From the NCBI GenBank assembly GCA_947364365.1, contig CANASP010000012.1, forward strand, positions 1 to 62,670: a stretch of DNA of 62,670 bases, given 5' to 3'. The translations under genes were made by a program, and so were the position numbers. Source of the DNA: an uncultured Alistipes sp. GTDB lineage: Bacteria > Bacteroidota > Bacteroidia > Bacteroidales > Rikenellaceae. A model generated the notes under the pieces. The model saw only the letters and a list, made by a program, of their open reading frames with translations. It searched no databases and had not been told where the DNA came from. Shown here piece by piece: positions 1-62,670 of the stretch. Within the stretch, counting starts at the first letter, position 1; every line of letters begins with the position of its first letter.

Positions 1-2
1 AG

Positions 3-764
3 GACAAGCTGGGCGCCATCATGGATATCAACGCCGGGGCCGGCGGCACCGAGGCGCTCGACTGGGCCTCGATGCTCCTGCGCATGTACACCCGCTGGGG
101 CGAGGCCCACGGCTACAAGGTCAAGGTGCTCGACTACCAGGCGGGCGACGAGGTGGGCGTCAAGTCGTGCACGCTCGAATTCGAGGGCGACTTCGCCTAC
201 GGCTACCTCAAGAGCGAGAACGGCGTCCACCGCATGGTGCGCCTCTCGCCCTTCAACGCCAACAACAAGCGCCAGACGACCTTCGCTTCGGTCTTCGTCT
301 CGCCGGCGGTCGACGACACGATCGAGATCAAGATCAACCCCGCCGATATCGAGTGGGACACCTTCCGCTCGTCGGGTGCCGGCGGGCAGAACGTCAACAA
401 GGTCGAGACGGCCGTGCGCCTGCGCTACCACGGCAAGGACGCCGACACGGGCGAGCCGATCGAATACCTGATCGAGAACATGGAGACCCGCTCGCAGCTC
501 ATGAACCGCGAGAATGCGATGCGCATCCTGCGGTCGAAGCTCTACCAGCGCGAGCTGGACAAGCGCATGGCCACGCAGCAGGCCCTCGAGGCCTCGAAGA
601 AGAAGATCGAGTGGGGGTCGCAGATCCGCTCCTACGTCTTCGACGACCGCCGTGTCAAGGACCACCGCACGGGGGTACAGACCTCGGCCGTCGAGGCGGT
701 GATGGACGGCGAACTCGACGCATTCATCAAGGCCTACCTGATGGAGTACGGCGGGACGGTCTGA
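3..764 (+). CDS. prfB: Peptide chain release factor 2, C-terminal part (5' end outside window)
   Basis: Class I release factor that reads UGA/UAA in the ribosomal A site and triggers peptidyl-tRNA hydrolysis. The visible part contains the SPF stop-codon recognition motif (RLSPFNANNKR) that marks RF2 rather than RF1 (which has PxT), and the catalytic GGQ loop (SSGAGGQNVNK). The C-terminal arginine/lysine-rich helical tail is complete and the stop is at 762-764. The reading frame is open back to the window edge, so roughly the first third is missing; the site where many prfB genes carry a programmed +1 frameshift would be upstream and cannot be examined. Family assignment is secure. Confidence 0.96.
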   Translation, partial: DKLGAIMDINAGAGGTEALDWASMLLRMYTRWGEAHGYKVKVLDYQAGDEVGVKSCTLEFEGDFAYGYLKSENGVHRMVRLSPFNANNKRQTTFASVFVSPAVDDTIEIKINPADIEWDTFRSSGAGGQNVNKVETAVRLRYHGKDADTGEPIEYLIENMETRSQLMNRENAMRILRSKLYQRELDKRMATQQALEASKKKIEWGSQIRSYVFDDRRVKDHRTGVQTSAVEAVMDGELDAFIKAYLMEYGGTV

Positions 765-1132
765 TTGCGCGTAGTCCCTCTGCGCCGCAACCTGCCCGGC
801 CTGCGTCGGCTGCGTCCGGTACCTCACCTCGTCCGGCTTGGCCCGCGTCGGCTGCGTCCGGCGCCTCGCCCCGTCCGGCTCGGCCTGCGTCGGCTGCGCC
901 TGTGTCCGACCTGCGTCCCGTCCGCTCGCCCCGTCCGCCCCGGTCTGTGTCCCAGCGCCTCCCCGGCCTGCCCGGTCCGCCCTGCGTTTGTGCGCACACC
1001 CGTCCTGGTGTTTCCGTGTCCCGGTGCCGCATCGGCCCGTTCCGGCTCTGCACCCGCCCGCACCTGCCCGTTCCCGTCCGGCTTGGTCCGCGTCGGCTGC
1101 GGCCGGCCTTTCACCCTTTCACTCTCTGTCGC
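765..1132. repeat. C-rich spacer with degenerate short direct repeats; no gene seen
   Basis: A 368-base spacer between prfB and the NamZ-like gene. The plus strand is strongly enriched in C and T. A short unit, CGTCGGCTGCG with flanking CCGG, recurs at about 801-819, 843-861, 884-900 and 1087-1106, and the phrase CGTCCGGCTTGG recurs at about 830 and 1077. All frames give only low-complexity Arg/Pro/Ala/Ser translations, so I do not call a protein here. No promoter or terminator is recognisable. Confidence 0.7.
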
Positions 1133-2326
1133 ATGAAACAGCTCTTTTTTTCGCTGCTCCTCCTCTTCGCCGCGTCCGTCCCGGCGCCGGCATCGTCGCA
1201 GGAGGTGCTGGTCGGCATGACCGACACGGCAGCCTATTTCCCGCTGCTGCGCGGGCGGCGCGTGGCGGTGCTGGCCAACCACACGGCCGTGGTCGCGATG
1301 CCCGGCTGCGGCGTCGAGGCCGATGCCGCGGGGCGGGTCCATCTGGTCGACCTGCTCCATGCGCGGGGGTTCGACCTAAGGGCGATCTTCTCGCCCGAAC
1401 ACGGCTTCCGCGGGACGGCCGACGCCGGCGATGCGGTCCGCAGCTCGGTCGACGAGCGGACCGGTGTCGCCATCCGCTCGCTCTACGACGGCAATGCGCA
1501 GCGCCCGTCGGACGAGGCCATGCGGTCGTTCGACGTGCTACTGGTCGACATGCAGGACGTGGGGCTGCGCTTCTATACCTATTATATATCCATGTTGCGG
1601 ATGATGGAGGCGTGCGCCGACTTCGGCCGCGAGGTGGTGATTCTCGACCGCCCCAACCCCCACGGCGACAAGGTCGACGGACCGCTTCTGGACATGCGCT
1701 ACCGATCGGGCGTCGGGGCGCTGCCCCTTCCCGTGCTGCACGGCCTGACGATGGGCGAGATCGCCCGCATGGCCGTGGGCGAGGGGTGGGCGAAACCCTG
1801 TGCGCTGACGGTCGTCGCCTGCCGCAACTATACCCACGCCACCGAATACGTGCTCCCCGTGGCTCCGTCGCCCAACCTGCCGACGCAGCGGTCGGTCTAC
1901 CTCTACCCGACGTTGTGCCTCTTCGAGGGCACGGTCCTGAGCGTCGGGCGCGGAACCGACCGTCCTTTCGAGTGCTACGGCCATCCGGCGCTCCGCGGGT
2001 GCGACTTTTCGTTTACGCCCCGGCCGACGGCGGGGGCCCGCCAGCCGCTTTTCGACGGCGAACGTTGCTATGGGTACGACCTGAGCGCGATGCCGATGGA
2101 CGAGGCGCGGGCCCTGGGGTTCCGGCTCGACTACCTGGTCGACGCCTACCGGCGGCTGGGGCTGGGCGCCGGGTTCTTCAAGCCGATCTTCGAGAAGCTG
2201 GTGGGCGTCGGCTACGTGCGCGAGATGATCCTCGCCGGCGCCTCGGCCGAGGCGATCCGCGCCCGCTGGCAGGCCGACCTCGCATCCTACCGCACCCTGC
2301 GGGCCCGGTATCTGCTCTACGAGTAG
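1133..2326 (+). CDS. namZ: DUF1343 / GH171 exo-beta-N-acetylmuramidase (NamZ-like), exported
   Basis: 397 residues. The first ~22 residues are a Sec signal peptide (MKQLFFSLLLLFAASVPAPA). The mature part carries DUF1343 signatures in order: ANHTAVV (about 45-51), SPEHGFRGTADAGD (about 87-100), LLVDMQDVGLRFYTYY (about 137-152) and VILDRPNPHGDKVDGP (about 169-184). Characterised members of this family (NamZ, GH171) release terminal N-acetylmuramic acid from peptidoglycan fragments, so a periplasmic role in cell-wall recycling or scavenging is likely. The start was chosen because it begins the signal peptide; the frame is open further upstream but that translation is low-complexity. Monocistronic by layout. 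Function is inferred from family only. Confidence 0.87.
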   Translation: MKQLFFSLLLLFAASVPAPASSQEVLVGMTDTAAYFPLLRGRRVAVLANHTAVVAMPGCGVEADAAGRVHLVDLLHARGFDLRAIFSPEHGFRGTADAGDAVRSSVDERTGVAIRSLYDGNAQRPSDEAMRSFDVLLVDMQDVGLRFYTYYISMLRMMEACADFGREVVILDRPNPHGDKVDGPLLDMRYRSGVGALPLPVLHGLTMGEIARMAVGEGWAKPCALTVVACRNYTHATEYVLPVAPSPNLPTQRSVYLYPTLCLFEGTVLSVGRGTDRPFECYGHPALRGCDFSFTPRPTAGARQPLFDGERCYGYDLSAMPMDEARALGFRLDYLVDAYRRLGLGAGFFKPIFEKLVGVGYVREMILAGASAEAIRARWQADLASYRTLRARYLLYE

Positions 2327-2331
2327 CCGGC

Positions 2332-2402
2332 TGTCACTCCCGGGCGAAGGGCGGCTCCTCTCGCATTGGCTCGAAAAGCCGCCTCCGCCGGCTGCGGGCC
2401 GA
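2332..2402. repeat. GC-rich REP-like palindrome, copy A
   Basis: Imperfect inverted repeat directly after the NamZ-like stop. It ends with GCCGCCTCCGCCGGCTGCGG, the reverse complement of the family core CCGCAGCCGGCGGAGG, and starts with a degenerate opposite arm around 2332-2355. It could also act as a terminator-like hairpin for the upstream gene. Other copies are near 5.4, 10.3, 15.6, 18.8, 32.3, 36.2, 46.6 and 49.5 kb. Confidence 0.75.
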
Positions 2403-2489
2403 TTCTTTTGTCGATCCTGCCATCCGGAACCCGCAGCGCGCAGAATAGTGTTGTTTCGATGGTATGTTCAATCATTTTGTGTCGTTTTG

Positions 2490-2521
2490 TTTGTAGATCA
2501 GGGTTGCGTTCGCTATCTTTG
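2490..2521 (+). promoter_or_regulatory. Bacteroidetes-type promoter for the GH92 gene
   Basis: TTTG at 2490-2493, 20 bases, then TATCTTTG at 2514-2521, an exact match to the -33/-7 consensus of the primary sigma factor of Bacteroidetes. It lies 41 bases upstream of the GH92 start, in an AT-richer stretch. Confidence 0.85.
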
Positions 2522-2562
2522 TCTGAAGAAAACGTGTATTTGTTCGCACAAACTCCCGATCT

Positions 2563-5325
2563 ATGAAAAAAGTCTTGCTTCTTTTCTTCGTCCTCGTCCT
2601 CTCGGGATCCGCCGTCCGGGGCGGAACCCGTAACCTCGCGCCGCTGGCCCGGGCCACCGCTTCGTCGTCCTATGGCGACGGCGACGCCTCGAAGGTCAAC
2701 GACGGCCTCATCCGCCTCGAACACGGGGGCGAGTGGGTCTCCGACGCCGTGATGCCTTACTGGCAGAAGCTTCCCTTCCCGTGGGTGCGTCTCGACTGGG
2801 ACGAGGAGGTGACCCTCTCCAGGATCATCCTCTACGACCGCCCCGCGCTCGATGCCCACACCGCCGGCGGCGACCTCTACTTCAGCGACGGCAGCCGGAT
2901 CGGCGTGGTGGGCATCCCCAACAACGGCGATCCGAAGGTGGTGGAGTTCGAACCCAAGCGGGTCAGGTGGGTGCGTTTCGAGGCGAACGACGCCGTAGGC
3001 TCCTACACGGGCCTTTCTGAGATCGAGGCCTTTCCCCCGGCCGAGGCGGCCGGCGATTTCGTCTCGCAGGTCGACCCCTTCATCGAGACCACCAAGGGGC
3101 GTTACTTCTTCTTCGTGACGGGCAGCCAGCCCTTCGGCATGATCGGCGCCGCCCCGCTCACGCGCAACCGCAACCAGTACGGCGGCGGCTACAACTACAA
3201 CTCGACCGAGGTGCTCGGCTTCCCGCAGATCCACAACTGGGTCATCGCCGGGCTCACGCTCATGCCCACCACGGGCGGCGTGGACCCCACGGCGGGCGAG
3301 GAGCACTGGAAATCCTCCTTTCTGCACGAGGACGAGATCGCCCAGCCGGGCTACCACCGCCTCTATCTTCAGAAGTACGGCGTCTGGGTCGAGCAGACGG
3401 CAACCGACCGCACGGGCATGTACCGCTTCATCTTCACGCGCGACGACGAGGCCGACATCCTGATCAACCTCGGCGGCTACCTCGCCTCGACCACCATGCG
3501 CAACGCCCGCGTCGAGCGCGTGAGCGATACCGAGATCGAGGGCAGCTTCGACACCTACGGCCGCCATTGGGGCGGTCCCGAGAACGTGAAGGTCTACTTC
3601 GTGGTCCGCTTCGACCGCCCCTTCGAGCGGCTCGACGGCTGGGCCGACAGCTGCCGCTACAGCGACGTGCGGCACTTCGAGGGTTCGTCGAAGATCACGC
3701 GCCGCCACGAGCGCGAGGAGCTGAGCTACCTCGACTCGCCCACCTCGGGCGTCTCGGCCCGCTATGCCGTGCGCGCGGGCGACCGCCTCGCGCTGCGCAC
3801 GGCCATCTCCTACGTCAGCATCGACAATGCCCGCCTCAACCTCGACAGCGAGGCCACGACGTGGGACTTCGACGCCGTGCGCGGCGCCTCGCAGCGCGAG
3901 TGGAACGACTGGCTCGGCCGCATCGCCGTCTCCGGCGGCACGCAGGCCCAGCGCACGAAGTTTTACACCGACCTGTGGCACGTGCTGCTGGGACGTCACA
4001 AGATCGACGACGTGAACGGCGAGTACCCCGACCTGACCGACGGCGAGCGCTACTACTCCTTCACGCGCAACATCCGGGTGAAGACCCGCACCCTTCCGCG
4101 CGACGCCGAGGGCGAGGTCCTCCACCACATGTACAACTCCGACGCCTTCTGGCTCACGCAGTGGAACCTCAACATCCTCTGGGGACTGGGATGGCCCGTC
4201 ATGCTCGACGAGATGGCGGCCTCGATGATCCGCTACGCCGACAACGGCGGCCTGATCCCGCGCGGCCCCTGCGCCGGCGGCTACACCTACATCATGTCGG
4301 GCTGCCCCGCCACGCCGCTCATCGTCTCGGCCTACAACAAGGGGCTGATGACCAAGTGCGATCCGATGCACGCCTTCGAGGCCATGAAGCGCAACCACGC
4401 CCCGGGCGGCATGATGGGCATCGGCGACTTCTACATCGAGCACGGATACCAGCCCGGTAATGCGGGGATGACGCTCGAATCGGCCTTTCAGGACTGGGCC
4501 CTCGCGCAGATGGCCCGCCGCCTCGGGCTCGACGACGATGCCGACCGCTTCCTCCGCCGCTCGCAGGGGTGGAGCGTGCTCTACCGGCCCGAGCAGCAGC
4601 TCGTCTTCCCTAAGGACGAGGAGGGTAGGTGGCTCCACGACGACCCGCTCGAGGGGCGGGGCTGGATCGAGGCCAATGCCTGGCAGGCCACGTGGAGCGT
4701 CTCGCACCAGCTGCCCGAGCTCGCCTCGCTCATGGGAGGCGGCGACGCGTTCTGCCGCAAGCTCGACTACGCCTTCCGCCAGGCCGCGCCGCAGGACTTC
4801 GTCTTCGGCTACGGCACGGGGTATGTCAGCTACGCCAACCAGCCGGGTTGCTCCAACGCCCACGTATTCAGCTGGGGCGGCCAGCCGTGGCTCACGCAGT
4901 ACTGGGTGCGCCGCGTCAACGAGCAGGCCTACGGCGCCACGACGCCCGACCGCGGCTACGGCGGTCACGACGAGGACCAGGGTCAGATGGGCGGCGTGAG
5001 CGCCCTGATGTCGATGGGTCTGTTCAGCGTGCGCGGCACGGCGGCGGCCGATCCCGTCTACGAGATCACCTCGCCCGTCTTCGACGAGGTGCGCATCACG
5101 CTCGACAAGCGCTACTACCCCGCCGACCGGAGCGACACCTTCACCATCCGCACCTACGGCAACTCGCCGGAGAACGTCTACATCCAGCGTGCCCGGCTCA
5201 ACGGCCGCGAGCTGAAGCGCTTCTGGTTTCCGCACGAGGAGTTCGCCCGCGGCGGCCGGCTCGAACTCTGGCTCGGACCCGAGCCCAACAAGAAGTGGGG
5301 CACGGCCGGTCTTCCCGAGGAGTGA
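2563..5325 (+). CDS. GH92 family alpha-mannosidase with N-terminal F5/8C-type domain
   Basis: 920 residues with a signal peptide and no lipobox cysteine, so probably periplasmic or secreted. Residues ~25-155 resemble an F5/8 type C (discoidin) carbohydrate-binding domain (NLAPLARATASSSYGDGDAS... VRWVRFEAND). The rest is GH92: GSQPFGMIG, GGVDPTAGEEHW, QTATDRTGMYRF, HMYNSDAFWLTQWN, GCPATPLIVSAYNKGL, GNAGMTLESAFQDWALAQ and near the C-terminus GGHDEDQGQMGG, the region that supplies the catalytic carboxylates in the family. GH92 enzymes are calcium-dependent exo-alpha-mannosidases acting on N-glycans or yeast mannan. It has its own promoter and is followed by a strong terminator, so it is likely a single-gene unit. 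Exact linkage specificity cannot be read from the sequence. Confidence 0.92.
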   Translation: MKKVLLLFFVLVLSGSAVRGGTRNLAPLARATASSSYGDGDASKVNDGLIRLEHGGEWVSDAVMPYWQKLPFPWVRLDWDEEVTLSRIILYDRPALDAHTAGGDLYFSDGSRIGVVGIPNNGDPKVVEFEPKRVRWVRFEANDAVGSYTGLSEIEAFPPAEAAGDFVSQVDPFIETTKGRYFFFVTGSQPFGMIGAAPLTRNRNQYGGGYNYNSTEVLGFPQIHNWVIAGLTLMPTTGGVDPTAGEEHWKSSFLHEDEIAQPGYHRLYLQKYGVWVEQTATDRTGMYRFIFTRDDEADILINLGGYLASTTMRNARVERVSDTEIEGSFDTYGRHWGGPENVKVYFVVRFDRPFERLDGWADSCRYSDVRHFEGSSKITRRHEREELSYLDSPTSGVSARYAVRAGDRLALRTAISYVSIDNARLNLDSEATTWDFDAVRGASQREWNDWLGRIAVSGGTQAQRTKFYTDLWHVLLGRHKIDDVNGEYPDLTDGERYYSFTRNIRVKTRTLPRDAEGEVLHHMYNSDAFWLTQWNLNILWGLGWPVMLDEMAASMIRYADNGGLIPRGPCAGGYTYIMSGCPATPLIVSAYNKGLMTKCDPMHAFEAMKRNHAPGGMMGIGDFYIEHGYQPGNAGMTLESAFQDWALAQMARRLGLDDDADRFLRRSQGWSVLYRPEQQLVFPKDEEGRWLHDDPLEGRGWIEANAWQATWSVSHQLPELASLMGGGDAFCRKLDYAFRQAAPQDFVFGYGTGYVSYANQPGCSNAHVFSWGGQPWLTQYWVRRVNEQAYGATTPDRGYGGHDEDQGQMGGVSALMSMGLFSVRGTAAADPVYEITSPVFDEVRITLDKRYYPADRSDTFTIRTYGNSPENVYIQRARLNGRELKRFWFPHEEFARGGRLELWLGPEPNKKWGTAGLPEE

Positions 5326-5339
5326 CGGTTCCGTATACG

Positions 5340-5375
5340 AAAGAGGCTGTCTGACTTCGGTCAGACAGCCTCTTT
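5340..5375. terminator. Perfect hairpin terminator after GH92
   Basis: A 16-bp perfect stem (5340-5355 with 5360-5375) closed by a TTCG tetraloop. Left arm AAAGAGGCTGTCTGAC, right arm its exact complement, followed by a T-rich stretch. It lies between convergent genes and could work in both directions. Confidence 0.9.
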
Positions 5376-5418
5376 CGTTTCGTTCGGAATTATCCTTTTG
5401 GGTGTTGTAGTCTTTTCT

Positions 5419-5520
5419 CGGACCGTAGCCGGCGAGGGTCCGCATGTGGGCGGTAGCGAGCGATGCGGCCTCGCCCGGGGTGGCTGCAGGTCGCCGCGCT
5501 TCGGATGGCCCCGAAGCGCG
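5419..5520. repeat. GC-rich REP-like palindrome, copy B, with trailing mini-hairpin
   Basis: Core 5419-5493: starts CGGACCGTAGCCGGCGAGGG and ends GGGGTGGCTGCAGGTCG, separated by a GAGCGATGCGGC centre. It is followed at about 5495-5520 by a second small hairpin, CGCGCTTCGG...CCGAAGCGCG. Copies C and D have the same two-part arrangement. Confidence 0.75.
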
Positions 5521-5526
5521 TACACG

Positions 5527-6395
5527 TCACCGCTCCTGCGCGACGAGCCGGGCGATGCGGGCGATCAGCGCGGCGTTGGTCGCGTCGTCCTCGCGCGAGT
5601 CGGTGACCAGCACCGCGAGGATGCAGGTGCCTCCGTCGGGCAGCACCGCGTAGCCCGCGTCGTTGTCGGCGATGCGCCGCCCGTCGGCCGTGCGGTCCGA
5701 CGAACCGGTCTTGTGGCCCAGCACCGTGCCGTCGGGGATGCCCGCGCGGAGCTTGTCGGGACCCGTCGCCGTTTCGCGCAGCAGGCGGTGGAGCAGCGCG
5801 TCGTGCCCGGGCGGCAGCAGACCGCCCTCCAGAAACCGTTCGAAGAGCGCGCAGAGCGCCGAGGGGCGGGCGACGTTGAGCCGCTGGTTCGCGATGTCGA
5901 GGTGCATCGTCCGCTCGGTGGCCACGATGCGGATGCCGTCGATGCCGAGCCGGCGGACGTAGGCGTCGATGGCCTCCGTTCCGCCCGCGAAGGGATGAGG
6001 CGGTCGCAGGCGATGTTGTCGCTCAGCGAGACGCAGTAGCGGAGCAGCTCCGAGAGCGGCACCGTGCCTCCCGAGGGAGGCAGCGAGTCGCGCAGGGGGC
6101 TGTAGGTATCCGCATCGAGCCATTCGGGGTCGACGTCGAGCGGCGTGTCGAGCGGCAGCCTCCGGGCGGCGGCGCGGTCGAGCACGGCCAGCGCCACCGG
6201 GAACTTGAAGAGGCTCATCATCGGCAGCAGCGTGTCGCCGCGGAGCAGCAGCGTGCCGTCGGCGAGGCGGACGGCGACGCCCGTGCGGGCGTCGAGCGTC
6301 TCGCACGCTCGGTCGATCTGCCGCCGGAGCGCGCGGTGCCGCGGCGAGCAGGCGGCCGTCAGGAGCAGCAGGACGAGCGCGAGGAGCCGCGTCAT
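5527..6395 (-). pseudogene. Class A beta-lactamase interrupted by a one-base frameshift
   Basis: The first part starts with a lipoprotein-like signal (MTRLLALVLLLLTAACSP), then the active-site SxxK (SLFK) and the SDN loop (SLSDNIACDRL). The reading frame then leaves the family: homology continues in the next frame from PFAGGTEAIDAYVRRLGI to the KTG motif (GHKTGSSD), NDAGYAVLPDG and a normal C-terminus ending at 5527. The break is at about 5991-5997, where CTCATCCCTTCG lacks one base that would join ...DRL(I/M) to PFAGG. All three catalytic motifs are otherwise intact, so this is either a very recent inactivation or a sequencing error. The start overlaps the stop of the upstream acetyltransferase (ATGA). 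The cysteine in TAACSP suggests membrane anchoring in the periplasm. Confidence 0.85.
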
Positions 6396-6979
6396 AGGAT
6401 CTCCTCCTCGGCGATGCGGTCGCCGGGGCCGATGGGGCGGATGACGCGGCAGGGGTTGCCCGCGGCGACGACTCCCGCGGGGATGTCGCGCGTGACGACG
6501 CTCCCGGCGCCGATGACCGTGCCGTCGCCGATCGTGACGCCGGGCAGGATGACCGAGTGGCCGCCGATCCACACGTCGTCGCCGATGCGGATCGGGCGCG
6601 AGCGCATGACGCCGGCGCTTCGCTGCGCGGCGTCGAGGGCGTGGGCGACGGTGTAGAGGCCGCAGTGGGGACCGATGAAGACCCGGTCGCCGATCTCGAC
6701 CGGCGCCTCGTCGAGGATCGTCAGGCCGAAGTTGCCCACGAAGTCCTCGCCGAGCGAGATCTGCGCGCCGAAGTCGCAATGGAAGGGGCTGTGCAGCACG
6801 AAGCGCTGGCCCGTGCGGCCCAGCAGCTGCCGGATGAGGGCCTCGCGCTCCCCGCGGCGCGAGGGCGGTAGCGCGTTGAAGCGGTGGAGCAGCTCTTCGG
6901 TGCGCTGGAGCGCCTCCGAGATGTCGGGCAGGATGCCGTAGAGCCAGCGGCCCGAGGTCATCTTTTCGAAATTGTTCAT
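6392..6979 (-). CDS. Hexapeptide-repeat sugar O-acetyltransferase (maltose/galactoside acetyltransferase family)
   Basis: 195 residues, the usual length for the Maa/LacA family. The N-terminal helical Mac domain (MTSGRWLYGILPDISEALQR) is followed by left-handed beta-helix hexapeptide repeats (IGEDFVGNFG, VEIGDRVFIGP, IRIGDDVWIGG, VTIGDGTVIGAGSVV, DIPAGVVAAGNPCRVIRPI). The catalytic histidine is probably in TVAHALD, as in related enzymes. It would transfer acetyl from acetyl-CoA to a sugar hydroxyl in the cytoplasm; the physiological substrate is unknown. Its stop overlaps the start of the beta-lactamase by four bases, implying co-transcription and translational coupling. Confidence 0.9.
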   Translation of the reverse strand: MNNFEKMTSGRWLYGILPDISEALQRTEELLHRFNALPPSRRGEREALIRQLLGRTGQRFVLHSPFHCDFGAQISLGEDFVGNFGLTILDEAPVEIGDRVFIGPHCGLYTVAHALDAAQRSAGVMRSRPIRIGDDVWIGGHSVILPGVTIGDGTVIGAGSVVTRDIPAGVVAAGNPCRVIRPIGPGDRIAEEEIL

Positions 6980-7015
6980 CGTCGTCGTCGATAGGGTATG
7001 CGGGGAATTAAACCG

Positions 7016-7049
7016 CGATCGCCCCCTGCCGCGAGGCAGGAGGCGATCG
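7016..7049 (-). terminator. Hairpin downstream of the ferredoxin gene
   Basis: CGATCGCC-c-CCTGCC (7016-7030), loop GCGA, then GGCAGG-a-GGCGATCG (7035-7049): 14 paired bases with one symmetric mismatch. It lies 21 bases past the ferredoxin stop on the minus strand. No long T run follows, so termination is inferred. Confidence 0.6.
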
Positions 7050-7070
7050 ATGCGTAGGGCGCTCGGGGGA

Positions 7071-7238
7071 TTATTCCGAAACGATCGCCTCGCTCGGGCA
7101 GACGCCTGCGCAGGTGCCGCAGTCGATGCACTTGTCGGGATCGATCACGTAGATATCGCCGGCCGAGATAGCCTCTACCGGGCATTCGCCGATGCAGGTG
7201 CCGCAAGCGACGCACGAGTCAGTGATTTTGTAAGCCAT
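7071..7238 (-). CDS. Small 2[4Fe-4S] ferredoxin
   Basis: 55 residues from MAYKITDSC. Two complete clostridial-type cluster motifs: CVACGTCIGECP and CIDCGTCAGVCP, each CxxCxxCxxxCP, so two [4Fe-4S] clusters are expected. It would be a soluble low-potential electron carrier in the cytoplasm, for example for pyruvate:ferredoxin oxidoreductase. The internal ATG at 7236-7238 was preferred over the longer frame because the family starts there and the upstream part is promoter and leader. It has its own promoter embedded at the end of serS. Confidence 0.95.
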   Translation of the reverse strand: MAYKITDSCVACGTCIGECPVEAISAGDIYVIDPDKCIDCGTCAGVCPSEAIVSE

Positions 7239-7282
7239 TGTCGTAAGGGTTGTTTGTGAATGTTTGTGTGTTTTTGCAAAAG

Positions 7283-7314
7283 CAAATATAAGGATATTAT
7301 TTGATAATATCAAA
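7283..7314 (-). promoter_or_regulatory. Promoter of the ferredoxin gene, overlapping the serS 3' end
   Basis: On the minus strand TTTG (complement of 7311-7314), 20 bases, TATATTTG (complement of 7283-7290). The -33 box lies inside the last codons of serS (serS stop at 7297-7299), and the -7 box just after it. Exact consensus spacing. Confidence 0.85.
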
Positions 7315-8568
7315 ACCCGTGTAGGGAATCAGCGCCTCGGGGATGCGGATGCCCTCGGGGGTCTGGTTGTTCTCGAGCAGCGCGGCGACGATGCGCGGCA
7401 GGGCCAGCGACGAGCCGTTGAGCGTGTGGGCCAGCTGCGTCTTCTTGTCGGCGTCGCGGTAGCGGAGCTTGAGGCGGTTGGCCTGGAACGACTCGAAGTT
7501 CGACACCGACGACACCTCCAGCCAGCGCTTCTGCGCCTCGGAGTAGACCTCGAAATCGTAGGTCAGCGCCGAGGTGAACGACATGTCGCCGCCGCACAGC
7601 CGCAGGATGCGGTAGGGAAGGCCCAGCGAGCGGACGATCCCCTCGACATGGGCCACCATGCCGTCGAGCGCCTCGTAGGAGCGGTCGGGCAGCGCGAGCT
7701 GCACGATCTCCACCTTGTCGAACTGGTGCAGGCGGTTCAGGCCGCGGACATCCTTGCCGTAGGAGCCCGCCTCGCGGCGGAAGCAGGGGGTGTAGGCGGT
7801 CATCTTCACCGGGAAATCCTTCTCGTCGAGGATCACGTCGCGGAAGATGTTCGTCACGGGAACCTCGGCCGTGGGCACGAGGTAGAAGTTGTCGACCGTG
7901 GCGTGGTACATCTGCCCCTCCTTGTCGGGCAGCTGGCCCGTGCCGAAGCCCGAGGCCTCGTTGACCATCACCGGAGGCTCGACCTCCAGATAGCCCGCCC
8001 GCGTGTTGCAGTCGAGGAAGTAGTTGATCAGCGCGCGCTGCAACCGCGCGCCCTTGCCCTTGTAGACGGGGAAGCCGGCGCCGGTGAGCTTCACGCCCAG
8101 GTCGAAGTCGATGATGTCGTACTTGCGGGCCAGCTCCCAGTGGGGCAGCGGGTTCTCGGGCAGGGCGGTGTAGTTCTCCACGAGCTTCACCACGAGGTTG
8201 TCCTCGGCCGTGCGCCCTTCGGGGACGATCTCGGCGGGGAAGTTGGGCAGCGTGACCAGCTGCGACTGCAACTCGTCCTGGACGCTCCGCGACTCCTCCT
8301 GGAGGCGTGTCGACTGCTCCTTGAGCTGGGCCACGAAGCGCTTGTGCTCCTCGGCCTCCTCGCGGCGGCCCTGGCTCATCAGCGTGCCGATCTCCTTGGC
8401 GGCCTTGTTCTGGGCGGCGAGCGTCGTGTCGAGCTCGGCCTGGAGCGCCTTGCGGCGGTCGTCGAGGGCGATGATGCGGTCGATGACGGGCGCCGCGTCG
8501 ACGCCCTTCTTGGCGAGCTTACGTGCGGCGGCCTCGCGGTCGTCGCGGATTTGCTTGAGTGTAAGCAT
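7297..8568 (-). CDS. serS: Seryl-tRNA synthetase
   Basis: 423 residues, standard length. The N-terminal long coiled-coil tRNA-binding arm (about residues 1-105, MLTLKQIRDDREAAARKLAK..., with LDDRRKALQAELD and RFVAQLKEQSTRLQEE) precedes the class II catalytic core. Motif 2 is visible as CFRREAGSYGKDVRGLNRLH, and motif 3 as NGSSLALPRIVAALLENNQ. It charges tRNA-Ser with serine in the cytoplasm. The ATG at 8566-8568 begins the arm; the frame is open further upstream only as a shadow of the sulfatase. Its last codons contain the -33 box of the next gene's promoter. Confidence 0.97.
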   Translation of the reverse strand: MLTLKQIRDDREAAARKLAKKGVDAAPVIDRIIALDDRRKALQAELDTTLAAQNKAAKEIGTLMSQGRREEAEEHKRFVAQLKEQSTRLQEESRSVQDELQSQLVTLPNFPAEIVPEGRTAEDNLVVKLVENYTALPENPLPHWELARKYDIIDFDLGVKLTGAGFPVYKGKGARLQRALINYFLDCNTRAGYLEVEPPVMVNEASGFGTGQLPDKEGQMYHATVDNFYLVPTAEVPVTNIFRDVILDEKDFPVKMTAYTPCFRREAGSYGKDVRGLNRLHQFDKVEIVQLALPDRSYEALDGMVAHVEGIVRSLGLPYRILRLCGGDMSFTSALTYDFEVYSEAQKRWLEVSSVSNFESFQANRLKLRYRDADKKTQLAHTLNGSSLALPRIVAALLENNQTPEGIRIPEALIPYTGFDIIK

Positions 8569-8600
8569 GGTATCTTGTCGTTTCGGTTTGTTGACGTTAC

Positions 8601-8640
8601 GGGGAGCAAAATTACGAAATTCATCGCAATGTTGCTCCCC
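8601..8640 (-). promoter_or_regulatory. Inverted repeat containing the serS -7 box
   Basis: GGGGAGCAA (8601-8609) pairs exactly with TTGCTCCCC (8632-8640). On the minus strand TAATTTTG (complement of 8607-8614) fits the -7 consensus, 38 bases upstream of the serS start. The -33 match is poor. The repeat could also be the terminator of the sulfatase gene that ends at 8667. Confidence 0.5.
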
Positions 8641-8666
8641 GCAGTCCGGTTTTTTTCGAGCGGCGG

Positions 8667-10118
8667 CTATTTGTCGCCGAAGAGCGGCCAGGCCGGATCG
8701 TCGACGTGCTCCTCGCGCATGAGCTGGCGGAGCTCCTCGACCTTGTCGGGGTATTCGGCGGCGCGGTCGTGCTGCTCCGAGGGGTCTTCGTCGATGTTGT
8801 AGAGCTCCCAGCGCGGGGCGTCGCTGCGGATGTTCAGGTGGAGTAGCTTCCACGGCCCCCTGCGCACGGCCTGGCGCCCGTCCATCTCCATGAACTCGAA
8901 ATAGAGGTGGTCGTGGTGGGGCTGGAGGCTCTCGTGTCCTTCGAGCAGCGGGAGGAGGCTCATGCCGTCGCCCTCGGGTGCCGGAGCCCCCGCGACGTCG
9001 GCGAAGGTGAAGGGGAGGTCCCAGAAGGCGCAGGCCAGGTCGGTCGTCGTGCCCGGGGCGATGCGGCCGGGCCAGACGGCGATCATCGGCACGCGGATGC
9101 CGCCCTCGTAGAGGTCGCGCTTGTAGCCGCGCAGGATGCCGTTGCTGTCGAAGAAGTCGGGGTCGGCGCCGCCCTCCATGTGGGGGCCGTTGTCGCTGGC
9201 GAAGACGATGAGCGTGTTGTCGAGCATCCCCTTCTCGCGGAGCTTGTCGACCAGCTGGCCCACATAGAGGTCCAGCCGCGTCACCATCGCGGCGAAGGCG
9301 GCGCGGGGGTGCTCCTGCGAGCAGTAGCCGCCCTTGCGGAAGGCCGGGCCGCTGTCGCAGCCGCGGAAGGGCGTCTCGGGATACATCCCGCGGAAACGCT
9401 GCATGATGCTGTCCTCGGGGACGATGAGCTCGGCGTGGGGGATCGTCGTGGGGTAGAAGAGCAGGAAGGGGGTGTCGTCCGTCTGTTCGTCGAGGAAGCG
9501 CAGCGCCTCGGCGTGGATCAGGTCGGGGGCGTAAGTCCCCTGACCGTAGGGGACGGCGTCGGTGTTGTCCTCCAGCTCGACGCGCTCCGCGTCGCTCCAC
9601 AGGTGGTCGGGGTAGTAGCTGTGGGCCAGCAGCTGGCAGTTGTAGCCGTAGAAGCGGTCGACGCCCTGGCGGGCCGGATCGCCCGTCGAGCCGACGAAGC
9701 CCAGCCCCCATTTGCCGAAGGCGCCGGTGCGGTAGCCCGCCTGCTTGAGGCCGAGGAAGAGCGAGGCCGCGTCGTCGGGCAGCGGGAACTGCCCCTCGGG
9801 CTGTAGCTCGACGTTGCCGCGGACGGGGGTGTGGCCCGAGTGGGTGCCCGTCAGCAGGCACGAACGCGAGGGGGCCGAGACGGTGGTTCCCGAATAGCAT
9901 TGGGTGAAACGGAGTCCCTGGGCGGCCAGCGCGTCGATGTTGGGGGTCGCGAAGCGTTGCTGCCCGTAGCAGCTCAGGTCGCCGTAGCCGAGGTCGTCGG
10001 CCAGGATGAAGAGGATGTTGGGGCGGGCGTTTTTCGCCGGCTGCGCTTCGGAGCACGACTGGAGAGCGGTCGTCACACCGGCGAGCAGCGTGCCGCCGAG
10101 AAGAAATCGGGTATTCAT
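8667..10118 (-). CDS. Sulfatase (alkaline-phosphatase superfamily, serine-type), lipoprotein
   Basis: 483 residues from MNTRFLLGG; a second possible start lies seven codons upstream at 10139. The signal peptide ends in a lipobox-like ALQSC, with Cys22 as the predicted lipid anchor. Metal-binding aspartates are in ILADDLGYGDLS. The sulfatase signature is SAPSRSCLLTG, so the formylglycine precursor is Ser81, a type that needs the radical-SAM enzyme anSME; no such gene is in the window. FASDNGPHMEGG and the YKRDLYEGGIRVPMI stretch are typical of S1-family sulfatases. Probably removes sulfate from host or plant glycans in the periplasm. The substrate cannot be deduced. It is divergent from the U32 gene. 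Confidence 0.92.
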   Translation of the reverse strand: MNTRFLLGGTLLAGVTTALQSCSEAQPAKNARPNILFILADDLGYGDLSCYGQQRFATPNIDALAAQGLRFTQCYSGTTVSAPSRSCLLTGTHSGHTPVRGNVELQPEGQFPLPDDAASLFLGLKQAGYRTGAFGKWGLGFVGSTGDPARQGVDRFYGYNCQLLAHSYYPDHLWSDAERVELEDNTDAVPYGQGTYAPDLIHAEALRFLDEQTDDTPFLLFYPTTIPHAELIVPEDSIMQRFRGMYPETPFRGCDSGPAFRKGGYCSQEHPRAAFAAMVTRLDLYVGQLVDKLREKGMLDNTLIVFASDNGPHMEGGADPDFFDSNGILRGYKRDLYEGGIRVPMIAVWPGRIAPGTTTDLACAFWDLPFTFADVAGAPAPEGDGMSLLPLLEGHESLQPHHDHLYFEFMEMDGRQAVRRGPWKLLHLNIRSDAPRWELYNIDEDPSEQHDRAAEYPDKVEELRQLMREEHVDDPAWPLFGDK

Positions 10119-10217
10119 CGGATCGATAGTTAGTGGCATGAATGGCGAAGCTAAATTAGCGATAATTTCCCGAAAACGTGCGGTCGCGGATGGAAAAATC
10201 GCGAACTTCGGCTGCGT

Positions 10218-10262
10218 CCTGGATACTCCCGCCCGGCAATGCCAAATAAATTTGGCATTGCG
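10218..10262. repeat. Promoter-palindrome repeat, degenerate copy
   Basis: GGCAATGCCAAAT-AA-ATTTGGCATTGC centred near 10247. The left flank GATACTCCCGCCCGGCAATGC is nearly identical to the copy at 10.5 kb. The outward -7 boxes are degraded (TATCCAGG leftward, none rightward), so it is probably not an active promoter. Confidence 0.75.
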
Positions 10263-10306
10263 TCCGACTTATTTCGGGTTGCCCTTCCCCTTCCGCAGCT
10301 CTTTAT

Positions 10307-10407
10307 CGGTCCGCAGCCGGCGGAGGCGGCTTTTCGAGCGACAGCGAAAAGAGCGGCCTCCGCGCCGGGTGGCTGCGGGCCGCCACACTTCGGATCCTCC
10401 CGAAGTG
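10307..10407. repeat. GC-rich REP-like palindrome, copy C, with trailing mini-hairpin
   Basis: Core 10307-10382: begins CGGTCCGCAGCCGGCGGAGG, has a CTTTTCGAGCGACAGCGAAAAG centre that itself pairs, and ends GGGTGGCTGCGGGCCG. It is followed by CACTTCGG...CCGAAGTG (about 10386-10407), the small hairpin also seen in copies B and D. Confidence 0.8.
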
Positions 10408-10471
10408 CGGCTGAATATACACCGTCCGAGACAGAAGCAGGCGGAAGGCTTGCTTTTGCTCTCGCTTATTC

Positions 10472-10554
10472 GTATCTTTGACTAAAGTCGAAGATACTCC
10501 CGCCCGGCAATGCGCAAATAAATTTGGCATTGCCCTCGGCTCTTCGTATCTTTA
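10472..10554. promoter_or_regulatory. Promoter-palindrome repeat driving the U32 gene
   Basis: Palindrome GGCAATGCGCAAAT-AA-ATTTGGCATTGCC at about 10506-10533. Rightward: TTTG at 10523-10526, 20 bases, TATCTTTA at 10547-10554, about 26 bases from the U32 start. Leftward: TTTG (complement of 10515-10518), 18 bases, TATCTTCG (complement of 10489-10496), a weakened box. On the left the box lies within a further inverted repeat, GTATCTTTGACT / AGTCGAAGATAC (10472-10497). Confidence 0.8.
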
Positions 10555-10579
10555 CCGCAAATTGCAACATCGCCTTTCC

Positions 10580-12403
10580 GTGGAATATGTAGAACTGCTC
10601 GCCCCGGCCCGGGATTACGAGGCCGCTGTCGCCGCCGTGGATTACGGCGCCGATGCCGTCTATATCGGCGGTGCGCGGTTCGGCGCGCGGCGCGGCGCCG
10701 CCAATCCGGTGGAGGAGATCGCCCGTGTGGCCGACTACGCCCATCGCTACGGCGTGCGGGTCCACGCCACGCTCAACACGCTGCTCCGCGACGACGAGCT
10801 GGCGGAGGCCGAGCGCGAGGCGCGGGCGCTCATCGGGGCGGGTGTCGACGCGCTGATCGTCCAGGACATGGCGCTGCGGCGGATGAACCTGCCGGTCGAG
10901 CTCCACGCCTCGACGCAGATGTGCAACCTTACGCCCGGGCAGGCCCGTTTCCTGGGCGAGGCGGGCTTCGCGCGCGTGATTCTCGAGCGGGCCCTCTCGC
11001 TCGACGAGATCCGGGCGGTCTGCGCCGCGACGACGGCCGAGGTCGAGTGCTTCGTCCACGGGGCGATCTGCGTGGGGTACAGCGGCCGCTGCTTCCTCTC
11101 GCGCTCGATGTCGGAGCGGAGCGGCAACCGCGGGGCGTGCAGCCAGCCCTGCCGCCTTCGCTGGGACCTCACCGACGGGCGGGGACGTACCTACGTGGCG
11201 GGCAAGCACCTGCTGTCGGTGCGCGACATGAACCTCTCGGCGCGCGTGGGCGAACTGCTCGACGCCGGGGTGCGGTCGCTGAAGATCGAAGGGCGTCTCA
11301 AGGACGTCAATTACATAAAGAACATCGTGGCCTGCTACCGCCGGGCCGTCGACCGCGCGCTGGCCGAGAGGCCGGGGCTGCGGCGCGCCTCGGCGGGCGA
11401 GAGCCTCGTCGATTTCGAGCCCGCGACGCTCAAGAGCTTCACGCGCGGCGAGAGCGAATACTTCTTCGACGGCCGCCGTGCCGGCGTGGCGTCGTTCGAC
11501 ACCCCCAAGGCGGTGGGCGAGCGCGTGGGACGCGTCGCGGTGGTGGGGCGCGACCGTTTCCGGCTCGACGGAGCGGCGGAGCTCGCTCCGGGCGACGGGC
11601 TCTGCTTCGTCTCGGAGCAGGCGACGACGGGGGCCTACGTCAATGGCGTAGAGGGGGCGTGGGTCGCTCCCAACCGCATGGAGGGGATCGCCGTCGGCGC
11701 GGCCGTCTACCGCAACTACGACCGTCGCTTCACGCTGGCGCTGGAGCGCAGTCGCACGCGGCGCGTTGTCGCCGTGCGGGCGCGCGTCGCGATCGGCGCG
11801 GAGGAGGTGCGGATGACCTGCACCGACAGCGAGGGGGTCGAGGCCTCGGCCGCGCTCCCCTGCGAGACGGCGGCGGCCCGCGATCCCGAGGCCAATGCCG
11901 CCGCCGTGCGGGCCCAGGCGCAGCGCTCGGGCGACACGATCTTCGCCGTGGGCGAGGTCGAGGTCGAGGGGGCCGACCGGTTCGTTCCCGCCTCGAAGGT
12001 CGCGGCCCTGCGCCGCGCGTGCCTCGACGCGCTGCTGCGGGCGCGTCTCGACCGTCCGTTGCCCCACCGCATCCTGCCCGAGAACCCCGCGGCGCGCTAT
12101 CCGGCGACGCATCTTACGGGCGAGGAGAACGTCACCAACCGGCTGGCCGAGGCCTTCTACCGCGACCACGGGGTCGAGCGGATCGATCCGCCGCTCGAAC
12201 TGGCCCCTTCGACCGCCGGGTGCCGCGTCATGCGCTCGGCCTACTGCATCCGCCGCGAGCTGGGCGAGTGCCTGCGCGAGCGGCCGCGCCTGCGCGAGCC
12301 GCTCTACATCGAGCGCGGCCGGCAGCGCTACCGCCTGGAGTTCGACTGCCGCCGCTGCGAGATGAACCTGATCGACGAAACGAAAACAGAAAACAACCGA
12401 TAA
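10580..12403 (+). CDS. Peptidase U32 family protein, RlhA-like (putative RNA hydroxylation factor)
   Basis: 607 residues from the GTG at 10580 (VEYVELLAPARDYEAAVAA), about 26 bases past the -7 box; a TTG 18 bases upstream is possible but would leave almost no leader. The N-terminal half is a U32 TIM-barrel-like domain with GADAVYIGG, ELHASTQM and SLKIEGRLKDVNY. A conserved cysteine cluster (CFVHGAICVGYSGRC...GACSQPC) probably binds an Fe-S cluster. The extra C-terminal domain ends in FDCRRCEMNLI, as in long U32 proteins of the RlhA type, which in E. coli is needed for 5-hydroxycytidine in 23S rRNA. An RNA-modification role is therefore more likely than proteolysis, but this is family inference. 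The GH2 gene follows after 7 bases. Confidence 0.85.
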   Translation: MEYVELLAPARDYEAAVAAVDYGADAVYIGGARFGARRGAANPVEEIARVADYAHRYGVRVHATLNTLLRDDELAEAEREARALIGAGVDALIVQDMALRRMNLPVELHASTQMCNLTPGQARFLGEAGFARVILERALSLDEIRAVCAATTAEVECFVHGAICVGYSGRCFLSRSMSERSGNRGACSQPCRLRWDLTDGRGRTYVAGKHLLSVRDMNLSARVGELLDAGVRSLKIEGRLKDVNYIKNIVACYRRAVDRALAERPGLRRASAGESLVDFEPATLKSFTRGESEYFFDGRRAGVASFDTPKAVGERVGRVAVVGRDRFRLDGAAELAPGDGLCFVSEQATTGAYVNGVEGAWVAPNRMEGIAVGAAVYRNYDRRFTLALERSRTRRVVAVRARVAIGAEEVRMTCTDSEGVEASAALPCETAAARDPEANAAAVRAQAQRSGDTIFAVGEVEVEGADRFVPASKVAALRRACLDALLRARLDRPLPHRILPENPAARYPATHLTGEENVTNRLAEAFYRDHGVERIDPPLELAPSTAGCRVMRSAYCIRRELGECLRERPRLREPLYIERGRQRYRLEFDCRRCEMNLIDETKTENNR

Positions 12404-12410
12404 CCGACCT

Positions 12411-15400
12411 ATGAAACAACTCTTCGTGTGGTGCCTCTCGCTGCTTCTGCCGGCGACGATGGCGACGGCCCAGACGGGCCGCGAGTGGCAGGATCCTGCC
12501 GTGAACCAGATCAACCGGCTGCCCATGCGGGCGACTTTCGATGCCGGCGAGCGGCTGTCGCTCGACGGCGTGTGGCGCTTCGACTGGGTGCGCGACGCCG
12601 ACCAGCGTCCCGAGGGCATCGGGGCCCCCGACTACGACGACAAGGCGTGGGGCCGCATGCCCGTGCCGGGGATGTGGGAGTTGAACGGCTACGGCGACCC
12701 GATCTACGTCAACGTGGGCTACGCCTGGCGCGGCAACTTCGCCAACAACCCGCCCTACGTGCCCGAGGCCGAGAACCACGTGGGCTCCTACCGCCGCACC
12801 TTCGACGTGCCGGCCTCGTGGACGGGCAAGCAGATCTATCTGTCGATCGGCTCAGCCACGTCCAACGTCTACGTGTGGATCAACGGCCGTTTCGTGGGCT
12901 ACAGCGAGGACAGCAAGCTTTCGGCCGACTTCGACGTGACGAAGTTCGTCCACGCGGGCGAGAACCTCATCGCCTTGCAGATGTTCCGCTGGTGCGACGG
13001 CACCTATCTGGAGGACCAGGACTTCTGGCGCTTCTCGGGCATCGCCCGCGGCGTGACGCTCACGGCGCGCGAGCCGGCCCACGTCGTGGACATGCACGTC
13101 ACCCCCTCGCTCGACGCCTCCTACCGCGACGCGACGCTGCGCGTCGAACTGGAGACCACGCCCCAGGTCAAGGGCGTGACGCTCTCGCTCGCCGATGCCG
13201 CGGGCCGCGAGGTGGCTCATGCGGCGCTGACCCCCGCAGCAGGGAAGGCGGGCTGCGTGCTGGAGGTCGGGAACCCCGCCAAGTGGACGGCCGAGACGCC
13301 CGACCTCTATACGCTCCGCGTGGGCGTCACCGACAGCCGCAAGCGCGTGACCGAGCAGATCGAGCAGGCGGTGGGCTTCCGCACGGTGGAGATCCGCGGC
13401 GGCCAGCTGCTGCTCAACGGAGAGCCGATCCTCATCAAGGGCGTCGACCGCCACGAGATCGACCCGCTGGGGGGCTACGTGGTGAGCCGCGAGCGGATGA
13501 TCGAGGATATCCGCATCATGAAGGAGCTCAACGTCAACGCCGTGCGCACGTGTCACTATCCCGACGACCCCGTCTGGTACGACCTCTGCGACCGCTACGG
13601 CATCTACGTGCTCGACGAGGCCGACGTCGAGTCGCACGGCATGGGCTACGGCCCCGAGACGCTGGCCAAGAACCCGCTCTATGCCCAGGCCCACCTCGAG
13701 CGCAACAGCCGCATGGTCGAGCGCGACCGCAACCACCCCTCGGTCATCATCTGGTCGATGGGCAACGAGGCGGGCATGGGTCCCAACTTCGAGGCTTGCT
13801 ACCGCTGGATCAAGGAGAACGACCCCTCGCGTCCGGTCCACTACGAGCAGGCGCTGGGCAACCGCCGCGAGATCGACAAGAAGGAGTTCACCGACATCGC
13901 CTGCCCGATGTATGCCGATTACGACTGGTGCCGCCGCTACTGCGAGTCGAACCCGATCAAGCCGCTGATCCAGTGCGAGTACGCCCACGCGATGGGTAAT
14001 TCGATGGGCGGCTTCGACACCTACTGGGAGCTCGTGCGCAAGTACCCCCACTACCAGGGCGGCTTCATCTGGGATTTCGTCGACCAGGCGCTGGTGCGCT
14101 ACGAGGCCGACGGCAAGCCCACGTTCCTCTACGGCGGCGACTTCAACGACTACGACGCCACCGACAACTCGTTCAACTCCAACGGCGTGATCGCCGCCGA
14201 CCGCTCCTACCACCCCCACTCCTACGAGGTGCAGCGCCAGTACCAGAACATCTGGACGAAGGCCGTCGACCCGACGAAGGGCGAGGTGGAGATCTACAAC
14301 GAGAACTTCTTCACGGGGCTGGAGGCCTACGAGCTCGAATGGCGTCTGATGCAGGACGGTGTGGTCACCAAGCGGGGCCGCGTCTGCGCGCTCGACATCG
14401 CGCCGCAGCAGCGCCGCGTCTACGCGCTGGGCTTCACTGCCGCCGACTTCCGTCCCGAGGCGGGCGAGATCCTCGTCGACGTGGCCTACAGCCTCAAGCA
14501 GCCCGCCGTGCTGCTGCCCGCCGGCTTCACGGTGGCGCGCCAGCAGCTCGTCGTGCGCTCGGCCGACTGCGCCGCAGGCTTCGCGCTGCCCGCATCGGAG
14601 CGCGGGGTGGAGATCACGCGCTGGGAGCGCGGCACGCGCGTCGAGGGCGACGAGTTCGCCGTCTTCTTCGGCCGCGACGGCTTCGTGTCGAGCTACCGTG
14701 TCCGCGGCCGCGAGATGCTGGCCGAGGGTTCGTCGCTGCGTCCGCAGTTCTGGCGCGCTCCGACAGAGAACGACCTGGGTGCCGGGCTGCAATATAAATA
14801 TGCCGCGTGGAAGAATCCCGAGCTGCGGCTCAAGTCGTTCGATGCCGAGGTCGTCGAGGACGAGGCCGTGGTCGAGGCCCGCTACGAGCTGCCTGCCGTC
14901 AAGGGTGTGCTGGAACTGACCTACCGCATCAACGGCGAGGGCGCGATGCTCGTGGAGGAGCACCTCGCCGAGGTCGATGCCGAGGCGCCGGGCCTTTTCC
15001 GCTTCGGCATGCGCATGGAGATGCCCGCGCGCTACGACCGGCTGGTCTTCTACGGCCGCGGCGCCCACGAGAACTACTCGGACCGCCTGACCTCGACCGA
15101 CCTGGGCGTCTACGCCCAGCGCGTCGCCGACCAGTACCACGTGGGCTATGTCCGTCCGCAGGAGTCGGGCACCCACTCCGACCTGCGCTGGTGGCGCGTG
15201 GAGGATTCGGCCGGTGCCGGCCTCGCCATTACGGCCGACGCCCCCTTCTCGGCTTCGGCGCTGCGCTACCGCACCGAGGATCTCGACGTGTCGAATTTCC
15301 CGCCCCAGCAGCACTCGGGTACGCTCCGCGAGCGCAACGAGACCTGCCTTAACTTCGAGGCGGCGCAGATGGGACTGGGGTGCATCACCAGCTGGGGCCG

Positions 15401-15473
15401 TCTGCCCGAGGAGGAGCACATGCTGCCCGCCGCCGAGCGTCGGTTCCGCTTCCTGCTCTCGCCCGTGAAGTAG
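12411..15473 (+). CDS. GH2 beta-galactosidase, exported
   Basis: 1020 residues, close to LacZ length, with a cleavable signal peptide (MKQLFVWCLSLLLPATMATAQ) placing it in the periplasm. Domains in order: sugar-binding jelly roll (about 40-220, YVWINGRFVGYSEDSKL), immunoglobulin-like domains, a TIM barrel, and the C-terminal beta-gal small-chain domain (about 740-1018). The acid/base glutamate is in SMGNEAGMG (near 450) and the nucleophile in IQCEYAHAMGNS (near 520). Hydrolyses terminal beta-galactosides. Only 7 bases separate it from the U32 gene, so co-transcription from the repeat-borne promoter is likely although the functions look unrelated. Confidence 0.95.
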   Translation: MKQLFVWCLSLLLPATMATAQTGREWQDPAVNQINRLPMRATFDAGERLSLDGVWRFDWVRDADQRPEGIGAPDYDDKAWGRMPVPGMWELNGYGDPIYVNVGYAWRGNFANNPPYVPEAENHVGSYRRTFDVPASWTGKQIYLSIGSATSNVYVWINGRFVGYSEDSKLSADFDVTKFVHAGENLIALQMFRWCDGTYLEDQDFWRFSGIARGVTLTAREPAHVVDMHVTPSLDASYRDATLRVELETTPQVKGVTLSLADAAGREVAHAALTPAAGKAGCVLEVGNPAKWTAETPDLYTLRVGVTDSRKRVTEQIEQAVGFRTVEIRGGQLLLNGEPILIKGVDRHEIDPLGGYVVSRERMIEDIRIMKELNVNAVRTCHYPDDPVWYDLCDRYGIYVLDEADVESHGMGYGPETLAKNPLYAQAHLERNSRMVERDRNHPSVIIWSMGNEAGMGPNFEACYRWIKENDPSRPVHYEQALGNRREIDKKEFTDIACPMYADYDWCRRYCESNPIKPLIQCEYAHAMGNSMGGFDTYWELVRKYPHYQGGFIWDFVDQALVRYEADGKPTFLYGGDFNDYDATDNSFNSNGVIAADRSYHPHSYEVQRQYQNIWTKAVDPTKGEVEIYNENFFTGLEAYELEWRLMQDGVVTKRGRVCALDIAPQQRRVYALGFTAADFRPEAGEILVDVAYSLKQPAVLLPAGFTVARQQLVVRSADCAAGFALPASERGVEITRWERGTRVEGDEFAVFFGRDGFVSSYRVRGREMLAEGSSLRPQFWRAPTENDLGAGLQYKYAAWKNPELRLKSFDAEVVEDEAVVEARYELPAVKGVLELTYRINGEGAMLVEEHLAEVDAEAPGLFRFGMRMEMPARYDRLVFYGRGAHENYSDRLTSTDLGVYAQRVADQYHVGYVRPQESGTHSDLRWWRVEDSAGAGLAITADAPFSASALRYRTEDLDVSNFPPQQHSGTLRERNETCLNFEAAQMGLGCITSWGRLPEEEHMLPAAERRFRFLLSPVK

Positions 15474-15485
15474 GGTTTTCCGACG

Positions 15486-15524
15486 ATGCGGCCGCGTTGC
15501 TCCGTGTGGGTGGCGCGGCCGCAT
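15486..15524 (+). terminator. Hairpin downstream of the GH2 gene
   Basis: An 11-bp perfect stem, ATGCGGCCGCG (15486-15496) with CGCGGCCGCAT (15514-15524), and a 17-base loop, 12 bases after the stop. No T tract follows, so termination is inferred from position. Confidence 0.5.
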
Positions 15525-15550
15525 GCTCTCGGTCGACCGGTCGTTGCGGC

Positions 15551-15637
15551 CCGACGCTTCGTCGGGCTGCGCAGCCCGCAGCCACCCCCGGCGAAGGGCT
15601 GCTCGTTTCACTCGCGCCGCTTCGCTGGCTGCGGACA
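15551..15637. repeat. GC-rich REP-like palindrome, copy E
   Basis: Inverse orientation relative to copy C: a small CCGACGCTTCGTCGGG hairpin comes first (15551-15566), then GCCCGCAGCCACCCCCGGCG, a TTTCACTCGC centre, and the opposite arm ending CGCTGGCTGCGG. The second arm is diverged. Confidence 0.7.
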
Positions 15638-15675
15638 GTCCGGGGTCCGATGCGGCGCATAAGTCTGAATCCACC

Positions 15676-16557
15676 ATGCAACAGCAACTCACCCCCGCTT
15701 TCGGGGAGTACGAACTCCTCGATACGGGCAATTTCGAAAAACTGGAGCGCTTCGGCGACTTCGTCACCCGTCGCCCCGAACCGCAGGCCATCTGGCGGCC
15801 TACGCTCTCCGAGACCGAGTGGCGGCGTGCCGACGCCTCGTTTCTGCGCGATGCGTGCAGCGACGAGCGCGGCGAGTGGCGCCTGCGTCCCGGCATGCCG
15901 TCGCGCTGGACAGTGACCTATGCCTCGGAGCGTATGCGGCTGCGCATGCGGCTGGGGCTCACTTCGTTCAAACACGTGGGCCTCTTCCCCGAGCAGGCCG
16001 CCAACTGGGAATTCATCCACGAGCAGTGCTCCCGACTGGGCGCTGCGGGCACGGCGCCGCGCGTGCTCAACCTCTTCGCCTATACGGGCGGCGCGACCCT
16101 CGCGGCGCGGGCCGCCGGGGCCGAGGTGACGCACGTCGACTCGGTCCGGCAGGTCGTCACGTGGGCCCGCGAGAACATGGAGACGAGCGGTCTGGAGGGT
16201 GTGCGGTGGATCGTCGAGGACGCCCTGCGCTTCGTCCGGCGCGAGGAGCGGCGCGGCAACCGCTACCGCGGCATCATCCTCGATCCGCCGGCCTACGGGC
16301 GCGGGGCCAACGGCGAGAAATGGGTCCTGGAGGACAATATCTGCGAGATGCTGGAGTGTTGCGCCCGGCTGCTGGAGCCTTCCGGCGCGTTTCTTGTGCT
16401 GAACCTCTATTCGATGGGGCTCTCGTCGACGCTGGCCCGCACGGCCGTGCGTCAGGCTTTCGGCGCTCCGGCCGACGAGCAGTGGGGCGAGTTGTGCTTC
16501 ACCGACCGCGGCGGCAAGCAGCTGCCGCTGGGAACCTACTACCGCTTCGAGCGGTAG
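15676..16557 (+). CDS. Class I SAM-dependent methyltransferase (RlmI/RlmK-like)
   Basis: 293 residues. After ~100 N-terminal residues with a beta-rich substrate domain (TSFKHVGLFPEQAANWEFI) comes a Rossmann methyltransferase fold: motif I VLNLFAYTGGATLAARAAGA with acidic motif II THVDSV, and the catalytic/binding motif ILDPPAYGRG, all typical of the S-adenosylmethionine-dependent 23S rRNA methyltransferase family (PF10672). Probably methylates an rRNA base in the cytoplasm; the exact position cannot be told. The start MQQQLTPAFGEYE was chosen because upstream sequence is repeat E. Monocistronic by spacing. Confidence 0.85.
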   Translation: MQQQLTPAFGEYELLDTGNFEKLERFGDFVTRRPEPQAIWRPTLSETEWRRADASFLRDACSDERGEWRLRPGMPSRWTVTYASERMRLRMRLGLTSFKHVGLFPEQAANWEFIHEQCSRLGAAGTAPRVLNLFAYTGGATLAARAAGAEVTHVDSVRQVVTWARENMETSGLEGVRWIVEDALRFVRREERRGNRYRGIILDPPAYGRGANGEKWVLEDNICEMLECCARLLEPSGAFLVLNLYSMGLSSTLARTAVRQAFGAPADEQWGELCFTDRGGKQLPLGTYYRFER

Positions 16558-16643
16558 GGGCGGGCAACGTGCCGCGGGTTCCCGCTTCCGAGGGGCGGAC
16601 CGCGCATGGCCTCCCGCGGGCATAATGACTTAACCACTTCCGC

Positions 16644-17774
16644 ATGAACAGCAAGGAATTGTCAAAGTATTTCAAAATCATAAAGCAAAGTGTCGATGAT
16701 TTTGACGATCCGGAGCAGGCGCGGCTTGCGGTCGAAGCGATAACTCCGGCGGCAGAGCAGGGCAATGCGCAGGCGCAATATCTGCTCGGCATGTATTATT
16801 ACACGTTCTATTGTGAGGATTCCTCCCGCTTTCTATGTTGGATGGAGAAAGCGGCGGAGGCCGACAATCTGAAGGCGATAAAATTCCTTGTCGACTATTA
16901 CCGCTTTATCTGCGACGACATGGAGCCGGAGCAGAGAAAGCCGTTGGGCAGGAAATGGCTTTACCGGATGATTGAGGTGCTGAAGAAGAAAGCGGACAAA
17001 GGTGTTGTAAGCGCGGCAAAATCCCTGATGAATCTTTATGTGCATGACCGTCCCGACGATATGACGGAAAAGGAAGGACGGGAAGCTGCCATGATGTGGC
17101 ATGAACGCCTGATCGAGATATTGAGGGAAAAAGCCGAACAGGGAACCGTCAGGGATAAGAAGAATCTGGCTGACGCATTGTATAACGGTTGTGACGTACC
17201 GGAAGAAATTGACAGCTATCTGCCGGACAGGGTAGATGAGGCGGTACGGCTCTATGAGGAGATTTCCGGTGAAAAGAAGGACGGGGCTTCGTATTACGAT
17301 TCAGGCCGGATGTACAGCCGTGAGGTATCTGAAGAAAATGCCTTTGCATGTTACATGAAGGCGGCGGAGCTGGGCTATACCCCGGCATACTATGAGATAG
17401 CGGCCGCATATCTCGACGGCGAAGGTACTAAAAGAGATTTTGATAAAGCGTTTGAATGGTTCAAGAAAGCGGTTGACAATGGAGATACTTCTGCCAAGTT
17501 AAAATTGGCGGAGTGCTACAAACGCGGTGCAGGATGCCAAAGAGATTATGCGGCGGCTATGGCATTGTATCAGCAGGTAGCCGGTGACAAGAGCTTGAAA
17601 AGGTATTCTTTCGCAGATGTGGCAGAGTATGAACTCGGCAATATGTACCTGAAAGGACTTGGCGTTGAGGTCGATTTGCGCAAGGCATACGACTATTTCA
17701 AACAGGCGGCGAAGAACGATAACCGCGCTGCCGAAAATGCGCTGAACAACAAGAAATTCCGCGATTTCAAATAA
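16644..17774 (+). CDS. Sel1-like repeat (TPR-related) protein
   Basis: 376 residues built of helical Sel1 repeats. The clearest are AAEQGNAQAQYLLGMYYY (about 34-51), AAELGYTPAYYEIAAAYLDG (about 235-254), AVDNGDTSAKLKLAECYKRG (about 271-290) and YELGNMYLKGLGVEVDLRKA (about 331-350). No signal peptide, so presumably cytoplasmic, with a protein-protein interaction role. Base composition is clearly different from its neighbours: the gene is rich in AAA, GAT, TAT and TTT codons and close to half GC by eye, whereas flanking genes are about two-thirds GC. That suggests recent acquisition. No partner gene is recognisable next to it. Confidence 0.88.
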   Translation: MNSKELSKYFKIIKQSVDDFDDPEQARLAVEAITPAAEQGNAQAQYLLGMYYYTFYCEDSSRFLCWMEKAAEADNLKAIKFLVDYYRFICDDMEPEQRKPLGRKWLYRMIEVLKKKADKGVVSAAKSLMNLYVHDRPDDMTEKEGREAAMMWHERLIEILREKAEQGTVRDKKNLADALYNGCDVPEEIDSYLPDRVDEAVRLYEEISGEKKDGASYYDSGRMYSREVSEENAFACYMKAAELGYTPAYYEIAAAYLDGEGTKRDFDKAFEWFKKAVDNGDTSAKLKLAECYKRGAGCQRDYAAAMALYQQVAGDKSLKRYSFADVAEYELGNMYLKGLGVEVDLRKAYDYFKQAAKNDNRAAENALNNKKFRDFK

Positions 17775-17835
17775 AGACGACGCATAGCGGAAAAGTTTCC
17801 ACTACGATATTCCACGCTGTAAAAAAAAGAAAACC

Positions 17836-18123
17836 ATGACTTTTCTGATCCTTCTGTTCGGCCTTCTGGGCGGATGCTTCCTCTCGGTGCTGGTGGGAAT
17901 CGTCGGCAGCCGCCGGCGCATCGGCTTCGGCTGGGCCTTCCTGCTCAGCCTCCTCTTCACGCCGCTCGTCGGTTTGCTCATAGCGCTCGTCTCCGACCCG
18001 CTGCCGGGCGGTGCGACGCGCTGGGGCTGCCTGGGCTTCGTCGTGGCATTGCTGGGCATCGTCTGCCTGGCGATCTTCCTCGTGCTGCTCCTGGCCGGAG
18101 GCGCGGTGCTGGCGGCGATCTGA
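17836..18123 (+). CDS. Small hydrophobic membrane protein, unknown function
   Basis: 95 residues, mostly hydrophobic: predicted transmembrane segments at about 3-23 (LILLFGLLGGCFLSVLVGIV), 30-53 (FGWAFLLSLLFTPLVGLLIALV) and 64-92 (LGFVVALLGIVCLAIFLVLLL). An A-rich leader (TAAAAAAAAGAAAACC) precedes the ATG, as usual in Bacteroidetes. GC content is back to the local high value. No family recognised. It converges on the chromate-family gene with 3 bases between the stops. Confidence 0.75.
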   Translation: MTFLILLFGLLGGCFLSVLVGIVGSRRRIGFGWAFLLSLLFTPLVGLLIALVSDPLPGGATRWGCLGFVVALLGIVCLAIFLVLLLAGGAVLAAI

Positions 18124-18126
18124 CCG

Positions 18127-18699
18127 TCAGAACGGATAGTAGATGACGATGCCCGCCGCGGCCGAGAGCGCGATGAGCAGGATGGGGTTGACCTTGCGCC
18201 ACGAGCCGATCATCACGCCGCCGAAGAGCGCCCAGCTCCACGCGTCGATGAAGTTGCGGTCGCCCGGTGCTTCGCTGTGGGGGAAGATCAGCAGCAGCGC
18301 CGCCGCGGCGATCATGCCGACGACGACGGGCCGCATGCCGCGCATGGCCCCCTCGACCAAGCGGTTGTCCTTGAGCCGCAGGAAGAAGCGCGCCACTGCG
18401 ATCATCAGCGTGAGCGACGGCAGACAGACGGCGAAGGTCGCGACGACCGACCCCAGCAGGCCGTAGGCCGCGCCGCCCAGCTGCGATCCGACGGTGTAGC
18501 CCACGTAGGTCGCCGAGTTGATGGCGATCGGTCCCGGGGTGATCTGTGATATGGCCACGATGTCGGCGAACTGGGCGTTGGTCATCCAGGCGTGGCGGAC
18601 GACCACTTCGTTCTGGATGAGCGAGAGCATGGCGTAGCCGCCGCCGAAGCCGAAGAAGCCGATCTTGAGGTAGCTGACGAAGAGTTCTAACAGTAACAT
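18127..18699 (-). CDS. CHR-family (chromate transporter) half protein, second of pair
   Basis: 190 residues, a single CHR domain as in short-chain chromate transporters, which work as pairs. Family signature FFGFGGGYAMLSLIQNE near the N-terminus, then ISQITPGPIAINSATYVGY and several transmembrane helices ending IVIYYPF. Inner-membrane transporter; characterised relatives export chromate, but many CHR proteins in anaerobes have no known substrate. It follows the first CHR gene on the same strand after a 205-base gap that contains a REP-like element and an AT-rich repeat, so it may be transcribed with it or separately. Confidence 0.88.
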   Translation of the reverse strand: MLLLELFVSYLKIGFFGFGGGYAMLSLIQNEVVVRHAWMTNAQFADIVAISQITPGPIAINSATYVGYTVGSQLGGAAYGLLGSVVATFAVCLPSLTLMIAVARFFLRLKDNRLVEGAMRGMRPVVVGMIAAAALLLIFPHSEAPGDRNFIDAWSWALFGGVMIGSWRKVNPILLIALSAAAGIVIYYPF

Positions 18700-18752
18700 T
18701 TCAGGATGACAGGTTATCGGAAGCGGCTCGTTTCGGGGGCAATGTCATTTTT

Positions 18753-18854
18753 CGGACCGCAGCCAGTGGAGGGGCGAGAGCGGCGTAGCCGATACGAGCG
18801 GCCCTCCGCGCCGGGTGGCTGCGGGCCGCCACGCTTCGGAAGGCCCGAAGCGTG
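18753..18854. repeat. GC-rich REP-like palindrome, copy D, with trailing mini-hairpin
   Basis: Core 18753-18829 begins CGGACCGCAGCCAGTGGAGG and ends GGGTGGCTGCGGGCCG with a CCTCCGCGCC inner arm. It is followed by CACGCTTCGG...CCGAAGCGTG (18830-18854). It lies between the two CHR-family genes. Confidence 0.8.
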
Positions 18855-18889
18855 CTCATTTCCTGCAACGACAAGGGGGCAATCCCACT

Positions 18890-18920
18890 TTTAATTTTTC
18901 ATTCTTAATTTTTAATTTTC
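18890..18920. repeat. AT-rich dispersed motif overlapping the CHR gene 3' end
   Basis: TTTTTCATTCTTAATTTTTAATTTT-type sequence, the complement of the AATTAAGAATTAAAAATTA motif. The last codons (KIKN) and the stop of the upstream CHR gene at 18905 lie inside it. The same motif occurs at about 36.07 and 46.74 kb, and a variant at 32.1 kb. Confidence 0.7.
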
Positions 18921-19447
18921 CTCGCCATCCTTAGCTCCCAGGCGATGCCCGCCGCAGCGGCCATCGCGAGGATGGCCACGGGCGACCAGCCGAGCCCCCA
19001 GATCGCGAGGGCCGCGAGGACGATTATGCCGTACATCGCCGCGTGCATGCCGTGCGCGAGCGACAGCACGGGGCCGATGATGAGCGCCACGACGGCCGGG
19101 CGCATCCCCTTGAAGGCGGCGTCGACCACGGCGTTCTGGCGGATGCCGGCGAAGAAGAGGGCAATCAGCAGGATGATCGTGAACGACGGCACCACGGCGC
19201 CCAGCAGCGCCGCCACGGCGCCCCGCATGCCGCGGACCTTGTAGCCCACGAAGACCGACGTGTTGACGGCGATCGGCCCCGGAACCGACTGGGCCAGGGT
19301 CAGCAGGTCGAGAAACTCGCGGCGGTCGATCCAGCGTCGCCGGTCGATGATCTCGCGCTCGATGATGGGGATCATGGCGTAGCCGCCGCCGAAGGTGAAG
19401 AGCCCGATCCGGAAGAACGAGGCGAAGACGGTGCGCAGCGAGACCAT
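18905..19447 (-). CDS. CHR-family (chromate transporter) half protein, first of pair
   Basis: 180 residues from MVSLRTVFASFFRIG. Single CHR domain: LFTFGGGYAMIPIIEREII, TLAQSVPGPIAVNTSVFVGYK, then helices LLGAVVPSFTIILLIALFF and ALIIGPVLSLAHGM. It starts 2 bases after the stop of the ferredoxin/NuoB-like fusion gene, so it is almost certainly in the same operon as the hydrogenase-4-like complex. The C-terminus is defined by an AT-rich repeat. Substrate unknown; chromate export is the textbook role, but the context suggests another anion or an ion-coupled function. Confidence 0.88.
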   Translation of the reverse strand: MVSLRTVFASFFRIGLFTFGGGYAMIPIIEREIIDRRRWIDRREFLDLLTLAQSVPGPIAVNTSVFVGYKVRGMRGAVAALLGAVVPSFTIILLIALFFAGIRQNAVVDAAFKGMRPAVVALIIGPVLSLAHGMHAAMYGIIVLAALAIWGLGWSPVAILAMAAAAGIAWELRMARKIKN

Positions 19448-19449
19448 TC

Positions 19450-20223
19450 CTACCCGCGCGTTTTCTTGCCCAGCAGGGTCCGTATGCCGTCGATGAAGAC
19501 CATCGGGTGCGAGGGGTTGCCCGGCAGCCACAGATCGACGCGGTGGCGCTCGAAGAACGAGCGGTCGACGGCGCGGCTTTCGGCGAACAGCCCGCCCGAG
19601 CAGGCGTCCGTGCCGCACGCGACGAGGATCTTGGGCTCGGCCACGGCCTCATAGCAGATCTCCAGCGCCTCGGCCATGTTGGCCGAGACGGGTCCCGAGA
19701 CCACTACGCCGTCGGCGTGACGCGGCGAGGCGGTGAAGCCGATGCCGAAGCGCCCCAGGTCGAAGTTGACGTTGCCCGTGGCGCCGAGCTCCATCTCGAC
19801 CGAGGCGTCGCCGCCGGCCGAAACCTCGCGCAGCTGGAGCGCCTGGCCGAAGTAGCGGCGGATTTCGGGCCGGACGTCGGCGGGGTCGAACTTCACGCAG
19901 CGGTCGCCCGGGCGGACGACGAGCCCTTCGCGCGTGGGCGCTCCCATGCGGTAGTCGTTGGTGAAGCGGATCGAGCGGGGGGCCCGGCGGGCGCATTCGC
20001 CGCAGAAGAGGCAGCGTCCCAGGTCGAGCGCGAAGGGGGCCGTGGCGATGGCGCCGGTGGGGCAGATCGCGGCGGCCGCCGCGAGCGCCTCGCGCTCCGC
20101 GCTGTCGGCGGGTTCGGTCAGCTCGGGCCGTCCGCGGAACTCCTCGGTGAGCTCCACGGCGTCGAGATCGGGGATGGCCTGCCGGCCGTGGCTCAGCAGG
20201 ACCTTTATCTTCGGAAATATCAT
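19450..20223 (-). CDS. Fused ferredoxin-like (HyfH/NuoI) and NuoB/HycG-like subunit lacking the N2/proximal-cluster cysteines
   Basis: 257 residues. Residues ~45-95 are a ferredoxin-like domain: only Cys54 (ICPTGAI) remains of the first motif, the second is C71LFC74GEC77 with Ala81 in place of the fourth cysteine. By the usual pairing this leaves exactly one complete [4Fe-4S] cluster (Cys71, 74, 77, 54). Residues ~130-255 align with the HycG/NuoB small subunit through RFGIGFTASPRHAD, GPVSANMAEAL and LPGNPSHP. The CGGCNGC segment of HycG is AGGDASV (136-142), the next ligand position is Asp206 (GTDACSGG) and the last is Asn236 (PGNP), so the proximal/N2 cluster cannot form normally. Peripheral subunit of the membrane complex. 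The next gene upstream ends 27 bases away. Confidence 0.88.
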   Translation of the reverse strand: MIFPKIKVLLSHGRQAIPDLDAVELTEEFRGRPELTEPADSAEREALAAAAAICPTGAIATAPFALDLGRCLFCGECARRAPRSIRFTNDYRMGAPTREGLVVRPGDRCVKFDPADVRPEIRRYFGQALQLREVSAGGDASVEMELGATGNVNFDLGRFGIGFTASPRHADGVVVSGPVSANMAEALEICYEAVAEPKILVACGTDACSGGLFAESRAVDRSFFERHRVDLWLPGNPSHPMVFIDGIRTLLGKKTRG

Positions 20224-20250
20224 AGGGAGGCTATTTTCAATTTTCCATCG

Positions 20251-21780
20251 TTACAGGTCATGCCCGCAGTAGGAGAGGTTGAAGCTCTTGTTGCAGATCG
20301 GGAAGTCGGAGATCCCCTCGCCGCGCACGGCCAGCGCCAGCGCCAGCCAGTTGTGGAGGCTCGGGTCCTTCGCGCGGTAGGCAGCGATGCGCCCCTCGGC
20401 GTCGGTCACCGCCACGTGGCATATCTCGCCGCGCCACCCTTCGACAAGCCCTACGGAGAGCGACGAGGGGGCCAGCGGCGCCTCGTAGTCGGGGGCCGCG
20501 CAGGGACTCTCTCCGGCGGCGTATTTCTGTTCGAATTCGGCGACCAGGCGGTCGATGTAGGCGGCCGAGCGGGCCACTTCGCGGCTGCGGACCGCCAGAC
20601 GGGCCATGACGTCGCCCTGACGCATGACGACGGGTTCGTGGTGCAGCTCCCGGGCATAGACGCCCCAGGGATGCGAGGTGCGGATGTCGCGCGCCAGACC
20701 GCTGGCGCGGGCCGCCTGGCCGACGCCGCCGATGCGCTGCATCTCGTTCTCGGCGACGATGCCGCACTGCTCGAAGCGCGCGAGCAGCGTCGGCGAGCTC
20801 TCGATGTCGCGGCGCACCTCGTCGTAGCGGCGCGCGATCTCGGCCACGTTGCGGCGGATCATCGCCGCCTTTTCGGCCGTGAGCGGGTGGTCGGTGCCGT
20901 GGGGCCGGACGAGCCCCTTGCCGAAGCGGTTGCCGCACCACGCCTGTGTGGTGTTGATCGTCATCGTGCGCAGCGCCTCCGAGGCCACCTGCCCCAGCTG
21001 GTATCCCACGTCCATCGACAGCGCTCCCGTGTCGGCGATCTGCATCGCCATGCGTTCGAGTTCGAGCGCCACGGCCCGCTCGCGGTCGAGCTCGGCGGGG
21101 CGGGGACGGCCCGAGAGCTTCTCGATGGCTTCGGCGAAGGCCTCGGCGTGGGCCACGGCGCTGTCGCCGGCGACGGCCTCCGCGAGACACGCCTGCCGCA
21201 GGCGGTTGTGCGTCGCGGCGAAGGCCTCCTCGACGCCGCGGTGCTGGTAGCCCAGCGCGATCTCGAGGTGGAGCACCTGCTCGCCGTTGCAGATGAAGCG
21301 GAAGGCTCCCGGCTCGATGATGCCGGCGTGGATCGGACCCACGTTGACCTCGTGGAGCGACCCGCCCTCGATCGAGTAGAAGGGGTAGTTGTCCATCGAG
21401 CTGCGGCGGTCGAAGCGGTCGTGGGGGAAGCGCAGGGGTTTCTCCCACGGCATGGCGTCGAACCGCACGCCGTAGCGCTCGGCGATGTCGCGCTCGAAGG
21501 GGTGCATCTGGGCGTGGCGCGCCGTGAGCGACGGCAGCGGCATGTCGTCGTAATACTCCATGGCGTGCGACGCGACGAGCACCCGCCCCTCGGCGTCGTC
21601 GAGCAGCAGCAGGAAGAAGCGCAGGCGTCCGCCGTCGGGCAGGGCGAAGTAGTGGGCCACGTGGTAGCGCGGCTCGGCGAGCCGCGCCGCGACGTCGTCG
21701 TAGAAGGCGGCGTAGGAGACCTCGGGAATGTCGGCCAGAGGGATCGACGGGGCCGTATTGTCGGTTACGTAGTAGTTCAT
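20251..21780 (-). CDS. HycE/HyfG-like large subunit (NuoC-NuoD fusion) without NiFe ligands
   Basis: 509 residues. The N-terminal ~125 residues resemble the NuoC 30-kDa domain (FERDIAERYGVRFDAMPWEK). Residues ~140-509 are the NuoD/HycE domain (VNVGPIHAGIIEPGAFRF, LGYQHRGVEEAF, GALSMDVGYQLG). In [NiFe] hydrogenases two CxxC pairs hold the metal. Here the first is A204GDS207 (in AVAGDSAVAH) and the C-terminal one is DFPICNKSF with a single misplaced Cys496, so no NiFe site is possible. This matches the Ehr (energy-converting hydrogenase-related) class rather than a hydrogenase. Its start overlaps the upstream gene by ATGA. Redox partner and reaction are unknown. Confidence 0.9.
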   Translation of the reverse strand: MNYYVTDNTAPSIPLADIPEVSYAAFYDDVAARLAEPRYHVAHYFALPDGGRLRFFLLLLDDAEGRVLVASHAMEYYDDMPLPSLTARHAQMHPFERDIAERYGVRFDAMPWEKPLRFPHDRFDRRSSMDNYPFYSIEGGSLHEVNVGPIHAGIIEPGAFRFICNGEQVLHLEIALGYQHRGVEEAFAATHNRLRQACLAEAVAGDSAVAHAEAFAEAIEKLSGRPRPAELDRERAVALELERMAMQIADTGALSMDVGYQLGQVASEALRTMTINTTQAWCGNRFGKGLVRPHGTDHPLTAEKAAMIRRNVAEIARRYDEVRRDIESSPTLLARFEQCGIVAENEMQRIGGVGQAARASGLARDIRTSHPWGVYARELHHEPVVMRQGDVMARLAVRSREVARSAAYIDRLVAEFEQKYAAGESPCAAPDYEAPLAPSSLSVGLVEGWRGEICHVAVTDAEGRIAAYRAKDPSLHNWLALALAVRGEGISDFPICNKSFNLSYCGHDL

Positions 21781-23180
21781 AACGTAGCGATTTCGGTGAT
21801 GATGCGTTGCAGCAGCGCGGGCTGCCAGAGACCCATGACGAGGGCGATCGCCAGCAGCGAGAGGGCCGACCACGACAGGGCCTTGTCCACGCCCGAGGGA
21901 TGCAGCTGGTCCTGGTTGGGCTGGTAGCAGAGGCGGATCATGCGCGCGCAGAACGAGTAGATGACGATGCAGGTGAGCAGCAGGATGGCTGCGAGCACCC
22001 ACCAGCGCTCCGCGGCGGCGGCCTCCGAGAGGATCATCAGCTCGGAGACGAACAACGGCGAGGGCGGGAAGGCGACCAGCGCCACCATGCCGATCAGCAG
22101 CCCCACGGCCCCCACGCGGTTGATGCGCATGTAGTCGCCCAGGCGGTTGATGCGGTAGCCGTCGTAGACCTGGCGCACGACGCCCATCTGGAGGAAGAGG
22201 CTGCTCTTGACGAAGGTGTGGCAGACGACGTGGAAGACCGCGGCCCAGACCCCCGCGCCGCCGATCCCCAGACCGATGGCGGCGATGCCCATGTTTTCGA
22301 CCGTGGAGTAGGAGAGGAAGCGCTTGTAGTTGTTGGTGCGGCGCAGGAACAGCGCGCCGACGGCCAGCGAGAGCAGACCGGCGATGAGCAGCACGCCCCG
22401 CACCCAGCCGAAGACTTCGGTCGAGGCGTAGAGCCGGTAGATGCGCAGGATCGCCAGGAAGCCGGCGTTGACCAGTCCCGTCGAGATGAGGGCCGAGGCG
22501 GGGGCCGGCGCGGCGAAGTTGGCGTCGACGCCCACGGTGTAGAGCGGGAAGAGCTCCATCTTGCAGCTGTAGCCGCAGAGTATGAGCAGGAAGGCGATCT
22601 TCAGATAGAGCGGGTTGCTCGCGGTGAGGGCCGTGGCGACGGCTTCGTAGCCCAGCGACTCGCCGCGGGTGGCCGAGGCCAGCAGCAGGATGCCGAGGTA
22701 GGCCATGGCGATGCCCGTCGAGCAGACGAACAGGTATTTCCACGCCGCCTCGAGCGCCGGGGCCGTGCGGCGGTAGTAGATCAGGCCGGCCGAGCAGAGC
22801 GTGGTGGCTTCGAGGAAGACCCACGTGAGGGCCAGGTTGTCGGCGAAATAGGCGCCGGCGATGGCCGTGGTGAGCAGCAGCAGCAGCCCCGTGTAGGTGC
22901 GCAGGTGGTTGAATCGGCTCTCTTTGAGATAGGCCTCCGAGTGGTGGAAGGCGTAGAGCGAGACGACGGTGAGCAGCAGGTAGAAGAGCGTGCCCGGCGC
23001 GTCGAAGACGAAGAGGCCGCCTGCGTGGCGGGTGCCGGCCAGGCCGCCCCAGCAGAGCGCGCCCAGCAGCGCGATCTGCACGGCATAGAAGAGCAGCCCG
23101 GCGGCGTAGAGCGCCCGGCGGCTCCGCACGACGAAGGCCGCCGAGGCGACCGCGATGGATGCGATGAGGTAGAGTATCAT
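21777..23180 (-). CDS. Antiporter-like membrane subunit (HyfF/NuoN-like)
   Basis: 467 residues, about 14 predicted transmembrane helices. Belongs to the proton_antipo_M family shared by complex I NuoL/M/N, Mrp antiporters and HyfB/D/F. Typical pieces: FFADNLALTWVFLEATTLCS-like helix with conserved glutamate (LTWVFLEATTLCSAGLIYY), the GYSCKMELFPLYTVGVDANF lysine helix, and NNYKRFLSYSTVENMGI. Expected to translocate H+ or Na+ in the inner membrane when the peripheral arm turns over. It starts 4 bases after the HyfE-like gene and overlaps the next gene by four bases (ATGA). Confidence 0.9.
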   Translation of the reverse strand: MILYLIASIAVASAAFVVRSRRALYAAGLLFYAVQIALLGALCWGGLAGTRHAGGLFVFDAPGTLFYLLLTVVSLYAFHHSEAYLKESRFNHLRTYTGLLLLLTTAIAGAYFADNLALTWVFLEATTLCSAGLIYYRRTAPALEAAWKYLFVCSTGIAMAYLGILLLASATRGESLGYEAVATALTASNPLYLKIAFLLILCGYSCKMELFPLYTVGVDANFAAPAPASALISTGLVNAGFLAILRIYRLYASTEVFGWVRGVLLIAGLLSLAVGALFLRRTNNYKRFLSYSTVENMGIAAIGLGIGGAGVWAAVFHVVCHTFVKSSLFLQMGVVRQVYDGYRINRLGDYMRINRVGAVGLLIGMVALVAFPPSPLFVSELMILSEAAAAERWWVLAAILLLTCIVIYSFCARMIRLCYQPNQDQLHPSGVDKALSWSALSLLAIALVMGLWQPALLQRIITEIATL

Positions 23181-23184
23181 GGGA

Positions 23185-23814
23185 TCAATCCTTTACACGG
23201 GTGAGCGAATCGGCGTCGTCCGCATGGATCTTGCGGTCGATCTTGGTGAAGAACATGCCGAGCATGAGCACCGACATGAGGATGTCGAGCAGGATGGCGG
23301 CGTTGATCAGCAGCGGCATCTCGACGCCGATGGCCGTCGAGAAGAGGAAGACGCCGTTCTCGATCGTCAGGAAGCCGACCATGTGCGAGAAGATGCGCGA
23401 GCGCATGACGATCAGCACCAGACCGCTCAGGAGGGCGTAGAGCGCCACGCCGAAGAAGACCAGGTCGGTGGTCGAGTCGGCGATCAGGTAGGTGACCGAG
23501 GCGCTCGTGACCAGCGCGGCGACCGATAGCAGCAGCGACTGGAACTGCGATGTGCCGGAGCTCTTCACGCGGCTGATGCCCGTCTTGCGGATCACGGCGA
23601 AGAGCAGCGCCGGGACCAGGATGCCCTTGAAGAGCAGCGTCTCGACGGCGATGAAGGTGAGCTCGGCGGGGCTGATGGCGTGCAGCCGCATGAGGGCGAT
23701 GGCGAAGAGCAGCCACCCCTGCAAGGCCATGATCGAGGCGAAGTTGCGGAAACGTTCGGTGATGGCCAGGTAGACGAGCGAGATGACGTAGAGCAGGATG
23801 AGCGGGAGTATCAT
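23185..23814 (-). CDS. HyfE-like small membrane subunit
   Basis: 209 residues from MILPLILLYVISLVYLA, with about six hydrophobic helices. It matches the HyfE type, whose C-terminal half resembles NuoK (FGVALYALLSGLVLIVMRSR, GFLTIENGVFLFSTAIG, LLINAAILLDILMSVLMLGM). NuoK-like subunits take part in ion translocation next to the antiporter subunits. Start chosen at the ATG that overlaps the HyfC-like stop (ATGA); the longer open frame upstream is a shadow of that gene. Confidence 0.88.
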   Translation of the reverse strand: MILPLILLYVISLVYLAITERFRNFASIMALQGWLLFAIALMRLHAISPAELTFIAVETLLFKGILVPALLFAVIRKTGISRVKSSGTSQFQSLLLSVAALVTSASVTYLIADSTTDLVFFGVALYALLSGLVLIVMRSRIFSHMVGFLTIENGVFLFSTAIGVEMPLLINAAILLDILMSVLMLGMFFTKIDRKIHADDADSLTRVKD

Positions 23815-24728
23815 TCGAGTACGATGATGTTGAGACGGAGCAGGTAGGCGGCGAAGAAGACCAGCGCGGCCATCGCTGCGATGATGAGGATGAAGGTGGT
23901 GTTGCGCACCAGTTTGTTGCGGGCCTGGGTCGATTCGACCACGCCGATCGAGAGCCCCGCCAGGAGGACGGAGAGCGGCGCGGCGATCCACCAGCGGCCG
24001 CCCAGCGGCGCTGCGACGGCGTTGGCCGCGAGCATCGCCAGCGCGGCGCTCTTGAGCCATCCGGCGATCTTGATCATCGCCATGTCCACGCCCGCGTAGT
24101 CGAGACACATCACCTCGTGGATCATCGTCAGTTCGAGGTGGGTGCGCGGGTCGTCGACGGGCACGCGGCCGCTCTCGGTGAAGAGGATGCGCACGAGGAT
24201 GTAGGCCACGAGCAGCAGGAGGACGGCCAGCTGGAGGTCGCCCGTGGCGTCGGCGGCGAAGATGCGTGCGAAGGAGGTGTAGCCCGAGACGAGGGCCAGC
24301 GTGGCCGCCGTGAGCATCAGCCCCGGCTCGACCAGCGCGCCGTAGAGCGCCTCGCGGCTGGCGCCCATCCCCTCGAAGGGGCTGCCGGTGTCCATCGCGG
24401 CCAGAACGAGCGCGAAGCGGCCCAGGGCCAGCGTATAGGCGAAGGCTACCAGGTCGCCGTCGAAGGCGATCGCGGGCCGCAGGTCGCCCACGGGAATCAT
24501 CAGCGCGGCGACGATCGCCGAGGCCAGGTAGACCGAGGGGGCCGTGCGGAAGAGGGCCGACACGGTGGTGGAGTAGACGGCGCCCTTGCGCAGCTGGAGC
24601 CGCACGTCGTAGAGGTGCTGGGCGAAGCGGATGCCCTTGCGGCCGGCCAGGCAGGCGCGCGTGCGGGCGATGAGCCCCGGGATGGCGAGGGCCGCCGCGA
24701 GAAGCAGGAGGGTAGTGAAGAGTGCCAT
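23811..24728 (-). CDS. HyfC/NuoH-like membrane anchor subunit
   Basis: 305 residues, about eight transmembrane helices. Signatures of the NuoH/HyfC/EchB group: SPFEGMGASREALYGALVEP and the loop THLELTMIHEVMCLDYAG. In complex I and group 4 hydrogenases this subunit connects the peripheral redox arm to the antiporter-like subunits and carries conserved acidic loops, which are present here. It starts 2 bases after the HyfB-like gene stop. Confidence 0.92.
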   Translation of the reverse strand: MALFTTLLLLAAALAIPGLIARTRACLAGRKGIRFAQHLYDVRLQLRKGAVYSTTVSALFRTAPSVYLASAIVAALMIPVGDLRPAIAFDGDLVAFAYTLALGRFALVLAAMDTGSPFEGMGASREALYGALVEPGLMLTAATLALVSGYTSFARIFAADATGDLQLAVLLLLVAYILVRILFTESGRVPVDDPRTHLELTMIHEVMCLDYAGVDMAMIKIAGWLKSAALAMLAANAVAAPLGGRWWIAAPLSVLLAGLSIGVVESTQARNKLVRNTTFILIIAAMAALVFFAAYLLRLNIIVLE

Positions 24729-24730
24729 CG

Positions 24731-26719
24731 TCAGAGTAGGTTAAGGATCGACAGAAGGAATACCAGACCCAGGAAGGCCAGGGCGAAGAGCAGGTAGTGG
24801 TTGATCTTGCCCGTGCGCAGGCGCATGGCCCGCATGTTGATCTGGCGGAGCAGCTCGACCCACCAGGCCGAGAAGAGGCGGTCGATGCGGTCCTTGCGGC
24901 GGATGCCGAAGTTGTGGGCCGCGGGGAAGATCTCGCCCTTGTCGACCGTGCACCCCTCGATGCGGTTCTGCGTGAGATGCGCGGCGATCGATTCGAGTCC
25001 TTCGGAGAACGATTCGCCCGTGTACTGCATGCGGGTGTTCACCGCCGTGAAGCCGCAGCCCCACGTGGGCCCCTCGGCGACGGTGCGGCCCCTCAGGGCG
25101 CGGCGGCGCAGCCAGACGAGCAGGCCGACCACGGCGATGACGAGCCAGGCCGTGCGGCCCGCGGCCGAGAGGGTGGGCCAGAGGGTCAGTCCCACGGCGT
25201 CGGAGGGCCAGGGGAGGAAGAACCCGGCGGCGCGCACGACCGCGGCGGTCGCCGCGCGGGGGAAGAGCCCCACCAGGAGGATGCCCGCCAGCGGGAGTGC
25301 CATGGCGGCGATGCGGCCGTTGTCGACCTCCTGCGCCTCGGCCACGCAGTGGGTGCGCGGGGCGCCGAGGAAGACCGTGCCGCAGAGTTTGGTGAAGGCC
25401 AGCAGCACGATGCCGCCGATCAGCGCCAGCCCCGCCAGCGCGGCGGCCGAGGCGAGCGGGTCGCTGCCCGAGGCGATGCCGTCGAACAGTCCCAGGTAGA
25501 TCAGCAGCTCGGAAACGAAGCCGTTGAGGGGCGGCAGGGCGCAGATCGCCGCGGCGCCCGTGAGCGAGAGGATCGCCGTCAGGGGCATGTGTTTCGCAAG
25601 GCCGCCCAGCGCGTCGAGCGACGTGGAGTGGGTCTGCGAGAGGATGTTGCCCGCGCCGAAGAAGAGCAGCGACTTGAAAAACGAGTGGTTGAGCGTGTGG
25701 AGCAGCGCGCCGGCGATGCCGCACAGCGCCATGGGCTGGTTGCCCGTGCTCTTGCCCAGCGCGGCCACGCCCACGCCGATCAGCACGATGCCGATGTTCT
25801 CGATCGACGAGTAGGCCAGCAGCCGCTTGACGTCGTTCTGCGCGGCGGCGAGGATCGCGCCCCACAGGCCGGTCGCCAGACCGGCGAAGAGCAGCACGAA
25901 GCCGGCCGTGCGCAGCACGGGCAGCTCGCCCAGCGCCGCCGTCGTGCGCAGGATGCCGTAGACGCCCGTCTTGATCATCACGCCCGACATGAGCGCTGAG
26001 ACGTGCGACGGGGCCGCGGGGTGCGCCTCGGGGAGCCAGACGTGCATGGGGAAGAGACCCGCCTTCATGCCGAAGCCCAGGAGGAAGACCGTGAAGAGCG
26101 GCAGGGCGGGCTGCGCGGCGAAGCAGTCGGCCAGCGCGGCGAAGTCGGCCGAGCCGGTGGCGGCGTGGAGCCGCACGAAGCCCACGACGAGCAGCGCGAA
26201 GCCGATGTGCATCATGATGAGGTACGACAGGGCGGCCCGCACCACCTCGCGCCGTTCGGCGTCGTAGAGGATCAGCAGGAACGACGCCACGGTCATCAGC
26301 TCCCAGCAGAAGAGAAACGAGTAGCCGCCGTCGGAGCAGACCACGCCCAGCATGGCGTAGCACATCGTGGCGAGGGCCGTGTAGTGGAGCGAGACGTGGA
26401 CCGACGACTTGTGTGCGAGCGTGTGGCGGAGGTAGCCCCGCGAGTAGAGGAGCGAGGCGACGGAGCCCACGGCGATGAGCACGACGAAGAGGGCCGAGAG
26501 CGGGTCCAGCGACCCCGAGTCGCCGCCGAAGAGGGTGCCCGGGGTGGTCCACAGCCGGTGCGTCGTCCCGTCGGCGAGCACGCCGACGGCCTCTGCGGCA
26601 AGCCGCAGTGCGCCGACGCCCACCAGCGCCAGCGCCGTCCATGCCTTGGCGCGCAGCGGCACGGCGAAGATCAGCGCCGTCAGCAGGGCCAGGGCCAGTA
26701 AGGAGTAGATGAAGAACAT
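24731..26719 (-). CDS. HyfB/NuoL-like antiporter subunit
   Basis: 662 residues with about 16 transmembrane helices. Proton_antipo_M core with the conserved helix glutamate (YSFLFCWELMTVASFLL) and the lysine segment FGMKAGLFPMHVWLPEAHPA followed by HVSALMSGVMIKTGVYG, then QNDVKRLLAYSSIENIGI. The C-terminal part (MQYTGESFSEGLE) is typical of HyfB rather than NuoL. Together with the HyfF-like protein this gives two antiporter subunits; no HyfD equivalent or HyfA ferredoxin is present. First gene of the complex, 12 bases downstream of rsmE. Confidence 0.92.
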   Translation of the reverse strand: MFFIYSLLALALLTALIFAVPLRAKAWTALALVGVGALRLAAEAVGVLADGTTHRLWTTPGTLFGGDSGSLDPLSALFVVLIAVGSVASLLYSRGYLRHTLAHKSSVHVSLHYTALATMCYAMLGVVCSDGGYSFLFCWELMTVASFLLILYDAERREVVRAALSYLIMMHIGFALLVVGFVRLHAATGSADFAALADCFAAQPALPLFTVFLLGFGMKAGLFPMHVWLPEAHPAAPSHVSALMSGVMIKTGVYGILRTTAALGELPVLRTAGFVLLFAGLATGLWGAILAAAQNDVKRLLAYSSIENIGIVLIGVGVAALGKSTGNQPMALCGIAGALLHTLNHSFFKSLLFFGAGNILSQTHSTSLDALGGLAKHMPLTAILSLTGAAAICALPPLNGFVSELLIYLGLFDGIASGSDPLASAAALAGLALIGGIVLLAFTKLCGTVFLGAPRTHCVAEAQEVDNGRIAAMALPLAGILLVGLFPRAATAAVVRAAGFFLPWPSDAVGLTLWPTLSAAGRTAWLVIAVVGLLVWLRRRALRGRTVAEGPTWGCGFTAVNTRMQYTGESFSEGLESIAAHLTQNRIEGCTVDKGEIFPAAHNFGIRRKDRIDRLFSAWWVELLRQINMRAMRLRTGKINHYLLFALAFLGLVFLLSILNLL

Positions 26720-26731
26720 ATCGGAATGACT

Positions 26732-27472
26732 CTATGATGCTTGCTTTTCGGGTTTTTTCGTGTCGTTCGCCACCGCGACCATCACCGTGGCGGCGACGGC
26801 GGCCGTCTCGGTGCGCAGCCGCTCGTCGCCGAGGGTGATCTCCTCGAACCCCGCGGCGACGGCCCGGTCGATCTCCTCGGGCGAGAAGTCGCCCTCGGGA
26901 CCGATGAGCACCAGCACCTCGCCGCCGGCCCGTAGCGCGTCGAAGAGGTGGCGTTTGCCCGCCCCGGAACGCGCCGCGTCGCAATGGGCGATGAACCGCC
27001 GGCCCTCGAAGGGTTCGTCGACGAGCGCCGCGAAGGGCGTCAGCTCGCGCAACGTGGGCCGGTAGGCCTTGAGCGACTGTTTCATCGCCGCCGTGATGAC
27101 CTTCTCGGCCCGTGCCGGACGGAAGACGCGGCGCTCGCTGCGGGCCGTTTCGAGCGGGACGAACGTGTCGACGCCCACCTCGGTGGCCTTTTCGAGGAAC
27201 CACTCGTAGCGGTCGGCGTTCTTGGTCGGCGCCACGGCCATCGTCAGGCGGTAGGGGCGGCGCTCCCATCGCTCGAAGGTCTCCTCCACGCGCACCGTGC
27301 AGCGCCGCGGGTCGGCCGCCTTGATCCGGCAGCGGTGGAGGTTGCCCCGCCCGTCGGTCAGGTGGAGCTCGTCGCCTTCGGCGAGCCGCAGCACGCGCAC
27401 GCAGTGTTTCGACTCCTCCTCGGTGAGCGTGTGGTCGGGCGGCGTGATGTCGGGAGCGTAAAAAAGTTGCAT
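26732..27472 (-). CDS. rsmE: 16S rRNA m3U1498 methyltransferase
   Basis: 246 residues, normal for RsmE. N-terminal PUA-like domain (MQLFYAPDI...EEESKHCVRVLRLAEGDE), then a SPOUT-class knot: AMKQSLKAYRPTL, LIGPEGDFSPEEIDRA and LGDERLRTETAAVAA, the SAM-binding signatures of the family. Methylates N3 of U1498 in 16S rRNA in the cytoplasm. It is the first gene of the minus-strand run; the HyfB-like gene begins 12 bases after its stop, so the membrane complex may be read from the same promoter. Confidence 0.95.
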   Translation of the reverse strand: MQLFYAPDITPPDHTLTEEESKHCVRVLRLAEGDELHLTDGRGNLHRCRIKAADPRRCTVRVEETFERWERRPYRLTMAVAPTKNADRYEWFLEKATEVGVDTFVPLETARSERRVFRPARAEKVITAAMKQSLKAYRPTLRELTPFAALVDEPFEGRRFIAHCDAARSGAGKRHLFDALRAGGEVLVLIGPEGDFSPEEIDRAVAAGFEEITLGDERLRTETAAVAATVMVAVANDTKKPEKQAS

Positions 27473-27499
27473 CGCGGATCGGATTTGCTGCTTATTGAC

Positions 27500-27507
27500 T
27501 ATCTTTG
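27500..27507 (+). promoter_or_regulatory. -7 box (TATCTTTG) upstream of the first M3 peptidase
   Basis: TATCTTTG matches the -7 consensus, 53 bases upstream of the start at 27561. No TTTG at the expected distance; the nearest is only 12 bases away at 27484-27487. Promoter assignment is tentative. Confidence 0.45.
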
Positions 27508-27560
27508 TAGACTAAAACACGCGTTTTGGCGTGCGCAAAGGTATATAAAATCAACGATCC

Positions 27561-29714
27561 ATGAAACGTACATTCGGTTTATTTCTTTCGCTTATGCTGC
27601 TTATGACCGCCGCATCCTGCACCTCGCCGCAAACCGCCGGCGAGAATCCGCTTCTGGGCGAGTGGACGACGCCTTACGGCGTGCCGCCCTTCGACCGGAT
27701 CCGTGCCGAGCACTTCCTGCCCGCCTTCGAGCAGGGCATGTCGCTCATGAACGCCGAGATCGGCGCCATCACCGCCTCCGGCGACGAGCCCACGTTCGAG
27801 AATACGATCCTGGCCTACGACGATGCGGGCCGTTCGCTCGAGCGAACGTCGCTCGTCTTCGGCATGCTGTGCGCGGCCGAGACCAACGATGACTTGCAGG
27901 CGCTCCAGGAGGAGCTGATGCCCCGCCTGGCGGCCCATGCCGACCGCATCCGTCTCGACGGCAAGCTCTTCGAACGGGTGAAGTCGGTCTACGACCGCCG
28001 CGCGTCGCTGGGGCTCGACGCTGAGCAGCTGCGTCTGGTCGAGAAGATCTACAACGATTTCGTGCGTTCGGGCGCGCTGCTCGACGCCGAGAAGAAGGCG
28101 CGGCTGGCCGCCATCAACGAGGAGCTGTCGGTGGTGGCCGTCCGCTTCGGCAACAACATCCTGGCCGAGAACAACGGCTTCCGCCTCGAACTTGGGGCCG
28201 ACCAGCTGGGCGGCCTTCCCGTGGGCGTGCGCGACGCCGCGCGCGAGAAGGCGCAGTCGCTGGGCCTGGGTCGCGACAAGTGGGTCTTCACGCTCCACAA
28301 GCCCAGCCTGCTGCCCTTCCTGACCTATTCGACCGAGCGCGCGCTGCGCGAGGAGCTCTACAAGGGCTATCTCAACCGCTGCGCCAACGGCGACGAGCAC
28401 GACAACAAGCAGCTCATCAACGACTTCATCCGCCTGCGCACGGAGAAGGCCCACCTGCTGGGCTACCCCTCCTATGCCGCCTATGTCGTAGCCGACGAGA
28501 TGGCCCGGACGACCGACGCGGTCTACGCGCTGCTGGAGGAGATCTGGACCCCGGCGCTCCGCCGCGCCGAGGGCGAGCTGGCCGAGATGGAGGAGATCTT
28601 CCGCAAGGATTTCCCCGACGGGACCTTCGAGTCGTGGGACTGGTGGTATTATGCCGAGAAGCTGCGCAAGCAGAAATACGACCTCGACGAGGAGATGCTG
28701 CGTCCCTACTTCGCGCTGGAGAATGTCCAGAGCGGCATCTTCTTCCTGGCCAACCGCCTCTACGGCATCACCTTCCGGCCCATTTCGGTGCCGGTCTACC
28801 ACGCCGAGGCCTCGGCCTACGAGGTGCTCGACGCCGATGAATCGCACCTGGGCGTGCTCTACTTCGACTTCTTCCCGCGCGACGGCAAGAGCCAGGGCGC
28901 CTGGTGCGGCAACTACGTCGAGCAGAGCTACGTCGACGGCGAGCGCGTGGCGCCCGTGGTGTCGATCGTCTGCAACTTCACCCGCCCGACGGGCAACACC
29001 CCGGCGCTGCTCTCGCTCGACGAGACCGAGACCCTCTTCCACGAGTTCGGCCATGCGCTCCACTTCCTCTTCCACGACGTGAAGTACCGCGGTCTGACGG
29101 AGGTCGAGGGCGACTTCGTCGAGCTCCCCTCGCAGGTGATGGAGAACTGGGCCTTCGAACCGGAGATGCTCCGCAACTATGCGCTGCACTACCGCTCGGG
29201 CGAGGTCATTCCCCAGCATCTGGTCGAGAAGCTGCGCCGCAGTACGCTCTTCAACCAGGGCTTCATGACCACCGAGCTCATCGCCGCGGCCCTCTCGGAC
29301 CTCGACATCCACTCGACGACCGAATACGCACCGTTCGACCCCGCGGCCTTCGAGCGCCGGGCGCTCGTCGAGAAGCGCGGCCTGATCCCCCAGATCGAAC
29401 CCCGCTACCGCTATCCCTACTTCTCGCACATCTTCGACGGCGGCTATTCGGCCGGATACTATTTCTATACGTGGGCCGCGGTGCTCGACAAGGATGCCTT
29501 CGACCGCTTCAAGTCGAGCGGCGACCTGTTCAACCGCGAGCTGGCCGACCGTTTCCGCCGCCGGCTGCTCGCGCGCGGCGGTTCGGCCGACGGCATGACC
29601 CTCTACCGCGACTTCTGCGGCTCGGATCCCGACAAGACGGCGCTGCTCGTGGCCCGCGGCCTGGTGGAGCGCCCCGCGCAGGTCGAGGATCTGCCTGCGA
29701 AACTGGAGAAGTAG
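27561..29714 (+). CDS. dcp: M3 family metallopeptidase (dipeptidyl carboxypeptidase-like), lipoprotein
   Basis: 717 residues. The signal peptide ends in a lipobox (MTAASCTS), so it is anchored in the cell envelope. Zinc motif HEFGH in FHEFGHALHFLF near residue 492, and typical M3A context: WWYYAEKLRKQKYDLDE, GVLYFDFFPRDGK, FVELPSQVMENWAFEPEML and FSHIFDGGYSAGYYFYTWA. Cleaves dipeptides from the C-terminus of peptides, or oligopeptides in general, in the periplasm. It is followed 32 bases later by a paralogue of the same architecture, a tandem duplication. The DCP versus oligopeptidase A specificity is not decided by these motifs. Confidence 0.93.
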   Translation: MKRTFGLFLSLMLLMTAASCTSPQTAGENPLLGEWTTPYGVPPFDRIRAEHFLPAFEQGMSLMNAEIGAITASGDEPTFENTILAYDDAGRSLERTSLVFGMLCAAETNDDLQALQEELMPRLAAHADRIRLDGKLFERVKSVYDRRASLGLDAEQLRLVEKIYNDFVRSGALLDAEKKARLAAINEELSVVAVRFGNNILAENNGFRLELGADQLGGLPVGVRDAAREKAQSLGLGRDKWVFTLHKPSLLPFLTYSTERALREELYKGYLNRCANGDEHDNKQLINDFIRLRTEKAHLLGYPSYAAYVVADEMARTTDAVYALLEEIWTPALRRAEGELAEMEEIFRKDFPDGTFESWDWWYYAEKLRKQKYDLDEEMLRPYFALENVQSGIFFLANRLYGITFRPISVPVYHAEASAYEVLDADESHLGVLYFDFFPRDGKSQGAWCGNYVEQSYVDGERVAPVVSIVCNFTRPTGNTPALLSLDETETLFHEFGHALHFLFHDVKYRGLTEVEGDFVELPSQVMENWAFEPEMLRNYALHYRSGEVIPQHLVEKLRRSTLFNQGFMTTELIAAALSDLDIHSTTEYAPFDPAAFERRALVEKRGLIPQIEPRYRYPYFSHIFDGGYSAGYYFYTWAAVLDKDAFDRFKSSGDLFNRELADRFRRRLLARGGSADGMTLYRDFCGSDPDKTALLVARGLVERPAQVEDLPAKLEK

Positions 29715-29746
29715 CGTTTCCGATCATCCGTTATCCCGATCATTCC

Positions 29747-31861
<2,115 letters not shown>

Positions 31862-31884
31862 AACGGCCGGATCCCGGCTTTGGG

Positions 31885-31914
31885 AGGGCTCGCCCGTCGG
31901 GGCGGGCCCTTTCT
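31885..31914 (+). terminator. Terminator after the M3 peptidase pair
   Basis: AGGGCTCGCCC (31885-31895), loop GTCG, GGGCGGGCCCT (31900-31910) with one G-T pair, followed by TTCTAT. 24 bases past the stop. Confidence 0.8.
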
Positions 31915-31934
31915 ATATATGTATACGAAAAATC

Positions 31935-31967
31935 GGCAGCAGGGAGTCGTCGCGACTGCCTGCTGCC
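31935..31967. other. Second long hairpin in the 31.9-32.8 kb spacer
   Basis: GGCAGCAGG-g-AGTCG (31935-31949), loop TCG, CGACT-g-CCTGCTGCC (31953-31967): 14 base pairs with one mismatch. It follows the terminator by about 20 bases and precedes a short open frame at 32013. Role unknown: structured leader, sRNA or a second terminator. Confidence 0.45.
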
Positions 31968-32012
31968 TGCGAAGGGAACCACCCCTTCAAAACTACTAAC
32001 CCAAACTTTAAA

Positions 32013-32105
32013 ATGAAGAAACCTCACTGCGGTGTCGTTCCGCAGTCATGGAGTGGTGTTGCAAAGCGCGTGCCAGCGCGTCGCCGGTTAGGGATGAAAA
32101 ATTGA
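32013..32105 (+). CDS. Possible 30-residue peptide, unknown
   Basis: Short frame with an ATG preceded by an A-rich leader (CCAAACTTTAAA), in a stretch that is less GC-rich than the flanking genes. Translation begins MKKPHCGVVPQSWSGVAKRV and ends RRRLGMKN. Strongly basic and without a signal peptide or membrane segment. The last codons lie in the AT-rich repeat. It was not recognised as any family, and it may be chance. Confidence 0.3.
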   Translation: MKKPHCGVVPQSWSGVAKRVPARRRLGMKN

Positions 32106-32143
32106 AAATGAAAAATTGAAAGTGGAAAATTGAAAGAGGAAAG
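32095..32143. repeat. AT-rich dispersed motif, variant copy
   Basis: Three tandem near-repeats of GAAAATTGAAA type (ATGAAAAATTGAAA, ATGAAAAATTGAAAG, TGGAAAATTGAAAG). Related to the AATTAAGAATTAAAAATTA motif at 18.9, 36.07 and 46.74 kb. Confidence 0.6.
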
Positions 32144-32528
32144 TGGGAGCGGCCAAAGGCAGGGGAGTTGCCCGGGCCGCTGTCCGCTGCGATACGGTGT
32201 CCGGTCCGTCGGCTCTTTCGTGTTTTGCTGCGGTTGTCCGTATTTTCGGCTCTGTGCCTATTCGGCTCTTCAGAGCCGGCGGGCCGCAGCCTCGCCGATA
32301 GTTTGCGGCCGTTTGGCCGGCAGCCGGCAGTCACCCCCGGCGGAGGCTGCATTCTCTCGCGTCCGTTCGGAAAGCCGCCTCCGCCGGCTGCGGGCCGCGA
32401 CACCGGTTATGCAGCATCCGAAAGAAGCCCGAAACCATAGGCTTCGCTCCTCCGCCGGCTGCGGAGGATCATTCGGGTCGTCTTGTGCCGAGTGGAACAT
32501 GCCGGGCCGAAGCGGCACGGCGGAAAAC
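32144..32528. other. Spacer upstream of the tRNA terminator, no gene
   Basis: About 385 bases of mixed composition containing REP-like copy F and, at about 32447-32470, a fragment with CTCCTCCGCCGGCTGCGGAGG that looks like a partial extra copy. A short GGCTCTTCAGAGCC palindrome lies at about 32264-32278. I see no coding region. Confidence 0.6.
32320..32399. repeat. GC-rich REP-like palindrome, copy F
   Basis: Starts GGCAGCCGGCAGTCACCCCC then GGCGGAGG, a TCTCGCGTCCGTTCGG centre and ends GCCGCCTCCGCCGGCTGCGG. Same orientation as copy A, with which it shares the TTCG-AAAGCCGCC junction. Confidence 0.75.
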
Positions 32529-32560
32529 AAAAAGCGACCGGCCGTGCCGATCGCTTTTTT
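32529..32560 (-). terminator. Terminator of tRNA-Gln
   Basis: AAAAAGCGA (32529-32537) pairs with TCGCTTTTT, enclosing CGGC-CGT-GCCG. On the minus strand it follows the tRNA 3' end directly and ends in a T run. Confidence 0.85.
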
Positions 32561-32634
32561 TGGTTGAGCTACCAGGATTCGAACCTGGAATAACAGGACC
32601 AGAATCTGTTGTGTTACCATTACACCATAGCTCA
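32561..32634 (-). tRNA. tRNA-Gln (anticodon CUG), CCA encoded
   Basis: On the minus strand: acceptor TGAGCTA (complement of 32628-32634) pairs with TAGCTCA (complement of 32565-32571), followed by discriminator A and an encoded CCA (32561-32563). D arm GGTGTAATGGTAACAC; anticodon loop TTCTGGT with anticodon CTG; T arm CCAGGTTCGAATCCTGG. Reads CAG. It has a consensus promoter and its own terminator. Confidence 0.95.
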
Positions 32635-32651
32635 ATGACGTTTTGGTGATG

Positions 32652-32682
32652 CAAAAGTAGAACTTTATTTCGCAACTGCAAA
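32652..32682 (-). promoter_or_regulatory. Promoter of tRNA-Gln
   Basis: On the minus strand TTTG (complement of 32679-32682), 19 bases, TACTTTTG (complement of 32652-32659), 17 bases before the tRNA 5' end. Matches the Bacteroidetes consensus. Confidence 0.85.
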
Positions 32683-32770
32683 GAAAATCGTCAAAAAAAA
32701 TTAAAAAACCGCCTGCGAGGCCCCGAACGAGCGGATTTGTTGTATCTTTACATGCAATATACGCCCCGCC

Positions 32771-33790
32771 ATGAAAACGACACTTTGGTTGCTGCTGTTG
32801 CTGCCGCTCTGCCTCTACGGCCGGGCGCAGGAGACTCCGGAACAGACGGTCCCCTTCTGGGGACGGCAGGAGGCCTATCTGGCCGACCAGACCGAACGCG
32901 CTCTCTCGCTGGTCGATTCGATGCTGCGGAGCGATCCTCCGTCGGCCGGCGCCCCCTCGCTCGTGCGCCGGGCCGCCCTTGCGCTGCTCGACGGCGTGCT
33001 GCACGACACGCGGCTCGACGGCAGCGCCGTGCTCGCGCGGTTCATGGACGCACGCATGCGCGGAGTCGAGGAGGGGCTCGCCCGCCCGCTTGCCGAAGGG
33101 TTGGAGATCTGGAAACTCTACAACGACGGCTTCATCGTCCGCAGCCCCTCCGCGACGGTCGCTTTCGACCTCTACCGCGGCCCGGCCTCGGGCGAGGAGC
33201 GGCTCATCGCCGACGAACGGATGCGGGCCCTGGTCGACCGGTGCGACATCCTCTTCCTCTCGCACGACCACCCCGACCACGTCGATCCGGCGGTCGTCGG
33301 GATGTTCGCCGCGGCCGGCAAACCCATCGTGGCGCCCACGGCCGTGCTGCCCGGCGACGGGCGCGTGACCCACATCCGCGAGGAGGAGGTCGCGGAGCGC
33401 TCGTTCCGCGTCGCGGGCGGTGTGCTGCGCGTGCGGATTCTCCCGGGCCACCAGAGCGAGCTGGACAACAACATCCATGCGGTGACCACCCCCGAGGGGT
33501 TCACGGTCGTGCACACGGGCGACCAGTACCACCGCGGGGATCTGGCGTGGCTGTGCTCGGCGGCCGACCTGCTGCCTCGGGTCGACGTGCTGCTGGTCAA
33601 CTGCTGGGCCAACAGCCTCGTCGAGACGGTCGAAGGCTTCGCCCCGCAGCTCGTCCTGACGGGCCACGAGAACGAGTTGGGCCACACGATCGACCACCGC
33701 GAATCCTACTGGACCTCCCGCCTCAAGCTGGAGGCGCTTCTCCGTCCCGGCAGCCTGATGACCTGGGGCGAATGTTTCCGCTATCGATAA
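32771..33790 (+). CDS. Exported MBL-fold metallo-hydrolase
   Basis: 339 residues with a signal peptide (MKTTLWLLLLLPLCLYGRAQ). The metallo-beta-lactamase fold is marked by SHDHPDHVD (HxHxDH metal motif, about 160-168), GHQSELDNNIHAV, HTGDQYHRGD and LTGHENELGHTID, a pattern like the UlaG/YycJ-type lactonases rather than true beta-lactamases. The N-terminal ~110 residues are helical and unrecognised. A TATCTTTA at 32743-32750 may be its -7 box. Substrate unknown; periplasmic hydrolase by inference. It is followed 25 bases later by the nucleoside permease, suggesting an operon. Confidence 0.82.
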   Translation: MKTTLWLLLLLPLCLYGRAQETPEQTVPFWGRQEAYLADQTERALSLVDSMLRSDPPSAGAPSLVRRAALALLDGVLHDTRLDGSAVLARFMDARMRGVEEGLARPLAEGLEIWKLYNDGFIVRSPSATVAFDLYRGPASGEERLIADERMRALVDRCDILFLSHDHPDHVDPAVVGMFAAAGKPIVAPTAVLPGDGRVTHIREEEVAERSFRVAGGVLRVRILPGHQSELDNNIHAVTTPEGFTVVHTGDQYHRGDLAWLCSAADLLPRVDVLLVNCWANSLVETVEGFAPQLVLTGHENELGHTIDHRESYWTSRLKLEALLRPGSLMTWGECFRYR

Positions 33791-33815
33791 ACCAATCAAA
33801 AAACTTCATAACACT

Positions 33816-35186
33816 ATGGGAATCAAACAACGCCTCGTCGTCATGAACTTTCTCCAGTTCGCGGTCTGGGGCTCCTATCTGGTCTGTATCGGCAATTTCC
33901 TCGGCCGCGTGGGGCTGGGCGACTACATTGCGTGGTTCTACGTGGCGCAGGGCGTCGTGTCGATCTTCATGCCGGCGGTGATCGGCGCCGTGGCCGACAA
34001 GTTCGTCGAGCCGCAGCGCCTGCTGGGTCTCTCGCACCTGGCGGCCGCGGGCTTCATGCTGCTGGCCGCCTGGTTCGGCTGCGAGGCTGCGGCCCTCACG
34101 GCCGCGGGGCTGCCCACGTCGATCGGGCCGATCTTCGCGGCCTACTGCCTGAGCGTGGCCTTCTACATGCCCACCATCGCCCTGTCGAACACGGTGGCCT
34201 TCTCGGTGCTCAAGAGCAAGGGCTACGATACGGTGAAGGATTTCCCGCCCATCCGCGTCTTCGGCACCGTGGGCTTCATCGCGGCGATGTGGTTCGTCAA
34301 CTTCGTCGGCTTCGGCATCACGGGCGACCAGACCGTCGTGGAGAACGGCACGGAAGTCGTGCGCGCCGTGCCCCTGGCCGCGCAGTTCACCTACATGCAG
34401 CTGGTGGTGTGCGGCGTGTTGGGCATCGTGCTGGGGCTCTATGCCTTCACGCTGCCGCGCTGTCCGATCGCCCGTGCGGAGGGGGGCGAGCGCCGCACCT
34501 GGGCGCAGCGTCTGGGGCTCGACGCCTTCGTGCTGTTCCGGGAGCGCAAGATGGCCCTCTTCTTCGTCTTCTCGATGCTGCTGGGCGTCTCGTTGCAGAT
34601 CACCAACGGCTATGCGACCCCCTACATCAACAGCTTCGCCGCCTCGTCCGAGAGCTGGTTCGCCGAGAACCCGACGCTGCTGGTCTCCATCTCGCAGGTC
34701 TCCGAGGCGCTGTGCATTCTCCTGATTCCCTTTTTCCTGCGCCGTTTCGGCATCAAGCGCGTGATGCTCATCGCCATGCTGGCCTGGGTGCTGCGCTTCG
34801 GCTTCTTCGGTCTGGGGACGACCGAGAGCGCCGCAGGCGTGCTGCTCCTCGTGCTCTCGTGCGTGGTCTACGGCGTGGCGTTCGACTTCTTCAATGTCTC
34901 GGGCGCCCTGTTCGTCGAACAGGAGGCCGCCAAGCCCATGCAGGCCAGCGCCCAGGGGCTCTTCATGCTGATGACCAACGGCGTGGGCGCCTCGATCGGC
35001 ACGCTCGTCGCCGGCCGGGTGGTCAACCGCTACTGCGCCTGGGAGGGGGGCTACCTGCTGCCCCGCGCGGGTGTCGAGGGGGGCTGGACGGCCACGTGGA
35101 TGATCTTTGCCGCCTATGCGCTCATCGTGGCCGCAGTCTTCGCCGTGGCCTTCAAGTACCGTCACGAACCCTCGGCGACGCGGTAG
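33816..35186 (+). CDS. Nucleoside:H+ symporter family permease (NupG-like, MFS)
   Basis: 456 residues, 12 predicted transmembrane helices. MGIKQRLVVMNFLQFAVWGSY at the N-terminus, followed by FPPIRVFGTVGFIAAMWFVN, and the C-terminal half with FDFFNVSGALFVEQE and SAQGLFMLMTNGVGA, all typical of the NupG/XapB nucleoside permease family common in Bacteroidetes. Imports nucleosides across the inner membrane with protons. The ferredoxin-nitroreductase gene begins 4 bases after its stop, so these are probably in one transcript with the MBL gene. Substrate is family inference. Confidence 0.9.
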   Translation: MGIKQRLVVMNFLQFAVWGSYLVCIGNFLGRVGLGDYIAWFYVAQGVVSIFMPAVIGAVADKFVEPQRLLGLSHLAAAGFMLLAAWFGCEAAALTAAGLPTSIGPIFAAYCLSVAFYMPTIALSNTVAFSVLKSKGYDTVKDFPPIRVFGTVGFIAAMWFVNFVGFGITGDQTVVENGTEVVRAVPLAAQFTYMQLVVCGVLGIVLGLYAFTLPRCPIARAEGGERRTWAQRLGLDAFVLFRERKMALFFVFSMLLGVSLQITNGYATPYINSFAASSESWFAENPTLLVSISQVSEALCILLIPFFLRRFGIKRVMLIAMLAWVLRFGFFGLGTTESAAGVLLLVLSCVVYGVAFDFFNVSGALFVEQEAAKPMQASAQGLFMLMTNGVGASIGTLVAGRVVNRYCAWEGGYLLPRAGVEGGWTATWMIFAAYALIVAAVFAVAFKYRHEPSATR

Positions 35187-35190
35187 TCTC

Positions 35191-36072
35191 ATGACGCCGA
35201 GGTATGAAATAGGGGTGGATGCCGCCCGCTGCATCCGGTGCGGGCGGTGCGTGGGGGTGTGTCCCTCGCGGATTTTCTCGCAGGAACGGCTCGGCGGTGC
35301 GGTCGCGCTCCACGACACGGACCATTGCATCGGCTGCGGCCACTGCGCTGCGGCCTGCCCCGTCGGGGCGGTCGCGCACGACGCCTTCCCGCCCGAGCGT
35401 CTCCGGCGGATCGACCGTTCGGCGCTGCCCTCGGCCGAGGCGCTGGAGGGGCTGCTCGCCGTCAGGCGGTCGATGCGCTGCTTCACGACGCACGAGGTGC
35501 CCGACGAACTGCTCCGCCGCATCGTCGCGGCGGCCGACCGGGCGCCCACGGCCTCCAATGCCCGTGGGCTGGGCTACGTCGTGGTGACCGACCGTGCCGT
35601 GCTGCGGCAGATCGTCGGGTTCACGCTCGCGACTTTCGGTCGTCTGGTGCGGGTGCTCTCCGCAGCTCCCGTGCGGTGGCTGCTTCGTCCGCTGCTGCCG
35701 GGTCTCTACCGCTATGTGCCTACCTTCCGGCGGATGGAGCGCGAGTGGCGCGACGAAGGCACGGACCGCATCCTGCGCGGTGCCACGGCGCTGCTCGTGA
35801 TCCACGCGCCGCGGCGGAGCCGCTTCGGCGCCGAGGATGCCAACCTGGCGTGCCAGAACGCCTCGCTCATGGCCGAGACGCTGGGCGTGGGGCAGGTCTA
35901 TGCGGGCTTCGTCCTCTCGGCCACGCGGCAGCGCACGGGGGCGCTCGAACGCCTGCTGGGGCTCGGACCCGACCGCCGCGTGCGGGCTCTGCTTGCGCTG
36001 GGCATGCCGCAGTTCCGCTATCCCTGCGCGATCGACCGCGAGCCGGCGGAGGCGAGGTGGATGAAAAATTAA
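35191..36072 (+). CDS. Nitroreductase-family protein with N-terminal 2[4Fe-4S] ferredoxin domain
   Basis: 293 residues. The N-terminal ~65 residues hold two cluster motifs, CIRCGRCVGVCP and CIGCGHCAAACP. The remainder is a nitroreductase-like FMN fold: VRRSMRCFTTHEVPDELL (the SxRxF phosphate-binding segment), RAPTASNARGLGYVV, and the C-terminal ALLALGMPQFRYP. The ferredoxin domain would feed electrons to FMN for reduction of a nitro or quinone-like substrate. The start at ATG 35191, 4 bases after the permease stop, fits the family. The stop lies within an AT-rich repeat, which supplies the final MKN. Confidence 0.9.
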   Translation: MTPRYEIGVDAARCIRCGRCVGVCPSRIFSQERLGGAVALHDTDHCIGCGHCAAACPVGAVAHDAFPPERLRRIDRSALPSAEALEGLLAVRRSMRCFTTHEVPDELLRRIVAAADRAPTASNARGLGYVVVTDRAVLRQIVGFTLATFGRLVRVLSAAPVRWLLRPLLPGLYRYVPTFRRMEREWRDEGTDRILRGATALLVIHAPRRSRFGAEDANLACQNASLMAETLGVGQVYAGFVLSATRQRTGALERLLGLGPDRRVRALLALGMPQFRYPCAIDREPAEARWMKN

Positions 36073-36093
36073 GAATTAAAAATTAGAAATTGA
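36061..36093. repeat. AT-rich dispersed motif at the nitroreductase 3' end
   Basis: ATGAAAAATTAAGAATTAAA followed by AATTAGAAATTG. It contains the last three codons and stop of the nitroreductase gene. REP-like copy G follows about 70 bases later. Confidence 0.75.
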
Positions 36094-36163
36094 AGGCGGG
36101 CCGCCGAACGAGGCCGGCTGTCGTTGACTTTTTCGCGGCGAGTACGGCTCCTCGGAGCCGTGC

Positions 36164-36265
36164 AGGCCGCAGCCGGCGGAGACGCGAAGGAGGTGCAGCC
36201 GACAGAGCGGCTCTCCGCTGGGGGTGGCTGCGGGCCGTCGCTCTTCGGAATATTTCCAAGCGCGT
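36164..36265. repeat. GC-rich REP-like palindrome, copy G
   Basis: Begins AGGCCGCAGCCGGCGGAG and ends GGGGGTGGCTGCGGGCCG (to about 36238), with a diverged centre containing CAGAGCGGCTCTCCGC. The trailing TCTTCGGAATATTTCCAAG resembles a decayed form of the mini-hairpin. Confidence 0.7.
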
Positions 36266-36288
36266 TGATAAATACTCCCGATAGACAC

Positions 36289-36318
36289 AAGGGGCCGCTC
36301 CCGATGGAGCGGCCCCTT
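36289..36318. terminator. Hairpin terminator between nitroreductase and LptD-like gene
   Basis: AAGGGGCCGCTCC (36289-36301), loop CGAT, and its exact complement (36306-36318), a 13-bp perfect stem. It lies 47 bases past the minus-strand LptD stop and also downstream of the plus-strand nitroreductase. Confidence 0.75.
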
Positions 36319-36365
36319 GCTGTCGTCGGCCCGGTGCCTGCGTATCGCGCAGGCGGCCCATGCGG

Positions 36366-39179
36366 CTAATACATGTTGTCGTACATCGACTGCGACTTAT
36401 CGTACTTGAGGTCGGAGAGCGATCCGGCCTTGACGCCGATGTTGAAGCTCCAGCTGCGGTGGTAGCCGAAGGGGATCCACGAGAAGGACATCTGCCAGCA
36501 GTGGAGGTCGCGCGAGATGGAGATCGACGAGGTGGTCAGCTTGTTGCGCTGAATGTCGTAACCGCCCTGGAACGTGATGCCCATCTTGGGCGTGATGTTG
36601 AGCGAACCGTTGAATCCGATCGTCTGCGTGACATTCTTGCGGTAGCCCGTCGTGCCGTTGTTGACGTAGCTGATCGCGTAGTTGACCGCATAGTTGAAAC
36701 TGATGTTCCACGGGAGCGAGAAGTCGTAGTAGCTCTGGGCCATGTACTGGCGCCGCAACACGGGGTCGAGGCTCCCGTAGGGGTCGTAGAAGGGGTTCTG
36801 GTACTCGGGCGGGATGCTCGTGATGTCGTTGGCGGCCATCTGCGAACGGTCCTTGCGCGACTGGAACGAGTAGCCGAACGACCACCCCGTGGAGACCAGG
36901 CGTCCCGGGAAGAAGAGCTTGTTGTAGCGCCGGCCCTCGGGCGTCACGCGGTAGGGGTCGAGCGTCGCCGAGAGGTTGAGCCCGAAGTTGTTGAAGAGCG
37001 TCGTGCGCAGCGAGAGCGAGATGTTGGAGAGCTTCATCGAGTCGGCCAGGAAGTTGTAGGAGCCGTTGAGGCGCAGCTCGTCGATGAGCTTGATCTTCTT
37101 CATACCCGAGGTGTCGCGCTTCGACAGCACCTTCATTTCGAGGTTCTGCGAGAGCGAGAAGTTGAGCGACATCGACTTGCCCGAGCTCGGCACGCCGAAG
37201 GCGTTGCCCGCGTAGGGCGAGTAGGTCGTCGTGCGGCCCGTCGAGTCGGTCTGGCGCGTGCGGTAGTAGCCGTAGCGCGGGTCGGAGAAGTCGGGGGCGA
37301 ACGAGAAGCCGATCGAGGGGGTCAGGACATGGCGGATCGCCTGGATCTTGCGGTCCTTGCGCTTCTTGGTGAAGTCGTACATGCCGTAGAGGGTCGTCGA
37401 GGTCGAGACGCTGGCCGTGTAGTTGTAGAGCCGGTAGAAGCCGTATTCGGCCGGCAGCGTGTCGGTGCGGTTCGTGAGGGGGTTCCACTCGAAGTCCACG
37501 CGCTTGAAATACCACTTCTCGTTGTAGTTGAACGAGGGCGAGACGTTGATGTAGTTGAACAGGTTGAACGCCGCCGAGACGGGCAGCGAGTGCTCGATGC
37601 CGTTGCGCATGTTGTCGAGCGTCTCGCGCGAGAAGATCTTGTCCTCGGTGGTGCTCACCGAGTTGGTCATCTTGGCGGTGTACTGCATCGAGATCTTCTC
37701 GTACCACCGCTCCTTGCCCAGGCGCTCCTTGCGCTTGAAGGGGTAGACGCGCGAGACGTTGAAGACGACGTTGGGCAGCGTGATCGACAGGGTCTTGTTC
37801 TGCGAGTTCTGCGACACGGCCATGTTGGCCGAGAGCGAGAAGGGGGTGCCGGCCCAGTTCTTCGACCAGGCGATCGACGAGTTGGTCTGCGTCGCGAGGA
37901 TGTCCGTGAGGTTGGTGGCCGAGTAGCGGTTGTAGCCGCTCGTGGCGAAGTTGACCGATGCCGAGAAGGTCGAGCCGGGGTTGGCCTTGGGGTCCTGCGA
38001 GTGCGACCACTGGATGCGGAAGTTGCTCTGCTTGATGTAGTCGGGTTCGCCCTTCTCGCCCGTCTTGACGTTGGAGTACTGCATGTTGAAGCTGCCGCTG
38101 TACTTGTAGCGCTTGATGTAGCGCGAGGCGGCCGAGGCCTCCCACGATCCGAGCGTGTAGAAGCCGCCGCGCAGCGCCAGGTCCATGTGGTCGCCCAGCG
38201 TGAAGTAGTAGCCCATGTCGCGCAGGAAGAAACCCTTGCTGTACTCCTCGCCGTAGGTGGGCATCAGCAGGCCCGACTTGGGTCCCGAACTGATGGGGAA
38301 GAAGCCGCCCGGGATGCCGAGGAAGTAGATCGGCACGTCTTCGAGCACCAGGTAGGCGGGGCCCGTGACGACCTTCTTGCCCGGGATCGCCTTGGCCTTG
38401 GTCATCGCCAGGTAGAAGTGGGGGTGGTCCGTTTCGTCGCAGGTGGTGTATTTGCCGTGCTCGATGTTGACCGTGTTGTCGGCCATCTTCTTTATGCTGC
38501 CGCCGATGAGCCACCCTTCGCCCTGCTGCGTCGCCACGCCCTTGATCTTGGCCTTCTTCGAGTCGAGGTTGTAGGTGATCGTATCCATCTGGTAGGCGCC
38601 GCCGCCGTCCGAAAACTCGGGCTTGGTGACGGTGGGTTTCCCGTCGACCGAGTCGCGCTTGCCGTAGGCGTAGATCATCTTGTTCTGCATGTCGATCTGC
38701 ATGTAGTCGGCCTTCAGGTTGCTGCCCTGGTAGGTGATGTCGCCCTTGTTGTAGATGTATACCAGCTTGTTGCGCACGTCGTAGACCAGCGAGTCGGCGT
38801 TCGTGCCCGAGATCGGGGCGTCGAGCAGCGTGCCGGGCTTGCGCGGCGTGCGTGCGCGCACGGTCGTGTCGCGGCGGAGCGTGTCGGCGGCTGCGGAATC
38901 GGCTGCGAGCGAATCGGCTGCGGGTGCGGTCTCCTGCGGTTGCGTTCCGGCGGTGCGGTGGCGGCGTATCCGGTCGGCCCGGCTGCGGCGTACGGCGACG
39001 GGGGCTTCGGAGGCGGTGCCGGGCAGGGTGTCGGTCGAAAGGAGCGCGGATGGCGGGATCGTGTCGCCGTGCGCCGCCGCGAGCCGTCCGCCGCCCGGGG
39101 CTGCCGAGACCGCGACCAGCTGGGCGAAGAGCGCCACGAGTGCCGCCGAGAGGAGATATTTCGGATGAAGTCTGCTCAA
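36366..39179 (-). CDS. lptD: LptD-like outer-membrane LPS assembly protein
   Basis: 937 residues from a TTG start (complement of 39177-39179); no in-frame ATG lies near the signal peptide (SRLHPKYLLSAALVALFAQL). After a low-complexity Ala/Asp/Arg stretch (to about residue 110) there is an OstA/LptA-like periplasmic domain (DSLVYDVRNKLVYIYNKGDI, MIYAYGKRDSVDGK), then a C-terminal beta-barrel rich in alternating aromatic strands (FFPISSGPKSGLLMPTYGEE). Final residues are YDNMY. It would insert LPS/LOS into the outer leaflet. Only two cysteines are apparent (YTTCDETD and DLHCWQ), so the disulfide arrangement differs from E. coli LptD. Transcribed from the leftward arm of the promoter palindrome at 39.3 kb. 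Confidence 0.87.
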   Translation of the reverse strand: MSRLHPKYLLSAALVALFAQLVAVSAAPGGGRLAAAHGDTIPPSALLSTDTLPGTASEAPVAVRRSRADRIRRHRTAGTQPQETAPAADSLAADSAAADTLRRDTTVRARTPRKPGTLLDAPISGTNADSLVYDVRNKLVYIYNKGDITYQGSNLKADYMQIDMQNKMIYAYGKRDSVDGKPTVTKPEFSDGGGAYQMDTITYNLDSKKAKIKGVATQQGEGWLIGGSIKKMADNTVNIEHGKYTTCDETDHPHFYLAMTKAKAIPGKKVVTGPAYLVLEDVPIYFLGIPGGFFPISSGPKSGLLMPTYGEEYSKGFFLRDMGYYFTLGDHMDLALRGGFYTLGSWEASAASRYIKRYKYSGSFNMQYSNVKTGEKGEPDYIKQSNFRIQWSHSQDPKANPGSTFSASVNFATSGYNRYSATNLTDILATQTNSSIAWSKNWAGTPFSLSANMAVSQNSQNKTLSITLPNVVFNVSRVYPFKRKERLGKERWYEKISMQYTAKMTNSVSTTEDKIFSRETLDNMRNGIEHSLPVSAAFNLFNYINVSPSFNYNEKWYFKRVDFEWNPLTNRTDTLPAEYGFYRLYNYTASVSTSTTLYGMYDFTKKRKDRKIQAIRHVLTPSIGFSFAPDFSDPRYGYYRTRQTDSTGRTTTYSPYAGNAFGVPSSGKSMSLNFSLSQNLEMKVLSKRDTSGMKKIKLIDELRLNGSYNFLADSMKLSNISLSLRTTLFNNFGLNLSATLDPYRVTPEGRRYNKLFFPGRLVSTGWSFGYSFQSRKDRSQMAANDITSIPPEYQNPFYDPYGSLDPVLRRQYMAQSYYDFSLPWNISFNYAVNYAISYVNNGTTGYRKNVTQTIGFNGSLNITPKMGITFQGGYDIQRNKLTTSSISISRDLHCWQMSFSWIPFGYHRSWSFNIGVKAGSLSDLKYDKSQSMYDNMY

Positions 39180-39183
39180 AATT

Positions 39184-39220
39184 CCAAAAAAAACTGTAAC
39201 TTTGCCGACAAGTCGGCAAA
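39184..39220 (-). promoter_or_regulatory. Terminator-like hairpin plus T8 in the LptD leader
   Basis: On the minus strand TTTGCCGAC-TT-GTCGGCAAA (complement of 39201-39220), a perfect 9-bp stem, then GTTACAG and a run of eight T just before the TTG start. The form is that of a weak intrinsic terminator inside the ~85-base leader, a possible attenuator. Confidence 0.5.
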
Positions 39221-39270
39221 ACGGCTCCGGGGTGTCGCTGCGGCGGCCCTCCTCCGGGGCGTAATCCCGG

Positions 39271-39351
39271 CAAAGATACGAAGAGCCGAGGGCAATGCCA
39301 AATTTATTTGCGCATTGCCGAGGCCGAGTATCTTTGGCGGAGCCAAAGATA
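39271..39351. promoter_or_regulatory. Bidirectional promoter-palindrome repeat between lptD and the amidase gene
   Basis: Palindrome GGCAATGCCAAATTTATTTG with GCGCATTGCC at about 39291-39319, inverted relative to the copy at 10.5 kb. Leftward: TTTG (complement of 39299-39302), 20 bases, TATCTTTG (complement of 39271-39278), for lptD. Rightward: TTTG at 39307-39310, 18 bases, TATCTTTG at 39329-39336, for the amidase gene. The rightward -7 box lies in a perfect 10-bp repeat, TATCTTTGGC-gga-GCCAAAGATA (39329-39351). Confidence 0.85.
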
Positions 39352-39390
39352 GGTAAAAATCACAGATCGAGCAACTCCATACCGCTTATT

Positions 39391-40608
39391 ATGCGTGCGC
39401 GTACTTCCATCCTCCGCCTCCTGGCGTTTCTGCTGCTCGCCGTCCCCTTGCGCGGGACGGCCGCCCCGGCCCGCGAGGGCATCGGCGTGGTGGTGATCGA
39501 CGCCGGTCACGGCGGCAAGTTTCCCGGGGCCCACTACGCCGGCGTCTACGAGAAGGAGCTCACGCTGAAGGTGGCTCTCAAGCTGGGGGCGATGGTCGAG
39601 GCCGAGATGCCGGGCGTGAAGGTGGTCTATACGCGCAAGACCGACAAGACGTTGGGCCCCGACCTGGCAAGCGATTTGCAGGCCCGGGCCGATATCGCCA
39701 ACAAGGCGGGCGGCGACCTGTTTCTGTCGATCCACGTCAACGCCTCGCGCAGCGCGGCGGCCTCCGGTGTCGAGACGCTGGTCATGGGCGAGAGTCCCAA
39801 GGAGCAGCGCTACAACGAGAACGCCCTGTTCGAGAACAACCGCGACGATCTGATCGACATGTCCGACGAGCGGACGGCGGCGATCGTGAGGGCCTACATC
39901 CAGAACCTGCAGTTCACCTACGGCCAGTACAGCCTGGCGCTGGCGCGCTGCATCCAGAACAGCTACGTGAAGGACGGGCGCCGCTCGCGCGGGGTCAAGC
40001 CCCAGCTGCTGCGCGTGCTCTACGCCACCGACATGCCCAGCGTGCTGACCGAGATCGGCTTCCTGTCGAACGCCCGGGAGGCCGCCTACATGAAGTCGGA
40101 GAAGGGGCAGAACGAGATCGCCCGCTCGCTGCTGCGCGCCGTGAAGGAGTATTCGGCCTACGTGGCCCGCTGCCGCCAGGCCGAAGAGGACGACGGCGAG
40201 CTCCCCGAACTGCCCGAGGATGCGCCCGAGGACGCTCCCGGGGAGCAGCCGGCCGCACCCGATGCCGGGAAGCCGGCGGCCCGTCCTGCGGAAAAGCCGG
40301 CGGCGAAGTCTGCGGAAAAGCCGGCGGCCGCTTCCGACGAGCCGGCGGCCGAAGCGAAGGGCGCGCGGGTCTATGCCATTCAGGTGCTGGCCTCGGCCGA
40401 GGCGATGCCGCGCAACGCGTCGCGGTTCGGCGCCTACCGCGGCAAGGTGACGGAGTATCGCTCGACGGGGCGGCTCTCCTACAAATATTGCGTGGGCCGG
40501 TACGCCACCCGCGCCGAGGCGCAGCGGCAGTTGGGAGCCGTGCGCAAAACCTTCCCCGACGCCTTCGTGGTCTGCTGCCGGGGTGGGAAAATCGTAAATG
40601 AAAAATGA
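39391..40608 (+). CDS. N-acetylmuramoyl-L-alanine amidase with C-terminal SPOR domain
   Basis: 405 residues. Signal peptide, then an Amidase_3 catalytic domain (about 28-255): the zinc ligands are the histidine in IDAGHGG, the glutamate in YEKELTLK and the histidine in SIHVNAS, and the catalytic glutamate is in LTEIGFLSN. A linker of repeated KPAA/AEKPAA units (about 270-325) leads to a SPOR peptidoglycan-binding domain (VYAIQVLASAEAM to the end). Cleaves the lactyl-peptide bond of septal peptidoglycan during daughter-cell separation. The start MRARTSILRLL gives a proper signal peptide; the longer frame runs into the promoter repeat. Its stop overlaps the MCE gene start (ATGA). Confidence 0.94.
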   Translation: MRARTSILRLLAFLLLAVPLRGTAAPAREGIGVVVIDAGHGGKFPGAHYAGVYEKELTLKVALKLGAMVEAEMPGVKVVYTRKTDKTLGPDLASDLQARADIANKAGGDLFLSIHVNASRSAAASGVETLVMGESPKEQRYNENALFENNRDDLIDMSDERTAAIVRAYIQNLQFTYGQYSLALARCIQNSYVKDGRRSRGVKPQLLRVLYATDMPSVLTEIGFLSNAREAAYMKSEKGQNEIARSLLRAVKEYSAYVARCRQAEEDDGELPELPEDAPEDAPGEQPAAPDAGKPAARPAEKPAAKSAEKPAAASDEPAAEAKGARVYAIQVLASAEAMPRNASRFGAYRGKVTEYRSTGRLSYKYCVGRYATRAEAQRQLGAVRKTFPDAFVVCCRGGKIVNEK

Positions 40609-41627
40609 GTTCCGTTATGAAACGAGAGATCAAAGTCGGTATTTTTGCCCTGTCGATGCTGCTGGCAGCCTGGGTGGGTATCCGTTTTCTGAAAGGGTTC
40701 GACCTCTTCAGCCGCAATGCCGAGTACTACGCCTGCTACGACCGCATTGACGGCGTGCAGAGCGCTTCGCCGATCATGATGCGCGGCGTGAAGATCGGCA
40801 CGGTGACCGGCATCGCCTTCGACCCGTCGCGCAGCGACAGGGTCACGCTCCGGCTGACCGTCGGCAAGCGCTATCGCATCCCGTCGGATTCCGAGGCCAA
40901 GATCGTCAGCGACGGCCTGCTGGGCGGCAAGGCGATCGAGCTGGTGTTCGGCTCGTCGGAGCGGCTGCTCGTGCCGGGCGACACGCTGCTCTCGGGCCGC
41001 GACCGCGACCTGATGGACATGGCCGGTTCGGAACTCGACTTTTTCAAGCAGAAGTTCGCGCAGCTCACCGCCGACCTCTCGCGCACGTTGGGCAACCTCA
41101 ACGCGCTGATGGAGCAGAACGCCCGCAGCATCGCCGGGACGATGGACAACCTCCGCGCGATGACGGGCGACATGGCCGACGTGATGCACGCCGAGCGGGA
41201 GAACCTCAAGCGCGCGGTCGAGGGGCTGGCGGCCTTCTCCGAGACGCTGGGGGCCAACGCGGGCCGTGTCGACAGCATCGTGGGCAACGTCGACCGCCTG
41301 ACCGCCCAGCTGGCCGACGAGCGGCTGGCCGAGCGCTTCGCCGCGGCGGCCGACAACCTCGACACGCTGCTCGCGAAACTCAACGACGACGAGGGGACGA
41401 TGGGCCGTCTGATGAACGACCCGGCGCTCTACGAGTCGCTCACGCGCACCTCCGACAACCTGGCGGCCCTGCTGGCCGACTTCAAGCAATACCCCGCCCG
41501 TTACGTCCATCTGTCGCTCTTCGGCCGCAATCCCGACAAGATGAAGGCCAAGGCTGACAAGAAGGCCGCCAAGGCCGAGAAGAAGGCGGCGAAGGCCGCC
41601 GATAAGGCCGCGGAAGGGGCTGAATAA
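40605..41627 (+). CDS. MCE/MlaD-family lipid transport protein
   Basis: 340 residues. One N-terminal transmembrane anchor (VGIFALSMLLAAWVGIRFL), followed by a single MCE domain (about 38-125: DRIDGVQSASPIMMRGVKIG, IVSDGLLGGKAIEL), then a long helical region and a lysine/alanine-rich tail (KAKADKKAAKAEKKAAKAAD). MCE proteins form rings that carry phospholipids between the inner and outer membranes. No permease or ATPase (MlaE/MlaF) is adjacent, as is common for this orphan gene after the amidase in Bacteroidetes. Translation is coupled to the amidase by ATGA overlap. Confidence 0.9.
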   Translation: MSSVMKREIKVGIFALSMLLAAWVGIRFLKGFDLFSRNAEYYACYDRIDGVQSASPIMMRGVKIGTVTGIAFDPSRSDRVTLRLTVGKRYRIPSDSEAKIVSDGLLGGKAIELVFGSSERLLVPGDTLLSGRDRDLMDMAGSELDFFKQKFAQLTADLSRTLGNLNALMEQNARSIAGTMDNLRAMTGDMADVMHAERENLKRAVEGLAAFSETLGANAGRVDSIVGNVDRLTAQLADERLAERFAAAADNLDTLLAKLNDDEGTMGRLMNDPALYESLTRTSDNLAALLADFKQYPARYVHLSLFGRNPDKMKAKADKKAAKAEKKAAKAADKAAEGAE

Positions 41628-41672
41628 CACCGATTGTGCCGGGCCGCGGCGTGCGCGCCCGGATTGCTGGTC

Positions 41673-44165
41673 ATGATCTATCCTCAATCTTTCGAACAGA
41701 AAATCGGCTTCGACCGCCTGCGTGCGCAGGTGGCCGAACGCTGTACGATGCGTGCGGCGCGCGAACGGCTCGCCGCCCACGGCTTTTCCACCTCGCAGCG
41801 CGAGATCGTCGAGCGGCAGACGCTCGCCGACGAGATGCGCCAGCTGCTGATGATGGAGCACGAATTTCCCGGCGGCGACTACCCCGATATCGATGCCGTG
41901 ACGGCCAAACTGCATGTCGAGGGGACGTTCCTCGACGTGGGGGAGGCGGTGACGCTGCGGCGTGCGCTCGCGACGATCGGTGCCGTCGTGGACTTCGTCG
42001 CGGGGCGCGGCGACCGTTATCCGGAGCTGCGGCGCCTGACGCGCGGCGTGGAGTCCTTCCCCCAGATCGTGGGGCGCATCGACGGTATCGTCGACGAGTT
42101 CGGCGCCGTGCGCGACCACGCCTCGCCGGCCCTGGCCGAGATCCGCCGGGCGATCCGCGAGCGCGAGGGGCAGGCGGCCAAGCGGTTGCAGGCGGTGCTC
42201 GCGGCGGCCAAGAGCGCCGGTATCGTCGAGGCCGACGCCCAGCTGTCGGTGCGCGACGGCAAGACGGTGATCCCCGTCTCGGCGGCCAACAAGCGCAAGC
42301 TCAACGGATTCATCCACGACGAGTCGGCCACGGGCCGCACCTTCTACGTCGAGCCGGTGGAGGTCGTCGAGCTCAACAACGAGCTGCGCGAGCTCGAATA
42401 CGCCGAACGGCGCGAGATCGTGCGCATCCTCACGGAGTTCACCGAGGAGATTCGTCCCGACGCCCCGCTCATCGCCGCCTCGGGCGACTGCCTGGCCGAG
42501 ATCGACATGTTGCGCGCCAAGGGGCGCTGGGCGCTCGAAAACGGCTGCGTGAAGCCGATCCTCTCGACCGACGACCGCCTGGTGCTGCGCCGGGCGCGCC
42601 ACCCGCTGCTGCAACAGACCCTGCGCGCGCAGGGGCGCGAGGTCGTCCCGCTCGACCTCCAGCTCGACCGCCGCAAGCACATCCTGGTCATCTCGGGCCC
42701 CAACGCCGGCGGCAAGTCGGTGTGTCTGAAGACCACGGGCATCGTCCAGTATATGTTCCAGTGCGGCTTCCCGGTGCCGGTGGCCGAGAACTCCGAGCTG
42801 CCCGTCTTCCGCTCGATCTTCCTCGATATCGGCGACGAGCAGTCGATGGACAACGACCTGTCGACCTACTCGTCGCACCTGCTCAACATGAAGCACACGC
42901 TCGCGGGGGCTTCGTCCGAGACGCTGGTGCTCATCGACGAGTTCGGCTCGGGCACCGAGCCCATTATCGGCGGCGCCATCGCCGAGGCGATCCTCGAGCG
43001 GCTGCTCGAGCGGGGGTGCTACGGCGTCATCACCACCCACTACGCCAACATCAAATACTATGCGGCCTCGACCGAGGGGATCGCCAACGGCGCCATGACC
43101 TTCGACGTGCAGCAGATCCGGCCCCTGTTCAGTCTGGAGATGGGCAAGCCGGGCAGCTCGTTCGCCGTGGAGATCGCCCGCAAGATCGGCCTGCCGGAGG
43201 AGATCATCCGTGCGGCGAGCGAGAAGGCCGGTTCGGACCACATAAACCTCGAGAAGCAGCTGCGCGAGATCGCGCGCGACAAGCGCTACTGGGAGCAGAA
43301 GCGCGACCGCATCCGCCTCACGGACCGCAAGGTCGAGGAGCTCGAACAGCGCTATGCCGAGCAGTTGCAGACGATCCGCGCCGAGCGGCAGGAGATCCTG
43401 CGCAAGGCCCGCGAGGAGGCGCAGCGGCTCATCGCCGACGCCAACCGCCAGATCGAGAACACGATCAAGACCATCCGCGAGGCGCAGGCCGAGAAGGAGC
43501 TCACGCGCCTGGCGCGCCGCGAGCTCGACGACTTCCGCGAGCAGGCCGCGGCACGGGCCGACGAGGCCGAGCGCGAGGCCGAGGTGGCCCGCGAGATCGA
43601 GCGCATCGAGCGGCGCCGCCAGCGACGTGCCGAGCGCAAGGCCCGGCAGGGCGCCGAGGCGCCGGCCGCAGCGGCCGCCGAGCCGCCGAAGCCCCGCGAG
43701 GTGGAGGCGGGCTCGAAGGTCCGCATGGCCGGGCAGGAGATGGTGGGCGTCGTGCAGTCGGTCAAGGGCAAGCGGGCGCAGGTGGCCTTCGGGCAGATCC
43801 TCACGACGGTCGACAAGGCGCTGCTCACGGTGGTGTCGAACAACGAGTACCGCGAGGCGACGCGTCCGCAGACGGCCCGCACGGTGGTGTCGGTCGACAT
43901 CTCGGCGCGCAAGCTCAACTTCCGCGACCGCATCGACGTGCGGGGCATGCGCGCCTCCGAGGCGCTCGAAGCGGTGCAGGACCTGGTCGACGACGCGCTG
44001 ATGGTGGGCGTGGGGTCGGTGACGATCCTCCACGGCAAGGGCACCGGTGCGCTCAAGGAGGAGATCCGCCGCTACCTGCGCACGGTGCCCGAGGTGGCCT
44101 CGGCCGTCGACGAGCACGCCGACCGCGGCGGGGCGGGCATCACGATCGTGACCTTCGCCGGGTAG
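41673..44165 (+). CDS. mutS2: MutS2-family ATPase with Smr domain
   Basis: 830 residues from MIYPQSFEQKIGFDRL. Lever/clamp helices, then the ABC-type ATPase: Walker A VISGPNAGGKSVCLKTTG near residue 340, STYSSHLLNMK, Walker B LVLIDEFGSGTEP and ITTHYANIKYYA. A long coiled coil (about 540-660) precedes the C-terminal Smr nuclease domain (IDVRGMRASEALEAV, ILHGKGTGALKEEI). MutS2 acts against recombination intermediates or rescues collided ribosomes, depending on species. The frame is open 13 codons upstream but the internal ATG starts the conserved sequence. Confidence 0.95.
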   Translation: MIYPQSFEQKIGFDRLRAQVAERCTMRAARERLAAHGFSTSQREIVERQTLADEMRQLLMMEHEFPGGDYPDIDAVTAKLHVEGTFLDVGEAVTLRRALATIGAVVDFVAGRGDRYPELRRLTRGVESFPQIVGRIDGIVDEFGAVRDHASPALAEIRRAIREREGQAAKRLQAVLAAAKSAGIVEADAQLSVRDGKTVIPVSAANKRKLNGFIHDESATGRTFYVEPVEVVELNNELRELEYAERREIVRILTEFTEEIRPDAPLIAASGDCLAEIDMLRAKGRWALENGCVKPILSTDDRLVLRRARHPLLQQTLRAQGREVVPLDLQLDRRKHILVISGPNAGGKSVCLKTTGIVQYMFQCGFPVPVAENSELPVFRSIFLDIGDEQSMDNDLSTYSSHLLNMKHTLAGASSETLVLIDEFGSGTEPIIGGAIAEAILERLLERGCYGVITTHYANIKYYAASTEGIANGAMTFDVQQIRPLFSLEMGKPGSSFAVEIARKIGLPEEIIRAASEKAGSDHINLEKQLREIARDKRYWEQKRDRIRLTDRKVEELEQRYAEQLQTIRAERQEILRKAREEAQRLIADANRQIENTIKTIREAQAEKELTRLARRELDDFREQAAARADEAEREAEVAREIERIERRRQRRAERKARQGAEAPAAAAAEPPKPREVEAGSKVRMAGQEMVGVVQSVKGKRAQVAFGQILTTVDKALLTVVSNNEYREATRPQTARTVVSVDISARKLNFRDRIDVRGMRASEALEAVQDLVDDALMVGVGSVTILHGKGTGALKEEIRRYLRTVPEVASAVDEHADRGGAGITIVTFAG

Positions 44166-44217
44166 GCCGCCGACCGTTCGGGTTCCGATATATTGTTGCC
44201 GGATAAAATACGTACAG

Positions 44218-46587
44218 ATGAAATACCTTCTTTCGCAGATTGCCGCCCTTTGCGACGGCCGTTTTTCGGGTACCGACTCGGAGGTCTGCTCCGTGGTGAC
44301 GGACAGCCGCTCGCTCGGCTGCGAGCTGGCCTCGCGTCCGTTGTTCGTGGCGATGCGCGGCGCCAACCACGACTCCCACGACTTCGTCGAGGCGATGCGC
44401 GCGCGCGGCGTGAGAGCTTTTCTGACCGAACGCCCGGTCCCCGAGGCCGAAGGGTGCGGCTATGTCGTGGTCGCCAACGCCATCGAGGCGTTGCAGCGGC
44501 TGGCGGCCCACCACCGCGCGCAGTTCCGCGGGGTGGTGGTGGGGATCACCGGGTCGAACGGCAAGACCGTCATCAAGGAGTGGATCGCCGAGGAGCTGCC
44601 TCCGGAGGTGAAGTGTTACCGCTCGCCCAAGAGCTACAACTCGCAGCTGGGCGTGCCCCTCTCGGTGCTCATGCTGGAGGGCGACGAGCGGCTGGCCCTC
44701 TTCGAGGCGGGGATCTCCGAGCCGGGCGAGATGGAACGGCTGGAGCGGATCATCCGGCCCGACGTGGCGGTCTTCACCTCGATCGGCGATGCCCACCAGG
44801 AACATTTCGCCGACATGGAGCAGAAGTGCGCCGAGAAACTGCTGCTGGCCCGCCGTGCCGCGACGGTCATCTACCACAGCCACTACCAGCCGCTGGGCCG
44901 CATGATCGAGGAGCGGTTGGGCGACCGGCGCCTCTGCGACGCCGCGGCCCAGCCCCCGGTGCCGGCGGCGGCCGTGGGCAACGGGGCGTCGCGCCGCAAT
45001 GCCCAGATCGTCGAGGCCTTCTGTGCCGCGATGGGCTTCCCGCAGCCCGCCTTCGCCTCGGCGCCGTCGGTGGCCATGCGTCTGGAGGTGAAGGACGGGA
45101 TCAACGATTCGGTGCTCGTCAACGACGCCTACAACCTCGACCTCAACTCGCTGGCGCTGGCGCTCGACTACCTCCACACGGTGGCGCTCGGGCGGCGCAA
45201 GACGCTGATTCTTTCGGACATCGCCCAGAGCGGATTGTCGGACGACGAACTCTACGGCCGTGTGGCCGGCATGGTCGCGCGGGCCGGGATCGACCGGTTC
45301 GTCGGGATCGGGCCCCGGTTGCGCAGCTACGGGCGGCTCTTCGCCTGCGAGACGAGCTTCTACGCCACGACAGGCGAGTGCATCGCCCGGCTCGATCGCG
45401 ATGCGGTGGCCGGCCGGGCCGTGTTGTTGAAGGGGGCGCGCGACTTCCGTTTCGAGCGGCTGGCCCACGCCCTCGCGCGCAAGAGCCATACGACGGTGCT
45501 GGAGGTCGATCTCGACGCCATGACGCACAACCTCAATGTCTTCCGGTCGAAACTCGCCTTCGGCACCCGCCTCGTAGCGATGGTCAAGGCCGGCTCCTAC
45601 GGCGCGGGCGATTTCGAGGTGGCGCAGCTCTTGCAGCACCAGGGCGTCGACTACCTGGCGGTGGCCTTCGCCGACGAAGGGGTGCTGCTGCGCGAGCGGG
45701 GAATCACGATGCCAGTGGTGGTGCTCAATGCCGATGCCGACAGCTTCGATCTGATGGTCGCCAACCGGCTGGAGCCCGAGATCTACAGCCTCCACTCGCT
45801 CCGCGCCTTCGCCGCGGCCGTCGCCCACGCCGGCGAGAGCCGCTATCCGATCCATATCAAGCTCGACACGGGCATGCACCGCCTGGGCTTCATGGAGGAG
45901 GAGATCGACGCGCTGACCGAAGCGCTGCCGACGTTGCCGCAGGTCAAGGTGGCGACGGTTTTCTCCCACCTCAACTGCGCGGACATGCCCGAGGAGGACG
46001 CCTACACGCGCGAGCAGATCGCGCGCTTCGACCGCATGTCGCGCCGTCTGGCCGCGGCGCTGCCCTATCCCGTCATCCGCCACACGGCCAACTCGGCGGC
46101 CATCGACCGCTTCCCCGAGGCGCAGTTCGACATGTGCCGCCTGGGCGTGGGCCTCTACGGCTTCGGGTGGCGCCACGACGCGCGGCTGCGCCCCGTCTCG
46201 ACGCTCCGCACGCGCATCGTGCAGATCAAGCGGCTGCGGGCGGGCGATGCGGTGGGCTACGGCCGTGCCGGGCGGCTCGACCGCGACACGGTGACGGCGA
46301 CCGTCCCGGTGGGCTACGCCGACGGACTGGACCGCCACCTGGGGTGCGGCCGCTGGTCGATGCGCGTGGCGGGGCGTCCGGCGCCGATCGTGGGACGCAT
46401 CTGCATGGACAGCTGCATGATCGACATCACGGACATTCCCGGCGTGGAGGAGGGCGACGAGGCGGTGATCTTCTCGCCCGAGCCGGGCAACGACCCCGAG
46501 ACGATGGCCGAGGCGCTGGGCACGATCGCCTACGAGGTGCTCACGTCGGTGTCGGGGCGCGTGAAACGGATCTATCTGAAGGAGTAG
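44218..46587 (+). CDS. Bifunctional MurF (UDP-MurNAc-tripeptide:D-Ala-D-Ala ligase)-alanine racemase fusion
   Basis: 789 residues. Residues ~1-420 are MurF: SVVTDSRSLG, Mur-ligase P-loop GITGSNGKTVIKEWI and NDAYNLDLNSL. Residues ~425-789 are alanine racemase: LEVDLDAMTHNL, PLP lysine in MVKAGSYGAG, HIKLDTGMHRLGF, GYGRAGRL, and catalytic-loop region GRICMDSCMIDIT. The fusion, typical of Bacteroidetes, couples D-alanine production with addition of D-Ala-D-Ala to the peptidoglycan precursor in the cytoplasm. The MurF half lacks the C-terminal consensus of some stand-alone enzymes, and whether it is active in the fusion is not visible from sequence. Confidence 0.94.
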   Translation: MKYLLSQIAALCDGRFSGTDSEVCSVVTDSRSLGCELASRPLFVAMRGANHDSHDFVEAMRARGVRAFLTERPVPEAEGCGYVVVANAIEALQRLAAHHRAQFRGVVVGITGSNGKTVIKEWIAEELPPEVKCYRSPKSYNSQLGVPLSVLMLEGDERLALFEAGISEPGEMERLERIIRPDVAVFTSIGDAHQEHFADMEQKCAEKLLLARRAATVIYHSHYQPLGRMIEERLGDRRLCDAAAQPPVPAAAVGNGASRRNAQIVEAFCAAMGFPQPAFASAPSVAMRLEVKDGINDSVLVNDAYNLDLNSLALALDYLHTVALGRRKTLILSDIAQSGLSDDELYGRVAGMVARAGIDRFVGIGPRLRSYGRLFACETSFYATTGECIARLDRDAVAGRAVLLKGARDFRFERLAHALARKSHTTVLEVDLDAMTHNLNVFRSKLAFGTRLVAMVKAGSYGAGDFEVAQLLQHQGVDYLAVAFADEGVLLRERGITMPVVVLNADADSFDLMVANRLEPEIYSLHSLRAFAAAVAHAGESRYPIHIKLDTGMHRLGFMEEEIDALTEALPTLPQVKVATVFSHLNCADMPEEDAYTREQIARFDRMSRRLAAALPYPVIRHTANSAAIDRFPEAQFDMCRLGVGLYGFGWRHDARLRPVSTLRTRIVQIKRLRAGDAVGYGRAGRLDRDTVTATVPVGYADGLDRHLGCGRWSMRVAGRPAPIVGRICMDSCMIDITDIPGVEEGDEAVIFSPEPGNDPETMAEALGTIAYEVLTSVSGRVKRIYLKE

Positions 46588-46590
46588 GGG

Positions 46591-46677
46591 CGACCCGAAG
46601 CGCCGCGCAGCCCGCAGCCACCCCCGGCGGAGGGCTGCCCGCATCGCTCGCGCCCACCGCTGGCTGCGGGCCGCAAC
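46591..46677. repeat. GC-rich REP-like palindrome, copy H
   Basis: Starts with CCCGAAGCG (half of the mini-hairpin), then GCCCGCAGCCACCCCCGGCG, a GCATCGCTCGCGC centre and CGCTGGCTGCGGGCCG. Same orientation as copy E. Confidence 0.75.
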
Positions 46678-46735
46678 GACCGGAAGTGAGCTGGCGGGCC
46701 TTCGCCGCCGGAGGCTGGCAGCCCGCAACCGGCCT

Positions 46736-46767
46736 AATTTTTAATTTTTCATTCTTAATTTTTAATT
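46736..46767. repeat. AT-rich dispersed motif immediately upstream of the RsmI-like gene
   Basis: AATTTTTAATTTTTCATTC followed by TTAATTTTTAATTG. It ends 3 bases before the GTG start at 46771, so it forms the translation-initiation leader of that gene. Confidence 0.75.
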
Positions 46768-46770
46768 GGT

Positions 46771-47484
46771 GTGACCGGTACCTTATACCTGATCCCCTGT
46801 CCGATTTCGGACGAAACGGCACCCTGGGAGGTGCTTCCCGCGGCCAACCGGGCCGTGATGGATGGACTCGACTACTTCATCGTCGAGAACACGCGCACGG
46901 CGCGGCGCTTTCTGTCGCGCGCGGGCATCGCGCGGCCGATCGACGAGCTGGAGTTCCGCGAGCTGAACGAGCATACGGTGGCCGGCCGCGCCGTCGAGGA
47001 GCTCGTCGAACCGCTGGCGGTGGGCCGCTCGGCGGGCGTCATCTCGGAGGCGGGCGTGCCGGGCGTCGCCGACCCCGGAGCGCTGGTCGTCGAGGCGTGC
47101 CACCGCCGCGGCATCCGCGTGGTGCCGCTCGTCGGCCCCTCGTCGATCATCCTGGCGGTGATGGCCTCGGGGCTCAACGGCCAGTCGTTCGCCTTCAACG
47201 GCTACCTGCCCGTCAAGCCCGGCGAGCGCACGCAGGCCATCCGCCGTTACGAGCGGCGGGCGCAGAGCGAGCGGCAGACGCAGCTGTTCATCGAAGCGCC
47301 CTACCGCAACGTCAAGCTCCTGGAGGAGCTCCTGCGCACGCTCGCGCCGGCGACGCGTCTGGGGGTGGCCGCCGACCTGACGGCGCCGGGCGAGCGCGTG
47401 GAGGTGCACACCGTGGCCGAGTGGCGCGAGCGGCCGCTTCCCGGGCTGCACAAGCGTCCGGCAATCTTCCTCATCGGGGCCTGA
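46771..47484 (+). CDS. SAM-dependent methyltransferase, RsmI-like (tetrapyrrole methylase fold)
   Basis: 237 residues from a GTG start. The tetrapyrrole methylase fold is seen in LYLIPCPISDETAPWEVLP, FIVENTRTARRFL, GVISEAGVPGVADPG, VPLVGPSSIILAVMASGLNG and FIEAPYRNVKLLEELL. This matches RsmI, which 2'-O-methylates C1402 of 16S rRNA, but it is shorter than canonical RsmI (~280) and belongs to the second RsmI-like paralogue common in Bacteroidetes, whose target is not established. A longer RsmI may exist elsewhere in the genome. Confidence 0.82.
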   Translation: MTGTLYLIPCPISDETAPWEVLPAANRAVMDGLDYFIVENTRTARRFLSRAGIARPIDELEFRELNEHTVAGRAVEELVEPLAVGRSAGVISEAGVPGVADPGALVVEACHRRGIRVVPLVGPSSIILAVMASGLNGQSFAFNGYLPVKPGERTQAIRRYERRAQSERQTQLFIEAPYRNVKLLEELLRTLAPATRLGVAADLTAPGERVEVHTVAEWRERPLPGLHKRPAIFLIGA

Positions 47485-47548
47485 CGTCCGGCGGGGTTGG
47501 TATGCAATTTGACGCATTTGGGGCGGAAAATACGAAAAACGACACGAT

Positions 47549-48154
47549 ATGGAGAAGAAAAAGACTTACAACGAGGCTGTTAGCGACGACCTGAACACGG
47601 CTTCCGCCGCTGCGGCTGCCGCCTGCGATGCCGCCGATGCTGCCAATGTGGCAGATCCGGCCGCCGAGGAGCCTGCCACATTGGCAGACGAGGCAGCCTC
47701 CGATCTGTCGGCCGAGGAGGCCGTAGCGGCCGCCGTGGCCGAGTGGAAGGACAAGCTCCTGCGTCTTCAGGCCGAGTTCGACAACTACCGCAAGCGGACG
47801 CTGAAGGAGAAGATGGAGCTCGTGGAGACGGGCGGCCGCGACGTGCTGCTGGCCATGTTGCCCGTGCGCGACGACGTGGAGCGCGCCGTGACGGCCATGG
47901 AGCAGAGCGACGACGTGGAGGCGCTGCGCGCCGGCGTGAGGCTTATCGCCCAGAAGTTCACCGAGGCGCTGCGCCAGCGCGGCGTGACGGAGATCGAGGT
48001 CAAGGGGCAGCCCTTCGACGCCGACCAGGCCGAGGCCGTGGCGCGCTTCGCCGCGGGCGAGGAGCGCAAGGGCGAGGTGATCGACGTCGTGCAGACGGGA
48101 TACCGGCTGGGCGACAAGGTGCTGCGTTATGCGAAAGTTGTTGTAGGAGAGTAA
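47549..48154 (+). CDS. grpE: Nucleotide exchange factor GrpE
   Basis: 201 residues. An acidic, alanine-rich N-terminal tail (about 1-60), then the long dimerisation helix ([20 protein letters not shown]) and the C-terminal beta domain ending [20 protein letters not shown], a clear GrpE signature. It promotes ADP release from DnaK in the cytoplasm. dnaJ follows after 4 bases; dnaK is not in the window. No CIRCE element (GAGTGCTAA type) is visible upstream. A perfect 13-base inverted repeat lies in the sequence coding for the disordered tail. Confidence 0.95.
47641..47686. repeat. Inverted repeat inside the grpE coding sequence
   Basis: TGCCAATGTGGCA (47641-47653) and its exact complement TGCCACATTGGCA (47674-47686), with a 20-base spacer. 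Each arm is itself an imperfect palindrome (TGCCA...TGGCA). Confidence 0.75.
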
Positions 48155-48158
48155 GACC

Positions 48159-49319
48159 ATGGCAGAAAAGAGGGACTACTACGAGGTGCTGGGCGTCGCG
48201 AAGAACGCCAACGCCGACGAAATCAAGAAGGCCTACCGCAAGGCGGCCATCAAATACCATCCCGACAAGAACCCCGGCGACAAGGAGGCCGAGGAGAAGT
48301 TCAAGGAGGCCGCCGAGGCCTACGACGTCCTCTCCAACCCCGACAAGCGGGCCCGTTACGACCAGTTCGGCCATGCCGGCATGAGCGGCGCCGCGGGCGG
48401 CGGTGCCGGCGGCTTCGGCGGGTTCGGCGGCGGCTTCTCGATGGATGACATCTTCTCGCAGTTCGGCGACATCTTCGGCGGCCATTTCGGCGGCGGCTTC
48501 CGCTCGTCGGGAGGCGGCCAGCGGGTCAACCGCGGGTCGGACATCCGCATCAAGGTGCGGCTGACGTTGCAGGAGATCGCCGCGGGCGTCACCAAGAAAC
48601 TCAAGATCTCGAAGACCGTCGCCTGCGACCAGTGCGGCGGCACGGGCGCCAAGGACAGCAACTCCTACGCCACCTGCTCGACCTGCAACGGCTCGGGCTA
48701 CGTCATGCGCGTGGAGAACACCTTCTTCGGCCGCATGCAGACCCAGGGCGTCTGCCCCACGTGCGGCGGCTCGGGCAAGGTGATCTCGGCGCCCTGCGAC
48801 AAGTGCAAGGGCGAGGGGACGCTGCGCGGCGACGAGGTGGTCGAGATCGCTATTCCGGCCGGCGTGGGCGAGGGGATGATCCTCACCGTGTCGGGCAAGG
48901 GCAACGCCGCGCGCCACGGCGGCGTGAACGGCGACCTTCAGGTGGTCATCGAGGAGGAGCCGCATCCCGAGCTCATCCGCGACGGCAACGACCTGATCCA
49001 CAATCTCAACATCACGGTGACGACGGCGCTGCTGGGCGGCACCGTGGAGGTGCCGACGGTCGACGGCCGGGCCAAGATCAAGATCGCCCCGGGAACCCAT
49101 GCGGGCAAGGTGCTGCGCCTGGGAGGCAAGGGGTTGCCCGACGTCAACGGCTACGGCCGCGGCGACGAGCTGGTGGTGGTCGACATCACCATCCCCTCGA
49201 AACTCTCGTCGGCCGAGCGCAAGCTGGTCGAGCAGCTGGCTGCCGAACCTTCGTTCCAGAAGGCCGAGTCGGTCAAGAACCAGAACATCTTCGAACGAAT
49301 GAAGAGCTTCTTCCGGTAG
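48159..49319 (+). CDS. dnaJ: Chaperone DnaJ
   Basis: 386 residues with full type I architecture: J domain (1-70) with the HPD tripeptide in [11 protein letters not shown]; Gly/Phe-rich linker ([20 protein letters not shown]); four CxxCxGxG zinc-finger repeats ([32 protein letters not shown]); and C-terminal substrate-binding domains. Stimulates DnaK ATPase and presents unfolded proteins. In an operon with grpE and ended by a strong terminator. Confidence 0.97.
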
Positions 49320-49341
49320 GCCTCCCCGGGAGCGGATGCGA

Positions 49342-49371
49342 AAAGCCCGGAATGCGTTCCGGGCTTTTTTT
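49342..49371 (+). terminator. Terminator of grpE-dnaJ
   Basis: AAAGCCCGGAA (49342-49352), loop TGCG, TTCCGGGCTTT (49357-49367), extended by more T to 49371. Classical rho-independent form. Confidence 0.92.
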
Positions 49372-49471
49372 CTGCGGTGCCGACGCGCCTTCTTTTCGGA
49401 GTCGCCGCGTATTGTCCCGTGTCGCCCGTGTCGCCCGTGTGCCGCGTGTGCCGCGGCGTTGTCGGTCTTGC

Positions 49472-49541
49472 CGGGCCGCAGCCGGCGGAGGCGCGTATGC
49501 GAGCGGTGGCGGGCGATGCGGCCCTCCGCCGGGGGCTGCGC
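49472..49541. repeat. GC-rich REP-like palindrome, copy I
   Basis: Begins CGGGCCGCAGCCGGCGGAGG and ends CCTCCGCCGGGGGCTGCGCC, with a GAGCGGTGGCGGGCGATGCG centre nearly identical to that of copy B. The opposite arm is shorter than in the other copies. Confidence 0.78.
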
Positions 49542-49611
49542 CCGAAATCGGATCCGCACCTGCGCGCCGGATCGGATTTTTTTCGTAACTTTATCCCCAA
49601 ATATCGCGATC

Positions 49612-50064
49612 ATGTTAGGTTTCACGCCGTTCAAGAAACACGCCAACCGATTCAACTACATCCCCCGCTACTACGACCCCGAGAAGGAGGCGCGCGAGCA
49701 GCGTCGTGCCGAACTGCGCGGCGAGCGCTCGGAGGATGCGGGGCGGGAGTACCGTCCCGGACAATATATCCGCACGCAGCGCGAAGCGCGGGCCGCGCAC
49801 CGCGCCGAGCGGGCCGACCGCGACCGCACGCGCGTGCTGAAGATGGGCGCCGGCGCCGTGCTGGTGCTGCTCTTCATCTACATGCTCTACCCGCGCCTGG
49901 CCGACGTCTTCGTCCGTGCGCAGCGGGCTGCGGGCGCCGAGGCTGCGGCGATCGACGCGCCGGCCGCTCCGGCCGACGGACCGCGCGACATCTCCGACAT
50001 CTCGGAGGTGGAGTGGCAGGCGCAGCCCATCACCATCGTCCCCAACGATTACGAGGAGGAGTAG
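49612..50064 (+). CDS. Conserved-looking single-pass membrane protein upstream of mutL, unknown
   Basis: 150 residues. The N-terminal half is very basic and charged (YYDPEKEAREQRRAELRGER...), then one transmembrane helix (AGAVLVLLFIYMLYPRL, about 84-100), and an acidic Ala/Pro/Asp-rich tail ending IVPNDYEEE. The start MLGFTPFKKHANRFNYIPRY resembles the short proteins that sit upstream of mutL in other Bacteroidales. No functional family recognised. The mutL ATG follows 1 base after its stop, so translation is probably coupled. Confidence 0.75.
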   Translation: MLGFTPFKKHANRFNYIPRYYDPEKEAREQRRAELRGERSEDAGREYRPGQYIRTQREARAAHRAERADRDRTRVLKMGAGAVLVLLFIYMLYPRLADVFVRAQRAAGAEAAAIDAPAAPADGPRDISDISEVEWQAQPITIVPNDYEEE

Positions 50065-50065
50065 C

Positions 50066-52072
50066 ATGGCCGACCGGATTCGTCTTCTGCCCGAGATCGT
50101 CGCCAACCAGATCGCCGCGGGCGAGGTGGTCAACCGCCCCGCGTCGGTGGTCAAGGAGATGATGGAGAACGCCATCGACGCCGGGGCGCGCTGCGTGAAG
50201 GTCAACTTCCGCGACGGAGGGCGCGAGCTGATCCAGATCGTCGACGATGGCTGCGGCATGTCGCCCATCGACGCCCGCATGGCCTTCGACCGCCACGCCA
50301 CGAGCAAGATCCGCTCGGTCGACGACATCTATGCGTTGCAGACCTTCGGCTTCCGCGGCGAGGCGCTGGCCTCGATCGCCGCCGTGGCGCAGGTCGAGCT
50401 GCTCACGCGCCAGGAGGAGGACGAGGTGGGCACCGTGACCGAGATCAACGGCGGGCAGTTCGTCTCGCAGCAGCCGGCCATGTGCCCCGTGGGGTCGCAG
50501 TTCTTCGTCCGCAATCTCTTCTACAACGTCCCGGCGCGCCGCCGCTTCCTGGACAAGAGCACCGCGTCGGCCTCGCAGATCCGCACCGAGTTCCAGCGCG
50601 TGGCGTTGTGCAACCCGCAGGTGGCCTTCGAGCTCTACGCCAACGACGCGTCGCTCTACCGTCTTCCGGCGACCACGGCCGCGGGCCGTATCGTCGACGT
50701 GGTGGGGCGCCATATCAAGCAGAACCTGCTGGAGGTGGGGGCCGACACCTCGATCGCCTCGGTCGCGGGCTTCATCGGCCGTCCGGCCGCCGCCAAGCGG
50801 CGCAACGGCGAGCAGTATCTGTTCGTCAACGGCCGCTACTTCAAGAGCTCGTACCTGACGAGCGCCATCCTCAAGGCCTACGAGAAGCTGATCCCCGAGG
50901 GGGCGCAGCCCTCCTATTTCCTCTACCTGGTGTTGGATCCCGCGCGCATCGATGTCAATGTCCATCCGCAGAAGACCGAGGTGAAATTCGCCGACGAGGC
51001 GGCCGTATGGCAGATCGTCAATGCCGCCGTGCGCGAGACGCTGGCCAAGACGGGTGCCGTGCCGATGATGGATTTCGACCGCGACGATGCCGTCGAGATC
51101 CCGGTGCTGGAGCGGGGGGCGGTCTACTCCGAGCCGCGCGCCGTCTCGGACGAGAGCTACAACCCCTTCCGCGAATCCTATATCGACCCCACGGCTCCCG
51201 ATCCCAATGTCGATTTCGCGGGGTTCGACGTCCCCTATGCCGGCGGGCAGACCCTTTCGGATCATGCCGCACCGGCCGACGGTTACTCTCCGGGCGGCCG
51301 GGGAACCGCTGCCGGCGCAGCCCTGCCGACTGTCGGGGTTGCGGCCGGAGCCGAGGAGTTCGAGGAGTTCGTCTCGGCGGGCGACGGTGCGCTGTCGTTC
51401 GACGAAGGGTTCGAACTGCCGTCGGACGACGGGGCCGGCAGCCTCGATTTCATCCCCTCGGAGGCGATGGCCGAGCAGCAGCGGCTGACTCCCGCCGCCG
51501 TGGAGCCCGCCCGCTTCACCGATCCGCTGCCGCTGGGCGGCGGTTATGCGGCGGCGCTGTCGGAGGGCCGGCTCTTCGTGGTCGACCTTCGACGTGCCCG
51601 CGAACGGGTGATCTATGCCGACTGTCTGGCGCTGTCGGGCTGCGGCGCGGCCGCGAGCCAGCAGCTGCTCTTCCCCGAGCGGCTGGAACTCTCGGCCGAC
51701 GAATATGCGCTCGTGGAGGAGCATGCCGTGGAGCTGGCTGCGCTGGGCTTCGACCTGGAGTTCAGGGGCGACGGCGTGGTCGAGGTCAAGGGTTCGCCCG
51801 CCGACCAGCCCGCCGATGCGGTCGACCGCCTGCTCTACGACCTCATTCAGGCCTTCTCCACGCCCGTGCCGCTCTCCGAGCTGCGGCGCGAGCGGATCGC
51901 CGCCGCGATGGCACGCAACGGTGCGCGCGCCGCGCTGCGCAACCTCACGCGCGAGGAGATCGCGGCGCTGCTCGACCGTCTCTCGGCCTCGGGCAATGTC
52001 GCCTTCACCCCCTCGGGCAAGGCCATCCTTACGGAACTGTCCCCCGAGGAGATCCGCGCGCGGCTGGGCTGA
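50066..52072 (+). CDS. mutL: DNA mismatch repair protein MutL
   Basis: 668 residues. N-terminal GHKL ATPase: IRLLPEIVANQIAAGEVVNR, MMENAIDAGA, IVDDGCGM, HATSKI and TFGFRGEALASIA; then DVNVHPQKTEVKF. A long acidic, Gly/Ala/Pro-rich linker (about 360-470) leads to a C-terminal dimerisation domain (about 475-668). The endonuclease motif DQHAxxExxxxE is degenerate here (VVDLRRARERVIYAD) and no CPHGRP-type zinc motif is present (AFTPSGKAIL), so the nuclease activity of many MutL proteins is probably absent. Couples MutS mismatch recognition to downstream repair. Confidence 0.94.
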   Translation: MADRIRLLPEIVANQIAAGEVVNRPASVVKEMMENAIDAGARCVKVNFRDGGRELIQIVDDGCGMSPIDARMAFDRHATSKIRSVDDIYALQTFGFRGEALASIAAVAQVELLTRQEEDEVGTVTEINGGQFVSQQPAMCPVGSQFFVRNLFYNVPARRRFLDKSTASASQIRTEFQRVALCNPQVAFELYANDASLYRLPATTAAGRIVDVVGRHIKQNLLEVGADTSIASVAGFIGRPAAAKRRNGEQYLFVNGRYFKSSYLTSAILKAYEKLIPEGAQPSYFLYLVLDPARIDVNVHPQKTEVKFADEAAVWQIVNAAVRETLAKTGAVPMMDFDRDDAVEIPVLERGAVYSEPRAVSDESYNPFRESYIDPTAPDPNVDFAGFDVPYAGGQTLSDHAAPADGYSPGGRGTAAGAALPTVGVAAGAEEFEEFVSAGDGALSFDEGFELPSDDGAGSLDFIPSEAMAEQQRLTPAAVEPARFTDPLPLGGGYAAALSEGRLFVVDLRRARERVIYADCLALSGCGAAASQQLLFPERLELSADEYALVEEHAVELAALGFDLEFRGDGVVEVKGSPADQPADAVDRLLYDLIQAFSTPVPLSELRRERIAAAMARNGARAALRNLTREEIAALLDRLSASGNVAFTPSGKAILTELSPEEIRARLG

Positions 52073-52118
52073 TTGCCGGCGCCGCTTCAGAAAACCGAAA
52101 ACAGAATCCGATACGATC

Positions 52119-52718
52119 ATGAACAGCAATTTCCAGACCCCTCCGGTCGTCAAGAACCTCATCATCATCAACGTGCTGGTCTACATGGCCACGTCGATGC
52201 TCCCCGTCGGCGGCCTGATCGAGCGCTACTGCGCCCTGTGGGTCGGCCTTCCCTTCTTCCGCGCCTACCAGTTCGTCACCTACATGTTCCTGCATGCCGA
52301 TTTCGAGCACATCTTCTTCAACATGTTCGCCCTGTGGATGTTCGGCCGGCAGCTCGAATGGCGCCTGGGCCAGCGGCGCTTCCTGACCTATTACATGGTC
52401 TGCGGCGTGGGCGCCGCGCTGATCCAGGCGTCGATCGCCTGGGCGATGGCCGCGCCGATGACGCTCGTGGGCGCCTCGGGCGCCGTCATGGGGCTGCTGC
52501 TCGCCTTCGGCGTGCTCTATCCCGATGCGGTCATCATGCTGCTCATCCCGCCCATTCCGATCAAGGCCAAGTGGTTCGTCGTCATCTATGCCGCCATCGA
52601 GTTGCTGCTCGGCTGGCGCGGCGCGGGCAACGTGGCCCATTTCGCCCATGTGGGCGGCATGTTGTGGGGTCTGGCGCTGCTGTGGTGGTGGCGCCGGAGA
52701 GGTGCGATCCGTTTCTGA
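52119..52718 (+). CDS. Rhomboid-family intramembrane serine protease
   Basis: 199 residues with six predicted transmembrane helices. Rhomboid features: FVTYMFLHADFEHIFFNMFA with the oxyanion-hole asparagine/histidine, GRQLEWRLGQRRFLTYY, the catalytic serine in LVGASGAVMGLL and the catalytic histidine in HFAHVGGMLWG. Cleaves transmembrane segments within the inner membrane; substrates unknown. It lies between mutL and an EEP-family gene (3 bases to the next start), probably all one transcript. Confidence 0.92.
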   Translation: MNSNFQTPPVVKNLIIINVLVYMATSMLPVGGLIERYCALWVGLPFFRAYQFVTYMFLHADFEHIFFNMFALWMFGRQLEWRLGQRRFLTYYMVCGVGAALIQASIAWAMAAPMTLVGASGAVMGLLLAFGVLYPDAVIMLLIPPIPIKAKWFVVIYAAIELLLGWRGAGNVAHFAHVGGMLWGLALLWWWRRRGAIRF

Positions 52719-52721
52719 CCC

Positions 52722-53867
52722 ATGAAGGAGTATTACGTCGAATACGGCTCGCGGCCGCGCCGCCGGCGCACGGGTCCCCTGATGCGGCTCGTCGACGGCG
52801 TGCTGACGCTGCTGTCGCTGGGCGTCGCCGCGGCGATGGTCGCCACGTTCCTGGTCCCCCACGTCGATCCCGCGCGGGTGTGGTTCCTTCCGCTGCTGGG
52901 GCTGGCCGCTCCGGCGACCTATGTCGCCACGGTGGTGCTGGCGCTGTGGTGGGTCATCCGCTGGCGGCTGCTGCGCGCCTCGCTGATGATGGCGCTGGTC
53001 GTGGCGGGGCTCTTCCGCGTGTCGCTCTACTACAAGCCCTCGCTGCGCCGCGTCTACGACAGCGAGACGCTCCCCCGCGGCACCTTCAAGGTGATGACCT
53101 ACAACGTGCGCAGCTTCTACGACGATGCGGGCCGAAGCAGCGCGGGCGAGATCCTGCGCCTGATCGGCGAGCAGGACCCCGACGTGGTGTGCCTCCAGGA
53201 GTTCAACGCCCGGCTGGCCGAGAGCGCCGAGGAGTATGCCTGGCTGGAGGAGACCTACCAGAGCACGGCCTTCGGCCGCACGCAGGCGCCCGATTCGCTC
53301 TACGGCGCGCCGCTGCTCATCCTGAGCAAGTACCGCATCCTCCGCTCGGGGGTGACGCTCACCCCCTCGGCCTCGGTGTGGGCCGACGTGGTGATGGGGC
53401 GCGATACGGTGCGCATCTTCAACAATCACCTCCGTTCGACGGCCATCAAGGCCGCCGACGGCGACTACATCTCCTCGCACCGTTTCCTCTCCGACTCGGC
53501 GGGCGACGAGCGGCTGCGGAGCATCGCCACGCGTCTGCGCGACAACAGCGTCCTGCGGGCCGCCCAGGTCGACTCGATCGCCCGGGCCGTCGCTTCGGCG
53601 CGGCGGAGCCGTATCGTCTGCGGCGACTTCAACGACACGCCCTCGTCCTACGTCTACAACCGCATGGCCCGCGGGCTCGACGACGCCTTCCGCGTGTGCG
53701 GGTCCGACTTCTCGCACACCTTCCGCGGTTTCTGGAACATGCTGCGCATCGACTACGTCCTCTGCTCGCCCGACTTCGAGGCGCTCGACTACGAGGTGCT
53801 GCCCGTCACCGCGTCGGACCATCTGCCCGTGGTGGTGCGCCTGCGCAAGACCGCTTCGAACAACTGA
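52722..53867 (+). CDS. Membrane-anchored endonuclease/exonuclease/phosphatase (EEP) family protein
   Basis: 381 residues. Three N-terminal hydrophobic helices (about 22-45, 52-75, 80-100) and then an EEP fold: MTYNVRSFYDD, VVCLQEFNARL, CGDFNDTPSSYVY and the C-terminal ASDHLPVVVRL, giving the metal and catalytic residues (Asn, Glu, Asp/Asn, His). The catalytic domain would face the periplasm. Family members cleave phosphodiesters or phospho-lipids/inositols; this branch is common beside rhomboid genes in Bacteroidetes but has no established substrate. Confidence 0.87.
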   Translation: MKEYYVEYGSRPRRRRTGPLMRLVDGVLTLLSLGVAAAMVATFLVPHVDPARVWFLPLLGLAAPATYVATVVLALWWVIRWRLLRASLMMALVVAGLFRVSLYYKPSLRRVYDSETLPRGTFKVMTYNVRSFYDDAGRSSAGEILRLIGEQDPDVVCLQEFNARLAESAEEYAWLEETYQSTAFGRTQAPDSLYGAPLLILSKYRILRSGVTLTPSASVWADVVMGRDTVRIFNNHLRSTAIKAADGDYISSHRFLSDSAGDERLRSIATRLRDNSVLRAAQVDSIARAVASARRSRIVCGDFNDTPSSYVYNRMARGLDDAFRVCGSDFSHTFRGFWNMLRIDYVLCSPDFEALDYEVLPVTASDHLPVVVRLRKTASNN

Positions 53868-53886
53868 CCTTAAAATCCATAAGACC

Positions 53887-54336
53887 ATGATTCTCGACAC
53901 ACTCGACCACAGCGCCCGCTACGCGAGCCTCCACCCGCGGCTCGCCCGCGCCTTCGAACTCATCGCCTCGACCGACTGGACGGCTCTCGAGCCGGGCATC
54001 CACGAACTGGAGGGACGCGACATCTTCGTCAACGTCATGGAGCGCGAGCTCAAGCTGAAGGCCGATGCCAAGCTGGAGATCCACGACGCCTACATCGACA
54101 TCCAGGTGCTCGTCCGCGGCGAGCGCGAGGCGTTCGGCTGGAGCCCCCGCGCCGTGCTCCGCGAGCCGATCGCACCCTTCGACGCCGAGGCCGACATCCA
54201 GCTCTTCGACGACGAGCCCCAGACCTACTATACGCTCCTTCCCGGCCAGTTCACCATCCTGCTGCCCGAGGACGGCCACGCCCCGATGGTGGGCGAGGGC
54301 GCGGTGCGCAAGATCATCGTCAAGGTGCGGATCTGA
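53887..54336 (+). CDS. YhcH/YjgK/YiaL family protein
   Basis: 149 residues, the usual length. Cupin-like beta-barrel family (DUF386/PF04074) with ELEGRDIFVNVMERELK, LEIHDAYIDIQVLVRG and FTILLPEDGHAPMV. Related E. coli proteins (NanQ/YhcH) act as sugar anomerases, for example on sialic acid; others were once called beta-galactosidase subunit beta. Cytoplasmic. 19 bases after the EEP gene, and closed by a strong convergent terminator. Function inferred from family. Confidence 0.9.
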   Translation: MILDTLDHSARYASLHPRLARAFELIASTDWTALEPGIHELEGRDIFVNVMERELKLKADAKLEIHDAYIDIQVLVRGEREAFGWSPRAVLREPIAPFDAEADIQLFDDEPQTYYTLLPGQFTILLPEDGHAPMVGEGAVRKIIVKVRI

Positions 54337-54386
54337 CCCCTCTGCCGCGCCGTCGCCGGGACATCTCCGTCGCGCCCCGACATGCC

Positions 54387-54424
54387 GAAGGCCCGGAACT
54401 CCTGCCGAGGAGTTCCGGGCCTTC
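54387..54424. terminator. Perfect bidirectional terminator between yhcH-like and ugd genes
   Basis: GAAGGCCCGGAACTCCT (54387-54403), loop GCCG, and the exact complement (54408-54424), a 17-bp stem between convergent genes. Confidence 0.88.
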
Positions 54425-54450
54425 GCTGTTTCGGTCGAGGTCGCGCCTCC

Positions 54451-55773
54451 CTATTTCCCGATCGCGGCGTAGCGCAGCCCCGCGGCCTCGACCTCCGCGC
54501 GGTCGAAGATGTTGCGGCCGTCGACCAGCGCGTCGCCGCGCATCGCCTCGCGCACGCGCGCCCAGTCGGGCATGCGCAGCTCCTTCCATTCGGTCATCAG
54601 CATCACGGCGTCGGCCCCCAGGGCCGCGTCGTACATCGAGGCGGCGTAGACGATCCGTCCGTCGCCGTCGCCCAGGCGGCGCCGGCATTCGTCCATCGCC
54701 ACCGGGTCGTAGAGCCTCAGCCGGGCCCCGGCGTCGAGCAGCGTGCGGATCGCCACCAGCGACGGCGCCTCGCGCATGTCGTCGGTCTCGGGTTTGTAGG
54801 CCAGCCCCCACAGCGCGATGCAGCGCCCTCGGAGGTCGTCGCCCACGAGCGCGCGGAGCTTTCCGACGGGGACGAGTTTCTGCCGCTCGTTGACGCGGTC
54901 GACGGCCTCGACGACCTCCATCGCGTAGCCGTGCTCGCGTCCCGTGCGGGAGAGCGCCTTGACGTCCTTGGGAAAGCACGAGCCGCCGTAGCCGCAGCCG
55001 GCGTAGAGAAACTTGTTGCCGATGCGCGCGTCGGAGCCGATGCCCTGGCGGACGCACTCGACGTCGGCACCCACGCGGTCGCAGAGGTTGGCGATGTCGT
55101 TCATGAACGAGATGCGGGTGGCCAGCATGGCGTTGGCGGCGTATTTGGTCATCTCGGCCGACGGGATATCCATGAACAGCACCCGGAAGTGGTTGATAAG
55201 GAACGGCCGGTAGATGCGTGATAGGAGCGTCCGGGCCCGGTCGCTGTCGACGCCGACGACCACGCGGTCGGGCGACATGAAATCCTTGATCGCGGCCCCC
55301 TCCTTCAGGAATTCGGGGTTGGAGGCGACGTCGAACGCGACCTCGGCGCCGCGCCGGGCGAGCTCCTCCCCGACGGCGGCCCGCACGCGCGCGGCGGTGC
55401 CCACGGGGACCGTGCTCTTGATGACCAGCAGCGTGTAGCGGCGGATCGTGCGGCCGAAGGTGCGGGCGACCTCCACGACGTGGCTCAGGTCGGCCGAACC
55501 GTCCTCGTCGGGCGGCGTGCCGACGGCCGTGAAGACCACCTGCACGCGGTCGATGCACTCCTCCAGCGAGGTGATGAAGTGCAGCCGGCCGGCCGCGGCG
55601 TTGCGCGCCACCAGCGCGTCGAGCCCCGGTTCGTAGATCGGGATGCGTCCCGCGCGCAGCGCCTCGATCTTCTGCCGGTCGATGTCGACGCAGGTGACGT
55701 CGAGCCCCATCTCGGCGAAGCAGGCCCCGGTGACGAGCCCCACGTAGCCCGTGCCTACGATCGCGATCTTCAT
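54451..55773 (-). CDS. ugd: UDP-glucose 6-dehydrogenase
   Basis: 440 residues. N-terminal Rossmann motif (MKIAIVGTGYVGLVTGACFA), substrate and cofactor segments FTAVGTPPDEDGSADL and STVPVGT, the catalytic cysteine in YAGCGYGGSCFPKDVKAL, and WGLAYKPETDDMREAPS. Oxidises UDP-glucose to UDP-glucuronate with two NAD+, supplying precursors for capsule or LPS sugars. Its start overlaps the stop of the upstream flavodiiron gene (ATGA), so the two are translated together. Confidence 0.96.
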   Translation of the reverse strand: MKIAIVGTGYVGLVTGACFAEMGLDVTCVDIDRQKIEALRAGRIPIYEPGLDALVARNAAAGRLHFITSLEECIDRVQVVFTAVGTPPDEDGSADLSHVVEVARTFGRTIRRYTLLVIKSTVPVGTAARVRAAVGEELARRGAEVAFDVASNPEFLKEGAAIKDFMSPDRVVVGVDSDRARTLLSRIYRPFLINHFRVLFMDIPSAEMTKYAANAMLATRISFMNDIANLCDRVGADVECVRQGIGSDARIGNKFLYAGCGYGGSCFPKDVKALSRTGREHGYAMEVVEAVDRVNERQKLVPVGKLRALVGDDLRGRCIALWGLAYKPETDDMREAPSLVAIRTLLDAGARLRLYDPVAMDECRRRLGDGDGRIVYAASMYDAALGADAVMLMTEWKELRMPDWARVREAMRGDALVDGRNIFDRAEVEAAGLRYAAIGK

Positions 55774-56966
55774 CGACGGGCGGCTTTGATCTCGGCGGCC
55801 AGCGTCCGTGCCAGCGCGTCGCAGCGGTCGATGTCGGCGTCGGTGGCCCCCTGCTTCATCTCCACGGCCTCGCCCGTGCACTCCCACTTCATCTGCTGGG
55901 CGAACTCGCCCAGCAGGCGGGCCGCCGTGCCGGCCCACGTGAACGAGCCGAAGCGGGCGAAGCGGCGGCGCGGAATGCCGCGCGCCGACAGCAGGTCGAG
56001 CAGCTGCTTCACGGGCGGGAAGAGGGCGCCGTTGTAGGTGGGGCTGCCGACCAGGAGCGTGTCGTAGCGGAAGATGTCGCGCAGGACCTCCGAGGGCTCG
56101 GCGTAGGAGAGGTTGTAGACCCGGATGGGGCCGACCTGCTCCTCGGCCAGCGTGCGGGCGATGCGCTCGGCCAGCCGCTCGGTGTTGCCGTACATCGAGC
56201 CGTAGGCGATGACCACGCCCGGCTCGGCCTCGTAGCGGCTCATGCGGTCGTAGAGGTCGACGACGCGCGCCGTCTCGCGCTGCCATACGGGGCCGTGCGT
56301 CGGGCAGATCGTGTGGATCGGAAGGCTGCCCAGCTTGGCGAGTGCCTTCTGCACCGGGGCGCCGTACTTGCCCACGATGGCGGCGTAGTAGCGGCGCATC
56401 TCGTCCCAGTAGCGCTCCGTCTCGACCTGCGTGTCGGTGATGCCGCCGTCGAGGGCGCCGAACGTGCCGAAGGCGTCGCCCGAGAAGAGCGTCTGCCGCT
56501 CGGGGCACCACGTAGCCATCGTCTCGGGCCAGTGGACCATGGGGATGAGGTGGAACTGCAACGTCAGGCCCCCCAGGTCGAGCTGCCCGCCGTCGGCCAC
56601 CGTGTGCGCCGGGCAGGCGATGCCGTAGTAGCCCTCGACCATCTGCAACGTCTTGGCGTTGCCCACCAGCCGCATTTCGGGGTAGTGGCGGCGCAGCAGC
56701 GCGATCGACGACGAGTGGTCGGGCTCCATGTGGTTGATGACGAGGTAGTCGACCGGGCGGTCGCCGATCTCGTGGCGGATGTTCTCCAGCAGGCGGCCGC
56801 CGAAGCGCTCCTCCACGGTGTCGATGAGGGCGACCTGCTCGCCCACGGCCAGGTAGCTGTTGTAGGATACCCCCTGCGGCAGGGGCCACAGCCCCTCGAA
56901 ACGGGTCGTCGTGCGGTCGTTGACACCCACATAACGGATGTCGGGCCGGATTTCGGTAATTGCCAT
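55770..56966 (-). CDS. FprA-type flavodiiron protein (A-type flavoprotein)
   Basis: 398 residues from MAITEIRPDIRYVGVND. The N-terminal metallo-beta-lactamase-like domain holds the diiron ligands NHMEPDHSSS (HxExDH), SGDAFGTFG and the histidine in CPTHGPVW; the C-terminal flavodoxin domain binds FMN (VIAYGSMYGNTERLA, VGSPTYNGALFPP, FGSFTWAGTAARL). Reduces O2 to water or NO to N2O using rubredoxin-type electrons, giving protection to an anaerobe. Terminal overlap with ugd is unusual functionally. Upstream sequence on the minus strand is AT-rich but I find no exact consensus promoter. Confidence 0.95.
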   Translation of the reverse strand: MAITEIRPDIRYVGVNDRTTTRFEGLWPLPQGVSYNSYLAVGEQVALIDTVEERFGGRLLENIRHEIGDRPVDYLVINHMEPDHSSSIALLRRHYPEMRLVGNAKTLQMVEGYYGIACPAHTVADGGQLDLGGLTLQFHLIPMVHWPETMATWCPERQTLFSGDAFGTFGALDGGITDTQVETERYWDEMRRYYAAIVGKYGAPVQKALAKLGSLPIHTICPTHGPVWQRETARVVDLYDRMSRYEAEPGVVIAYGSMYGNTERLAERIARTLAEEQVGPIRVYNLSYAEPSEVLRDIFRYDTLLVGSPTYNGALFPPVKQLLDLLSARGIPRRRFARFGSFTWAGTAARLLGEFAQQMKWECTGEAVEMKQGATDADIDRCDALARTLAAEIKAARR

Positions 56967-57034
56967 ATCGTTTGTGTTTTTAGTATTTTCCCGATGGCGA
57001 AGGTACGAATAATTCGGCAAACGGCGTAAAAAAA

Positions 57035-57061
57035 GAGGGCTCCCCATTGCGGGAAGCCCTC
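57035..57061 (-). terminator. Terminator of the susCD-lipoprotein operon
   Basis: GAGGGCT-c-CCC, loop ATTGC, GGG-a-AGCCCTC with one mismatch; on the minus strand it is followed by TTTTTTTACG. It lies 21 bases past the lipoprotein stop. Confidence 0.82.
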
Positions 57062-57082
57062 GTCGTTGCCATGCGATGCGGC

Positions 57083-58111
57083 TTAGAGCGTGCTCTGTCC
57101 GTCGCTCAATACGAGGAACTCCTGAGCCTGCCCGTTGAATACGCGGCCGTCGGCCAGATAGTACTGGAGCGTGAAGAGGAACTCGCGCTCTCCGTCCCAG
57201 AGGCAGGGGAAATCCTCCACGGTCGCACCCTGCGGGTAGCCCAGCGATACCGGGTCGGAAACCATCAGCTTCGTGCCGTCGCTGTCGTCCGAGCCGATGT
57301 ACTGGCTGTCGAGCTTGCAGACCGTGTACCCGTCGAGCTTCTGATCGGGCAGGATCTGGAAGATCAGGTCCACGCCGCCGCCCCAGTTGGCCATGCGGAA
57401 GACGTTGGTGCCCTGCGCGCGCTGGAGAACGATCTCGTCGTCGGCGCCTTCCCACCAGAAGTTGTAGTAATAGGTGGCCGTCTGGACCATCGGCTTGCCG
57501 TCGGGCCCCACGACGTAGTCGGCCTCCGTGAGGTCATTGGACAGCAGTTTCGAGGGATCCTTGAGAATGTAGCAGTTGAGCCAGTTGAGCGTCACGGTGG
57601 CCGACAGCTTCACCGAGCTGTACTTGCCCTCGATCTGCGCCGCCGAGGCACGCGTGGCGGCCTGCTTGGCGGGAAGCCCGTCGGGCGCGGGAGCGCCGAT
57701 CGTTACGAGTCGGGCCTCGCTTTCGGCCGTCGGTACGGAGAGCGTGAGCGAGTAGGTCGCGCCGATGGCGAAGTCCTGGACGTTCTTGACTGTCACGGGA
57801 ATCTTCACCGAGAATTCGCCCTCCTGGAAGACGACGGTCTGGGGAACTTCGAAGAACCGTGCGGCGGTGCTCTTCGCCGTGAGATCCACGGCCAGCATCC
57901 CTGCGGCGTTCTGGCGGTAGAGGACGACGTCGACCGTCTGGTCGCCGGTGGTGTTGGCCTCGAAGGAGTGGGACAGGGTGTTCTGCACGAAATAGGCGCT
58001 CTTCGCATCCTCTCCGGCGGGGTCGAAGGTCGTGACGATCTGATCCTGGTCGCAACCGGCCGCAGCCAGAAGGATCGTCGCCGCGCAAAGCGATTTTATG
58101 ATGTTTTTCAT
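57083..58111 (-). CDS. SusCD-associated surface lipoprotein, unknown glycan-binding type
   Basis: 342 residues. The signal peptide ends in a lipobox (LLAAAGCDQDQ). Residues ~55-125 look like a beta-sandwich of the DUF1735/cadherin-like type often found in SusE/SGBP-like proteins (ARFFEVPQTVVFQEGEFSVK), and the C-terminal half is beta- and aromatic-rich (YYYNFWWEGADDEI). Not recognised at family level with certainty. Third gene of the SusC-SusD operon, 40 bases after susD; it probably helps capture the glycan or peptide imported by the pair. No hydrolase is adjacent inside the window. Confidence 0.75.
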   Translation of the reverse strand: MKNIIKSLCAATILLAAAGCDQDQIVTTFDPAGEDAKSAYFVQNTLSHSFEANTTGDQTVDVVLYRQNAAGMLAVDLTAKSTAARFFEVPQTVVFQEGEFSVKIPVTVKNVQDFAIGATYSLTLSVPTAESEARLVTIGAPAPDGLPAKQAATRASAAQIEGKYSSVKLSATVTLNWLNCYILKDPSKLLSNDLTEADYVVGPDGKPMVQTATYYYNFWWEGADDEIVLQRAQGTNVFRMANWGGGVDLIFQILPDQKLDGYTVCKLDSQYIGSDDSDGTKLMVSDPVSLGYPQGATVEDFPCLWDGEREFLFTLQYYLADGRVFNGQAQEFLVLSDGQSTL

Positions 58112-58151
58112 GTTCGAAATCTTTTATCGTTAAAAATCTCCGTTCACGTCC

Positions 58152-59738
58152 TTAGTTGGCCGTGTCGCCGATCGGGTTCTGGATGATCTCGGGGTTGCCG
58201 TCGAGCTCCACCTGCGGGATGAGCAGCACCCAGGCGAAGGTCCCCGGGCTCTGCGTGTCGTACTTGGGGAGGAGCGATGCGGCGTTGAAATCGGGGTTGT
58301 CGGCAGCTTCGGCAGCCACGCGCTTGAAGCCCTGGCCCAGACGCTTGATGTCGAACAGACGGCCGAACTCGCCCCAGAGCTCGATACGGCGCTGGTTGAT
58401 GATCTCCTCGAGCAGCGAGCCCGTCTCCGTCGCGCCGTCGCTGCCGGCCGTCAGCTGGCCGAGGGCGTTGCCCGACTTCGATGCGCCCGTGTAGGAGGGG
58501 TCGCGCTGCGCCATGAGCTCCTGGAGGAACTTGCGGGCCTCGGTGTCGTTGCCGGCCTGGCAGTAGGCCTCGGCGGCCGTCAGCACCATCTCCTCGGCGC
58601 GCATGTAGATGTAGTCGCCCAGCCACGAGGTGCCCTGGAACTTGAACTTGCGCTGGCAGTACTTGATCGCCTCGCCCGTCGACTGATAGAGGCTGTTGTC
58701 GAAGTCGCCCATCCACCAGGCGCGGCGTGCGTCCGACGAGCCGAGCTTCGACCACAGGTACTTCGTGCAGCAGCGGCGGGCCGACTTGGCGTAGCCGTCG
58801 TGGCCGGCGTCCATCTGCGACTGGAACGATGCGTACATGCCGTAGTTGTCGGTGGTCTTCACCTCGCCCCACATCACGCTGCCCAGCTGCATGATGTCGT
58901 TCATGCCCGTGGTGATCTGCGATGCGGGCAGCACGCGGGTCGCGACGCCCTTGAGCGCCTCCTCGGCCGCCGTGTAGGCGTCCTCCCACTTGTGCATGGC
59001 CAGCGCGACGCGGGCCTTGATGCCGTTGGCCACGAAGTAGTCGAGCTCGGTCTTGTTCGACCGGCGCACGCCGGCTTCGTAGGCCTCCTTGAGCAGGGCG
59101 ACGCCCTCGTTCAGGTCGGGAACGATCACCTCCTCGTAAACCACCTTGTTGGTCGAGCGGGGCTGTCCCTTGGTCTCCGAGGTCGTGGGCTCGGTGTAGA
59201 CCGGCAGGCAGAGATCATCGGGGTAGAAGTAGTAGGCGCGGGCGAAGAGCTGCGCCAGCATGTGGTAGGAGAAGGCGCGCAGTACGTAGGCCTGGCCCAG
59301 CACCGACTTGCCTTCGGGCGTCTGCGACAGCAGCTCGGCCGAGCCGATCAGGCTGTTCATGCCGTTGATGGTCGTGTAGTAGCAGTTCCAGTCGGTGTAG
59401 CACTGCAGACGCGGATCATCGAACCAGCTCTTGATGTTGTAGGCGTAGGTCTGCCACATCCAGCCCGAACCCGCACCCGAAAGCACGTAGTCCTCGGCCA
59501 GGGCATCGCCCGTCAGATAGGTCTCCGAGATGCCGAAGCCCATACCCGACGAATAACCTCCCGTCCAGGCGAATGCGCCCATGCCCGCGAGCGAACCCGT
59601 CAGTGCGGCCTTGGCGTTGTCCACGTCGCCGTAAACGACGTCTGCCGGCACCTTGTTGCTGGGGAAGGTGTCGAGCGCCTCCTTCGAACACGAGAGCGAA
59701 AGGGCGGCGAGAATGCTCAATACGATTATTCTTTTCAT
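58152..59738 (-). CDS. SusD/RagB-family nutrient-binding outer-membrane lipoprotein
   Basis: 528 residues. Lipobox at the N-terminus (LAALSLSCSKEAL). SusD fold marked by TPR-like helices: YTTINGMNSLIGSAEL, QAYVLRAFSYHMLAQLFARA, and the C-terminal MRAEEMVLTAAEAYCQAGND, INQRRIELWGEFGRLFDIKR. Covers the SusC channel as a lid and binds the substrate on the cell surface. The ATG is 21 bases after the susC stop. The target glycan is not inferable from this window. Confidence 0.95.
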   Translation of the reverse strand: MKRIIVLSILAALSLSCSKEALDTFPSNKVPADVVYGDVDNAKAALTGSLAGMGAFAWTGGYSSGMGFGISETYLTGDALAEDYVLSGAGSGWMWQTYAYNIKSWFDDPRLQCYTDWNCYYTTINGMNSLIGSAELLSQTPEGKSVLGQAYVLRAFSYHMLAQLFARAYYFYPDDLCLPVYTEPTTSETKGQPRSTNKVVYEEVIVPDLNEGVALLKEAYEAGVRRSNKTELDYFVANGIKARVALAMHKWEDAYTAAEEALKGVATRVLPASQITTGMNDIMQLGSVMWGEVKTTDNYGMYASFQSQMDAGHDGYAKSARRCCTKYLWSKLGSSDARRAWWMGDFDNSLYQSTGEAIKYCQRKFKFQGTSWLGDYIYMRAEEMVLTAAEAYCQAGNDTEARKFLQELMAQRDPSYTGASKSGNALGQLTAGSDGATETGSLLEEIINQRRIELWGEFGRLFDIKRLGQGFKRVAAEAADNPDFNAASLLPKYDTQSPGTFAWVLLIPQVELDGNPEIIQNPIGDTAN

Positions 59739-59759
59739 GTTTGTAATCTCCTTTTTCGG

Positions 59760-62670
59760 TTAGAATTTGATGTCCAGACCTGCGACGAAGCTGCGCGACG
59801 GCGTGTATACGAAGCCGGTGCTGCCGGTCAGCGAGTAGGTCGGGTTCATACCCTTGAGATGGGTGAACAGCGCCAGGTTGTCCAGCGAGCAGTAGACGCG
59901 CACGCTCTTCAGGCCGATGTAGTTGGCCGCCTTGGTCGGGATGGTGTAACCTACGGTGATGTTCTTGATCGAGAAGTAGGAGGCGTCCACCAGGAAGCGG
60001 TCCGACGAGATGCTCGACGAACCCACGCCCACGCGCGGCACGTCGGTGATGTCGCCCGGCTGCTTCCATGCGCGCAGCAGGTGGCTGTGGAACGTCTGAC
60101 CGAAGTAGAACGGGTTCATCGTCGAGTTGTAGATCGACTCGTTGACCTTGCCGCCGATCGAGTAGGTGGTCAGGATCGAGAGGTCGAGCCCCTTCCAGCG
60201 GAAGTTGGTGCCGATGCTGCCGAACAGATCGGGGATGCGGCTGCCCTGCAGGTAGCGGCTGTTGGAGGCGATGTTGGTGTTCGAGGTGATGTACTCGGGG
60301 ACCTCGTTGCCGTTGGCGTCCTTATAGGCGTAGTAGAGCGCCACGCCCGTCGCGGGATCCACGCCGGCGAACTTGGGCATGTAGTAGGTGTTGATCGGCA
60401 GACCCTCGCGGATGATCGTCGAGCCGCCGACGATCTCGGGCGTCTCGGGCGTCAGCTTGAGCACCTCGTTCTTCTGGGTCGATCCCATGAAGGTCACGTC
60501 CCAGCGCACGTCCTTGCGGTCTACGAGCACGCCGCGGAGCGAGATCTCCCAGCCCGAGTTGCGCATCTCGCCGATGTTGTCCAGATAGGAGTCGAATCCC
60601 GTCGAGAAGGCCATCGGGCGCTCCAGGAGCATGTCGGTGGTCTTGCGGTTGTAGTACTCGACCGTGGCGTTCAGACGGCCGCCGAAGAGCGACGTCTCGA
60701 TGCCGACGTTCAGGTTGCCGTTCTTCTCCCACGTCAGGCCGGCGTTCTCGAGCTGCGCTACCGAGAAACCGTAGTCCGTACCCGTCGAGTTGATATTGTA
60801 GTAACCCTGGTAGCCGTAGTAGGACGAGAGACTCTCGTTACCCTGCACGCCGTAGGATGCCTTCAGCGTCAGGTTGTCGAGCCAGTCGACATGCTCCATG
60901 AACTTCTCCTGGGAGATGCGCCACGAAGCGCCCACCGACCAGAAGTGGCCCCAGCGCGTGGCGGGTGCGAAGCGCGACGAACCGTCGGTACGCCAGCTGG
61001 CATCCACGTAGTAGCGGTTGTCGAAGCCGTAGTTGACGCGGCCGAAGTACGATTCGATCGAGTGGTTGTCGGTTGACGACGAGGCGCTGTTGATCGTGGC
61101 GCCGACCACCTCCCAGATGCCCTGTACCAGACCCGAGCGCGATGCCTCGAGGTAGTTCTGCTCGTAGTCGTAGTACTCGTGGCCGAGCATGGCGCTCACT
61201 TCGTGGCGGCCGAACGTGCGGTTGTAGGTCAGAAGCTGGTTGAACGTGTAGCTCATCGTGCGGTAGTTGTACTTGTAGATCAGACCGCCGTTCGATGCCT
61301 GGTTGCCGTGCAGCCGGTTGTAGTACTGCATGTTGTTCGACAGACCGTAGTCCACGCCGAAGTTCACCGTGGCCTTCAGGCCCTGCAGGGCGCCGGCCTT
61401 CTCGTCGTCGCTGCCGAACGAAAGGTAGGTACGCGTCGAGAGCTCCTCGTTGGTGTTGCGCGTCGGGTCGTCGTAGAAGCCGGCGATGCAGTTGGTGTCG
61501 GGGCTCTGTGCGCGGCCCGAACCGTAGTCGAACTGCTTCTTGCCGTTGGCGTCGAGGAGGTCCGCTCCGGCGGCGTCCTTCATGTATACCGGATAGATCG
61601 GGGCCATGAGCTGGGCCGTGTAGAAGACGTTGGAGTTCGACGAACCCGTATAGCGGTTGGTGTTCGACTTCGAGTGGGCGAAGTTGACGTTCATGCCGCC
61701 GCGGAACCAGTGCTTGGGCGTCGTGTCGTAGCTTACGCGGCCCGTGTAGCGCTGGAAGTTGGTCGTGCGCAGGATACCGTCCTCGTCGAGGAAGCTGATC
61801 GACATGCTGCCCCGGTGGATCTCGTTACCGCCCGAGATCGATGCCTGATACTCCTGACGCAGCGCCGCGTTGGTCGTCACGTCGTCGATCCAGCTCTCGT
61901 TCCAGGCCGAAACCGCGTCGGCGCGGACCTTGCCCGTCGCGGGATCGACCAGATCGCCCCACGCATAGTTGGTGAAGGGGTTGTAGGCAGTGCCCAGCGT
62001 ACCGCCCAGACGGGCCGAGGCGTTGGCGCGCGCAGCGGCGTCGCTCATGCCTGCCGTGAAGTAGTTCTCGTTGTAGAGCGCCTGCCAGTTGAGCTCGACG
62101 AACTCGCGCTGGTCGACCAGGTCGTAGTCGGGAATCGCGCGCTGCGATACGCCGAGCGTCACCTTGAAGTTCACGTCGACGTTGCCCTCGCGACCGCGCT
62201 TGGTCGTGATGACGATCACGCCGTTGGCGCCGCGGGCACCGTAGAGGGCGCCTGCCGAGGCATCCTTGAGCACGGTGATCGACTCGATGTCGTCGGGGTT
62301 GATCGAGTTGAGCGAGCCGGCATAGGCGATGCCGTCGACCACGTAGAGCGGCGTCGACGATGCGTTGATCGAACCGAAACCGCGGATGGCTACCGTGGCG
62401 CTCGAACCCGGCTGGCCCGTGCCCGAGGTGGTTTGCAGACCGGCCACCTGGCCCTCCAGTGCCTTCGATACGTTGGCCACTACGCGCTTTTCGAGATTAT
62501 CCGACTTGATGACGGCCGCCGAACCCGTGAAGGACTCCTTCTTGGCCGTGCCGTAGGCCACGACCATGACGTTCTCGATGGCCTGGGAGTCCTCTTCGAG
62601 CTCCACCTTGATGTAGGTCTTGCCGTTCACAGCGATCTGCTGGGGCTTGTAACCCAGAAACGAAACGGTG
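59760..62670 (-). CDS. SusC/RagA-family TonB-dependent outer-membrane transporter (5' end outside window)
   Basis: At least 970 residues; the frame is open to the window edge so the signal peptide and part of the carboxypeptidase-D-like N-terminal domain are missing. Visible: TVSFLGYKPQQIAV at the edge, the plug-domain signature KALEGQVAGLQTTSGTGQPG and the SusC hallmark YGARGANGVIVITTKRGREG, followed by a beta-barrel ending in FVAGLDIKF with the terminal aromatic residue. Imports the ligand captured by SusD using TonB energy. First gene of the operon visible here; regulator not seen. Confidence 0.95.
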   Translation of the reverse strand, partial: TVSFLGYKPQQIAVNGKTYIKVELEEDSQAIENVMVVAYGTAKKESFTGSAAVIKSDNLEKRVVANVSKALEGQVAGLQTTSGTGQPGSSATVAIRGFGSINASSTPLYVVDGIAYAGSLNSINPDDIESITVLKDASAGALYGARGANGVIVITTKRGREGNVDVNFKVTLGVSQRAIPDYDLVDQREFVELNWQALYNENYFTAGMSDAAARANASARLGGTLGTAYNPFTNYAWGDLVDPATGKVRADAVSAWNESWIDDVTTNAALRQEYQASISGGNEIHRGSMSISFLDEDGILRTTNFQRYTGRVSYDTTPKHWFRGGMNVNFAHSKSNTNRYTGSSNSNVFYTAQLMAPIYPVYMKDAAGADLLDANGKKQFDYGSGRAQSPDTNCIAGFYDDPTRNTNEELSTRTYLSFGSDDEKAGALQGLKATVNFGVDYGLSNNMQYYNRLHGNQASNGGLIYKYNYRTMSYTFNQLLTYNRTFGRHEVSAMLGHEYYDYEQNYLEASRSGLVQGIWEVVGATINSASSSTDNHSIESYFGRVNYGFDNRYYVDASWRTDGSSRFAPATRWGHFWSVGASWRISQEKFMEHVDWLDNLTLKASYGVQGNESLSSYYGYQGYYNINSTGTDYGFSVAQLENAGLTWEKNGNLNVGIETSLFGGRLNATVEYYNRKTTDMLLERPMAFSTGFDSYLDNIGEMRNSGWEISLRGVLVDRKDVRWDVTFMGSTQKNEVLKLTPETPEIVGGSTIIREGLPINTYYMPKFAGVDPATGVALYYAYKDANGNEVPEYITSNTNIASNSRYLQGSRIPDLFGSIGTNFRWKGLDLSILTTYSIGGKVNESIYNSTMNPFYFGQTFHSHLLRAWKQPGDITDVPRVGVGSSSISSDRFLVDASYFSIKNITVGYTIPTKAANYIGLKSVRVYCSLDNLALFTHLKGMNPTYSLTGSTGFVYTPSRSFVAGLDIKF

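Follow-up and report, generated by a model that had tools for sequence, protein, structure and literature searches.

A relative of hydrogenase-4 and complex I in Alistipes with two carboxylates at the site of cluster N2

Gene cluster and membrane arm

We analysed a window of 62,670 nucleotides from contig CANASP010000012.1 of an uncultured Alistipes sp., whose source genome is a 38-contig draft that is 87% complete. The original prediction had placed six genes in the order B-C-E-F-G-H/I at 19450..26719, and both the coordinates and the gene set were correct; all six lie on the minus strand (26719..19450). The genes are related to those of hydrogenase-4 and complex I. B (24731..26719, 662 aa) encodes a HyfB-like, antiporter-like subunit that matched PF00361 with 185 bits and the hydrogenase-4 subunit B model (NCBIfam PRK06521) with 491 bits, below the cut-off of 667. 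It is followed on the same strand by C (23811..24728, 305 aa), a NuoH/HyfC-like subunit (PF00146, 78.5 bits), and by E (23185..23814, 209 aa), which was assigned as HyfE-like from synteny and a weak match to the hydrogenase 4 membrane subunit model (NCBIfam PRK11492, 50 bits with a cut-off of 136), while a Pfam scan of E gave no match. F (21777..23180, 467 aa) is a HyfF-like, antiporter-like subunit (PF00361, 137 bits), G (20251..21780, 509 aa) a NuoCD/HycE-like large subunit (PF00346) and H/I (19450..20223, 257 aa) a small subunit in which ferredoxin and NuoB parts are fused (PF01058).

Spacing was as tight as anticipated, with ATGA overlaps at C/E and F/G and gaps of 2, 4 and 27 nt at B-C, E-F and G-H/I, respectively. 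A promoter and terminator scan gave no signal above shuffles. Across five Alistipes pairs, dN/dS values of 0.19-0.54 show purifying selection on each of the six genes, and the lowest value of the six belonged to the small subunit, which is N2-less, in every one of the five pairs. B and F are the sole PF00361 proteins in the draft genome and a HyfD equivalent is therefore absent there, as predicted, with absences across the genome being provisional because of the incompleteness of the draft. The cluster likewise has no HyfA equivalent and no NADH module (NuoEFG).

An ion-translocating membrane arm had also been proposed, and the conservation of channel residues in B, C and F agrees with this. 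Residues conserved in at least 95% of sequences were E140, K219, K250, H226, H233, H341, H345 and K349 in B (n = 143), E126, E134, E185, R188, D192, D193, H197, E199, H204, E205, D210 and D215 in C (n = 149), and E124, K207, H321 and K325 in F (n = 153). We take the Glu/Lys/His pattern of B and F to be that of antiporter-like subunits.

Two chromate-transporter half genes (PF02417, minus strand) lie downstream at 18906..19447 and 18127..18699, the first of which starts 2 nt after H/I and is probably co-transcribed with the cluster. Recurrent neighbours in Rikenellaceae were rsmE, a gene like the M3 peptidase of the window, chrA, a sodium:alanine symporter and a pectinesterase, which look like local gene order.

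Cofactor sites of the peripheral arm

Alignments of G to HycE and MbhL confirmed that all NiFe ligands are missing. The first motif (L1, VCGIC/MCGIC in HycE/MbhL) reads VAGDS in G, with residues 204-206 (A-G-D, 21163..21171, minus strand) at its position, and the second (L2, LDPCY) aligned to HycE reads FNLSY within residues 490-509 (ISDFPICNKSFNLSYCGHDL, 20254..20313, minus strand). In group 4 [NiFe] hydrogenases, a C-terminal extension is cleaved off during maturation; G terminates at the second NiFe motif position and so has no such extension. The His and Tyr of NuoD, which we take to be the quinone-binding dyad of complex I, align to I155 and G205 of G in comparison with two Nuo sequences (L126 and L127). 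The C-terminal 20-residue signature and other pocket residues of G are conserved, D206 being present in 164/164 N2-less and 18/18 N2-intact Bacteroidota sequences, the two sets of large subunits compared, and R181 (HRGVE) is kept in both classes. The pocket signature is not universal, as it is mostly missing in Mycobacterium branderi and altered around D206 in Allomeiothermus. Predicted structures of G and H/I have the expected folds with high confidence.

The small subunit was expected to lack the N2/proximal cluster, and all four N2 cysteines are indeed missing. The CNGC of MbhJ aligns with DASV in H/I, and the other two cysteines correspond to D206 and N236 in an alignment with N2-intact relatives. 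The codons of the vacated site lie within 19516..19809 on the minus strand (D139 19809-19807, V142 19800-19798, D206 19608-19606, N236 19518-19516). As predicted, a single Fe-S site is left in the peripheral arm, a [4Fe-4S] site at the N6b position formed by C54 (20064-20062), C71 (20013-20011), C74 (20004-20002) and C77 (19995-19993), all within 19993..20064 on the minus strand. These cysteines are invariant in 104/104 family sequences, and the site is present in 184/186 N2-less sequences, the other two being without an aligned ferredoxin part. In the NuoB part, E143, E145, R132, R158, R168 and H169 are invariant in both N2-less and N2-intact classes.

Acidic residues recur at the former N2 positions. 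Site 1 is D or E in 186/186 N2-less sequences and site 3 in 185/186, and exactly two acids occupy the four positions in 184/186, a count that does not amount to 184 events because the sequences are related. The same state was found in 149/151 representatives at 90% identity and in 50/52 at 70%, and at least two acids occur at these sites in L194, Allomeiothermus and M. branderi as well. A Cys persists at site 2 in 67/186 sequences and an Asn stands at site 4 in 96/186; within the family, V or I is most frequent at site 2 and A, T or N at site 4. The chance of such acids was estimated at 0.074 per lineage and 3 × 10−5 for four, which is a rough guide that assumes independent lineages and background composition.

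Distribution and history of the N2-less state

Fusion-type matches were found in 62/150 genomes of the family, and 89/393 genomes of the order had matches, three of which (G410, G507 and G514) are absent from the sequence sets. Small subunits from 256 loci comprised 207 unique sequences, or 205 after removal of two Nuo rows. N2-less rows numbered 186, 104 of them from the family of the window and a few partial (for example L089, L123 and L250), and all four N2 cysteines were present in 19/205, with an extra ferredoxin-type Cys motif in 15 of these 19. Among the eight distinct small subunits from named organisms outside Bacteroidota, N2 is kept in six and absent in two. L194 has no recognisable Fe-S site, and among the matches listed for the 393 order genomes there were no further relatives of its type, only fused-type or lower-scoring NuoB-like proteins. 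Sister lineages within the same phylum retain N2, and at the level of sequence its loss is not inherent to this kind of complex.

The N2-intact fused relatives (L161-L173 from other Bacteroidota and L256 from a Variovorax plasmid) share the fusion and the G signature with the Alistipes cluster, and the same six genes wherever flanks are long enough, but keep the four N2 cysteines, mostly have the extra Cys motif, and have SulP/EIIA neighbours at half of their loci. A 41-row tree required five changes of N2 state, at least four of them forced by starred branches, which shows that the state of these sequences has switched more than once; the tree gives no direction, so that gain and loss are indistinguishable. 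If N2 is taken as ancestral, losses would most simply have occurred in Bacteroidales, an unfused relative, Allomeiothermus and M. branderi, with L194, Allomeiothermus and M. branderi on long branches. One shared origin for all N2-less rows was rejected, as it conflicts with starred branches of the wider tree. For the Bacteroidales-type rows a single clean loss is compatible with the data (AU p = 0.475, in a one-clade test that excluded L194, L122 and the Nuo row), though the N2-intact L246 is placed inside the N2-less Bacteroidales. The 108-row tree retained 10 of the many loci L001-L111.

Class and possible function of the complex

The cluster does not encode a hydrogenase and its gene set is Ehr-like, in line with the original prediction. 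In the accessible parts of two sources, Ehr is defined by a large subunit without NiFe-binding cysteines (PMC10284858, PMC4378227), and the cluster combines this feature in G with antiporter-like, NuoH-like and HyfE-like genes beside those for the large and small subunits. Our assignment rests on the gene set and missing NiFe ligands, the trees having been built from homologues not labelled Ehr. As far as those parts describe Ehr, only the NiFe ligands are lost, whereas the Alistipes cluster is also N2-less, with two carboxylates instead and one Fe-S site. Our literature search, which covered few subscription papers and none of the founding Ehr papers, found no earlier published description of an N2-less Ehr. 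The four NiFe cysteines, proximal [4Fe-4S] cluster and C-terminal extension of group 4 [NiFe] hydrogenases (Hyf/Hyc/Mbh) are all absent, and compared to E. coli formate hydrogenlyase/hydrogenase-4 (7z0s, 7z0t) the cluster has neither NiFe ligands nor an N2-type proximal cluster, and no HyfA, HyfD or adjacent formate dehydrogenase gene. It shares the NuoD and NuoB folds, the HRGxE arginine and membrane-arm channel residues with respiratory complex I (Nuo), but has no N2, quinone His/Tyr or, within the cluster, NADH module, and two antiporter-like subunits rather than three.

The earlier description of the electron donor and acceptor as unknown is not supported as worded and stands only in part, since an acceptor may not exist. 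An electron route linking the single cluster with the pocket is not recognisable, because NiFe ligands, quinone dyad and N2 are all absent. According to the part of PMC8042128 available, complex I without N2 assembles in native-like form and does not reduce quinone. No linked electron donor or acceptor was found among recurrent neighbours (43 loci, and 168 loci with three genes on each side), in a survey that named only a minority of the single-locus neighbours.

We give an even chance to an Ehr-type relative of complex I and hydrogenase-4 in which an ion-coupled membrane arm is joined to a peripheral arm without a wired electron path; ion coupling itself is probable. An oxidised [4Fe-4S](Cys)4 cluster has a net charge of about 2-, which the two carboxylates would assume, and D139 and D206 of H/I may pair, in a putative salt bridge, with R181 of G, the HRGxE arginine in the second sphere of N2. 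Such pairing could order the G-H/I interface without a cluster, and the remaining cluster would be isolated, with a role in structure or in redox sensing. Conduction of protons or Na+ through the membrane arm would be coupled to events in the former NiFe/quinone pocket, either binding or a non-redox reaction, with H151, E156, D206, N497-K498-S499, S503-Y504 and D508 of G as candidate residues. An ion gradient would then drive, or be consumed by, the complex, with no drive from electron transfer.

Against the absence of a wire, a redox role would explain the strict conservation of one cluster no less well, pumping has no energy source in the gene set apart from the gradient itself, and a substitute cofactor could sit in the vacated N2 site, given the Cys at site 2 and Asn at site 4. 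A persisting redox pump is somewhat unlikely. Electrons would pass from reduced ferredoxin through the N6b cluster and a substitute centre, either a metal ligated by D139, D206 and neighbouring groups or a bound cofactor such as flavin, to an acceptor in the G pocket, and the energy would drive the membrane arm. This would account for the four cysteines being invariant wherever the ferredoxin part exists and for the six invariant residues of the NuoB part; the two carboxylates, with Asn or Cys in many sequences, could hold a metal, and two pairs of Rnf/Nqr-type genes in the draft genome indicate other membrane redox complexes in the cell. However, the commonest family states leave just two acids, which would poorly suit a metal that carries electrons, the NiFe ligands and quinone dyad are missing, L194 is apparently without even the N6b site, and no recurrent donor or acceptor gene adjoins the cluster.

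Gradient-driven uptake of CO2/bicarbonate or another anion, as in DAB2 or the carbon-concentrating NDH-1 and with G providing the site of hydration or binding, is unlikely. SulP and/or EIIA-Ntr genes lie inside the cluster or up to three genes away in 7/14 N2-intact loci, but such neighbours occur within three genes in 0/152 N2-less loci; a chromate-type transporter gene (chrA) is directly downstream in 42/91 Rikenellaceae loci. DAB2 is a possible working analogue, as the accessible part of PMC13144422 links a complex I-type proton subunit to non-redox chemistry, namely CO2 hydration, through the carbonic-anhydrase-like cytoplasmic subunit DabA, but a scan of nine proteins from the window showed no DabA-like family. 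Beta-carbonic anhydrase is found in few genomes of the family (15/150, nine weak, in a search for the beta type only), which favours the uptake reading. Among the matches listed for the 150 genomes, however, enzyme and complex are not mutually exclusive, as both occur in G003, G024 and G039, neither in G060, G084, G091, G097, G099, G101 and G114, and the genome of the window combines the complex with a weak enzyme match.

Similarly unlikely is a simple exchanger of the Mrp type, in which Na+/H+ or K+/H+ antiport would serve pH or ion homeostasis and G and H/I would form a scaffold or redox-regulated lid. B and F retain the antiporter-type Glu/Lys/His pattern and no other such proteins were found in the draft genome, yet with both of them in this cluster the MrpA-G set is, as judged from the PF00361 proteins, not present. 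The conserved G pocket and C-terminal signature suggest more than a scaffold, and C retains its charged residues, a NuoH-like subunit being, to our knowledge, not part of Mrp. Assembly error, pseudogene formation or local degeneration, for which only the draft state of the source speaks, is practically excluded, being already contradicted by comparative data that include 186 different small-subunit sequences without N2 (151 representatives at 90% identity), loci in the named strains Alistipes muris DSM 112343 and Alistipes sp. An66, synteny and purifying selection.

Returning to a peripheral arm without an electron wire, we tentatively propose, at somewhat less than an even chance, a branch of the complex I superfamily without electron transfer, in which cofactors would have been shed stepwise, from about three clusters to two, to one and, in one relative, apparently to none, and a carboxylate pair would have evolved repeatedly as a substitute for the N2 charge. 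If so, ion coupling and redox chemistry could be separated even in the presence of a NuoD/NuoB arm, and such pumps may do useful work without electron delivery to the reaction site. How electron transfer at N2 and quinone is coupled to distant pumping is an old open question for complex I. A conserved natural relative that has lost N2 and kept pump, interface and pocket is a ready-made control, which can show whether it is the charge of N2, and not the electron, that the coupling machinery needs. "Ehr, function unknown" thereby becomes concretely testable in common bacteria, in Alistipes and other Bacteroidales.

Gene content and the missing N2 cluster

Coordinates, gene calls and family matches agreed with the six-gene content of the original prediction, an Ehr-type (energy-converting hydrogenase-related) B-C-E-F-G-H/I cluster on the minus strand (26719..19450) whose consecutive genes overlap or sit short gaps apart. 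B and F are antiporter-like subunits, C is NuoH-like, E is HyfE-like, G is NuoCD-like and H/I is a ferredoxin-NuoB fusion. G was the sole NuoD-like protein and B and F the sole antiporter-like proteins detected in the draft genome (2.15 Mb, 38 contigs, 87% complete), which has two pairs of Rnf/Nqr-type genes elsewhere. Two adjacent M3-family peptidase genes (PF01432) lie upstream of the cluster on the plus strand (27561-31861). The closest named relatives were Alistipes (Rikenellaceae, Bacteroidales), with 78 of the 80 loci retained, out of 154 confirmed, titled Alistipes or Rikenellaceae; the other two were L046, titled 'Bacteroidales bacterium', and L065, a short contig labelled Clostridia.

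The available portions of published accounts describe Ehr complexes as lacking NiFe ligands and of unknown function, and make no mention of N2 (PMC6349859, PMC10284858, PMC4378227, PMC7304191, PMC7894505). No report of Ehr members without N2 was found in the literature searched, a scope outside which the founding Ehr papers fall. The absence of N2 in an Ehr-type complex is thus provisionally the new point, the lack of NiFe ligands being already known.

Distribution and changes of N2 state

In the family, 62 of 150 genomes, the window's own among them, gave fusion-type matches (E < 1e-60), a few of them partial. At E up to 1e-30, matches occurred in 89 of 393 genomes of the order, 86 of which were taken into the comparison, and in 17 of 395 genomes of the phylum. 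The set of four N2 cysteines was complete in 19 of the 205 unique small subunits (N2-intact) and incomplete or absent in 186 (N2-less). The sequences L161-L173, from Bacteroidota outside the order, were N2-intact without exception (13/13); L160, from another non-order genome, was N2-less and clustered with the order sequences, and four sequences from order genomes (L246-L249) were N2-intact.

A 108-row tree, computed with the four N2 columns left out, required two changes of the N2-less label. One clade for the Bacteroidales-type N2-less rows stayed compatible with the data (AU p 0.475), yet the N2-intact L246 falls within it. When named plasmid-borne relatives were included, five state changes were needed on a 41-row tree, at least four of them imposed by starred branches. 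The tree does not set the direction of change, gain or loss, and N2 is plausibly ancestral because hydrogenases and complex I have it. If so, the simplest reading of the tree would be losses in the Bacteroidales set, locus L194, Allomeiothermus silvanus (Deinococcota) and Mycobacterium branderi (Actinomycetota), with one extra change needed for L246; six other named relatives retained N2. L194, A. silvanus and M. branderi each have at least two acids at former cysteine sites, and their tree positions are uncertain because their branches are long. L246, also on a long branch and nested in N2-less Bacteroidales, may have regained N2, been transferred or been misplaced. Plasmid pMESIL01 of A. silvanus carries the N2-less cluster in two copies (L257, L260) with identical small subunits, and a Variovorax plasmid carries two differing Ehr-type clusters near each other (L256, L259), both N2-intact, one with the ferredoxin fusion and the other with a NuoB-only small subunit.

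The number of Fe-S sites also differs between relatives. By simple pattern matching, a further ferredoxin-type motif was present in 15 of the 19 N2-intact sequences (about three clusters) and absent in four, the small subunit of several proteobacterial relatives is of NuoB type and lacks the ferredoxin part, and the window's small subunit has one site. In L194, all six genes are present on one contig of 8.4 kb from a genome assembled in about 700 pieces. The small subunit (7225-7752) has two cysteines in total, lacks the ferredoxin domain and keeps a single N2 cysteine out of four, so that no Fe-S site is recognisable on that contig; this apparent lack is a single observation, with no second example among the matches listed from the 393 order genomes.

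Neighbouring genes

Among the recurrent neighbours of the cluster, none was found to encode an electron donor or acceptor. SulP and/or EIIA-Ntr genes lay in the cluster or at most three genes away at 7 of 14 N2-intact loci (L177, L178, L179, L180, L181, L185, L195), and at most three genes away at 0 of 152 N2-less loci. A chromate-transporter gene (chrA) was next downstream at 42 of the 91 N2-less loci from Rikenellaceae and at none of the 61 N2-less loci from elsewhere. In the window, two chromate-transporter half genes (18127-19447) lie directly downstream, the first beginning 2 nt past H/I and probably co-transcribed with the cluster. That the neighbours differ between N2-less and N2-intact loci hints at a changed function and no more; the loci are related to each other. 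At L185, one SulP-STAS-EIIA protein is encoded between G and H/I; seven Alistipes loci have a pectinesterase-type gene there (PF01095 in L061; L053, L056, L057, L058, L059, L061, L063), and L182, L183, L190 and L193 have a tandem second HyfB-like gene (B-B-C-E-F-G-H/I). A carbon dioxide role was unsupported by a beta-carbonic anhydrase test in family genomes. This enzyme is rare in the family: only 15 of the 150 genomes gave a match, and nine of these matches, including the one in the window's own genome, were weak (<60 bits).

Acids at the vacated site and a possible mechanism

At the former N2 cysteine positions (sites 1-4; D139, V142, D206 and N236 in the window), site 1 was Asp or Glu in 186/186 N2-less small subunits and site 3 in 185/186. 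Exactly two acids over the four sites occurred in 184 of 186, which are kin sequences and not separate evolutionary events, and in 149/151 and 50/52 after thinning at 90% and 70% identity; the exceptions were L194 (three acids) and L216 (one). In Yarrowia complex I, changing the HRGxE arginine is reported to remove N2; the enzyme stays native-like but has no quinone reductase activity, the surroundings of the empty site are disordered and the membrane contains less of the complex (PMC8042128). The same motif occurs in the window's G (H180-R181-G182-V183-E184), and R181 is kept in N2-less and N2-intact classes alike. The residue signature of the G pocket is not shared by every relative. The two carboxylates would now supply roughly the charge of the lost cluster and would keep the HRGxE arginine and interface ordered, a substitution under which the complex would be expected to work without being wired. 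The main rival is that the vacated site houses a substitute centre; sites 2 and 4 are variable in the N2-less set, and cysteine persists at site 2 in 67 of 186.

In the membrane arm, at least 95% of 143-153 sequences retain the Glu, Lys and His residues of B and F and the charged residues of C, and we take their functional roles to be those assigned from complex I. Across all six genes, dN/dS was 0.19-0.54 in five Alistipes comparisons, H/I being lowest in every one. Together, this conservation and these ratios indicate, at the sequence level, that the pump side is under selection to work. From 'no wire' under charge substitution we infer a 'non-redox function', in which the one remaining Fe-S cluster would serve as a structural element or a redox sensor, and binding or chemistry in the old NiFe/quinone pocket of G would be coupled to ion exchange by the membrane arm.
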